Positions 1 through 39,711 of a stretch of DNA of 39,711 nt are shown piece after piece. The stretch spans positions 1 through 39,711 of the forward strand of contig SUTR01000020.1 in the NCBI GenBank assembly GCA_015062825.1, written 5' to 3'. The position numbers and the translations under genes are program-made. The notes below the pieces were generated by a model that ran no database searches, was not told the DNA's origin, and worked only from the letters and a program-made list of their open reading frames with translations. The DNA comes from Methanosphaera stadtmanae. GTDB taxonomy: Archaea; Methanobacteriota; Methanobacteria; Methanobacteriales; Methanobacteriaceae. Position 1 is the first letter of the stretch. Each line of letters starts with the position of its first letter.

Positions 1-498
1 AAAAAACGAAAAAATAATAAAAAATAATAATACAAATCACAACATCAAATCATACAAACCTTAACTTGACAGCATTGTGCTCTTAATAGGAAAGTATATA
101 TTATAAAAGAAATATAATAACATAATAATATAGACTAGGTCTATGGTAATTTAATTAAATATTATTATAAAAGAATATGACATTTGGTCATGCGTATCTA
201 AATTCTTTTATAAAAGACTAGCAAAGTCTTGTTTACACATAGCCCTGACGGATTCTTTTCAAACTTAATAGATTGAAAGACTATAACCCAAAAACTAAAT
301 ATAAAAATAAAAGATAAAAAAAGTTAAAAATACTACAAGAGCTTAAGTAGTATCTTATTTTTTTACTAAGAAAATTTAGATGCAACAACAGTTGCAAATC
401 ATCAACAAATTACAAGCATAATAAGATAGTATGCTGTAAAAATTATTAATCAAACTTAAATAAAATCGTTCATTAAAATAAAAGGAGAATGTGATATA
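1..498. other. AT-rich intergenic segment with clustered inverted repeats
   Basis: No protein gene is visible. Between 131 and 230 there are several short perfect inverted repeats: TAGAC/GTCTA (131-135 with 139-143), a 12-bp pair TTATAAAAGAAT/ATTCTTTTATAA (165-176 with 202-213) that encloses a smaller ATGAC/GTCAT hairpin (177-181 with 187-191), and AAGACT/AGTCTT (214-219 with 225-230). This could be the end of an upstream transcript, a small RNA, or an operator region for the following ribosomal gene. The 3' part (about 430-498) is the leader of the eS1 gene and ends in an AAGGAGA Shine-Dalgarno sequence. Confidence 0.4.
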
Positions 499-1071
499 AT
501 GGCAAAAGCAAGAAGACGAGTACGTGATACATGGAAAGAAAAAGTATGGTATGAAATATTAGCACCAGCAGAATTTGAAGAAGCAAGTCTTGGAACAAGC
601 CCTGCAAAAGAACCTGAAATGTTAGTAGGTCGTAAAATAGAAACATCAATGCGTGAAATTACAGGTGACTTCAGCAGACAATATGTTAAACTGTTCTTTG
701 AAGTAGATCATGTAACAGGTGAAGTAGCTCACACAGTATTTAAAGGACACAAAGTAACTACCGATTACGTACGTAGTATGATTAGAAGAGGAACAAGTCG
801 TATTGATACAATTACAAACGCTACTACAAAAGATGGTAAAAAACTCAATGTTCACATGTTAGCTATTACCGTAAAAAGAGCAAAAGCATCACAACAAAGA
901 TTTATCAGAGAAACCATGCAGAACATGATTATTGAAACTGCTGCTGAAAAAACTCTTGATGAATTAGTAAAAGAAATCATCTCAGGTAAATTTGCTTCAA
1001 ACATATACCACGAAGCTAAAAAGATTTATCCACTTAAAAAAGTAGAAACAATAAAAACAAGAGTATTATAA
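499..1071 (+). CDS. rps3ae: 30S ribosomal protein S3Ae (eS1)
   Basis: This is the archaeal/eukaryotic-type small-subunit protein eS1 (S3Ae), a component of the 30S platform with no bacterial orthologue of this form. The 190-residue protein begins with a basic stretch (MAKARRRVRDTWKEK) and carries the family segments WYEILAPAEF, GRKIETSMREITGDFS and RRGTSRID; the C-terminal half is helical and charged. Length is typical for archaea. The ATG is preceded by AAGGAGA, giving a clear start. It is transcribed alone: a T-rich stretch (about 1110-1130) follows and the next gene has its own promoter. Confidence 0.95.
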   Translation: MAKARRRVRDTWKEKVWYEILAPAEFEEASLGTSPAKEPEMLVGRKIETSMREITGDFSRQYVKLFFEVDHVTGEVAHTVFKGHKVTTDYVRSMIRRGTSRIDTITNATTKDGKKLNVHMLAITVKRAKASQQRFIRETMQNMIIETAAEKTLDELVKEIISGKFASNIYHEAKKIYPLKKVETIKTRVL

Positions 1072-1187
1072 TTTATGATTATATTACTAATAATATTAAC
1101 CCTCCTCTAAACCATTTTTTATTTTTTTCAAATAGATTTAAGTTTAAGCTAAAAAGTATATAGTTTATAAAAAACAAAATAATATTT

Positions 1188-1865
1188 ATGATACAATTAA
1201 TATTCCTCATAATTTGTGTAGTACTTGGAATAATAGTATACTTAAGTGGAGCATTAGACTTACTTGGATCAACTTTTGTTACAATTATCGGAATATTTAT
1301 TGTCATAACCAGAGGTTTTAACTGGTTAGCAATATTATTACTCTTTCTCTTACTTGGTTCTGCATTTACCAAGTTCAAGTCAGATTACAAGAAACGAATA
1401 GGATTAACCCATGAAAAAAGAACAATTAAAAATGTTATATCAAATGGAATTATTCCTGTAATTTTGGCTATAATGGGAAATTATGCAGGATTTATTGGTG
1501 CGATAGCAACAGCAACTGCAGATACTATGGCAAGTGAAATAGGAGTTTTAAGCAAACCAATACTTATAACAAGTAAAGAAAGTGTAAAACCAGGAACAGA
1601 TGGAGGAGTATCCGTTCTTGGAACTCTTGCAGGATTGGTTGGAGCTTTAATAATAGGAATTTCAGCATTTATTATAAATGTTTCTCCAGAGATTACTCAA
1701 AGTTTAATAATATCCTTACTAGCTGGTATGGTAGGATGTTTTGCAGACAGTCTACTTGGAGCTACATTAGAACGTAGTGGATTTTTTAACAATGAACATG
1801 TTAACCTAACTGCTACAATGATTGGAGCATTAGTTGGTATCATTTTAATAACAATTGGAGTATGA
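1188..1865 (+). CDS. DUF92 family integral membrane protein
   Basis: A 225-residue membrane protein of the DUF92 family (related to the plant VTE6 phytyl-phosphate kinase; the archaeal role is not established). I see about six hydrophobic segments and, in the middle, the family hallmarks GFIGAIATATADTMASEIG and a conserved SVKPGTDGGVS loop, then AGMVGCFADSLLGATLE. The start has no Shine-Dalgarno sequence; a TATA-like GTATATAG lies about 30 bp upstream, so the message may have a very short leader or none. The stop overlaps the start of the next gene by 4 bases (ATGA), indicating translational coupling with apgM, although no functional link is obvious. Confidence 0.85.
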   Translation: MIQLIFLIICVVLGIIVYLSGALDLLGSTFVTIIGIFIVITRGFNWLAILLLFLLLGSAFTKFKSDYKKRIGLTHEKRTIKNVISNGIIPVILAIMGNYAGFIGAIATATADTMASEIGVLSKPILITSKESVKPGTDGGVSVLGTLAGLVGALIIGISAFIINVSPEITQSLIISLLAGMVGCFADSLLGATLERSGFFNNEHVNLTATMIGALVGIILITIGV

Positions 1866-3103
1866 AAAAAATGAAAGGAATCATATTTGTAATTGATGGG
1901 ATGGGAGATCGTCCTGTTAAGGAATTAGGAAACAAAACACCATTAGAAAGTGCAAGAACAATTTATATGGATAAAATGGTTGAAGAAGGAATAACAGGAA
2001 TTATGGATACCATAAGACCTGGAGTAAGACCAGGTAGTGACACTGCACATCTTACACTTCTAGGATATAACCCATATGAAGTATATACTGGACGTGGCCC
2101 ATTTGAAGCAGCAGGAATACATGTGGATGTAGAACCTGGAGATATCGCATTCAGATGTAACTTTGCAACTGCAGAAGATGACTTAACAGTCATAGATCGT
2201 CGTGCAGGCAGAATAAGCAGCGGCACTGATGAAATTGCAGAAACCATCAACCAAATGAAACTTGATGATAATGTAGAAATAATCTTCAAAGAATCAGATG
2301 CACATCGAGCAGTACTTGTACTTAGAGGAGAAGGATTATCTGATAAGATAACCGATGCAGATCCAAAACATGAAGGTAACAAGCCAAAAACAGTTACAGC
2401 AACAGATGATTCTGAAGAAGCAAAATACACTGCAGAGTTAGTAAATAAATTCGTAGAACAATCATATGAAATGCTTAAAGAACACCCAGTAAATCTTAAA
2501 AGAATAGAAGAAGGTAAAAATCCTGCAAACATAGTTCTACCTAGAGGTGGAGGAGAAGTACCATCTGTAGAAGCATTTGAAGACAAATATAACCTTAAAG
2601 GAGTATGTGTAGCAGAAACTGGAATCATCAAGGGTATTGCAAAAATTGCAGGAATGGACATAGTAGATATTCCAGGTGCAACCGGAGGAATAACCACAGA
2701 CCTTGAAAGTGTACGTGACTACATCGTAAAATATGCAAAAGATGACAGTTATGACTTTATGCTAGTAAATGTAGATGGTGCTGATGAATGTGGACACGAT
2801 GGAGCAGCATTTGACAAAAGAGATTTCATAGAAAAAATAGATTCCGTCATTATGAAGGAATTATATGAAATTGATGATATTGTCCTATTTGTAACAGCAG
2901 ACCACTCCACACCAGTAGGTGTAATGGACCATAGTGGAGACCCAGTACCAGTATTTATAAAGGCAGATGGACTACGTGTAGATGACATTACAGAATATGG
3001 TGAAAGACAAGCAGCAAAAGGTGGACTTTGCCGAATAAGAGGTACAGATGTAATGTACATAATAAGAGATCTTATGAATGTAACAAGCAAATTTGGAGCA
3101 TAA
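1862..3103 (+). CDS. apgM: 2,3-bisphosphoglycerate-independent phosphoglycerate mutase, archaeal type
   Basis: Interconverts 3- and 2-phosphoglycerate in glycolysis/gluconeogenesis without the bisphosphoglycerate cofactor. The 413-residue length fits the archaeal family of the alkaline-phosphatase superfamily. The metal-binding DGMGDRP motif is at residues 12-18, and PGSDTAHL (residues 57 on) holds the likely catalytic Ser59. Further metal ligands are in NVDGADECGHDG and TADHSTPV near the C-terminus. The first ATG overlaps the stop of the DUF92 gene; a second Met at residue 4 is possible. A T-rich run (about 3138-3145) after the stop probably terminates the two-gene transcript. Confidence 0.95.
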   Translation: MKKMKGIIFVIDGMGDRPVKELGNKTPLESARTIYMDKMVEEGITGIMDTIRPGVRPGSDTAHLTLLGYNPYEVYTGRGPFEAAGIHVDVEPGDIAFRCNFATAEDDLTVIDRRAGRISSGTDEIAETINQMKLDDNVEIIFKESDAHRAVLVLRGEGLSDKITDADPKHEGNKPKTVTATDDSEEAKYTAELVNKFVEQSYEMLKEHPVNLKRIEEGKNPANIVLPRGGGEVPSVEAFEDKYNLKGVCVAETGIIKGIAKIAGMDIVDIPGATGGITTDLESVRDYIVKYAKDDSYDFMLVNVDGADECGHDGAAFDKRDFIEKIDSVIMKELYEIDDIVLFVTADHSTPVGVMDHSGDPVPVFIKADGLRVDDITEYGERQAAKGGLCRIRGTDVMYIIRDLMNVTSKFGA

Positions 3104-3315
3104 ACATCATATAATCAACATCAACTCCCCATTAATCTTTTTTTATGCAAAAACTTTACAAAAATAATATCCTATTAAATTATATTCATTTAGTCAAAAC
3201 TCCAAAAAAAACTAAAAATTTAATTTAAAAAAAAGATAAAAATAATAATATAATAATAGGAAAAAATAATCAATCTTCATTATTTTAATATAACATAATT
3301 TTAGGAGAAAAATAC

Positions 3316-4677
3316 ATGAGTACGGATATACCAAAACTATTTGGAACATCAGGAATACGTGGAGAATATCAAAAAGAAGTAACACCAGAATTAGCATTGG
3401 ATGTTGCAAGGGCACTTGCTAAATATATTGGCGGAGAAGGCAAAAAAGTTGTTATAGGAAGAGATACAAGAACTACAGGTAAAATATTTGAAAACATAAT
3501 GTCAGCAGGACTGCAGGAATGTGGATGTGACGTACTTCTATTGGGAATGGTACCAACACCAACAGTAGGATATGCAACACTAAAAAAAGGTGCAGATGCA
3601 GGAATTATGATTACCGCATCACATAACCCATCAAAATACAATGGAATAAAACTGTGGAATGCTGATGGTCTAGCATATAAACAAGAACAGGAAAGAATAA
3701 TAGAAAAAATGGTATTTGAAGAAGACTTTGATAAGAAAAGTTGGGATAAACTAGGAAAAGAATATGACATAAGTTCATTCAAGGATGAATATATTGATGC
3801 AATTATTGAAGTATCAAAAATAGATTCTGAAAAACCATTGAAAGTAGTTGTTGACTGTGCAAGTGGAGCAGGATCCAAACTTTCACCTGAAGCTCTACGT
3901 AGAGCAGGTATGAATGTCATTACATTAAATGCACAACCTGATGGATTTTTCCCTGGACGTAATCCTGAACCTAACAGTGCAAACTTACAGGAACTTATGA
4001 AAACAGTGAAAGTCATAGGTGCAGATATAGGCTTAGCACATGATGGTGATGCTGACCGTATGATAGCAGTAGATGAAAAAGGAAGATTATCCGACTTTGA
4101 CAAGTTATTAACAATTATGGCAAAGGAATTTGGAGGTACTGTTGTTACAACAGTTGATGCATCTGCATGTCTTGATACACAGATGAAAAAAATTGGAGGA
4201 CAAGTACTTAGAACACCCGTTGGTGACGTTCATGTAGCAGAATCCATCAATGAAAACAACGCTACATTCGGTGGAGAACCTAGTGGAACCTGGCTCCATC
4301 CAGACTTCTGCATGTGTCCTGATGGATTACTTTCAGGTCTTAGAATAGTTAAATGTGTGCAGGACAACGGTCCATTATCCGAACAGTTAGATGCAATAGA
4401 AAGTTATCCTACAATACGTGAAAAAATAACATGCCCTAACAACAAGAAAGAAGAAGTAATGAAGATTGTAGAAGAAAAATTTACTGATGAATTTGATGAC
4501 ATTAATGAAATACTAAGCATAGATGGAGTAAGAGTATCATTTAATGATGACAGCTGGGTACTTATCAGACCATCAGGTACAGAACCATATGTTAGAATAA
4601 CAGCAGAAGCAAAAACTGAGGAAAATCTAAATAGAATAGGAGAAATATCACGTAATTTCCTAGAAAACATAATATAA
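3316..4677 (+). CDS. glmM: Phosphoglucosamine mutase (phosphohexomutase family)
   Basis: Converts glucosamine-6-phosphate to glucosamine-1-phosphate, the step before UDP-GlcNAc formation; in this lineage that supplies pseudomurein and glycan precursors. The 453-residue protein has the full alpha-D-phosphohexomutase layout: FGTSGIRG at residues 9-16, phosphoserine loop TASHNP with Ser102, metal-binding DGDADRM in the middle, sugar-binding GEPSGTW, and the phosphate-binding RPSGTEPYVRI near the C-terminus. A TAGGAGA ribosome site precedes the ATG. Some archaeal members act on mannose or glucose phosphates as well, so the exact substrate is an inference. Two genes downstream lies the nucleotidyltransferase/acetyltransferase that would use its product. 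Confidence 0.92.
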   Translation: MSTDIPKLFGTSGIRGEYQKEVTPELALDVARALAKYIGGEGKKVVIGRDTRTTGKIFENIMSAGLQECGCDVLLLGMVPTPTVGYATLKKGADAGIMITASHNPSKYNGIKLWNADGLAYKQEQERIIEKMVFEEDFDKKSWDKLGKEYDISSFKDEYIDAIIEVSKIDSEKPLKVVVDCASGAGSKLSPEALRRAGMNVITLNAQPDGFFPGRNPEPNSANLQELMKTVKVIGADIGLAHDGDADRMIAVDEKGRLSDFDKLLTIMAKEFGGTVVTTVDASACLDTQMKKIGGQVLRTPVGDVHVAESINENNATFGGEPSGTWLHPDFCMCPDGLLSGLRIVKCVQDNGPLSEQLDAIESYPTIREKITCPNNKKEEVMKIVEEKFTDEFDDINEILSIDGVRVSFNDDSWVLIRPSGTEPYVRITAEAKTEENLNRIGEISRNFLENII

Positions 4678-4720
4678 AAGCAATTTAATCTCCAAAAATT
4701 ATTTAATAAAAAAAGGAATT

Positions 4721-4755
4721 GTTTTAGATATTATCCATCTAAAACACTTTATTTT
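4721..4755. terminator. Bidirectional hairpin between glmM and the nuclease gene
   Basis: An 8-bp perfect inverted repeat, GTTTTAGA (4721-4728) and TCTAAAAC (4738-4745), separated by 9 bases. It is flanked by an A run on the left (about 4708-4714) and a T-rich stretch on the right (about 4746-4755). It sits between two convergent genes, so it can end transcription in both directions. Confidence 0.55.
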
Positions 4756-4784
4756 TCACATTTTTAATACTGTTTAATTTCATA

Positions 4785-5567
4785 TTAAGGATTGCACTTT
4801 TTACATCCCACATATCCACTATTGATTGCATCTGATTTAGAGCTGAAATATACCTTGTTCTTATCACTCATCCTGTCTACTTCACTACACCCTGCTGTAT
4901 GGAATTTAAAACTGTTGCTGTTTCCAATATAACTGCCTGATGATACGCTATCTGATGCTGAAGTTGAACGCACCACCTCTGAAGTAGATGCACTTCCTGT
5001 TGCAACATTTGATGAAGAAGTGCCTGTTGAAGCAGAAGCACTTGAAGTGCTATTTCCTGCCCATACATATGGTGAAAATTCACTTGGAGGAATATACATT
5101 ACCTCAGCAAGTCCCTCTTTAAGCAGCATTTCATTCAAGTTTTTACCACCAACTATTACCACTGCCAATGTTCTGCCATATTTATCAGTATATTTCTTAT
5201 CATCAACATTAATGCTGACTTCCTTATTCAAACATAGCTTTGACACAAAATTCTTGGAAGCCTTATATCCAGCAGTACCTTTTTCAGGAGTGTTAACTCC
5301 TACAAATCGTACTTTTTTACCATTGCTTAGATAGATTGTATCCCCATCAACTACCTTTGTACATACAGCTGTTTCTTCAGCAGTTAAGTAAGTGTCATTA
5401 TATTTATTCAATATTTCCTGTTGTGAATATGAATCATAGTAATTATCTGGAATATTATGGGTAAATCCTGTTCCTTTATAATATGCAGATGATACTGACA
5501 GCAAACCTGCCGATAGCATCAATATCAGCATTATGAATATTATGTTTCTCGTTCTAATTTTCATCAC
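4785..5567 (-). CDS. Secreted staphylococcal-type thermonuclease with C-terminal Cys/His module
   Basis: A predicted exported nuclease of 260 residues. Residues 1-28 are a signal peptide with a long hydrophobic core ending VSSA. The nuclease domain (about 68-165) has VDGDTIYL (Asp74/Asp76), Arg87 in KVRFVGVNTPE with Glu95, and KYGRTLAVV with the second catalytic-type Arg; these match the active-site layout of micrococcal nuclease. A Ser/Thr/Ala-rich linker (about 168-210) leads to a C-terminal module with FHTAGCSEVDRM and GCKKCNP, a Cys/His pattern like the Ada metal-binding fold and known fused to such nucleases. Likely acts outside the cell, on extracellular DNA. It is monocistronic and convergent with glmM. 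Confidence 0.88.
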   Translation of the reverse strand: MMKIRTRNIIFIMLILMLSAGLLSVSSAYYKGTGFTHNIPDNYYDSYSQQEILNKYNDTYLTAEETAVCTKVVDGDTIYLSNGKKVRFVGVNTPEKGTAGYKASKNFVSKLCLNKEVSINVDDKKYTDKYGRTLAVVIVGGKNLNEMLLKEGLAEVMYIPPSEFSPYVWAGNSTSSASASTGTSSSNVATGSASTSEVVRSTSASDSVSSGSYIGNSNSFKFHTAGCSEVDRMSDKNKVYFSSKSDAINSGYVGCKKCNP

Positions 5568-5787
5568 ATCCCCTCATCCTCTTTAAAAAGGATGTTAAAT
5601 TGATTAGTATTAACTTTAATTTACATCATATTTAAATTAATATAGTCCTATACCTTATTGAGATGAAGGTTAGCATAAATTAAAATCATATTTTTTATAA
5701 TAAAATTTTTAAAGTTCATTTTTCTTTAAAAATTAAATATGTTAAGTTATAAATATATTTATAATATAATTTTTAGGTGAATATTCG

Positions 5788-7080
5788 ATGAAGGCAGTTA
5801 TACTTACAGCAGGTGAAGGTACACGGATGCGTCCGTTAACCACAACAAGACCAAAAACCATGCTAATTACTGGTGGTAAACCATTAATTCAATATAATAT
5901 AGAAGCACTTAGAGATGCAGGTATTAAAGATATTACATTAGTTGTTGGATATAAGAGGGAAGTTATTGAAGAATACTTTGAAGACGGCAGCAAGTTTGGT
6001 GTCAATATCAATTATGCCGTTCAGGATGGACAATTAGGTACTGCTCATGCTATTGGCAGTGCAGAAGAATTTATTGATGAAAGTTTCATAGTATTGAATG
6101 GAGATATTATTGTAAGTTATGATCTTATCAGAAACTTAATTGAAAAATATGCTACAAGAAAAAGCAATGATGTAAAATCAGTACTTACACTTATAGAAGT
6201 TGACAATCCATCAAATTATGGTATTGTCTCTATGGAAAATGATCAGATAAAAAAGATTATTGAAAAACCTTCAGCTGATGAGGCTCCAAGCAACCTTGCA
6301 AATGCTGGTATTTACTTATTTGATACTATCATATTTGATGCTATTCGTAAAACTGAATTATCAAGTCGTGGAGAATATGAAATTACTGATTCATTAGATA
6401 TTGAATTAAATGAAGGATGTGAAATTCTTGGTTTAATCTCACAGGAACCGTGGATGGATGTTGGAAGACCATGGGAACTGTTAAGCAGCAATCATGACTT
6501 CCTTGAAGTAATGGAAGAAAGTATTGAAGGTGAAATTGAAGATGGCGTAACCATACATGGACCATTACACCTGGGTAAAAATAGTATTATAAGATCTGGC
6601 TGTTACATTCAAGGTCCCGTATTTATTGGGGATGACTGTGATATTGGACCAAACACATATCTTAGACCATATACCTGTCTTTGTAATGATGTTAATGTAG
6701 GAAACGCTGTGGAGATTAAAAACAGTATCATCATGGATCATACCAATGTAAATCACCTATCCTATGTTGGTGATTCTGTTATTGGAGTTGACTGTAATCT
6801 TGGTGCTGGAACTAACCTTGCAAACTTACGTTTTGATGATAAACATGTGAAAGTAAGTGTTAAGGGAGAACGCGTAGATTCTGGTCTTAGAAAGCTTGGT
6901 GCTATCTTTGGTGATGGCGTAAAGACGGGTATTAACACTAGCTTCAATCCAGGTGTGAAGATTGGTAATGGTACTTTAATCAATGCAGGTTGTGTAGTAT
7001 ATAATGATGTTGATTCTAACTGTCTAGTATCTGCAAATACAAATCTTATCATCAAGCAATTAAATGATAAAAATGAATGA
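5788..7080 (+). CDS. glmU: Bifunctional sugar-1-phosphate nucleotidylyltransferase/acetyltransferase (GlmU-like)
   Basis: The archaeal GlmU type couples acetylation of glucosamine-1-phosphate with uridylyl transfer to give UDP-GlcNAc. The N-terminal Rossmann nucleotidyltransferase (1 to about 230) starts with the signature AVILTAGEGTRMRPLTTTRPK and has GQLGTAHAI and LNGDIIV (metal-binding Asp). The C-terminal part (about 250-420) is a left-handed beta-helix built of hexapeptide repeats (IIRSGCYIQGPVFIGDDCDIG and similar). AGGTGA lies just before the ATG. It sits near glmM but in a separate transcript. Some family members use glucose-1-phosphate/dTTP, so substrate choice is inferred. Confidence 0.88.
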   Translation: MKAVILTAGEGTRMRPLTTTRPKTMLITGGKPLIQYNIEALRDAGIKDITLVVGYKREVIEEYFEDGSKFGVNINYAVQDGQLGTAHAIGSAEEFIDESFIVLNGDIIVSYDLIRNLIEKYATRKSNDVKSVLTLIEVDNPSNYGIVSMENDQIKKIIEKPSADEAPSNLANAGIYLFDTIIFDAIRKTELSSRGEYEITDSLDIELNEGCEILGLISQEPWMDVGRPWELLSSNHDFLEVMEESIEGEIEDGVTIHGPLHLGKNSIIRSGCYIQGPVFIGDDCDIGPNTYLRPYTCLCNDVNVGNAVEIKNSIIMDHTNVNHLSYVGDSVIGVDCNLGAGTNLANLRFDDKHVKVSVKGERVDSGLRKLGAIFGDGVKTGINTSFNPGVKIGNGTLINAGCVVYNDVDSNCLVSANTNLIIKQLNDKNE

Positions 7081-7144
7081 TTAATCATTTTTATCTTTAA
7101 CTTTTTTTTAAACTTTTTTATGTTAAGTCCCACTTTTAACCATC

Positions 7145-7750
7145 TTAATTATTATTATATTCCTTTATTATCGTTGTTGTAGTGTTATTATTGCTTGTTG
7201 TTGTTATGTTCATATTCCAACATTTTTCTGCATCAATATTTATGTATTGCACATAATCTGTTGAATGATTGTTATCTATTGTATTGTTTGAGTTGATATA
7301 ACTTGACAAGTCGTTTTCTTGGCTTATTGTATCTATTATTTCACATCCATTTGTTGATAGTACTATTGTTACTATCATAAGTACAAGTAGAAATGTTGTT
7401 GCTGCATAGTCCTTTTTTGTATCGTTTTCCAAGTAGTTTGCAGGTCCTGTAAATGTATTGTCCTTCAATGGATAAAGCAATTTACATCCATTCTTTGAAA
7501 GAAGGCTTATGAATATGCTGGATGCATATCCTATCATCAGAGGTATTGTAATTGCCGGATATGTATTTGTAAATATTATTAGTGGTATGTACAATAGTAT
7601 CGTGTGCTTGTAGTTTTTTGGTAGTAATAGATTTATTTGTGTTCCAATTATTGTAAACAGCAGCCCATAATAGAAGTAAGGTAGTTGTAGTATGTATGAT
7701 ATTAATGAATATAATATTATGGATGTTAACACTTCGTTTATTTTTGTCAT
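7145..7750 (-). CDS. Multi-pass membrane protein of unknown function
   Basis: Unrecognised protein of about 201 residues. It has several hydrophobic segments in the first two thirds, with a PxNYLENDTKKDY loop, then one more membrane span and a C-terminal tail very rich in Asn, Thr and Asp (NNNTTTTIIKEYNNN) that probably faces outside. A longer frame opens at 7807, but it would overlap the upstream gene by 49 bases. I prefer the ATG at 7748-7750 because AGGAGAT lies 8 bases before it, overlapping the stop codon of the upstream gene. It is the last gene of a four-gene minus-strand run. Confidence 0.7.
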   Translation of the reverse strand: MTKINEVLTSIILYSLISYILQLPYFYYGLLFTIIGTQINLLLPKNYKHTILLYIPLIIFTNTYPAITIPLMIGYASSIFISLLSKNGCKLLYPLKDNTFTGPANYLENDTKKDYAATTFLLVLMIVTIVLSTNGCEIIDTISQENDLSSYINSNNTIDNNHSTDYVQYINIDAEKCWNMNITTTSNNNTTTTIIKEYNNN

Positions 7751-7758
7751 AGCATCTC

Positions 7759-8349
7759 CTATTTTGTTATGTAGTAGAATGTTCTGTACATCAGGAAGCT
7801 GAACCATAATGCACTTACGATGTATCCTATCATGCTCAGTTGTAGTCTTAAGAATAGTAGAAATACCAGTATTGCCATTATAAAGAGTATTGTGTATGTT
7901 ATGTTGATGCTTTGTATCCTGTTGTCGTTGTATTCATCATTTAGCAATACGAATTTTTTAAGAAATTCTTCATCAATGAATTTTCGATCTTCTTGTATGT
8001 TTGCGACTATTTTTATATTGTTTGATGATTCCAATTCCTTATAATAGACAAGTTCTCTTTGTGATAATTGTTCAAAGTAGTTTATGTATATTATTATCTG
8101 TTCATCTTTTGTTTTTTCCAGTATTTCTTCTATTAGTTTGCTTATTGTTTTATTTTTAGTAATATATTCTGAGTCTACTTGTTTTATTATATTCTCTATT
8201 GCAGTTTTACCTTTTTTTGGTGTGGATATATAGACTGCCTTAAATGATTTGTCTCTTTTTTCATACAGCTTATATAATTCTTGTTTGTAGACTAGAATAT
8301 TATTACCTTTTTGTAATTGTTGTTGTATTTGATTAAGTAAATCTTTCAT
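7759..8349 (-). CDS. Degenerate P-loop ATPase-like protein with two C-terminal membrane segments
   Basis: Unrecognised 196-residue protein. Residues 42-49 (STPKKGKT) resemble a Walker A loop except that the first Gly/Ala is Ser. A hydrophobic strand followed by YINYFEQLSQRE (about 95-110) sits where Walker B would be, but without the usual Asp-Asp/Glu. KIVANIQEDRKF could be a sensor-type strand. Two hydrophobic helices (about 147-190) close the protein. This looks like a small AAA-type or signalling ATPase tethered to the membrane, possibly inactive. It precedes a membrane protein in the same operon, which suggests that the two act together. Function is unknown. Confidence 0.65.
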   Translation of the reverse strand: MKDLLNQIQQQLQKGNNILVYKQELYKLYEKRDKSFKAVYISTPKKGKTAIENIIKQVDSEYITKNKTISKLIEEILEKTKDEQIIIYINYFEQLSQRELVYYKELESSNNIKIVANIQEDRKFIDEEFLKKFVLLNDEYNDNRIQSINITYTILFIMAILVFLLFLRLQLSMIGYIVSALWFSFLMYRTFYYITK

Positions 8350-8363
8350 ATATTGCCTTTTGT

Positions 8364-8633
8364 TTATAGTATTTCAAGTTCATATTTTTTCATCTGATGA
8401 TTTTTTGTCTTCTCCATCCCAACATATCTTAACGATACCAAATCACCACAGGAGACCAATTCAAATAATGAATCCATCTGATAGCTGCCCCATATTATAT
8501 AGATTTCATCACTCGTTTCTATTTTGTATAGGTTGCTTGAATATTTTCCTATGTCCTCCAGTTTTGCAACAACCACCCCCTCTATGACTTCATCCTCTTT
8601 TGGATTCCAAAATATTTCCTTTTTATTCATCAT
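8364..8633 (-). CDS. Small hypothetical protein, paralogue of its upstream neighbour
   Basis: 89 residues, unrecognised. It begins FWNPKEDEVIEGVVVAKLEDIGKYSSNLYKIETSDE, followed by IIWGSYQMDSLFELVSCGDLVSLRYVG. This pattern (WNP..GD.IEG, a Tyr-containing strand, WG, then GD.v.i.Y.G) is shared with the preceding gene and is typical of small OB-like beta-barrel proteins seen in phage and accessory regions; the fold assignment is inference. ATG-ATG at the start follows a strong AGGAGG. It overlaps the upstream gene by 11 bases, so the pair is translationally coupled. Confidence 0.65.
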   Translation of the reverse strand: MMNKKEIFWNPKEDEVIEGVVVAKLEDIGKYSSNLYKIETSDEIYIIWGSYQMDSLFELVSCGDLVSLRYVGMEKTKNHQMKKYELEIL

Positions 8634-8973
8634 TTATCCTCCTTTCCAGATTAAATAATTTCATTTTATGTCCATTGTTTGTCTGTTTTGATCCGTTGTA
8701 GGTTATTCTAATATAGTCACCAAGTATGATTTCCTCCATTAACTGGTTTAGATATGTACATCCCCATACTCTAGTATGATTTCCATCATCTGATTCTATT
8801 ATGTAGATGTATGTTTCATATTCTCCTATCTTCATATTTCTTATAGAGATTATTTTTCCCTCTATATGATCACCTATTTCTGGATTCCAATTATTATCTT
8901 CAATTATTTCCCATTTTTCATTATTTTCAGTTGTTTTTTTGGTTAATATTTTTTCTTTTAATACGTTTTTCAA
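8623..8973 (-). CDS. Small hypothetical protein, paralogue of its downstream neighbour
   Basis: 116 residues. After a charged Lys/Glu-rich N-terminus, residues from about 29 (NWNPEIGDHIEGKIISIRNMKIGEYETYIYIIESDDG, then RVWGCTYLNQLMEEIILGDYIRITYNGSKQ) align by eye with the 89-residue neighbour, so the two arose by tandem duplication. The start is TTG: no ATG exists before the conserved core, and AGGTGG is placed about 7 bases upstream. First gene of the four-gene minus-strand operon reading toward 7145. An OB-like nucleic-acid-binding role is possible but unproven. Confidence 0.6.
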   Translation of the reverse strand: MKNVLKEKILTKKTTENNEKWEIIEDNNWNPEIGDHIEGKIISIRNMKIGEYETYIYIIESDDGNHTRVWGCTYLNQLMEEIILGDYIRITYNGSKQTNNGHKMKLFNLERRINDE

Positions 8974-9392
8974 TAAAATTCCACCTATTGTGTTTTTTTA
9001 ATCACGGAAAAAAATAATGTTTTTCCCAAATATTATTATGTCAGAAGTTTGGAAGTGGCTGAAAGTGTTATTGAAATTAATCAAAATTTCGGAAAATAAG
9101 CTAAATTAAAAACATGAATCAACATAAATACCATAATATAAAATATAATAACAATCATTAACAATTAAACACAATAAATATAAAAATCATTAACAATTAA
9201 TAAAAAGAGTGTTACAATAATCAAGGCAATAGTATAAAAAATACACATCAAAAATGCTTAAAAACATAATCTATATTTAATTTGAATAACTTTTCAATAA
9301 ATAAAGAGTTTATTAATAACCATTAACATAATACTTAGTAGGAGAATATTATATTTTTAAAAGAATATTTATCAAAACATGTAGGTGATTTA
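8974..9392. other. Divergent intergenic region between the four-gene operon and frhA
   Basis: No gene seen. The segment is very AT-rich and carries a perfect 16-bp direct repeat, AATCATTAACAATTAA, at 9153-9168 and 9185-9200, with a related CCATTAACATAAT at about 9319. These may be regulator sites for the hydrogenase operon. Two possible frhA ribosome sites are present; the one used is probably AGGTGAT at about 9383-9389. Confidence 0.4.
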
Positions 9393-10613
9393 ATGAGCGA
9401 AACTATTGTAATAAGCCCAACAAGTCGTCAGGAAGGACATGCAGAATTATCAATGGAAGTTGATGATGAAGGAATCGTGACCACAGGACGTTATTTCAGT
9501 ATTACACCAGTACGTGGAATTGAAAAGATGGTTATCGGAAAAAGACCTGAAACAGCACCAGTACTGGTACAGAGAATCTGTGGAGTATGTCCCGTAACAC
9601 ATACATTATCATCAGTTGAAGCAATTGATGATTCATTAAAAATAGATGTTCCAAAGGCAGGAAAGATTCTTAGAGAAATATGTTTAAATGCACATATAAT
9701 AAATAGCCATGCAATACATCAATTTTTAATAGCACCAGACTTCGTGCCAGAAGCAGAATATGACAATGTAGTAAGAAATGTGTCAAAGATAAGAAAACAA
9801 GCACAATATGTTGAAGATGTAGTGGGAGGAGAAGGAATACATCCATCAGACATAAGAATTGGCGGAATGGCACATAACCTTACAAAAAATAGTGTCAACA
9901 AAATAAAAACAAGAATACAGGGACTTAGCAACTTACTTGAAAGTCATGTAGAACAAATAGCAGGACTCGTAGAAGACAAAGAGTTTCCAGAAAATCTGGG
10001 AGTTCATGACAAGGAAGTATTTGCAACAAGCAATACCTATGGTGAACGTAACAACCTTGAACTTACAAAAATAGAAGAAATACTTCCTACATCATGGTAT
10101 GATGATGACACAATAGGCGAAAGAGCCTGTTCACAAATACCATTATACAATGGAGACTGTGTAGAAACAGGTCCTCGAGCCCGTGCAGCAAAATTCCGTA
10201 AATTTGGACAAAAAGGTGTTAAAGCACAGCACCTTGCACGAGCAGAAGAAATGATAAATGCTGCTGAAAGAATCCTTGAACTTATAGACAAACTTGATCC
10301 ATCAGCACAAGTAATGGCAAAATATACACTTGAAGGAACAGATCGTCTTGGTATAGGAGTAATAGAAGGACCACGTGGAACAAATGTACACATGGCCAAA
10401 ATATCATCTGAAGGATATATCAGTGATTACAGAGCTATCGTTCCAACAACATGGAATATACCAACAATGGGAATTGCTACGGAAGGAACACACCATGAAT
10501 ATGCACCACACGTTATAAGAGCATATGATCCATGTCTATCCTGTGCTACCCATATGATAGTTAAAGATGATGATTCCAAAGAAGTATTAAAAGATGAAAT
10601 GATACAATTATAG
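9393..10613 (+). CDS. frhA: Coenzyme F420-reducing [NiFe] hydrogenase, alpha subunit
   Basis: Large catalytic subunit of the F420-reducing hydrogenase, which uses H2 to reduce F420 for methanogenesis and biosynthesis. Both Ni-binding motifs are intact: RICGVC with Cys63 and Cys66, and DPCLSCATH with Cys381, Cys384 and His387. The protein continues 19 residues past His387; this tail should be removed by the maturation protease encoded next. Nickel is bound by Cys throughout, with no sign of selenocysteine. 406 residues is normal for FrhA. AGGTGAT sits just before the ATG. First gene of frhADGB; frhD follows after 9 bases. Confidence 0.96.
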
Positions 10614-10622
10614 GTAATACAA

Positions 10623-11096
10623 ATGTCATATAATCATGAAAATCTTATAGTAGGCTGTGGAAACATACTATTTGGCGATGATGGATTTGGTCCTGAAGTA
10701 ATCAAGTACATGAAAGACAACAACATCACATTTCCTGGAGATACCATATTAATAGACGGTGCAACAAGTGCGCCCCATTACATATTCACATTACCCGAGG
10801 ATAAATGGAGAAACATTATAATAATAGACATTGCAGATATGAATAAAAAGCCTGGCCAAATAGATGTTTTAGACATTGAAGACGTGCTTGAAAGTGAAAG
10901 ATACATGGATGTTCATGGAATATCAGCTACATATCCATTGCATGACCTGAAGGATAAGGTTAACATCAAGATAGTTGCATGTCAACCAGAAAATGTGCCA
11001 ATAGATATGGAGATAGGACTTAGTGATGCTGTAAAAGACAGCATACCCTCTACCATAAAGAAGGTAAGTACAGTGCTGCTAGGATTAATGGAATGA
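10623..11096 (+). CDS. frhD: Hydrogenase maturation endopeptidase for FrhA
   Basis: 157-residue nickel-dependent endopeptidase of the HyaD/HycI type that clips the C-terminal tail of the hydrogenase large subunit after nickel insertion. The N-terminal GCGNILFGDDGFGPEVIKYM contains the conserved Asp-Gly-x-Gly and nearby Glu that sense nickel; LIDGATSAP and IIIDIADMNKKPGQ are further family segments, and DVHGIS carries the conserved His. Its position between frhA and frhG is the standard arrangement in Methanobacteriales. Confidence 0.93.
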   Translation: MSYNHENLIVGCGNILFGDDGFGPEVIKYMKDNNITFPGDTILIDGATSAPHYIFTLPEDKWRNIIIIDIADMNKKPGQIDVLDIEDVLESERYMDVHGISATYPLHDLKDKVNIKIVACQPENVPIDMEIGLSDAVKDSIPSTIKKVSTVLLGLME

Positions 11097-11146
11097 TTAT
11101 ACACAACATATAAGGAGAATTTTAACTAAAAAAAAGGTGATTTTAC

Positions 11147-11926
11147 ATGTTTGATAAACTAAAAAACATGATACAAAACGATTCAAAAAATGAAAGTGCA
11201 CCTAGCAATATAACATCAAATAACAAGAAATTGAAAATAGGTTATATTCACTTATCAGGATGTACTGGAGATTTGATGAGTTTTTCTGAAAACTATGATG
11301 ATTTTGCAGACCTGCTAAATGCCGTGGATATTGTATATGGACAGACATTAGTAGACTGTTGGGACATGCCAAAGATGGACCTGGTACTTATTGAAGGATC
11401 AGTATGTCTTGAGGATGAACATTCAATAAAGGAACTTAAAGAGGCAAGAGAAAAATCCAAACTACTTGTAGCATTAGGTTCATGTGCTGCAACAGGAGGA
11501 TTTACAGTATATGCCAAAGGAGGACAACAGGCACAACCCCAACATTCATCATTTTTAGCATTACAACACTTAGTAAAGGTAGATCTGGCAATACCAGGAT
11601 GTCCACCATCACCACAGATAATTAAAAAAGTATTGCTTGCTGCAATAAACAATGATATGAATTACCTTAGTCCATTCATGGACTTTGCAAAGAATGAAGA
11701 AGCATGTGGATGTGATCTTCAGAAGAAGATAATCAACCAATCAATATGTATTGGATGTGGAGCCTGTGCAGCAGCATGTCCAACAAGGGCAATGACCATG
11801 AAAAATGGAAGACCAAACTTCAACTGTGACAGATGTGTAAAATGCGGATTATGCTATTATCAATGCACACGTAGCTGGTGGCCAATAGATGAAATTAAAA
11901 AGGAAATGGAATTGATGGAGGAATAA
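11147..11926 (+). CDS. frhG: Coenzyme F420-reducing hydrogenase, gamma subunit
   Basis: Small iron-sulfur subunit that carries electrons from the NiFe site to FrhB. The N-terminal half has the proximal-cluster cysteines in [17 protein letters not shown] and PGCPPSP. The C-terminal part is a two-cluster ferredoxin domain: [17 protein letters not shown] and [16 protein letters not shown]. The first 25 residues are a polar Asn/Ser/Lys extension before KIGYIHLSG. The AAAGGTGAT before the ATG gives a clear start. 259 residues; the stop overlaps the ribosome site for frhB. Confidence 0.95.
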
Positions 11927-11930
11927 GTCT

Positions 11931-12833
11931 ATGATAGAAGATTCAGTTCTAGGACCATATCAGGAAATTATTACTGCAAGAGCAAAGGATAAAAAAATAA
12001 GGGGCAAATCCCAAGATGGTGGTATTGTATCAGCAATGCTAATATATGCATTGGAAGAAAATATTATAGATGGAACCATAGTTGCAGGTGAAGGAGATGA
12101 ACCTTGGACTGCAGAGCCTAAAATAGCAACTACCAAGAAGGAAATATTGAAGGCTGCAGGTACCCGTTATACAATGTGTCCAAACATTGCATTGATAAAG
12201 GAAGCAACAAGATCATATGGACTTGAAAAGATTGCAACCATCGGAACACCATGTCAAGTTATGGGAATACGTAAGATGCAAGCATACCCTATGGGTGTAA
12301 GAAACGTTACTGATAAAATAGCATTAAGCATTGGAATATACTGTATGGAAAACTTCCCATACGAATCCCTTAAAACATTCATCTGTGATAGGGCAGGTAC
12401 CACCCCAGCACAGGTTACCAAGATGAACATTAGCAAAGGCAAACTATTCATCAAACACACTAACGCTGAAGAACCATTTGCTATACCAATCAAGGAAACA
12501 CATGGATATGAACAATCAGGATGTAACTACTGTCTTGATTATGTTGCAGAATTATCTGATTTTTCCTGTGGATCTGTTGGTGCAAAAGATGGATGGTCTA
12601 CCATCATAAAAAGAACAAACAAGGGAACCAATCTGATAAATGATGCAATTGACAATGGAATATTAGAATTAACCGAGACTAATGAAGGTAAATTTGGTCT
12701 TGAAATGTTAAGAAAATTATCTGCAAATAAGAAAAAGAAAAATCAGAAAAGAATAGACAAAAAACTGGATATGGGTCTTAAAATACCATTTACCCATTCA
12801 AGTAAAAAAGAAGATGTTCTTGAAAACAGATAA
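11931..12833 (+). CDS. frhB: Coenzyme F420-reducing hydrogenase, beta subunit
   Basis: FAD- and [4Fe-4S]-containing subunit that binds F420 and completes electron transfer from H2. The 300-residue length is a little above the usual value. Family features: SQDGGIVSAMLIYALE near residues 27-42, GTRYTMCPNIALIKEA, KIATIGTPCQVMGIRKM, and the cluster-binding GCNYCLDYVAELSDFSCGSVGAKDGWS. The C-terminus has a Lys-rich tail (KKKKNQKRIDKK). The ATG follows GGAGGAATAAG, which overlaps the frhG stop, so expression is coupled. T-rich DNA after the gene (about 12927 on) is a likely end of the operon. Confidence 0.95.
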   Translation: MIEDSVLGPYQEIITARAKDKKIRGKSQDGGIVSAMLIYALEENIIDGTIVAGEGDEPWTAEPKIATTKKEILKAAGTRYTMCPNIALIKEATRSYGLEKIATIGTPCQVMGIRKMQAYPMGVRNVTDKIALSIGIYCMENFPYESLKTFICDRAGTTPAQVTKMNISKGKLFIKHTNAEEPFAIPIKETHGYEQSGCNYCLDYVAELSDFSCGSVGAKDGWSTIIKRTNKGTNLINDAIDNGILELTETNEGKFGLEMLRKLSANKKKKNQKRIDKKLDMGLKIPFTHSSKKEDVLENR

Positions 12834-13025
12834 AACAACCAAGACAAAGGACGTGTTATTTATATCACTCCTTAATTTACCTTTCTTCCCCATATAACTT
12901 AATTACTGAATTTATAGTATATTATGCTTTTTTTGTTAAATTATATTTTTAAAATTTATGTTTATTAAAATTGAGAAAAAAAAAATTTGAAAAAAAGATG
13001 AATAAATGAGAAAGTTAAATCCCAT

Positions 13026-16000
13026 TTATTTATTGACTGTTAGAACTGCATTAGCTTCAAGTTTTTCTTGATTTGGTACTAATAAAACAGCTGTAATATT
13101 GTAGTTTTGAGCTTTCATATTAGCAGGTAATGTATATTCTACAGTAGCTATACCATTTACTACTTTTGCATAGATTACTTTACCATTTTCATCTTTAACT
13201 GTTTTACCATTTATCTTAAATACTACTTTTCCAGTGTTGATTTGATTTTCTCCACCAGTAATTGTAGCTGTAAGAGTGATACTTTCTCCTGCTTTTGCAG
13301 TCATGTTTTCTGTTGTGAATGTTGATTCTGGTGTTGGTGTTGCACTTGTAACTGATACATTAACAGTTTCAGTTGTTTTGTTGTATTTTGTACTTCCAGA
13401 GTAGATTGCAGTGATGTTTATGTCTTTGCCTTCCATACTTTCAGGTGCAGTATATTCAACAGTTGCCACACCATCAACTACTTTAGCATAGATTACTTTA
13501 CCGTTTTCATCTTTTAATAGTTTACCATTTACTTTGAATGATACTTTACCTGCATTTACTACTGAATCATCACTTGCCTTGACTGTTGCTTTGATTGTTG
13601 TTGTTTCACCTGCCGTTAAAGTTGATGGTTCTATTATGATTTCAGTATTAGGTTTTAATGTTTTGACTGTTATTGTTTCTGTTGCTGGTTTTCCAGCGTA
13701 TGTTAATGGTGAAGATATTGTTATTTCATTTGATTTTGTTCTTATTGAAGCTGTAAATGATCCATCAGATTCTGTAACTGCTTCAACTGTTTCATCACCA
13801 CAGGTTATTGTTATTGTTGTGTCTGCTAATGCTGTTGTTCCTGCTTTTACTTGACCTGTTACTGTTGTGTTTTCTCCTGCTGCAACTTCTGTTGCTTGTG
13901 CTGTTATTGTTGTATCAATAGGCCTGTTGTTTGATACAGAAGCTGCTGTTGCTGCATCATTACCGTAAAGGTCGTTTGCTGCTATGAAGTTGTTTGTTAC
14001 TGATGTGGATGTTCCAGTTAATTGTACTACTGGTGTTTGGTCATTGTCTGATGTTACGGTTACATTGTTGTAGTTGAATGTTACTCTCTGTGAATTAGTA
14101 ATGTCCACTGCTGTTGTAGGATTTTGAGATGTTATGTTTATGTTGTTGTATCTTACATATTCAGAATATGTGTTTACTTTGTTTTCTGCTTTGAATGCTA
14201 CTGCATTGTCTGCTGTTATTGTGATGTTGTTGTATTGCCAGTTGTCCATTCCATAGTTTTCTCCTTTTATTGTGTATGCATTGGTTGCATTTTGTGTGAT
14301 TCTGTTGTATGAGAAGTATATGTTTTCTTTCTGTGCATCATATACTATTGATGTATCTTCTGCTGTTACATCTATTGTACAGTTTCTGATTTCTGCTACA
14401 CCATTTACATTTGTAGCAGCTGTCTGGTTTCCTACAAATATTACTGCTGTTGCATTTTTACCAGTTACTGTAATGTTGTCTCTGTTTAATAAGAGATATA
14501 CATGACTTGTACCTGCAGTTTGTGTACTGTTTACTGCTACTGCATTGTCACCGGTTACTGTGATTTTAGTGTCGTTAATAAATAGGTTGTATTGGTAGTC
14601 GTTGTTTAAGTCTGTTACTATAGCTGCTTTGTCAACGTTATCTATTATTAATCCTGAAAGATTGGATTTAGGACTTGCATATACTCCTGATTCCCATGTA
14701 CCTGTAAATACTAATGTTGTGTTGTAGAGTACATAGTCACCTGAGTTGTAAAGGTTTACTTCCCTGTTGAATATCATGTCTTTGCCTGTTATGTCTGAAC
14801 CTATTGATAAGATACTTGCGGTTATTTCTTCTTTTAGTACTCCATTTTCATCAAAGAAGTTGGAATAGTTTTCTTCTGTAATTACATTTATTGTTGGAGT
14901 GTTGTTTACGAGTATTGCATCGGTACTGTCTGTTACTATTGCATCGTTTCCTCCTATTGCATTGTATAGGTTGAAGTAGTTGTTGGATATGTTGATGCCT
15001 GATGCATTTTCCAGTATTATTCCTTTACCTGCTGTAGTATTCCAACTGTTTAGATAAAGGTTTATTCCATTTACATTATTTGCTATTACAAGTGTTGAGT
15101 TTTCATTGTCATCTGCTTTGTTGTTGTAGTTTATTGCATATAGTACCGTGTTGTTGGAATTTGAAACATTTACTAATGTGTTTTGTTTACCGTTCATTGT
15201 GAATGTTGCATTTCCTATTAGTGTTCCATTTACTCCTTCAACTTGGAATCCTACAGCGTTTGCACCATTGATGTCCTGTAAGTATAATTTGGATAGGTTG
15301 TTGTTGTTTAGTCCTGCTCCTCCCATATTGCTTACATATGCACCGTATGCTGTGTCGTTACTTGTTGAGTAAATGTATCCTGCTAGCTGGTTATCTGAGG
15401 ATTGTCCTGATAATTGCAGTCCACATGCATAGTTGTCACTTGTTGTGTTAATCCACACCATTGAGGAAGAAGTATCAGTTACACCTATAGCGTTTACCCC
15501 ATATGAATATCCAGTATTCACACTTGAAGCATTTATTCTTACATTGTATAATGTGTTTCCACTTAAGACTATGTTTGGATTTCCAGACTGTATGTCAATA
15601 CCATATACACTACTGTATACTTCTGAATTATCCTTTGCTCTTATTGTTACGTTTGTAAGATTTATGTAGTTATCTGATGATCTTACAGCTATACCTATGG
15701 TATTTCCAAGACCAACCCATGCCCCATCTACTTCAATCCATTGAGATGCAACATCTTTTGCATTGACTGTTACTGATACATTTGATAATTTATTGGAATC
15801 ACTTGCCAAAATTATGGCATTGATTTTGTTGTCTGTATCAATTATTATTTTACTTCTTGCCATTTGGGCTGGAACAGAAGAGTTAAATAATACTGCATAT
15901 TCATTGGATACATTCACATTATTTATTGTTACATTATCCAGTAATATCTTTGCATCACCAATTATTGAAATTGAAGCATTGTTTAAAATAGCATTTACTC

Positions 16001-17780
16001 CTACAACAGTTAATTTACCTGTATTGAATATGAAATTCTTATTGTTAAATTCATCAATAAGATTTATTTTACTTCCGGATTGGAATTTATCTGCTATTTC
16101 AACACCATTTTCATCAAAGAATTGTGAATATGTTTCATCAGTAATATTATATGTTTCTACTTTAGGTAAATTATCTGCCACTATATTATTTGCATTTACA
16201 CTTACTGAAAAATCACTATCTGCACTATTAGCATATAATGTATTGTTTATGATGGTATTGTTTGTAGCGGCATTTGTACCTTGGACAGCAAAATCCTTCG
16301 TTGTGTTTACAAAGTTGTTTTCTATCGTATTATTTTTTCCTGTGATGTGAATATTGTTGTTTAGTGTGTTATTTCTGATGGTTGCATTGTTTGCAGTGTA
16401 AATACCATATCCATACACATCATCAGGCACATCAATTGTGTTGTTTTCAATTAGTAGCTGAACACTACCTAAATTGTATACTCCCCATGAAGGTTTAGTT
16501 GTTGAACTCATTGAAGTTGTGAGGGTTGATGGCTGCATGTCAATAAACTGGTTGTTTGCTATTACTTGAGTGTAATTCTCTTTAGCACCTGATGTAATGT
16601 ATATACCGGTTGAATGATTAAATACATTGTTGATTATTCTGGAATTTACTTTACCATATGTTATATCAACGTGTTCGTTGTCTTCAAATGTACAGTTTTC
16701 CACATGTAATAATAATCCTTCAGTATCATATGAAACCAAGAAGTCAGCATTTCCTGTGTTGGCATATATTGATGGACCATTCTTATATGTACTTGTACCA
16801 TCATATCCAATATTACGTGCAAAGTACGTGTTGTATACATACATTGTCTTATCAGTAGTTACACTACCCCAACGGGCTATGTTGTCCATTACAAATGAAT
16901 TGTTTATTATTGCTGTAGCATTGTTGTATATTGCTGCTCCAAAGTTACCTGTTGATGTTGATTTAAGGTTACTGTCAAAGGTACAATTATCCACATATAA
17001 CTGTGCATTTGGATTGAAGTTTTTATAACCGTTTCTGATTCCTGCACCACAACCTGCAGCATTATGATAGAAGTACAAGTTTGTTGCCTTAAGGTTTGCA
17101 TAATTGTCTATTGTAGCAGAGTAACATGCTGCGATACTGCTTCCACTTGATGAGTAACAGTTCTGCACCTTAAAGTTGGATAATTCAAATAATCCGTTAC
17201 CTGCAGTTATGTTCATAAACCAGTTACCACTACAGTTAACCCATGGATACCATGTCTGGCTACTGCCCCATGTCCATCCAGGATTAGGGTTGATTGTGTA
17301 TTCTAATTGACCATCTATAATGGTTTTATCCACTCCATCCCCAATGAAGTTAACTGAGTAATTACCGTTTACTGTGAGGTTTGTGTTTCCAACACCCTTA
17401 TAGGTTCCTTCCTTAATGTATATGTTATATACATTGTCTGCTGTTGTTTTATCTATTGCTGCACCTATTGTTTTAAATGGTGTTTCCTGTGAACCATCAT
17501 TGTCATCTGAACCTTGTGAGTCAGATACATAGTAGTCTATGCTTGTTTCAGGTTCTGTTTTTGTATTTTTACTGCTTTTTTCTATTGTTTTGATGTTCTT
17601 ATTATCTTCATTTGAAGTATCATATGTATCTGCTACTTGACTTTCTATTGATGTGTGTGTAGCAGTTACTTGTTCTACTGTCGCATTACTTGTTGAATCT
17701 ACAGCAGATATTGCTGATATTCCCACAAGCAATATTGTTAAAGAAGCTAATAAAAACATGAGTTTATAACTTTTATTCAT
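13026..17780 (-). CDS. Large adhesin-like surface protein (parallel beta-helix plus Ig-like repeats)
   Basis: A 1584-residue exported protein of the adhesin-like class abundant in gut Methanobacteriales. Residues 1-26 form a signal peptide. From about 82 (YYVSDSQGSDDNDGSQETPFKTIGAAI) it enters a long parallel beta-helix region rich in Asn, with NNTI/NNT turns. The helix contains two related segments near residues 555 and 977 (both with FFDENGV), suggesting internal duplication. From about 1285 it has bacterial Ig-like modules; the last two share FK[VI]NGK..KDENGKVIYAKVV.G.ATVEYT. It ends in VLTVNK without a membrane anchor, so wall attachment must be non-covalent or partner-dependent. A TATA-like AAGTATATTATAAG lies about 60 bases upstream. 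Host or microbe binding is inferred. Confidence 0.88.
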   Translation of the reverse strand: MNKSYKLMFLLASLTILLVGISAISAVDSTSNATVEQVTATHTSIESQVADTYDTSNEDNKNIKTIEKSSKNTKTEPETSIDYYVSDSQGSDDNDGSQETPFKTIGAAIDKTTADNVYNIYIKEGTYKGVGNTNLTVNGNYSVNFIGDGVDKTIIDGQLEYTINPNPGWTWGSSQTWYPWVNCSGNWFMNITAGNGLFELSNFKVQNCYSSSGSSIAACYSATIDNYANLKATNLYFYHNAAGCGAGIRNGYKNFNPNAQLYVDNCTFDSNLKSTSTGNFGAAIYNNATAIINNSFVMDNIARWGSVTTDKTMYVYNTYFARNIGYDGTSTYKNGPSIYANTGNADFLVSYDTEGLLLHVENCTFEDNEHVDITYGKVNSRIINNVFNHSTGIYITSGAKENYTQVIANNQFIDMQPSTLTTSMSSTTKPSWGVYNLGSVQLLIENNTIDVPDDVYGYGIYTANNATIRNNTLNNNIHITGKNNTIENNFVNTTKDFAVQGTNAATNNTIINNTLYANSADSDFSVSVNANNIVADNLPKVETYNITDETYSQFFDENGVEIADKFQSGSKINLIDEFNNKNFIFNTGKLTVVGVNAILNNASISIIGDAKILLDNVTINNVNVSNEYAVLFNSSVPAQMARSKIIIDTDNKINAIILASDSNKLSNVSVTVNAKDVASQWIEVDGAWVGLGNTIGIAVRSSDNYINLTNVTIRAKDNSEVYSSVYGIDIQSGNPNIVLSGNTLYNVRINASSVNTGYSYGVNAIGVTDTSSSMVWINTTSDNYACGLQLSGQSSDNQLAGYIYSTSNDTAYGAYVSNMGGAGLNNNNLSKLYLQDINGANAVGFQVEGVNGTLIGNATFTMNGKQNTLVNVSNSNNTVLYAINYNNKADDNENSTLVIANNVNGINLYLNSWNTTAGKGIILENASGINISNNYFNLYNAIGGNDAIVTDSTDAILVNNTPTINVITEENYSNFFDENGVLKEEITASILSIGSDITGKDMIFNREVNLYNSGDYVLYNTTLVFTGTWESGVYASPKSNLSGLIIDNVDKAAIVTDLNNDYQYNLFINDTKITVTGDNAVAVNSTQTAGTSHVYLLLNRDNITVTGKNATAVIFVGNQTAATNVNGVAEIRNCTIDVTAEDTSIVYDAQKENIYFSYNRITQNATNAYTIKGENYGMDNWQYNNITITADNAVAFKAENKVNTYSEYVRYNNINITSQNPTTAVDITNSQRVTFNYNNVTVTSDNDQTPVVQLTGTSTSVTNNFIAANDLYGNDAATAASVSNNRPIDTTITAQATEVAAGENTTVTGQVKAGTTALADTTITITCGDETVEAVTESDGSFTASIRTKSNEITISSPLTYAGKPATETITVKTLKPNTEIIIEPSTLTAGETTTIKATVKASDDSVVNAGKVSFKVNGKLLKDENGKVIYAKVVDGVATVEYTAPESMEGKDINITAIYSGSTKYNKTTETVNVSVTSATPTPESTFTTENMTAKAGESITLTATITGGENQINTGKVVFKINGKTVKDENGKVIYAKVVNGIATVEYTLPANMKAQNYNITAVLLVPNQEKLEANAVLTVNK

Positions 17781-18183
17781 ATTTTTAAAACTCCATTTTT
17801 TATCATATCAACTTATCACATAAAAAAATATTCTTATAATATACTTTACCGATTATTTTTTACAGAATAAATTAAAGTTAATATGATAAATTATATGTTA
17901 TTTTTTCTATTTAATAATTTTTGAATTAAGTTAAAAAATTTTGAAATTTGAAGATGTGATTTATAAATGAAAACAAGACATATCCATAAAAAGTGTTTAA
18001 TATTCTGCTCCAAATTAATTAAATAGCCCAATATAAATATAGAAATAGTCTTTTTTTAATAATCCAAGAGGATAAAAAGAGAAATTTAAGTTATATTCAA
18101 ATAGGAAATTAATATATTTATATGAAAAGTCCAAAAAAAGGATAAAAACATGAGAAAGTTGATGTAAAGTTATGTTTTTTAGT
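17781..18183. other. Intergenic region upstream of the adhesin-like gene
   Basis: Very AT-rich with no convincing gene. The part nearest the adhesin gene holds its probable promoter (minus-strand AAGTATATTATAAG at about 17837-17850) and a GGAG ribosome site about 11 bases before the start. The rest, up to the stop of the metallopeptidase-like gene, shows A/T runs only. Confidence 0.4.
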
Positions 18184-18981
18184 TTATTGATTGTTTTTTG
18201 TCATTAGATAATGGTAGTCTTCCAGTTGCTTGTCCAATTCATTATAGTTTGGAAATTCCTTTTTTATTATTTTAAAGAATTCATCGTTGTGTGCCATGAT
18301 TATTATGTGTGCTAGTTCATGATATATTATGTAGGCGATTAGTTTCTCCGGCATATACTGAAGGTGTTTTGATATTGTTATGTTTCGTTTGCTGCTGCAA
18401 CTTCCCCATTTTCTTGTCATTGTCCTGTATTGTATGCGGTTTGCTTTTACATTTAGTTGTTTCTGATATTTTTCAAAGTAGTTGTTGCATATCTGTTTGA
18501 ATTCTTGTGTTGTTCTGTTTATTAGTTGTTTGTCTTTTGTTCTTTTTTCATATTTTTCTTCATATTTTTCGTATTCTATTATTTTCTTGTATATCCATCG
18601 TTTTTTATTGTTTATATGTTCTTCTATAGTTGTATTGTTGTGTAATGGTATTACTAGTTCTAGTCGTCCCTGGTACATTTTGTATTTTACATATTTTACT
18701 TTCTTGTATTCTACGGCAAAGTATAGTTGTTTATCATTTATTTTTATGGGCTTTGCAGGATAATCTTCATCAAAAAGTTTATAGACAGGATATCTGTATT
18801 GTATTACGTTTCGGTATATCCATTGTTCTTTTTCAAGAATACAATCCTTAACCGAACCATTATATGAGTTAGGTATTACCACAAATAGTTTACCTTCTTC
18901 CAGATAGTATCTTATGTATTTAACTTCTCTGTAGTCATAGTCATATTCTACTTTTATGTTTTTTATCTTTATTTCATCCAT
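18184..18981 (-). CDS. YgjP/DUF45-type zinc metallopeptidase-like protein
   Basis: 265 residues. The C-terminal third holds the family core: RTMTRKWGSCSSKRNITISKHLQYMPEKLIAYIIYHELAH, then 9 residues later a second His in MAHNDEFF. HELAH supplies two zinc ligands and the catalytic Glu, as in WLM/SprT-like peptidases. The N-terminal half is Tyr/Lys-rich with two similar segments (ILEKEQWIYRN and HINNKKRWIYKKIIEYEKYEEKYEKR), which suggests an internal repeat. Members often sit beside restriction or repair genes, but here there is no such partner. Substrate is unknown; cytoplasmic. Confidence 0.82.
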   Translation of the reverse strand: MDEIKIKNIKVEYDYDYREVKYIRYYLEEGKLFVVIPNSYNGSVKDCILEKEQWIYRNVIQYRYPVYKLFDEDYPAKPIKINDKQLYFAVEYKKVKYVKYKMYQGRLELVIPLHNNTTIEEHINNKKRWIYKKIIEYEKYEEKYEKRTKDKQLINRTTQEFKQICNNYFEKYQKQLNVKANRIQYRTMTRKWGSCSSKRNITISKHLQYMPEKLIAYIIYHELAHIIIMAHNDEFFKIIKKEFPNYNELDKQLEDYHYLMTKNNQ

Positions 18982-19053
18982 AATTATTACTATCCATATT
19001 TATTTGTATTACTCATATTTAAAGTTCCCCATTCTTACTTCACATAATTATCC

Positions 19054-19353
19054 CTAAATCATCATGACAATCATTGTAATTAAAAGATATGCTAAGGACA
19101 GTATGAAGTAGTAAATGTAAATCTTCCAGTTTTTATTCATATAACGTGTGACATATGTATAAATCATTAGCACTAATGCAAAAAATAGGTTAACTTCAAA
19201 GAAATAAAGATTAGCGCCAAGCAAAGTAACATTGCCTATTCCAATTATTAACATTATAATAGGCATAATGAATATAACTGAAATTACTGAAAGATATAAT
19301 AACATGTAAAACTTGGTTATGCCTCTTGCCCAGAGACTCTTACTTTTAGCCAA
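19054..19353 (-). CDS. Small membrane protein of unknown function
   Basis: About 99 residues with three hydrophobic segments separated by short basic loops (TRYMNKNWK) and a positively charged N-terminus (AKSKSLWARGITKFY). A longer frame reaches a TTG at 19374, but I place the start at the TTG of 19351-19353: AGGGTGAT is 5 bases before it and the resulting protein starts MAKSKSLWARG. Not recognised. It lies alone between the metallopeptidase-like gene and the geranylgeranyl reductase, which is read in the opposite direction. Confidence 0.6.
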   Translation of the reverse strand: MAKSKSLWARGITKFYMLLYLSVISVIFIMPIIMLIIGIGNVTLLGANLYFFEVNLFFALVLMIYTYVTRYMNKNWKIYIYYFILSLAYLLITMIVMMI

Positions 19354-19530
19354 AAAAATCACCCTGAATATCAATAATTAAATTAAGATTAACCAAATTA
19401 AAATATTTAATCATATTCAAGATGAAATAGTATTCAATTTTTAGGATAAATTTTATACATAAAAAATTTCATAAATATATAGTAATGTTATGATTCATTA
19501 TATGAATTATTTTGAATAGGATGATTTTAT

Positions 19531-20727
19531 ATGAGTAATATTAAAGAAGTTGATGTTTTAGTCATAGGTGCAGGCCCTGCAGGTTCCATGGCTGCACGTG
19601 AAGCTAGTAAAAATGGTGCTAAAACATTATTGATTGACAAAAAGGCTGAAATTGGTACTCCTAAACGTTGTGCTGAAGGTATTATGGATGGCGTTCTTGA
19701 AAAAGTTGAATTGGAAATAGAAGACAGATGTATTGCACGTCATATTGATGGAGCAATAATAATATCTCCCGATGGCAATAGGGCATCGTTCACATCAGAA
19801 AACTTGGAAACACCTGCAACAGGTATTGTATTAGAGCGTAAGGTCTTTGATAAACATGTTGCAATGGATGCTATTCGTGCAGGTTCTGAAGTTATGTTAA
19901 GAACCGAGGCAACATCAATGAGTCGATGTGATGATGGATTTATCGTCAGTATCAAAAGCTTCTATGATGAATATGATACTATAAAGGCAAGGATTGTTAT
20001 TGGTGCAGATGGTCCTGAAGGTCGTATTAGTAGTTGGGCAGGTATCAATACAAAGGTTCCTCTTCCAGAGATGGAATCTGGTGCTCAATATGAGATGACC
20101 AACCTAAATATGATAAATAATAAGGCCATTCAATTCTTCTTTGGCAGCGTTGCACCCGGTGGTTATGCATGGATTTTCCCTAAGGGATATGATACTGCCA
20201 ATGTAGGTCTTGATATTTCCAATGTAAAGACTGATAAGAGTGCTGTTGAATGTCTTGATGAATTTATAAAGCAATGCGATCAGACATGTGATGGTGAAAT
20301 TGTTGAATTGAATGTTGGTGGAAATCCATATTGTGGTGTGTTTGATACTATAATTGATGATAATTTTATGCTTGTAGGTGATGCTGCAGGTTGTGTAAGT
20401 CCAATTACTGGTGGTGGTATTGACACAGCACTGGAAAGTGGTATGATAGCCGGCCGTGTTGCAGCAAAGGCCATTAATGATAATGACTGCAGTAAGAACA
20501 AACTTCAAGAGTATGATGATTATATAGAAGAGAATATAGCTAAGAAGTTTAGAAAATACATAACACTTCGCGACTTTTTATATGATGAGTTGGATGATGA
20601 TGATTTCAATGCATATGTAGGTGCATTAGCAAAATCCAACATTACAACATTATCCACAAAATCTCTTATTAAAGCCATGCTTAAGGTTTCTCCTAGAAGA
20701 TTATTTAAGCTTAGAAAGTTATTATAA
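19531..20727 (+). CDS. Digeranylgeranylglycerophospholipid reductase (geranylgeranyl reductase family)
   Basis: FAD-dependent enzyme that saturates the geranylgeranyl chains of archaeal ether lipids. The N-terminal dinucleotide-binding motif [15 protein letters not shown] is at residues 11-25, followed by the family motif [10 protein letters not shown] with the conserved Cys. A second FAD-contact motif, [25 protein letters not shown], is in the last third. 398 residues matches the archaeal family. GGATGAT precedes the ATG; the gene is monocistronic. The basic C-terminus ([14 protein letters not shown]) probably aids membrane association. Some paralogues act on free prenyl diphosphates or menaquinone, so the exact substrate is inferred. 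Confidence 0.9.
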
Positions 20728-20810
20728 TTTCTAAGACTTCTTTAATATTATTCTTTTTCATAATATGATTCAATTGAAAGTACATATATTAACAATTACC
20801 CCCCCCTAGC

Positions 20811-21638
20811 TTAATCAAGTAGCACAATGTGTTTTATTATGTCTTCATCCTCTATTTTTGTCCTGTTTTCTGAATCTACTTCCTGAGCCAACATATATAT
20901 TATTGTCAATCCCTTTCTTATGTTTCCATATTTTGCTGAATGATGACTGATTTTCTTTATCTGACTGTCTGATATTACTCCTTCTTTAAAACCCAATTCA
21001 CATCTATATTTTAGTATTGTGTAGATTTCTTCTTCTGTATAATCATTAAATTCTATTTCATGACCTAGGAGTATGCTTTGTGCATTTTTTTCCAGACAAT
21101 ATTTGAATGTTTCATTGTTTATTGTTACTATCAGTGCCATGTTTGAATGATAGAATTCATTTGCCCTAAAGAAGTCATTTATTATTTTGTTTGCATCATT
21201 TTTGCTTAGATAGTTTAAATCATCTATGGCTAGTATTATTGATTCTTCTTCTAGTTTATTCATTACTTCTTCCTGTATTATTTCAGTACTTAGATTTCTT
21301 CGGGAGTCATGTCCGAACAGTACTCTGTATATTTGCAGGTAGCATTTTCTTGCTGTGTCCTGTATGTTACAGTTTATGTAGCATGTTGTGATGTTTGTAT
21401 GTTCTTCTATTTCCCGCAGTGCATGTTTTAGTACTGTTGTTTTTCCTGTACTTGTATTTCCAATTAGTATTGTGTTTATTGTTTTGCTGTTTAGCAGTAC
21501 TGGTTTTATGTTCATAAGTATGCTTCTTAACTGTTTGTCTCTGCATTGTATTATTTCTGGCAGATAATCTATTGTGAATATGTCTGGATTTTTGAATACT
21601 GTGTAGTTGTTTCCCATTACTTCATCAAATATGCTCAT
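20811..21638 (-). CDS. Short Orc1/Cdc6-like AAA+ ATPase
   Basis: 275-residue AAA+ protein resembling the archaeal initiator Orc1/Cdc6. The opening FKNPDIFTIDYLPEIIQCRDKQLRSI matches the segment before the ATPase core in that family. Walker A is IGNTSTGKTT (59-68), Walker B ILAIDDLNYL (135-144), and IVTINNET is a sensor-1-type strand. The lid follows (about 200-270). The C-terminal winged-helix domain that binds origin DNA in full-length (about 380-410 residue) Cdc6 proteins is missing. AAGGAGTGAG before the ATG fixes the start. It could be a divergent initiator, a Cdc6 remnant or a plasmid-type replication ATPase. G-tract-rich DNA lies directly upstream. Confidence 0.78.
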   Translation of the reverse strand: MSIFDEVMGNNYTVFKNPDIFTIDYLPEIIQCRDKQLRSILMNIKPVLLNSKTINTILIGNTSTGKTTVLKHALREIEEHTNITTCYINCNIQDTARKCYLQIYRVLFGHDSRRNLSTEIIQEEVMNKLEEESIILAIDDLNYLSKNDANKIINDFFRANEFYHSNMALIVTINNETFKYCLEKNAQSILLGHEIEFNDYTEEEIYTILKYRCELGFKEGVISDSQIKKISHHSAKYGNIRKGLTIIYMLAQEVDSENRTKIEDEDIIKHIVLLD

Positions 21639-22040
21639 TTTTTCTCACTCCTTGATTTTTTTTAGATGAAAATGTTAATATTTTTGTTATGTTTTTCCTT
21701 ATTTAATAGTTAATCTTGAAGGATATATAAAATAAATGAGGAGCTGATAAGTAATCGAGGGGGAGGGGGTTTTGATAAGTATTTTTTGATAAAATTCTAA
21801 TAAAATGTATTAAAAATTATAATTTTACTTCGTTATACTAAAAAATAAGGGGAGGGGGAGGGGGTGTGTGACTGTGTGTGAGTGCGTGTGTATTAGAGGG
21901 CGTGTGAGTCTTCAATTCCTTTATAAAGAACATATATAATAAATAATAGTATAATATGATTGTAAATTTAATCATATTTATAATAGAAGTACCACACAAT
22001 AGAACTTGTTAAAATAATCATTTACAGGAGATGAAAAAAA
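21639..22040. other. G-tract and TG-rich intergenic segment, candidate replication origin
   Basis: In otherwise AT-rich DNA the plus strand carries G5-A-G5 at 21759-21769 and G4-A-G5-A-G5 at 21849-21864, followed by about 50 bases dominated by TGTG (to about 21908) and a further GGG at 21898-21900. A very A/T-rich stretch of about 75 bases separates the two G blocks. G strings next to an AT-rich element beside an Orc1/Cdc6-like gene are what archaeal origin recognition boxes look like, but I cannot find a full dyad-type box. Three or four G runs could also form a quadruplex on the plus strand. Confidence 0.4.
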
Positions 22041-22439
22041 ATGAATGATAGGAGTAGAAGATCATGTAAGAAAAGGAAGATGCTTAAAATAAATGAAAAT
22101 AATGATATTGAATCAATAATCGAGATATTTCAACAGTTTGAAAAGAAATATGATATCATTACAACAAAATTAGATGAAAATATACAGTATCAGGTAAATG
22201 ATATGAAAATAACACAGACATACACCTCAACAATAAGAAAAGCGAACATGAACAAGATGACACAACTGCTAAAACAACAGGGACATATAACCTTAATCAT
22301 AATAAACAACACTAAAAAACAAGAACAAAATGAAACTGAAAAAATAAAACAATTGAAAAAACTTAAAAACGTTAATATAAAATTAATAAAGGAAAATCAG
22401 ATTATTAAAACATTGGAAAAAGTAATTGATGAGGGATAA
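22041..22439 (+). CDS. Hypothetical protein, Lys-rich, next to putative origin
   Basis: 132 residues, not recognised. The N-terminus is basic (MNDRSRRSCKKRKMLK) and the rest is helical and Lys/Asn-rich with one hydrophobic strand (HITLIIINNT) followed by a helix and NVNIKLIKENQIIKTLEKVI. That strand-helix-strand ending recalls the closing part of restriction-endonuclease-like or toprim-like folds, but no catalytic motif is visible. AGGAGATG precedes the ATG. The next gene starts 3 bases after the stop, so the two form an operon, transcribed divergently from the Orc1/Cdc6-like gene. Confidence 0.6.
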   Translation: MNDRSRRSCKKRKMLKINENNDIESIIEIFQQFEKKYDIITTKLDENIQYQVNDMKITQTYTSTIRKANMNKMTQLLKQQGHITLIIINNTKKQEQNETEKIKQLKKLKNVNIKLIKENQIIKTLEKVIDEG

Positions 22440-22442
22440 ACT

Positions 22443-23441
22443 ATGTTAACACACATCCATAAAGTAAATGATAAATTTAAAATTGAACGTACAATATACA
22501 AACAACACATAGACTATGGTACATTTGACACAAAAGAGGAGGCATTGGCAAAAAAGGAACTGTTAATAAAATACAACTGGATTAAGAATAAATCAACAGG
22601 ATATAAACCGGAAGAACATTTTAAAAGATATTGCATAGAAGAAAATGAACAGGAAGAATATATTGTTAAAAACAGGAAAGACGGTAAAACATATGGCGCA
22701 TATAAAAGCAGGAAATATGCTACAATTGTAAAAAAAATAATAACATTCTATGAAAAGGAGATAAAAATAGAAGAAATTGAAAAGGAGGCAATAAAAGAAT
22801 TCTACAAACACATTTCCTACAATGATTTAAATGGAAGATATTGTGTAAAATACAATAGAACAACATACATTACTACTACAGACATCATAGAGGCCTTGAC
22901 AGAAAGGGATCTTATAATTAAATTTGAAGGAAATGAAGATTTGATGAGCGAATATTCAACAGCGATATATGAATACACACGTGAGGAATTACCCCCTTTT
23001 CCTCCCAAATACAAAAACATAATCTTTGAAGAAAAATCAAAAAATAAATATAAATTACGCAAACAAATACGCAATAGACGTATAATCATAGGCAATTACC
23101 CCACATATGAATTAGCAGTTCTTGTTAAAAAATACCTCATTAAAAACAATTGGAATAAAGAAGCTATAAAACACATACAACGCATTACCCAAGACATACA
23201 TGAAAGAGATAAGAATATTCAATTATACGGTGAAAAATATTACATTAGACATAAAAACTATAAAAAAATCATATATTATGGAAAATATGATAACATTGAT
23301 AAGGCCCGGTATATAAAAAAGAGGTTATCATTAAACAATTGGAACAAGGAAATGACCGAATTCTTCGAATATGAATATGACAAAAAAGACAACATCAACA
23401 TATATTACTATGATAAAACAGACATATTCGCTAAAACTTGA
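22443..23441 (+). CDS. Multi-repeat AP2/arm-type DNA-binding-like protein
   Basis: 332 residues built from about five divergent copies of a 45-50-residue unit: a few beta strands containing YG.Y/F or IG.Y, then a short helix with T.EEA..K..L, ending in NW. Clear copies end YGTFDTKEEALAKKELLIKYNW (about 25-46), IGNYPTYELAVLVKKYLIKNNW (about 216-237) and YGKYDNIDKARYIKKRLSLNNW (about 279-300). The pattern resembles AP2-like and integrase arm-type DNA-binding domains. No catalytic domain is seen. Together with the upstream 132-residue gene and the neighbouring Orc1-like gene it may serve a replication or partition role; this is inference. Confidence 0.6.
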   Translation: MLTHIHKVNDKFKIERTIYKQHIDYGTFDTKEEALAKKELLIKYNWIKNKSTGYKPEEHFKRYCIEENEQEEYIVKNRKDGKTYGAYKSRKYATIVKKIITFYEKEIKIEEIEKEAIKEFYKHISYNDLNGRYCVKYNRTTYITTTDIIEALTERDLIIKFEGNEDLMSEYSTAIYEYTREELPPFPPKYKNIIFEEKSKNKYKLRKQIRNRRIIIGNYPTYELAVLVKKYLIKNNWNKEAIKHIQRITQDIHERDKNIQLYGEKYYIRHKNYKKIIYYGKYDNIDKARYIKKRLSLNNWNKEMTEFFEYEYDKKDNINIYYYDKTDIFAKT

Positions 23442-23836
23442 AATACCATTAAATAAATAAAAATAATCAAAAATACATCCCATCCATAACAATAGGATTA
23501 ATATAAGGAACTAATAATAAGATAAAAATTGTTAAAAATAACTAAAAAAATTTTTTATACTAAAAAAGTCATATATTATATATAATTATTCATGATAATA
23601 AACTAGATAATTTTAAAACTGTTTATTATCATATTAATTAATATTAAATATGAAATTACTAGATAATCCCATATTAGACTACAATAAAATACAGTATATG
23701 AAATTTCAAGGATGATAAAACTTTTTTATTTTTTTAAAATGCGAAAAAACTAGTAAATTAACATATACACTGATGACACTGATTGAATATTGGATACAAT
23801 CTAGATCTAATTATCATAAAAGGGAGTATGTAAAGA
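23442..23836. other. Intergenic region upstream of adenine deaminase
   Basis: No gene or clear riboswitch seen. There are repeated short motifs ACTAGATAAT at about 23602 and 23658 and another CTAG near 23749, in A/T-rich DNA. The last 30 bases hold the ribosome site (GGGAG at about 23822) of the deaminase gene. Confidence 0.35.
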
Positions 23837-25465
23837 ATGTATATTAAGGGAAATATTTTAAATGTGATTACAGATGAAATATATCCAGGAGAAATTCATA
23901 TTGAAAAAGGAAAAATACGTGAAATCCGTGAAGTAAATAAGGATTTTAATAACATTATAGTTCCAGGATTTATTGATTCTCATATCCATATTGAAAGTTC
24001 CATGCTCACACCATCAAGATTTGCAGAAATCGCTCTAAAACATGGAACAACATCAGTTGTTACAGATCCTCATGAAATAGCAAATGTTATGGGAATGGAA
24101 GGAATAAAATATATGATTGATGATGCTAAGACAGCACCACTTAACTTTTATTTTACTGCACCTTCATGCGTACCGACCACAACTCATGAAACAAATGGTG
24201 CAAAGATAACCATTGATGACATTGAAGAATTATTATCAAGAGATGACTTTGTAGCCTTGTCTGAGGTTATGGATTATGAAAGCGTTTTAAATAATGACTC
24301 TGAAATTATGGCAAAAATCAATATTGCTAAAAAACTTAATAAACCAATAGATGGCCATGCTCCATTGCTGACTGGTAAAAAGTTACAGAAATATATCAGA
24401 GCAGGAATTACAACAGAACATGAAGCCACCAGTCGTAGGGAAGTTGCAGAGAAGAAACGTCTTGGCATGAAAATCATGATCAGGGAAGGATCAGAATCAA
24501 AGATGTTAGAAGAATTCGTAAGAGAAAAATGTGACTTTATTGTTACTGATGACTTTAAAGCAGATGATCTTATTAAAGGACATATTGATGTAATTTTACG
24601 AAAAGCAGTTGACTTGGGAATGGATCCGTTTGATGCATTAAAATTAGTTACTATTAATCCTGCTGAACATTATAACATTAATGCAGGATGTATTGCACCA
24701 GGACGGAATGCTGATTTAGTATTTATTGATAATTTAGAAGATTTCAATATAAAAAGAGTTATTATTAATGGTAATACCATATTCAAAAAACAGAAACTTC
24801 TTTATCGTGCAAATCCAAAGCTTATTGACACTACAATGAATGTATCATTCAAGCCAGCAAGTGCATTTGATCTTAAAGCCAACAATCCAGAATGCAAAAG
24901 TGCTACGGTAAATGTTGTGGATGTAATGGATAATGTTATAGTTACAGGCCGTACCACAGCTAAGTTAAATATTGAACATGGCAACATCATACCATCAGTG
25001 TATAATGACATACTTAAGGTAAGTGTTGTTGAACGTTATGGTGGAAATAATATTTTCAATGGATTTATCAGAGGATTTGGATTAAAAAATGGTGCAATAG
25101 CATCTAGTGTAGCTCATGATTCCCATAATATCATAACAGTAGGTACTAATAGTAAATATATGGCTGATGTTACAAACAAAGTTATAAGCAACAATGGTGG
25201 TCTTGCAGCAACATCCAATAGGGACAGCATCAATTTAGCATTACCAATTGCAGGTCTTATGAGCAATAAATCAGCATTAAGTGTTGCTACAACATCCCAA
25301 AAACTTAATGATTTTGTAAATGATATGGGATGTCCCCTAGTCAATCCCTTCAGCACATTATCCTTTATGGCACTTCCAGTAGTTCCATCATTAAAAGTTA
25401 CTGATAAGGGATTGTTTGATGTGGATAATGACAAAATGATAGATGTCATCCTACATGAAGACTAA
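23837..25465 (+). CDS. ade: Adenine deaminase
   Basis: Hydrolyses adenine to hypoxanthine and ammonia in purine salvage. The 542-residue length and the amidohydrolase layout fit the Ade family. The N-terminal PGFIDSHIHIESS holds metal ligands His49 and His51, followed by TTSVVTDPHEIANVMG, HAPLLTGKKLQKYI and TTEHEATS. FIVTDDFKADDLIKGHIDVILRKAVDLGMDP is the C-terminal barrel segment. The small-domain extension with GFIRGFGLKNGAIASSVAHDSHNI is specific to adenine deaminase. The start follows GGGAG. It fits with the nearby GMP synthase genes as purine metabolism, although it is in a separate transcript. Confidence 0.94.
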   Translation: MYIKGNILNVITDEIYPGEIHIEKGKIREIREVNKDFNNIIVPGFIDSHIHIESSMLTPSRFAEIALKHGTTSVVTDPHEIANVMGMEGIKYMIDDAKTAPLNFYFTAPSCVPTTTHETNGAKITIDDIEELLSRDDFVALSEVMDYESVLNNDSEIMAKINIAKKLNKPIDGHAPLLTGKKLQKYIRAGITTEHEATSRREVAEKKRLGMKIMIREGSESKMLEEFVREKCDFIVTDDFKADDLIKGHIDVILRKAVDLGMDPFDALKLVTINPAEHYNINAGCIAPGRNADLVFIDNLEDFNIKRVIINGNTIFKKQKLLYRANPKLIDTTMNVSFKPASAFDLKANNPECKSATVNVVDVMDNVIVTGRTTAKLNIEHGNIIPSVYNDILKVSVVERYGGNNIFNGFIRGFGLKNGAIASSVAHDSHNIITVGTNSKYMADVTNKVISNNGGLAATSNRDSINLALPIAGLMSNKSALSVATTSQKLNDFVNDMGCPLVNPFSTLSFMALPVVPSLKVTDKGLFDVDNDKMIDVILHED

Positions 25466-25469
25466 AAAA

Positions 25470-25517
25470 AATAGCAGATATAGAATAATGCAATCCATAG
25501 CATTATTCCTTTTTATT
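25470..25517. terminator. Bidirectional hairpin between ade and the DUF447 gene
   Basis: A 9-bp perfect inverted repeat, GAATAATGC (25483-25491) and GCATTATTC (25500-25508), with an 8-base loop. An A run precedes it and CTTTTTATTTATTT follows, so either orientation gives a hairpin with a U tract. The stop codon of the minus-strand DUF447 gene lies inside the right arm. Confidence 0.6.
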
Positions 25518-26099
25518 TATTTCTTGTTTTATTAAGGTTAAAGACTTGATATGTGTTTCATTACCTTCTTTTATTATGAACCTTGATGAATGATTCACTT
25601 CCTCTTTAAAGTTGTTTAATTGTTTTTTATCCATAAGATGTATTCTTGAGAGTTTAACTAAAAGTTCTATTATCCTATTTGTTGCCCTGTTAATTGTAAT
25701 AATTGATTGGTTTATAGACTGTGTTGAGGTAATTCTTGAAGATATCCTGGTTATTTTTACTGTTGAATATAAATCATCCTTTATTATCACATGATAATCC
25801 ATTGGTTCTAGTTTCAATAAATGATTTGCATCCTTAAGAAGGAATTTATCAACATAATCATCTGTTTCTAACCTATTAAGCAATGCTTTAGTAAACAATA
25901 ATGGATTGGATGTTAATTGTATATAGAATTCATGATTGTCCATTATATTTTTAAGTGTTGTATTGGAATAGAGGTTAAGAATAACATTATCTTCCTTAAA
26001 CTTCATCCCAAATGGCTTTGTATTTACTGAATTATCAGAATTAATGGTTGTTACTAATACTTCATATGTAGTATCTTCTTCCAAATTCAAATCAATCAT
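25503..26099 (-). CDS. DUF447 family protein (flavin-reductase-like barrel)
   Basis: About 198 residues. The N-terminal part (YEVLVTTINSDNSVNTKPFGMKFKEDNVILNLYSNTTLKNI) is the DUF447 pattern, a split beta-barrel related to FMN-binding flavin reductases. The C-terminal half is helical with a Thr/Ser/Asn-rich segment. The family is widespread in methanogens and sits near tetrahydromethanopterin or purine genes in some genomes; the biochemical role is not known to me. A frame opens at 26108, but AAGGA is only 1 base from that ATG, so I prefer the ATG at 26097-26099, 9-10 bases downstream. Convergent with ade. Confidence 0.72.
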   Translation of the reverse strand: MIDLNLEEDTTYEVLVTTINSDNSVNTKPFGMKFKEDNVILNLYSNTTLKNIMDNHEFYIQLTSNPLLFTKALLNRLETDDYVDKFLLKDANHLLKLEPMDYHVIIKDDLYSTVKITRISSRITSTQSINQSIITINRATNRIIELLVKLSRIHLMDKKQLNNFKEEVNHSSRFIIKEGNETHIKSLTLIKQEINKKE

Positions 26100-26141
26100 A
26101 ACCCACATTCCTTGTTTATTCTATATTAATATATTATCAAG

Positions 26142-26309
26142 TTAATATTGATATTTACGTTCATTATTCCACTTCGTGATAAATGTATATACGAAGATTG
26201 CTATTATCACAAATACAATTATTGGAAGTAAAAATTTAAAGAATAACCAAGTTAGTATTATAGCTACAACTAAACTTATTACAAGAATTAATATATCATT
26301 TGTTACCAT
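26142..26309 (-). CDS. Small membrane protein, 55 residues
   Basis: A short open frame, MVTNDILILVISLVVAIILT at its start, with two hydrophobic segments (about 5-20 and 24-44) and a charged C-terminus ending TKWNNERKYQY. There is no Shine-Dalgarno sequence; a TATA-like TATATATA lies so close to the ATG that a leaderless or very short-leader message is possible. Hydrophobic composition in A/T-rich DNA can arise by chance, but the clean topology and charged end support a real gene. It precedes the DUF447 gene on the same strand. Confidence 0.45.
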   Translation of the reverse strand: MVTNDILILVISLVVAIILTWLFFKFLLPIIVFVIIAIFVYTFITKWNNERKYQY

Positions 26310-26418
26310 AATATTATATATAGATTAAAGTAATATATAACAAATTATTAAATATTATTTTTGAAGAAAAATTAATTTTATTGTATTACTAATTTTAAAA
26401 GGGATATGGGAATTTATT

Positions 26419-26979
26419 ATGAGTATTATTATTATTAATAATTTTGGACAATATAATCATAGAATATCAAGAACATTAAGTTATCTTGGTATTGATAATA
26501 AACTACTGCCTAATACTACATCATTAGAACAATTAAAAGAATTAGAACCAGAAGGAATAATTTTAGGTGGTGGGCCATCAATAGAACGTATTGGTAATTG
26601 TAAGGAAATTATAGAAAATATGGATGTTCCAATATTAGGAATCTGTTTAGGTCATCAGCTTATTGCAAGTTGTTTTGGTGGACAAACTGAATCTGCGGAG
26701 ATTGAAAGTTATGCACAGATTGACATCAACATAATAGAAAGTGCAGGTCTTTTTGATCAAATGGGCGATTCTGTTAAGGTATGGGCATCTCATAAGGATG
26801 AAGTTGTTACATTGCCTGACTGCTTTGACATTATTGCAGATTCTGATAAATGTTCTATTGAGGCAATAAAACATAAAGATAAACCTATATATGGAATACA
26901 ATTTCACCCTGAAGTTCAACACACACCACAAGGTGGAGAGATATTTGAGAACTTCTATAAGATATGTAAAGAATATTGA
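26419..26979 (+). CDS. guaAA: GMP synthase, glutamine amidotransferase subunit A
   Basis: 186-residue class I glutamine amidotransferase that supplies ammonia for conversion of XMP to GMP. In archaea this subunit is encoded separately from the ATP pyrophosphatase. The nucleophile is Cys76 in ILGICLGHQLIA; the catalytic His and Glu are in IQFHPEVQHTP near the C-terminus. GGGPSIERIG forms the oxyanion region. The gene for subunit B starts 30 bases downstream in the same direction, consistent with one operon. Confidence 0.95.
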   Translation: MSIIIINNFGQYNHRISRTLSYLGIDNKLLPNTTSLEQLKELEPEGIILGGGPSIERIGNCKEIIENMDVPILGICLGHQLIASCFGGQTESAEIESYAQIDINIIESAGLFDQMGDSVKVWASHKDEVVTLPDCFDIIADSDKCSIEAIKHKDKPIYGIQFHPEVQHTPQGGEIFENFYKICKEY

Positions 26980-27009
26980 ATGTTCAAAAAAGAGAGAGTG
27001 TGAATAAAT

Positions 27010-27939
27010 ATGATGATGGATACTGATAAATTTATAGATGAAGCTGTAGCAAGCATAAAAGACGAAGTTCAAGATGAAAAAGTAATAATTGCATTATCTG
27101 GTGGAGTAGACAGTAGTGTAGCCAGTGTACTTGCAAGTAAAGCAATAGGCAATCAGCTTGAAGCTATCTTTGTAGATCATGGACTTCTTAGAAAGAATGA
27201 AGCAAAAGAAGTGGAAGAAACCTTTAAGGACAGGCTTAACTTCAAGTTGGTAAATGCAGAAGATGAATTTATAGAAGCACTTGAGGGAATAACTGATCCT
27301 GAGAAGAAACGTGAAATAATAGGACATAAATTTATAGAAGTCTTTGAAAGGGAAGCTAAGAAGTCAGGGGCAAAATACTTACTTCAGGGAACAATTGCAC
27401 CAGATTGGATTGAAAGTGAAGGAAACATCAAATCACACCATAATCTAACCCTACCTGATGGATTAGTGCTTGACATAATCGAACCGTTACGTGAATTATA
27501 CAAGGATGAAGTACGGGAAGTGGGAACAGCCTTAGGACTTCCAGATACAATAGTACATAGACAACCATTCCCAGGACCAGGACTTGCAGTAAGAGTACTT
27601 GGAGATATAACTAAAGAAAAGCTTGAAATATGTCGAGAAGCAAATGCAATACTTAATAAATTTGTTGAAGAGGAAGGTCTTGACAAAGACTTATGGCAAT
27701 ACTTTGTAGTTCTCACAAACAGCAAGGTAACTGGTGTAAAAGGTGACCAGAGAGACTTTGGATATCTAGTTGTTATAAGAATGGTACAGTCATTTGATGC
27801 AATGACTGCAAATGTACCTGATCTTCCATGGGACTTCCTACATAATGTATCACAGGAAATCACTGCAAAAGTACCTGAAATAACACATGTCTCCCTATCA
27901 TTAAGTAACAAACCACCAAGCACTATTGAATTTGAATAA
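27010..27939 (+). CDS. guaAB: GMP synthase, ATP-pyrophosphatase subunit B
   Basis: 309-residue subunit that activates XMP with ATP and accepts ammonia from subunit A. The PP-loop [15 protein letters not shown] is at about residues 28-42. Further hallmarks are [26 protein letters not shown] and [16 protein letters not shown], the last being the dimerisation-domain signature. The C-terminus [11 protein letters not shown] is the conserved substrate-binding end. Three consecutive ATG-type codons occur at the start (MMMD), so the exact first residue is uncertain by one or two. T-rich sequence follows the stop. Confidence 0.95.
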
Positions 27940-28047
27940 GAAACATCATAACTTCCATTCAACTCTTTTTTTTAAAGCCAAGATAACATTCAAAAAAAAA
28001 GGCTTATTCTTTAAATAAAAAAAAGCATTTTATATAGGAGAAAAAAT

Positions 28048-29343
28048 ATGCATCATCTGACAAGTCAACTAATAATATATAGAAATGACAAGAACCACAT
28101 ATTAACTAATTTATCAGACATATTTAGAGAATATGAAAATAACAATTATCAAAAGGAAAGCTTGATATCTGCAATATATCAACAGATACATAACTTATTA
28201 AACATTGCAACAGACTATGGATTTAATAAAAATCTATGGCATAATTATTTGGCATATATTCTTGCAACGGAAGAAAATCCATTCACACTGGTTAGTGAAA
28301 AGGTTGGAACAAATAATGGCAGTGTGAATGAATTTGTAAAGAATGACTTGAATATCTTTAAGAAGCTCTTTGATTACGATTTCAGTCTGATTGAAGAGGA
28401 CTTGGATATTAACTGTTTTAGTCAACTTCAATCATACACTGCAATAATCAAAGATAAGCAGGTCTATAATAATGATGTAAGCTACAAGGTAATAGAACTT
28501 AGCGATAAGATTGAAAGATGTGAAAGTATTGATGAGTTCTATGATATTATAACATCATTCTATAAACATTATGGAGTGGGAGATCTGGGATTGAATCGTG
28601 CATTTAAACTAACACCCAATACGGATAAACTATTGACTCCAATTACTTCACTTGATGACGTGGTATTAGATGATCTTATAGGATATGATATGCAGAAGAA
28701 TAAGCTTATCGAGAATACTGAAAGCTTTGTCAATGGAAGAGGAGCAAATAATGTGTTGTTATATGGTGATGCCGGAACTGGAAAATCCACCAGCATAAAA
28801 GCCATCCTAAACCAGTACTATGATAAGGGACTTCGTATGATTGAAGTATATAAGCATGAAACACAGTATTTGCCAGATATAATTAGCCTTATAAAAAATC
28901 GTAACTACCGTTTTATATTATATATGGATGATCTGTCATTTGAAGAGTCAGAAACAGAATATAAGTATTTGAAGGCATTGATTGAAGGTGGTATTGAAAC
29001 CAAACCGGATAATGTCCTAATTTATGCAACATCAAATAGACGACATATCATAAAAGAAACTTGGAATGAAAGAACATCAGGCAGTCCTGGTGATATGTAT
29101 AAATCAGATACAATACGTGAAAAGCTTTCATTGGTTGACCGTTTTGGAGTAAAAATAGGATATTATAAGCCAAGCATGAAGGAATACTTTGATATTGTAA
29201 TTAAGAAGGCAAGAGAATATCCTGAAATAACATATAGTGATGAAGAGTTAACCTCACTTGCAAATAAATGGATTATGACACATAGCGGACCATCTGGAAG
29301 AACAGCAGAACAGTTGATTTTACATTTATTGAGTAAAGTATAA
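28048..29343 (+). CDS. DUF815 AAA+ ATPase
   Basis: 431 residues. The N-terminal 200 residues are helical and variable. The ATPase domain starts with [47 protein letters not shown] (Walker A about 240-250). [27 protein letters not shown] gives Walker B, and [12 protein letters not shown] is the sensor-1 strand with the family SNRRH signature. The last part carries the lid and [12 protein letters not shown]. All are diagnostic of DUF815, a widespread ATPase family of unknown role. AGGAGA precedes the ATG. It stands alone after guaAB. Confidence 0.88.
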
Positions 29344-29493
29344 CTTTTCTTCATTAGACATGAATGTTAAACTATAATTAACTCCTACTTATTTTTTTAA
29401 TGAAAATAATACGATATTAAAAATATAAAAGATAATTAATGTTTATTTTTGAATATATAAACATTATTTTACAATAATTTTTTTAAGATTTTT
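29344..29493. other. Gene-free leader of the repeat locus
   Basis: A/T-rich spacer after the DUF815 gene. It contains AACTCCTAC at about 29380-29388, the same C-rich nonamer found in the second small-RNA unit, followed by a T run (about 29391-29399) that may end the DUF815 transcript. Confidence 0.35.
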
Positions 29494-29570
29494 ATTTTTA
29501 GGTATACCCAAACCTTTATATACTACGGAGTACAACATTTAATTGACTAAGAAGTTTAGGTAATCCTAAA
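29494..29570 (+). promoter_or_regulatory. Promoter copy 1 with paired DtxR/IdeR-like boxes
   Basis: Contains TTTAGGTATACCCAAA (29497-29512), TATA box TTTATATA (29515-29522) and TTTAGGTAATCCTAAA (29555-29570). The second box is a 6-bp perfect inverted repeat around TAAT and closely follows the known DtxR/IdeR core TTAGG-N4-CCTAA. The upstream box abuts the TFB-recognition side of the TATA element; the downstream box falls about 10-25 bases after the expected start at about 29545. Repressor binding at either would block transcription. All 77 bp recur without change at 30150-30226. Confidence 0.7.
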
Positions 29571-29805
29571 ATCATAGTCAGATGTAGAGTTAAAAAAAGA
29601 ATTTGATAAGACTATTACTCCTACAAAAATAAATAGTTTTAAATATAAAAATCGCCTATTATAAAAAAACTCTAAATCACACTCCTTATTAAATAAAACA
29701 CGATATAACTTGTAAAAAAACATATAAGAAAATAAAAACTCCCTAAAAAGCTTAAAAAAAAGAAAAGCTATACAATTATTTTCTTTATATTTTTATTTAT
29801 TTTTA
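29545..29805 (+). ncRNA. Putative small RNA, unit 1, with C-rich islands
   Basis: Expected transcript from promoter copy 1 to a T-rich stretch (about 29776-29805). It has no reading frame of note and no stable hairpin. Short C-rich islands stand out of A/U-rich spacers: CTCCT (29618-29622), CGCCT (29653-29657), CTCCT (29682-29686) and CTCCCT (29739-29744). The block 29680-29722 is identical over 43 bases to 30399-30441 in unit 2, while spacers differ. CUCCU matches the 3' end of archaeal 16S rRNA and would pair with AGGAG ribosome sites. Role as a metal-responsive regulator of translation is inferred. Confidence 0.5.
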
Positions 29806-30149
29806 ACCCAAAACTGATTTTATCAAAATATTGAATTTACAATAAAATTAATAATAGATCAAATCTTTGACAAAATTTTTGATAGAAAAAAGAATTACTC
29901 CTAAAAAAAATGAATAATATTTTTTTCATTTTAAAATAATATGATTGTCTTTGCTCAAAACAAAGCAAGAAATTACAAAAAAGATAATTTTATCCGACAC
30001 CCTATTAAAAAAATATTTAAGTGTATTTTAAGATAATGATAATAGTTCATCCTTAGAATTAGATATATAATTTTATAAATATTAATATTTTAAATATAAA
30101 TAAAATTAGGTCTTTAAAAAGTAAAATATTTTATTTAAAAAGTTTAAAA

Positions 30150-30226
30150 ATTTTTAGGTATACCCAAACCTTTATATACTACGGAGTACAACATTTAATT
30201 GACTAAGAAGTTTAGGTAATCCTAAA
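30150..30226 (+). promoter_or_regulatory. Promoter copy 2 with paired DtxR/IdeR-like boxes
   Basis: Identical over 77 bp to 29494-29570. Boxes at 30153-30168 and 30211-30226 and the TATA element at 30171-30178 keep the same spacing. Flanking DNA diverges immediately on both sides, so the promoter block is under constraint or was recently converted. Confidence 0.7.
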
Positions 30227-30526
30227 TTCAAAGATGGATGAAAAAACTTCAAAGTCAAAAACAAGAGTTAAATCAAAAAAGACAAAAAAGAATCAAAAAA
30301 ACTATTAACTCCTACAAAAAATAAAATAGTTTAAAAATATATTAAATCACCTATTATACAAAACGATTCTAAATAAGTCAAAAAATGAAAAAACTCACCA
30401 CTCCTTATTAAATAAAACACGATATAACTTGTAAAAAAACAAAAAAAGAAAATACAAAACTCCCTAATAATAGACGTTAAGTCTAATGAAAGTTATTTTC
30501 TTTTCTTGTATTATTAACTTTTTTTA
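30201..30526 (+). ncRNA. Putative small RNA, unit 2, with C-rich islands
   Basis: Paralogue of unit 1, about 325 bases, ending at the T run 30519-30525. Its islands are CTCCT (30310-30314), CACCT (30348-30352), CTCCT (30401-30405) and CTCCCT (30460-30465), in the same order as unit 1. CACCT against CGCCT in unit 1 keeps complementarity to AGGUG-type ribosome sites. Spacing between promoter and first island is longer than in unit 1, with an A-rich insertion. No protein of any length is encoded. It runs toward the end of the minus-strand P5C-reductase-like gene, whose message it could touch. Confidence 0.5.
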
Positions 30527-30544
30527 ATGAAATTAACTTAAAGA

Positions 30545-31375
30545 TTACTTTTTAATTAAATCAGCAACTGCTTCTGGAGAAATTAAATTATTTTCAGGAT
30601 TTGACACCTGTTTATTACGTTCTAATCCTTTAAGAAGTGAATCATATAAATCATTTCCATCATCTAAACTGCGTATAATAGCTGCAGTTATGCCACCAGG
30701 TGTTGAAAACTTCTCAATAAATTCATCCTTATTATTCTTAGGAACAAGATTTTTAGCCTTTTGTGACAATTCTATAAATTCAGTACAATCACCGGCAATT
30801 TTTCTAATAGCATCTATATTTTCTTTACTATCTGCATCAACTTTACAATAGACTGCAGGAAGACAACCTGCAAGTACCATTAAATCCATTTTATCCTCAT
30901 CACCTACAATATAATATTCCATATCCCATAGTTTAAAGAACTCTTCTGCCAAGCCATTTGATGGATATGCACCAGCAATACTTGTTGAGTCTAAAATAGT
31001 ATCAGGCCCTGTTGGTATAATTCTTATGATATTGTTTGATCCTGTCTGTTTTTTAATCTCATCAATACTTATTCCTGCCATAAATGATATTACCAGTTTA
31101 TCATCAGTAATTCCAAAGTCACCTATTTGTTTAAATGCCTGAGGTGGTACACTTAGAATAATTATATCAGATTCATCTACAATTCGTGCATTGTCACTTA
31201 TCATATCAACAAGGTTGTTGTCATATAATTTCTCAAATGTAAATATTGAACCTCTATAGGTTAATTTGATATTGTCTTCTGGATATCCCTTTTCCAATAA
31301 CTTCAGTATTAAGGACAAGCCTATGTTTCCAGCACCAATAATTCCCAATTTATTCTTAAACAATTCCTTATTCAT
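30545..31375 (-). CDS. Pyrroline-5-carboxylate reductase-like NAD(P)-dependent oxidoreductase
   Basis: 276 residues with the ProC layout. The Rossmann motif LGIIGAGNIGLSLILKLLEKG is at residues 10-30, SDIIILSVPPQAF follows the dinucleotide-binding core, and near the C-terminus STPGGITAAIIRSLDDG is the P5CR signature. It would reduce pyrroline-5-carboxylate to proline, but methanogens carry several ProC-like proteins of uncertain substrate and no other proline gene is nearby, so I leave the symbol empty. The ATG has no ribosome site, so the message may be leaderless. Its 3' end faces the duplicated small-RNA locus. Confidence 0.8.
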   Translation of the reverse strand: MNKELFKNKLGIIGAGNIGLSLILKLLEKGYPEDNIKLTYRGSIFTFEKLYDNNLVDMISDNARIVDESDIIILSVPPQAFKQIGDFGITDDKLVISFMAGISIDEIKKQTGSNNIIRIIPTGPDTILDSTSIAGAYPSNGLAEEFFKLWDMEYYIVGDEDKMDLMVLAGCLPAVYCKVDADSKENIDAIRKIAGDCTEFIELSQKAKNLVPKNNKDEFIEKFSTPGGITAAIIRSLDDGNDLYDSLLKGLERNKQVSNPENNLISPEAVADLIKK

Positions 31376-31423
31376 AATAGATATTTTTCTAAATCATACA
31401 ATAAAAAAGTTAAGCTTTTAACT

Positions 31424-31447
31424 AACACTCTTTTAAAGTAGAGTGTT
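31424..31447. repeat. Palindrome at the left end of an insertion-sequence remnant
   Basis: AACACTCT (31424-31431) and AGAGTGTT (31440-31447) form an 8-bp inverted repeat. The right arm is the start of the terminal repeat of the following element. The left arm is the same end in mirror image, as if another copy once abutted here. Confidence 0.5.
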
Positions 31448-31962
31448 GGCCAAAATTAATTTTTCAAATTTTTCGAAAAAAAAATTCCTTATTTAGTACA
31501 CTTATTTTTAACTATTCTTTAAATTATTAATTAATAATAATTACCATGCCTGTAAAAACTATAAACAAAGAAATAAATACACATCAAGTAAACAAACACA
31601 TAAAACCATCACAAAAAACAGTGACAGATTAATAAGAGCAATGTACATAAAAATGGAAAAAGAAGAATATCAAAAAGAATATGAAAAAAGATCCACCGTT
31701 GAAAGACCCTTTGGAACATTAAAAATACAATACAACATAGAAGATGAAGAAGTAATCGGAATAGAAGATACATAATATCATATTACATTAAACGCAGTAG
31801 CATATAATACAAACCATTTATACAATTTACTATATGATAAAAAAAACCCAAAGAAGAATAAACACTAAATTATAACAATAATCTAATGGAATTAAACCAA
31901 ACCCAACTTGAAATGACAACTTCTTAATTATATACAAAAAGAACATTTTTTGGCCAACACTC
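31441..31962. mobile_element. Internally deleted insertion sequence with perfect 15-bp terminal repeats
   Basis: GAGTGTTGGCCAAAA (31441-31455) is the exact reverse complement of TTTTGGCCAACACTC (31948-31962). The 522-bp element is too short for a full transposase and encloses only the C-terminal remnant of one (31609-31867). It could still be mobilised in trans if a complete copy exists elsewhere in the genome. Confidence 0.8.
31609..31867 (+). pseudogene. Transposase C-terminal remnant
   Basis: The frame through about 31651 reads MEKEEYQKEYEKRSTVERPF, then GTLKIQYNIEDEEVIGIEDT, stops at a TAA (about 31773-31775) and continues in the same frame as YHITLNAVAYNTNHLYNLLY to a natural stop near 31867. 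The VERPFGTLK motif is typical of the C-terminal part of IS1182/IS5-like DDE transposases. The in-frame stop and loss of the N-terminal two thirds make it non-functional. Confidence 0.7.
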
Positions 31963-32460
31963 GAAATAAAAAAAAATACATCACCACCTAAGTAATCATT
32001 AAATAATATTATCAGGATTCTAATTATGCCTACACTTCATATAAATAACTATGACTTTTTTTATAAATTTATATTAAATGTACCAGATTCTCTTTTTCTT
32101 ACCAATGTAGTCAGGTTAAGATTATTATTTAAATTTTTATATATAATAACAGTTTTATAATGTAAAATAAATAAATTCAACAAAATTCTCAAAAAAAAGT
32201 CATGAGATTTCAACCAAATTTTCAACAACACTCTTTTACTGCCATAGTTCTACATTTCCTTCTGTTAGTTGATGAATTTTAGTTTTGATATTATATCTTT
32301 GTTGTAAAATAGTACAGTTAATTTAAATACTGTATCATATATTTGAAGTTGATATTTTTAGCATATTTTAATGTTTTTTATGAAGTCATAGGCTAGCAAG
32401 TATTTATTATTGATGAAGTAAATAATACTTATTATCAAAATATATTTTTTGGTGATTGTT
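31963..32460. other. Gene-poor stretch with a second transposase scrap
   Basis: No intact gene. On the minus strand about 32236-32325 reads NCTILQQRYNIKTKIHQLTE then GNVELWQ and a stop, a plausible transposase C-terminus. Just beyond its stop is ACAACACTCTTTTA (32226-32238), resembling the end AACACTCTTTTA at 31424-31435, so a second copy of a related insertion sequence once ended here. The 3' part is the leader of the MNT gene. Confidence 0.4.
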
Positions 32461-32766
32461 ATGAATAATAGAATAGAAATTGCTCGTGAATTTGCAAATG
32501 CAATAAATTCCGAGAAAATTATTAATATTATTTTATTTGGTTCTGTTGCTCGTGGGGATGATACTGAAGAATCAGATATAGATATTTTAATTATTTCTAA
32601 TCATCGTGAAGATATTGATGATAAGATATCTGATGAAATTGCATGGATATTGTATGATAAGAAGGAATTAATTTCTGCTCATGTAATAAATGAGGAAATA
32701 TTCAATAAAACTAAAAATTTCTCATTTTTAACAAATGTTTTAAAAGAAGGTATATCTATTGGATAA
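32461..32766 (+). CDS. MNT-type nucleotidyltransferase (antitoxin of a HEPN/MNT pair)
   Basis: 101-residue minimal nucleotidyltransferase of the polymerase-beta fold. The core LFGSVARGDDTEESDIDILI has the Gly-Ser and the Asp-x-Asp metal-binding pair. In HEPN/MNT modules this protein neutralises the HEPN ribonuclease, in studied cases by AMP transfer. A frame extends 4 codons upstream to a TTG, but GGTGAT at 32451-32456 places the start at ATG 32461. The HEPN gene starts 1 base after its stop. Intact here, although its partner is broken. Confidence 0.85.
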   Translation: MNNRIEIAREFANAINSEKIINIILFGSVARGDDTEESDIDILIISNHREDIDDKISDEIAWILYDKKELISAHVINEEIFNKTKNFSFLTNVLKEGISIG

Positions 32767-32767
32767 T

Positions 32768-33137
32768 ATGAAGATACTTGCTTTTATTAATAAAGCAGAA
32801 ACAAAATTAAAACATAGCAAGGCACTGTTTGAAATTGAAGGTTATGCAGATTCTGTTAGTTTATCCTATTATTCAATGTTTTTATGTGCTAAAGCATTTA
32901 TTAATTAAAAAAGAATGTAACATTCCGAAAACACACCATGGTTTAATCCAACTATTCAGTTTAAAATATGTTCATGAAGATAAATTTAACTATAATGTAT
33001 ACAAACACTTAGCTAATGCTCAATCGGATAAATAAGATGCAGATTATACAGCCATAGATTCAATAAGTGAAAGTTTAGCTGAAAAAAGAATTAAACAAGC
33101 AGAAGAATTTTTAAATGAAACTAAAAAATTTTTATAA
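32768..33137 (+). pseudogene. HEPN-domain toxin gene, frameshifted and with an internal stop
   Basis: The first 46 codons (MKILAFINKAETKLKHSKAL and on to LSYYSMFLCAKAF) are a normal HEPN N-terminus, ending at TAA 32906-32908. The family sequence resumes in another frame: ALLIKKECNIPKTHHGLIQLF, VHEDKFNYNVYKHLANAQSDK, a TAA at 33033-33035, then DADYTAIDSISESLAEKRIKQ to the natural stop at 33135-33137. An extra T in GCATTTATTAATT (about 32894-32906) explains the shift. Two independent lesions indicate loss of function rather than a sequencing slip. Confidence 0.8.
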
Positions 33138-33335
33138 TTTTTTCCAATAAATTTTTCAATGCCGTCAACTAAGGTTAGCTGATTATTTCTTTTATCTTTT
33201 TAAAACAATTTGTGATTTATTCTTATTTTTAGTTTTTATTTCTATTGTTTCTTTTATTTAATTATATTAATAATATATTCATTTTAAATTGAATATTGAT
33301 AAATTAAGTATTTCATCACCTCCACCAAAGGTTCT

Positions 33336-33775
33336 ATGTTAATTGATGTTAAATATAACTTGTTAAATACCATTATAACTAATTCTAAATCTAACAAAAG
33401 AGAATTGATTAAACAGCATATGAAAAAAAATATTGAAGATAAAATTAACCTGGAAAAAACAATAATAATAATATTTGATAGAAGTTATATCTCAACAGAA
33501 TTAATGTTATTCCTGGAAAAACAAAGGAAAAAACTATTTATTCAGATTCCAGACTAGATATTACCAAAATGAATTAATGTCTATGAAAACAAAAGATGAA
33601 AAATATTTAAATAGAACTTAACAACAAAAAAAACAACAGAACAATACGACATGCTACTAATAACAAGATTCAAAGACACACCGGAACTAAACACATTCCT
33701 AGAAAAAATAAACAACGAAGAAAACATAGAAAAAAAACTAATACACGATTAATCTTAGACAATATAGAAACATAA
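33336..33775 (+). pseudogene. Degraded DDE transposase (IS4-like)
   Basis: Fragments in changing frames form one recognisable protein: NLEKTIIIIFDRSYISTELM and LFLEKQRKKLFIQIPD (frame 1, stop about 33557), RYYQNELMSMKTKDEKYLNRT in the next frame, then TEQYDMLLITRFKDTPELNTF and on to LIHD, and a last shift giving RLILDNIET. FDRSYIS with the conserved Asp is typical of IS4-type transposases (usually FDRGYIS). Neither end nor terminal repeats were found. Confidence 0.65.
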
Positions 33776-33897
33776 GTGAAGAAATTATAATTCACTTCTA
33801 ATTTCTTCTAACCTGCAAATTAAATTATAAAAAGTTTAAGAATTCTTTATTATCTAAAATGTTTTGTTAGAAAAATTGATTACAAAGAGGTAATATA

Positions 33898-34158
33898 TTA
33901 ATCATAAACCTTATCTCTTTTACGGACACGAACAATTACAATGTCAGTTTTCTGTATCTTAAAACATATACGATAATTTCCAACTCTCATCCTTTTAAAT
34001 TTAGGGTTTCTTTTGTATGTTTTATACTTATTTGAATAAGGATTTTTTTCTAATTCTCTTAATGCATTAAAAAGTTGGTCAAATTTTATTGTATTTACTT
34101 TATTTATTTTTTGAAACTCTTTATATGCTTTTTTAGTGAATTGAATTTTCAATTTCAT
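33898..34158 (-). CDS. RelE/ParE-family toxin
   Basis: 86-residue basic protein with the RelE fold pattern: IQFTKKAYKEFQKINK at the N-terminus, NALRELEKNPYSNKYKTYKRN, then MRVGNYRICFKIQKTDIVIVRVRKRDKVYD. The GNYRICF strand and closing VRKRDKVYD are the typical catalytic-side strands of ribosome-dependent mRNA interferases. No lesion seen. It follows the antitoxin gene by 6 bases on the same strand. Confidence 0.85.
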   Translation of the reverse strand: MKLKIQFTKKAYKEFQKINKVNTIKFDQLFNALRELEKNPYSNKYKTYKRNPKFKRMRVGNYRICFKIQKTDIVIVRVRKRDKVYD

Positions 34159-34164
34159 CCCTGC

Positions 34165-34410
34165 TTATTTATCTTGTTCAAATGGAACATCATTCTTTAT
34201 ATCTTCTTTAAAATCATCCAAGTTAGAATATGATTTAATTAAACCTTTTTCTATTTCTTCTTCAGCTTCTACTATATCCATGTATTCCTCATATTCATTT
34301 AACAAGCGTTCTATAACATCATTATATGTATCTCCAATCTTTCCTAGATTAGCTAATCGTTTATGAACATCTTCAGTAACTCTAACTACTTTCATTACAT
34401 TAGAACTCAT
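34165..34410 (-). CDS. Antitoxin partner of the RelE-type toxin
   Basis: 81 residues. The N-terminus VMKVVRVTEDVHKRLANLGKIGDTYNDVIERLLNEYE has the strand-helix-helix pattern of ribbon-helix-helix antitoxins of archaeal RelB/VapB type; the acidic C-terminus (EAEEEIEKGLIKS, FKEDIKNDVPFEQDK) would wrap the toxin. GGTGAT precedes the ATG, which gives MSSNVMKVV; the Met at residue 6 is an alternative start. First in the operon, so it can repress the pair through the upstream region. Confidence 0.8.
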   Translation of the reverse strand: MSSNVMKVVRVTEDVHKRLANLGKIGDTYNDVIERLLNEYEEYMDIVEAEEEIEKGLIKSYSNLDDFKEDIKNDVPFEQDK

Positions 34411-34750
34411 ATAATCACCATTAATAATTGTGTATTATATTATATGAAGTTACTTATTTAAATATATGTTACATATTTTAACACTATGTTACTTAACTAA
34501 ATGAAATATTACTTGATGGAAAAAAAGAAGTGTTATAAAGTTTAAGGGGTAATGCATTAAAAAATTCCACTAGATATTCATGATTATGAAACTCACGAAA
34601 AATCTAATTTCTAATAATATATAAACAAGAAATAATTAAAAGTTTAAAAAACTTACTCTCAAAAATATTCTGTTAATTAAAGGTTTATTAACTTACAAAA
34701 GATTATAAATATTAAAATTTTAAAAAACTATTATAGAAAGGTGATTAATC
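34411..34750. other. Divergent intergenic region of the RelE-type module
   Basis: Holds the promoter of the antitoxin-toxin pair on the minus strand and, on the plus strand, the leader of a 46-codon gene ending in AAAGGTGATTA. Otherwise A/T-rich without clear signals. Confidence 0.35.
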
Positions 34751-34891
34751 ATGGCAAAGTCAATTGGCGAAACACCGACATTATATGGAAAAAATGCAGC
34801 TGACTTTTTAAATAATATGAACAAACCTCTTAGTAAGAAAGATAAAGAATTTAAGAAAAAATATGATTCTGTAAGAAAAGTATCATTCTAA
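34751..34891 (+). CDS. Small protein of 46 residues, divergent from the toxin module
   Basis: Reads MAKSIGETPTLYGKNAADFL at its start, then NNMNKPLSKKDKEFKKKYDS and a short basic end. A strong AGGTGAT lies 6 bases before the ATG. The pattern ETPTLxGKxAxxFLxxM resembles small proteins that I recall beside archaeal toxin-antitoxin loci, but I cannot name a family with certainty. Highly charged, no membrane segment. Confidence 0.6.
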   Translation: MAKSIGETPTLYGKNAADFLNNMNKPLSKKDKEFKKKYDSVRKVSF

Positions 34892-34922
34892 AATTTTTTA
34901 AGTCCACATATTAATCTTTTTT

Positions 34923-35789
34923 TTATACTAGATTGTTTTCTAATTTTTTAAATCTGTCGATTACATCTTTTTCTTTTAAGTCGGTGTATATCTGTGTTGT
35001 TTGTATGTTTTCGTGTCCTAGGAATTCCTTTACGTAGTTTATCCCGTTGTTTTTTAGTGCTTGTATTGCGAAGCTGTGTCGTAGGTTGTGTGGTTTTAGG
35101 TTTTCTGAGTATATGATAGTATTTTCTTCTTTGTCAATTTTTTGGGCTAGTTTTTGGAATCAGCGTTGTATTAATCTTGATGTTAGTGGTTCTGATTCTT
35201 TTCTGTTGGATTCAAAGATGTATTTCTTATGATCTTGTGAGTATTTTCTTAACTGTTTTGTTAGTTTACTGAGTATGACTATTAGTCTTCTTTTTGAATT
35301 CTTTCCTATTATGGTTATTATTGCATTTTCTTTTTCATCTGTGTTTTGTAGTTGTTTTTTGGTTATGTTTAGTGCTTCGTGTATACGTAGGCCTGTGCTT
35401 GTTAGTAGTTTTATTATCAACTCGTCTGTTTTATCCTCGGTATATTTTAGTGCTGTTTGTATTTGTTGTGTAGTGAGGTAGTTGGGTTTTCTTTTTTCGG
35501 TTTTTATTAGTTTTAGGTCTTTATCATAGCTTAGCTTGGTATATTCGTTAATGAATGTCTTGAGTATTATTAAATGCTGATTTATAGTTATTGCTTTTAG
35601 GTTCTTGTTGTTTAAGTATGCTTTGTAGTCATATATTACCTGGTTAAGGTTGTCATGGTTTATGTCATTGATGTTATTGTCCTGCAGGTAGCTGTGGAAT
35701 TTCTTTAGGGATAATCGGTATGTTTTTCTTGTGTTGGGATTTGTTATTCCATTTACATAGTTTGTTATTGTTTCTTTGTTAATTAACAT
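34923..35789 (-). pseudogene. Tyrosine recombinase (XerA/integrase type) interrupted by one TGA
   Basis: The first 209 codons give a SAM-like N-terminal domain and half of the catalytic domain, including GLRIHEALNI with the first catalytic Arg. A TGA at 35160-35162 follows LTSRLIQR. The same frame then runs 78 more codons without another stop, carrying HNLRHSFAIQAL (His-x-x-Arg), LGHENIQTTQIYTDL (His and nucleophile Tyr), to a stop at 34923. Total 288 codons fits a full XerA-like enzyme. TGA probably replaced TGG (Trp). Without readthrough the protein lacks its active site. It lies beside two repeated small-RNA-like units. Confidence 0.8.
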
Positions 35790-35840
35790 AAGATTAATCC
35801 TTCTGATTTTATTATTTTTATATTGATGAAGTTATTTTTT

Positions 35841-35960
35841 AAGATAAGTATATATATTTATAGATTAGATAATATTAACCATACTAATGATTCAATTAAC
35901 AGTGGAAATCATGGTATTCAGGTCAAATGTTAATGTTAGAATCTACTAAGATTCTTAATA
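35841..35960 (+). ncRNA. Putative structured small RNA, copy A
   Basis: TATA-like AAGTATATATA (35846-35856) is followed, about 25 bases on, by a hairpin: ATAC (35881-35884) with GTAT and ATGATT with AATCAT (about 35887-35917). A spacer follows, then GTTAGAATCT-ACTA-AGATTCT (stem 35938-35944 with 35949-35955), a terminator-like hairpin. No reading frame. Layout matches copy B although the internal stem sequence differs. Function unknown; position upstream of the recombinase gene suggests a mobile-element RNA or a recombination site. Confidence 0.45.
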
Positions 35961-36020
35961 CATTATCATTTTTTCAAGAAATATTTTTTATTTAATTTAG
36001 CTTTTATTTAGTAATTATAA

Positions 36021-36150
36021 TTTTTAGATAAGTATATATACTAATTAATTTAATAATATTCATCATACTAGTGACTTTCAGTAAAACGACGGAAAGCATA
36101 GTAAATAAGCAGATGTTTATGTTAGAATCTATTTATAGATTCTTTTAACA
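36021..36150 (+). ncRNA. Putative structured small RNA, copy B
   Basis: TATA-like AGTATATATA at 36031-36040. Internal hairpin: TACTA (36066-36070) pairs TAGTA (36099-36103) and CTTTC (36075-36079) pairs GAAAG (36092-36096), with TG/CA pairing between. The terminal hairpin AGAATCTAT (36124-36132) pairs ATAGATTCT (36135-36143) and is followed by TTT. Shared with copy A: the promoter, ACTARTGA at the base of the hairpin, and ATGTTWATGTTAGAATCTA before the terminator. The differing but still paired stems look like covariation. Confidence 0.45.
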
Positions 36151-36290
36151 TAACATTTATAAAACTAATTTTTTACTTTTATTAATATTATAATTTTTAG
36201 ATAAGATATATACTTATTAATTAAATATTAACGATTAAACTAGTAAAGATAATAATTATATTAATAAATATAAGAAATGGAAGTTTTAAT

Positions 36291-36653
36291 ATGAAATCAA
36301 TAGTTAATATTGAAGATAAATTAAATGAATTTAATATAATCAAATATAATACTGCCATATGTGCTAAAATAGAAGAAATAAATGTAAAATTTTTGGAAGG
36401 GGTTAAATTATTAAGTAATGAAGGAAATGATATATCTATTGATTATATTGAAAGGATTGATGAACTTTCTAATCTAGCAAGAAATCATCTTAATATTAAA
36501 AGTAAAGATGATTGTAAAAAGGCAATAGCATGTATTGAACTGGCAGATGTTCTAATTACTAGAGGGATAAAAGACATTGATGAAGAACCATTATCTTCAG
36601 GTTTCTTTAATCTTAAATATAACCTATATGAGTTAAATATATTTTCAAATTAA
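36291..36653 (+). CDS. Hypothetical protein
   Basis: 120 residues, mostly helical and charged (NIEDKLNEFNIIKYNTAICAKIEEINVKF), with SIDYIERIDELSNLARNHLN and CKKAIACIELADVLITRGIKD. There is no motif I recognise and no membrane segment. The promoter matches that of the two small-RNA units just upstream, suggesting shared control. No strong ribosome site (GGAAG about 9 bases before the ATG). Confidence 0.55.
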   Translation: MKSIVNIEDKLNEFNIIKYNTAICAKIEEINVKFLEGVKLLSNEGNDISIDYIERIDELSNLARNHLNIKSKDDCKKAIACIELADVLITRGIKDIDEEPLSSGFFNLKYNLYELNIFSN

Positions 36654-36681
36654 ATCCATTAATTATTACCAGGGAATTTTC

Positions 36682-36828
36682 ATGACAATTTATACAATTA
36701 AAGAAAATACAAAGAATATTAAGTTCAAAAAACGCTTTTATAATGATGAATACTTAAATGAATTAATCAATATTCTTGTAAATATTATTATTCATCCAAT
36801 AATTCAGGATTTTCAGAATTTTTTCTAG
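36682..36828 (+). CDS. Possible small protein of 48 residues
   Basis: An open frame, MTIYTIKENTKNIKFKKRFY at its start, follows the 120-residue gene by 28 bases, with AGGGA about 8 bases before the ATG. It overlaps the 3' end of the minus-strand BRO-N gene by about 40 bases. Composition is not distinctive; it may be a remnant. Low confidence. Confidence 0.25.
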   Translation: MTIYTIKENTKNIKFKKRFYNDEYLNELINILVNIIIHPIIQDFQNFF

Positions 36829-37612
36829 TAATTACAGATTTACCTGTTTCTTGTTCAATTTCCCGCCTTGCATTTCCTGCAATACTTCCACCACGTTTTG
36901 CAACATCACGACTTTCATTAAAACCATCCGGATTTTCAGCTTTACTAATTTCAGTTGTTGATGCTTCTGCTAACATGTTTAATATTAATTCCATGTTAGT
37001 CATGTTGTCTCTTAATCCTTCTTTTTTAAGTCCTTTGTATTGTTTGTACTTTTTTGTTGACATTCCAGACCATGCCTTGGATATATCATCAGTCAGTATT
37101 GCATATTCAATTCCTTCATTGACTCCTACCCTATTCCATTCTGCTGTCAAATCCTTTCTTGTTTCAATGCTTCTCATCCTTTGGGTTATCCATTCTTCAG
37201 AGTATCCTTTTTTTCGGTAGGTGTCTATTGCCCTTTGCATAGCAATTTCAGGATCAGCTATTTCTTCAATTCTTTCATTACCTACTTGAGCTAACCATTG
37301 TTTGAATGGTTCTGCTTTTGGTGAAGGAACTGATTGAATAAGTCGTAACAACTGTTTAGTTGTTGCTACATCAGTTAAACGCATTTTACCATCATTAGCA
37401 GGCATTTTCAACCGTCCGATATTTTCGGACACTTCACTTCCTTCAGATTTTAACCTGTTTTTTAAATCAGACCAATATTTTCTGGGGCGTTTACTTTCAG
37501 TAAGAACTGCAATAACATCTATTACTGAATAATAATACTCTTCTTTTTCAGAATCCCATTTAGTTCTTATCTTATATTCTTCAAATAATTTAACAGCATA
37601 TTTTTCATTCAT
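36788..37612 (-). CDS. BRO-N/DinD-like protein (phage antirepressor family)
   Basis: 274 residues. The N-terminal BRO-N domain (about 1-125) includes FEEYKIRTKWDSEKEEYYYSVIDVIAVL, RKYWSDLKNRLKSEG and DVATTKQLLRLIQSVPSPKAEPFKQWLAQVG. The C-terminal half (YRKKGYSEEWITQRMRSIETRKDLTAEW and on to SVITRKNSENPELLDE) matches the DinD-type extension seen in DNA-damage-inducible and phage-derived proteins. Such proteins modulate repressors or RecA-type activity in studied cases; the archaeal role is unknown. No other phage gene is near, so it probably arrived alone or is a prophage relic. Confidence 0.8.
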   Translation of the reverse strand: MNEKYAVKLFEEYKIRTKWDSEKEEYYYSVIDVIAVLTESKRPRKYWSDLKNRLKSEGSEVSENIGRLKMPANDGKMRLTDVATTKQLLRLIQSVPSPKAEPFKQWLAQVGNERIEEIADPEIAMQRAIDTYRKKGYSEEWITQRMRSIETRKDLTAEWNRVGVNEGIEYAILTDDISKAWSGMSTKKYKQYKGLKKEGLRDNMTNMELILNMLAEASTTEISKAENPDGFNESRDVAKRGGSIAGNARREIEQETGKSVITRKNSENPELLDE

Positions 37613-37959
37613 AACTTTACCTCCTTTTTTAGTGTATTACTGACAAATCAAATAGTAATATATTGAACCAGAAAGTAAATATAGTTTTGGTTAAATAAAA
37701 TTAAGAATAATTCAAAAATATATTCATCATTATATTCTACTGATACTTGCTATTTAAATAATTCTAATATTTTGGGAAAATTCATGGCAGTGTTCATAAT
37801 CTTACTGATATCTTGACATAATTCCAGTGAAGTTTTTAGTTTTCTGGTTGTGATTTTAATTTTCATCATAAAGTTGTACTTTGGAAAAATTTATTAAATT
37901 ATAAGATTTAAAATATTATTGTTAATGTTAAATTAAATTACAGAATAGGAGGAATAGTA
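37613..37959. other. Intergenic region between the BRO-N gene and the zeta-type module
   Basis: Contains the minus-strand leader of the BRO-N gene (GGAGG at about 37620). A 39-codon minus-strand frame (37750-37869, starting MMKIKITTRKLKTSLELCQD) is present but has no ribosome site that I can defend; it could be a gene remnant. The 3' part is the leader of the toxin module. Confidence 0.3.
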
Positions 37960-38157
37960 TTGGTTGAAGAAAATGAATTAGACTCTACTTGTGGTATTTC
38001 TGATGAAGAGCTAACTGAAAGATTTAAGGAATCTATCAGAATTGATCAAGAAATCTGTAAAATTAAAGGACTTCCTATTGCTGGTTATGATGATGAACTA
38101 GATAGTCCCTATATAGAGTATCCTGATGGAAGGAGAGTTTATCCAAATGAAAAATAG
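37960..38157 (+). CDS. Putative antitoxin paired with a zeta-type toxin
   Basis: 65 residues, acidic (VEENELDSTCGISDEELTERFKESIRIDQEICKIKGLPIAGYD, ending YIEYPDGRRVYPNEK). The start is TTG: AGGAGGA at 37947-37953 is ideally placed and there is no ATG. Not similar to the classical three-helix epsilon antitoxin. It overlaps the following toxin gene by 11 bases, the coupling expected of a type II pair. Small acidic partners with a PDGRR.Y-type end are often found ahead of bacterial zeta-like kinases; assignment rests on context. Confidence 0.65.
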   Translation: MVEENELDSTCGISDEELTERFKESIRIDQEICKIKGLPIAGYDDELDSPYIEYPDGRRVYPNEK

Positions 38158-38719
38158 ACTTCCTGAAGTTATTGTATTTGCAGGCCCAAATGGTAGTGGA
38201 AAAACCACCATAACCCGCATGGCCAAAACTATTGGGATTTACATTAATGCTGATGATATTAAGAAATCAAGTTTATGTAGTGATTTAGAAGCCGCCCTAA
38301 AAGCTGAAGAGCTTAGGGAATCTATGGTGGAACAAGGTAAAGATTTCACATTTGAAACAGTTCTTTCTACAGATAGGAATCTCAAATTGCTTAAAAAAGC
38401 TAAAGAAAAAGGGTATTTTTTAAGATGCATATATGTTTTAACATCAAATCCAGAAATTAATAAGACTCGTATTGATATCAGGGAATCTATGGGTGGTCAT
38501 ACTGTTCCTGAAGAAAAGATCAAATCAAGATATTATAAGGCACTAGATTTGGTTCCTGAATTAGTTGAAATTTGTGATATTGTCCATATTTATGACAATA
38601 CTAATGTTCCATTTAGAATTTTCAAGAAAAGAAAGGACGTATATTTCCATTGGGAAAACAAATATTGGAATTATTCAGACATTGAAAAGCTCACTGGAAT
38701 TAGTGAATACATTAATTAA
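38147..38719 (+). CDS. Zeta-toxin-family kinase
   Basis: 190 residues from the preferred start. Walker A is FAGPNGSGKTTI (11-22). YINADDIKKS, FTFETVLSTDRNL and RIDIRESMGGHTVPEEKIKSRYYKAL are hallmarks of zeta-like kinases (substrate-binding Asp/Glu and the GGH.VP loop with Arg residues), which phosphorylate UDP-N-acetylglucosamine in studied cases. In an archaeon with pseudomurein the target could be a UDP-amino sugar, which is speculative. A frame opens at 38126, but that ATG contains the ribosome site AAGGAGAG serving ATG 38147. The C-terminus (KDVYFHWENKYWNYSDIEKLTG) looks complete. Confidence 0.82.
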   Translation: MKNRLPEVIVFAGPNGSGKTTITRMAKTIGIYINADDIKKSSLCSDLEAALKAEELRESMVEQGKDFTFETVLSTDRNLKLLKKAKEKGYFLRCIYVLTSNPEINKTRIDIRESMGGHTVPEEKIKSRYYKALDLVPELVEICDIVHIYDNTNVPFRIFKKRKDVYFHWENKYWNYSDIEKLTGISEYIN

Positions 38720-38780
38720 AATGATATATTTTTTATATTTTCATGTTCTAAAATTATATTGTCAGAGCTGAAAGTACTAA

Positions 38781-39359
38781 ATATTTTGTATAGTATACGG
38801 AAAACTAACAGACAACAAAGGACAAAACCTAGCAAACCAAAAAATAACAATAAAAGTAAACGGAAAAACAGTAAAAGACACAAACGGCAAAGTAATCTAT
38901 GCCAAAGTAGTAGATAGCGTAGCAACAGTCGAATACGTTGTACCAGATAATCTATCAGGAAAAGATGTAAACATCACAGCAGTATACTCAGGTTCAACCA
39001 AATACAACAAAGAATCAACAACAATCACAAAAACAGTAGCAGCACAAGAACCAACACTAACCATAACACCAATAAACGACGACGTACAAACAGGTTCTAC
39101 CATAACACTTAAGGCCAAAGTAGCATCAGGTGACAAAGCTATCACAACTGGTAAAATAGTCTTCAAAGTAAACGGTAAAACCGTAAAAGACGCTAACGGC
39201 AAAGTAATCTATGCACATGTAGATGCTAACGGTGAAGTATCAATAGACTACAACCTTAGCAACCTTAAAGCAGGAACTTATACCATTGAAGCAACATTCA
39301 TAGCACCAAACTATGATAAAATAACCAGCAACACTACAATGACTGTTGTAAAAGCATGA
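38781..39359 (+). pseudogene. Orphan C-terminal cassette of an adhesin-like protein
   Basis: A continuous 192-codon frame to TGA 39357-39359 with two stops just before it (38769-38771 and 38778-38780) and no start codon or signal peptide. It encodes two Ig-like modules: KVNGKTVKDTNGKVIYAKVV, KDVNITAVYSGSTKYNKEST and KVNGKTVKDANGKVIYAHVD. These are close to the last two modules of the large adhesin at 13026-17780 (KDENGKVIYAKVV, YSGSTKYNKTTE). It is a truncated gene or a silent donor for recombination. Codon choice is richer in C-ending codons than in the resident adhesin. Confidence 0.8.
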
Positions 39360-39458
39360 ACTGAATAAGACATTCATTATAATTAAAAAAAATACTTAAA
39401 CATGATATTTACCCTGTATTTATATTACAAGATATAAAAAAAAGGGAAAACAAGTATA

Positions 39459-39490
39459 GTGGAGACTTGTTCTCCACATCCTTTTTTTAA
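39459..39490 (+). terminator. Hairpin terminator after the adhesin cassette
   Basis: GTGGAGA (39459-39465) and TCTCCAC (39471-39477) form a 7-bp stem with loop CTTGT, followed by CCTTTTTTTAA. This is a rare GC-containing hairpin in this AT-rich window and would end any transcript through the cassette. Confidence 0.7.
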
Positions 39491-39711
39491 TTTTATTTAT
39501 AAGAAATTTCATCTAGAATAACATAACTTAATATTATTCCACTATAAAGTTATAGCTTATTTTTGAATATATTTCAAACATAAATCTTTAATGAAATATA
39601 AAATTTAATAAATATTCCACTTCGCTATGTTCTCATATAAGTGCGACAAGCAATTTTCTTCTCCTTTAAATCAGTATAATGCAACTTGGTTGTATTATTG
39701 ACCTAGTTATG
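39491..39711. other. Window end, possible gene remnant
   Basis: A/T-rich. On the minus strand 39610-39703 reads VNNTTKLHYTDLKEKKIACR then TYMRT and a stop, with another stop (TAG) just upstream in frame at 39703-39705. It may be the decayed end of a transposase. I cannot assign it. Confidence 0.25.

Follow-up and report, generated by a model that had tools for sequence, protein, structure and literature searches.

FsrA of Bacillus subtilis is controlled by iron and binds the Shine–Dalgarno sequence through a C-rich motif (PMC9410917). IsrR of Staphylococcus is conserved throughout its genus, has two repressor boxes, folds into stem-loops with a terminator and presents several single-stranded C-rich regions; its predicted targets are Fe-S enzymes, and in its AT-rich host G-rich stretches mark Shine–Dalgarno sites (PMC9410917). 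Control by IdeR, an iron repressor of the DtxR family, has been predicted for MrsI of Mycobacterium, while Pseudomonas carries duplicated iron-sparing small RNA (sRNA) genes, PrrF1 and PrrF2 (PMC9410917). Among archaeal RNAs, sRNA162, sRNA154 and sRNA41 of Methanosarcina mazei mask ribosome sites (PMC3510493, PMC5867862); sRNA154 does so through an anti-RBS loop and stabilises some mRNAs (PMC5867862). In the literature covered, mostly non-subscription papers, we found no study of a Methanosphaera sRNA, no DtxR-controlled archaeal sRNA and no report of an iron-responsive trans-acting sRNA in archaea.

The locus described here lies in a 39,711-nucleotide stretch of Methanosphaera stadtmanae DNA, hereafter the window, and consists of two similar units. 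The original prediction, made from the letters of the window, took them for a duplicated sRNA with anti-Shine–Dalgarno islands behind metal-box promoters. Our computational follow-up finds conservation, structure, boxes and complementarity in the DNA itself, and the units are probably best read as two tandem copies of a trans-acting iron-sparing sRNA controlled by a DtxR/IdeR-type repressor, analogous but not homologous to FsrA and IsrR.

The Methanosphaera RNA shares with IsrR conservation across a genus, two boxes, stem-loops followed by a terminator, C-rich single-stranded regions, an AT-rich host and predicted Fe-S targets. It differs in its archaeal promoter, in boxes of the DtxR rather than the Fur type, in the lack of an Rfam match, in its two to four copies in many genomes, in predicted targets that are enzymes of methanogenesis, and in being known from sequence alone. 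With FsrA it would have in common a C-rich motif directed against Shine–Dalgarno sites and control by iron; FsrA, however, is bacterial, Fur-controlled and accompanied by the chaperones FbpABC, and has no sequence match to the Methanosphaera RNA. A DtxR-family iron repressor is predicted for both MrsI and the present RNA, and paralogous copies are also a feature of PrrF1 and PrrF2, whose genes stand in tandem; unlike either, the Methanosphaera RNA is archaeal, has other predicted targets and matches no Rfam family. The Methanosarcina sRNAs are likewise archaeal RNAs on ribosome sites, as is predicted here, but they are tied to nitrogen or carbon source, not iron, and the two-island pattern of the present RNA occurs in the GTDB search only in Methanosphaera or Methanobacteriaceae genomes. 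On this comparison, the strategy is an already known one; the family, the domain of life and the set of regulator and targets are new.

No Rfam model matched the window at its gathering score, and over 29300-30600 only chance matches below that score were seen. Membership in FsrA, IsrR or another Rfam family was rejected, a result that holds for RNAs having Rfam models.

Layout of the duplicated locus

Units A (29494-29810) and B (30150-30526) lie on the plus strand in gene-free surroundings, flanked by an AAA/Orc1-like gene at 28048-29343 and, on the minus strand, by a convergent proC-like gene at 30545-31375 (Table 1). As had been claimed, 656 bp separate their starts, they share an identical promoter block (TTTTTAGGTATACCCAAACCTTTATATACTACGGAGTACAACATTTAATTGACTAAGAAGTTTAGGTAATCCTAAA), and direct comparison finds the islands in the same order; judged by their sequences, the units are two copies of one non-coding gene. 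Each promoter has two palindromes, one abutting the BRE/TATA element and one just past the predicted start. The TATA centre lies 26 nt upstream of the G where the 5' stem begins, the archaeal promoter being flush with that stem. The bounds of the unit A sRNA were derived from this promoter spacing, the 5' stem beginning at that G, and the 3' hairpin with its U-tract, the end being approximate and placed within the T-rich tract.

Table 1. Features of the two units and of the predicted frh target sites (positions in the window)
Feature	Position	Strand	Sequence	Remark
Unit A metal box 1	29497..29512	+	TTTAGGTATACCCAAA	upstream of and touching BRE/TATA
Unit A BRE/TATA element	29513..29522	+	CCTTTATATA	
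Unit A sRNA (predicted)	29545..29810	+		start at G of GACTAAG, ~26 nt past TATA centre
Unit A metal box 2	29555..29570	+	TTTAGGTAATCCTAAA	at about +11
Unit A island 1	29609..29626	+	AGACTATTACTCCTACAA	CUCCU in hairpin loop
Unit A island 2	29648..29662	+	AAAATCGCCTATTAT	
Unit A island 3	29680..29690	+	CACTCCTTATT	
Unit A island 5	29735..29746	+	AAAACTCCCTAA	in terminal hairpin loop
Unit B metal box 1	30153..30168	+		
Unit B BRE/TATA element	30169..30178	+		
Unit B sRNA (predicted)	30201..30526	+		about 326 nt
Unit B metal box 2	30211..30226	+		
Unit B island 1	30300..30317	+	AACTATTAACTCCTACAA	
Unit B island 2	30342..30358	+	TTAAATCACCTATTATA	contains AUCACCU of 16S tail; island with target evidence
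Unit B island 3	30392..30409	+	AACTCACCACTCCTTATT	AACUC pairs with GAGUU at 30265-30269, closing a stem
Unit B conserved AU-rich block	30416..30432	+	AACACGATATAACTTGT	
Unit B island 5	30456..30467	+	AAAACTCCCTAA	in terminal hairpin loop
Unit B terminal hairpin 3' strand and T-tract	30493..30526	+	TTATTTTCTTT	presumed terminator
Predicted frhA target site	9382..9394	+	TAGGTGATTTAAT	ribosome site, reaching into start codon; perfectly complementary to unit B island 2 over 13 nt
frhA, F420-reducing NiFe hydrogenase large subunit	9393..10613	+		first gene of frhADGB (9393-12833)
Weaker predicted site, frhG ribosome site	11135..11143	+	AGGTGATTT	duplex -20.7 kcal/mol with unit B

Between the units (29864-29982) lies an element of ~115 bp that also contains ATTACTCCT. 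Copies 72-83% similar to it occur on contigs C5, C38, C30 and C107 of the same genome, each at most about 2 kb from a contig end.

Distribution of the RNA

The genome of the window has a third copy on a different contig (G000:C87:17297-17603; 80% identical, E 1e-74). The search of related Methanosphaera genomes suggested with the original prediction has now been run and yields about 45 copies or fragments in 18-19 of 20 genomes, many genomes carrying two to four copies. By BLAST, relatives are present in 19 of the 20, and in 13 of the 13 good genomes, if the weak hit in G014 is counted; presence in G014 was not accepted, the similarity being weak and the boxes absent. An iterated profile search over the fetched loci returned 45 matches (38 spanning most of the model), and a covariance model recovered the RNA in 16 of the 20 genomes. 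With strict filters the covariance model found it in none of 80 genomes from 16 sister genera, a setting at which divergent copies that BLAST detects (G001, G013) were missed. The exact two-island pattern has nine matches among 84,980 GTDB species, all in Methanosphaera or uncultured Methanobacteriaceae. Together, the third copy and the genus-wide copies exclude chance as the source of the likeness between units A and B. A viral origin was rejected, the two-island pattern having no match in the viral contigs searched.

Probable iron boxes and a DtxR-family protein

The perfect palindrome TTTAGGTNNACCTAAA occurs 47 times in the 20 genomes, and its reversed control not once. Apart from the RNA copies, it lies 18-36 bp before feoB in many genomes (22 bp in the genome of the window) and also between sufC and mvhD. 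Because the same palindrome precedes feoB, a gene for ferrous iron transport, iron is the likeliest metal and the metal box would most likely be an iron box; the promoter would thus carry iron-repressor boxes, as expected of an iron-sparing sRNA. The best DtxR-family protein of the genome has the domains Fe_dep_repress, Fe_dep_repr_C and FeoA, that is, a DNA-binding, a metal-binding and a FeoA domain, and carries the Cys-x-x-Glu-His ligand motif, its ACAMEH aligning with EACRWEH of IdeR. Among NCBIfam models, the best full-length ones for this protein include MntR and DtxR, all below cut-off, and they do not discriminate between the two. A regulator with the N- and C-domains of DtxR and the ligand motif is therefore encoded, as would be required for a DtxR/IdeR regulon. 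Collectively, the palindrome before feoB across the genus and this protein with its IdeR motif strengthen the earlier proposal of iron control by a DtxR-type repressor.

Perfect copies of the iron-box palindrome were also seen in several Methanosphaera genomes before a gene for an LCM-domain methyltransferase (loci L089, L118, L132 and L146); others lie before a gene for a LolD-like ABC transporter (L091, L116, L130 and L145). At the latter site, some genomes also have a divergent gene, encoding a coiled-coil-like protein of about 100 aa.

Predicted targets of island 2

Targets were predicted on the whole chromosome G017 (1,767,403 bp), which we take to be that of M. stadtmanae DSM 3091, with 1471 genes called by a simple rule. 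The longest complement to island 2 in any ribosome-site window belongs to hdrA (14 nt, rank 1 of 1471) and the second longest to frhA (13-14 nt, rank 2); ranked by duplex energy, frhA is second and hdrA fourth. Hcp, rubrerythrin and the NifU/IscU scaffold are also among the top ten. Certain iron proteins number only five in the top 20, all of them in the top ten, and the 20 control genes, which have other GGTGA sites and were limited to low island-2 scores, include one for a subunit of an Fe-S enzyme. Target prediction strengthened the original expectation for island 2. Islands 1 and 3 have no more long complements in M. stadtmanae than the reversed island, and islands 4 and 5 show a small excess over the reversed control, with no significant iron bias by a Cys-motif proxy for Fe-S proteins.

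In the window, 17 kb separate the sRNA units from the frhADGB operon, which is upstream of them and on the same strand. Operon and RNA share a strand in several other genomes too, and in some the operon is just upstream of the RNA.

Across the genus, the 13-mer AATAGGTGATTTA, the complement of island 2, was searched in the 20 genomes irrespective of genes, with the RNA copies and in-frame coding matches (Ile-Gly-Asp-Leu) left out of the tally. It stands at the hdrA ribosome site in 16 of the 20 genomes and at the frhA start in G001, G004, G010 and G017, read directly, and in G011, by position. Other matches at gene starts concern ferredoxins of two kinds (four matches), HdrC, rubrerythrin, the gamma subunit of 2-oxoacid:ferredoxin oxidoreductase and a flavoprotein of the FMN-reductase type; the rest are a DGC-domain protein, a methyltransferase, a membrane protein and one doubtful short frame. 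Every Methanosphaera frhA read has a perfect complement of 12-16 nt to island 2, and across the fetched neighbourhoods, about 0.5 Mb in all, a complement of at least 11 nt is limited to eight genes, four or five of them frhA. For hdrA, the complement measures 14 nt in 16 of 16 Methanosphaera genes read; as this set was picked for carrying the 13-mer, the claim is one of 16 in 20 genomes and not of all, and the matches, being orthologous, are not independent. Complementarity to the mRNAs of iron proteins, which an iron-sparing sRNA should display, is thus present for island 2 (hdrA, frhA, ferredoxins and rubrerythrin). The anti-Shine–Dalgarno claim holds up to the same extent: island 2 has perfect complements of 12-16 nt at the frhA and hdrA ribosome sites genus-wide, and the other islands are unproven.

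These matches could in principle reflect an iron-controlled general damper of translation with low specificity, its hits on iron genes following from common AGGUGAUUU ribosome sites. We consider this unlikely. While the island cores do equal the complement of the 16S tail, the conservation of island 2 spans 14-17 nt and so extends beyond the core. With 111 occurrences, AGGTGA is common among the ribosome-site hexamers of M. stadtmanae, and many non-iron genes carry AGGUGA, yet long complements number 15-17 for island 2 vs 1-2 for the reversed island. Elongation factor 2 and further non-iron genes within the top 20 would suit a general damper, whereas most start-site matches of the 13-mer across the 20 genomes fall on iron-protein genes. 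Further, the Cys-motif proxy shows enrichment for island 2 (p 0.002 by rank test; five in the top 40 vs 1.7 expected), though the test alone is modest, since in 8% of trials flank-shuffled islands yield a top-40 count at least as high; by the same proxy, no iron-sulphur bias is seen with the plain 16S tail (p 0.32).

Conservation and structure of the RNA

The original prediction required islands to vary less freely than spacers, and over 32 copies they do: islands have a mean majority fraction of 0.85 and spacers one of 0.56 (Mann–Whitney p 1e-22), a difference that persists when only A/T positions are considered (p 8e-17). The statement that only short islands are conserved was too narrow, as the islands are kept within wider blocks of 12-18 nt with AU-rich flanks, and the non-C-rich GAGUUAAA and AACAUAAUAUAACUUGU are conserved besides the C-rich blocks, as is the terminal hairpin. 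Similarly, the spacers, described as drifted, are indeed less conserved, but consist in part of paired stems with compensatory changes.

Nearly all copies have islands 2 and 3, whereas islands 1, 4 and 5 are missing from some paralogues. An iron-controlled RNA acting mainly through protein binding or sponging, or through mRNA stabilisation, with the complementarity of island 2 secondary, would account for the absence of islands 1 or 5 from some copies and for the conservation of GAGUUAAA and the AU-rich block AACAUAAUAUAACUUGU, neither of which has target evidence; stabilisation of some mRNAs by sRNA154 (PMC5867862) offers an archaeal precedent. This route is less likely still than general damping, for no other features of the transcript are as constant as islands 2 and 3, which lie unpaired.

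In the predicted fold, GACUAAGAA and its complement form the 5' stem, GAGUU and the AACUC of island 3 form a second stem, an AACUAUU/AAUAGUU stem encloses island 1, and the terminal hairpin AAAGAAAAUAA/UUAUUUUCUUU encloses island 5 and is followed by a T-tract; an inner stem is also present and varies between copies. The predicted unpaired fraction is 0.80-0.90 for the cores of islands 1, 2, 3 and 5 vs 0.50 elsewhere. In an alignment-free test, which leaves the relatedness of copies in, swapping partner strands between copies makes pairing worse (P about 0.0005 each for the 5' stem, inner stem and terminal hairpin, 0.0015 for the GAG stem and 0.024 for the island-1 stem). In the alignment, pairing in the 5' stem reaches 95%, and three of its five pairs show compensatory double changes.

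A reading of the units as genes for short peptides or as cis-acting leaders, and not as sRNAs, can practically be dismissed. Although ORFs of up to 43 codons occur in single copies, the conserved peptide named beforehand as evidence against an sRNA was looked for across the copies and not found; the stems change in a compensatory manner, and since the gene after unit B is convergent, unit B is not a leader. Coding potential was rejected on the same ground of non-conserved ORFs. Covarying stems, a promoter flush with the 5' stem, a 3' hairpin with U-tract and no conserved ORF together argue for a structured RNA of about 250-350 nt.

Proposed mechanism

For the preferred reading, an iron-sparing sRNA under a DtxR/IdeR-type repressor, the following course can be envisaged. 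When iron is sufficient, the repressor would sit on both palindromes and silence the sRNA gene, together with feoB and suf. When iron is low, the RNA would be made, about 250-350 nt long with several stem arms and a 3' hairpin and U-tract, and would expose its C-rich single-stranded segments. Island 2 (UUAAAUCACCUAUU) would then bind mRNAs that encode iron-rich enzymes, mainly hdrA and frhA and also those for ferredoxins, rubrerythrin and Hcp, by pairing with their ribosome sites and, for some of them, with the start codon as well; pairing would block their translation, and iron would be saved. We infer that the RNA is transcribed under iron control, that it pairs with mRNAs in the cell and that it represses translation; the same goes for any role of the islands other than island 2.

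HdrA and FrhA are core electron-bifurcating and hydrogenase machinery of methanogenesis. If the reading is right, the combination of an iron repressor, a C-rich RNA and the ribosome sites of iron enzymes arose in two domains of life, and the RNA ties methane production by gut archaea to iron supply. The prediction is concrete, consisting of 13-16-nt duplexes in a cultured species, and cheap to test.

The hdrA ribosome site within and beyond the genus

In 30 genomes from 16 genera that lack the RNA, the hdrA start mostly reads ACTTGTACAAGGTGAT, with an island-2 complement of 6-9 nt; 11 of the 30 genes match over 12 nt (AGGTGATTTAAT type), where TTTAATG comes after the site. It seems rather likely, if less so than the reading of the locus itself, that archaea evolved, independently of bacteria, an iron-sparing sRNA under IdeR-type control that represses HdrA and FrhA at the ribosome site, and that the hdrA site of this genus changed to fit.

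The hdrA genes of the other Methanobacteriaceae genera (16 genera, loci L287-L316) share a conserved palindrome, CTTGTACAAG, that runs into the Shine–Dalgarno sequence (ACTTGTACAAGGTGAT) and that Methanosphaera hdrA does not have; it has the appearance of an hdrA control element. The Methanosphaera hdrA leaders (e.g. L285 and L279) contain ATAGTCTTAAT, which is complementary to the AAGACTAT of many sRNA inner stems, in an order that is not co-linear with island 2.
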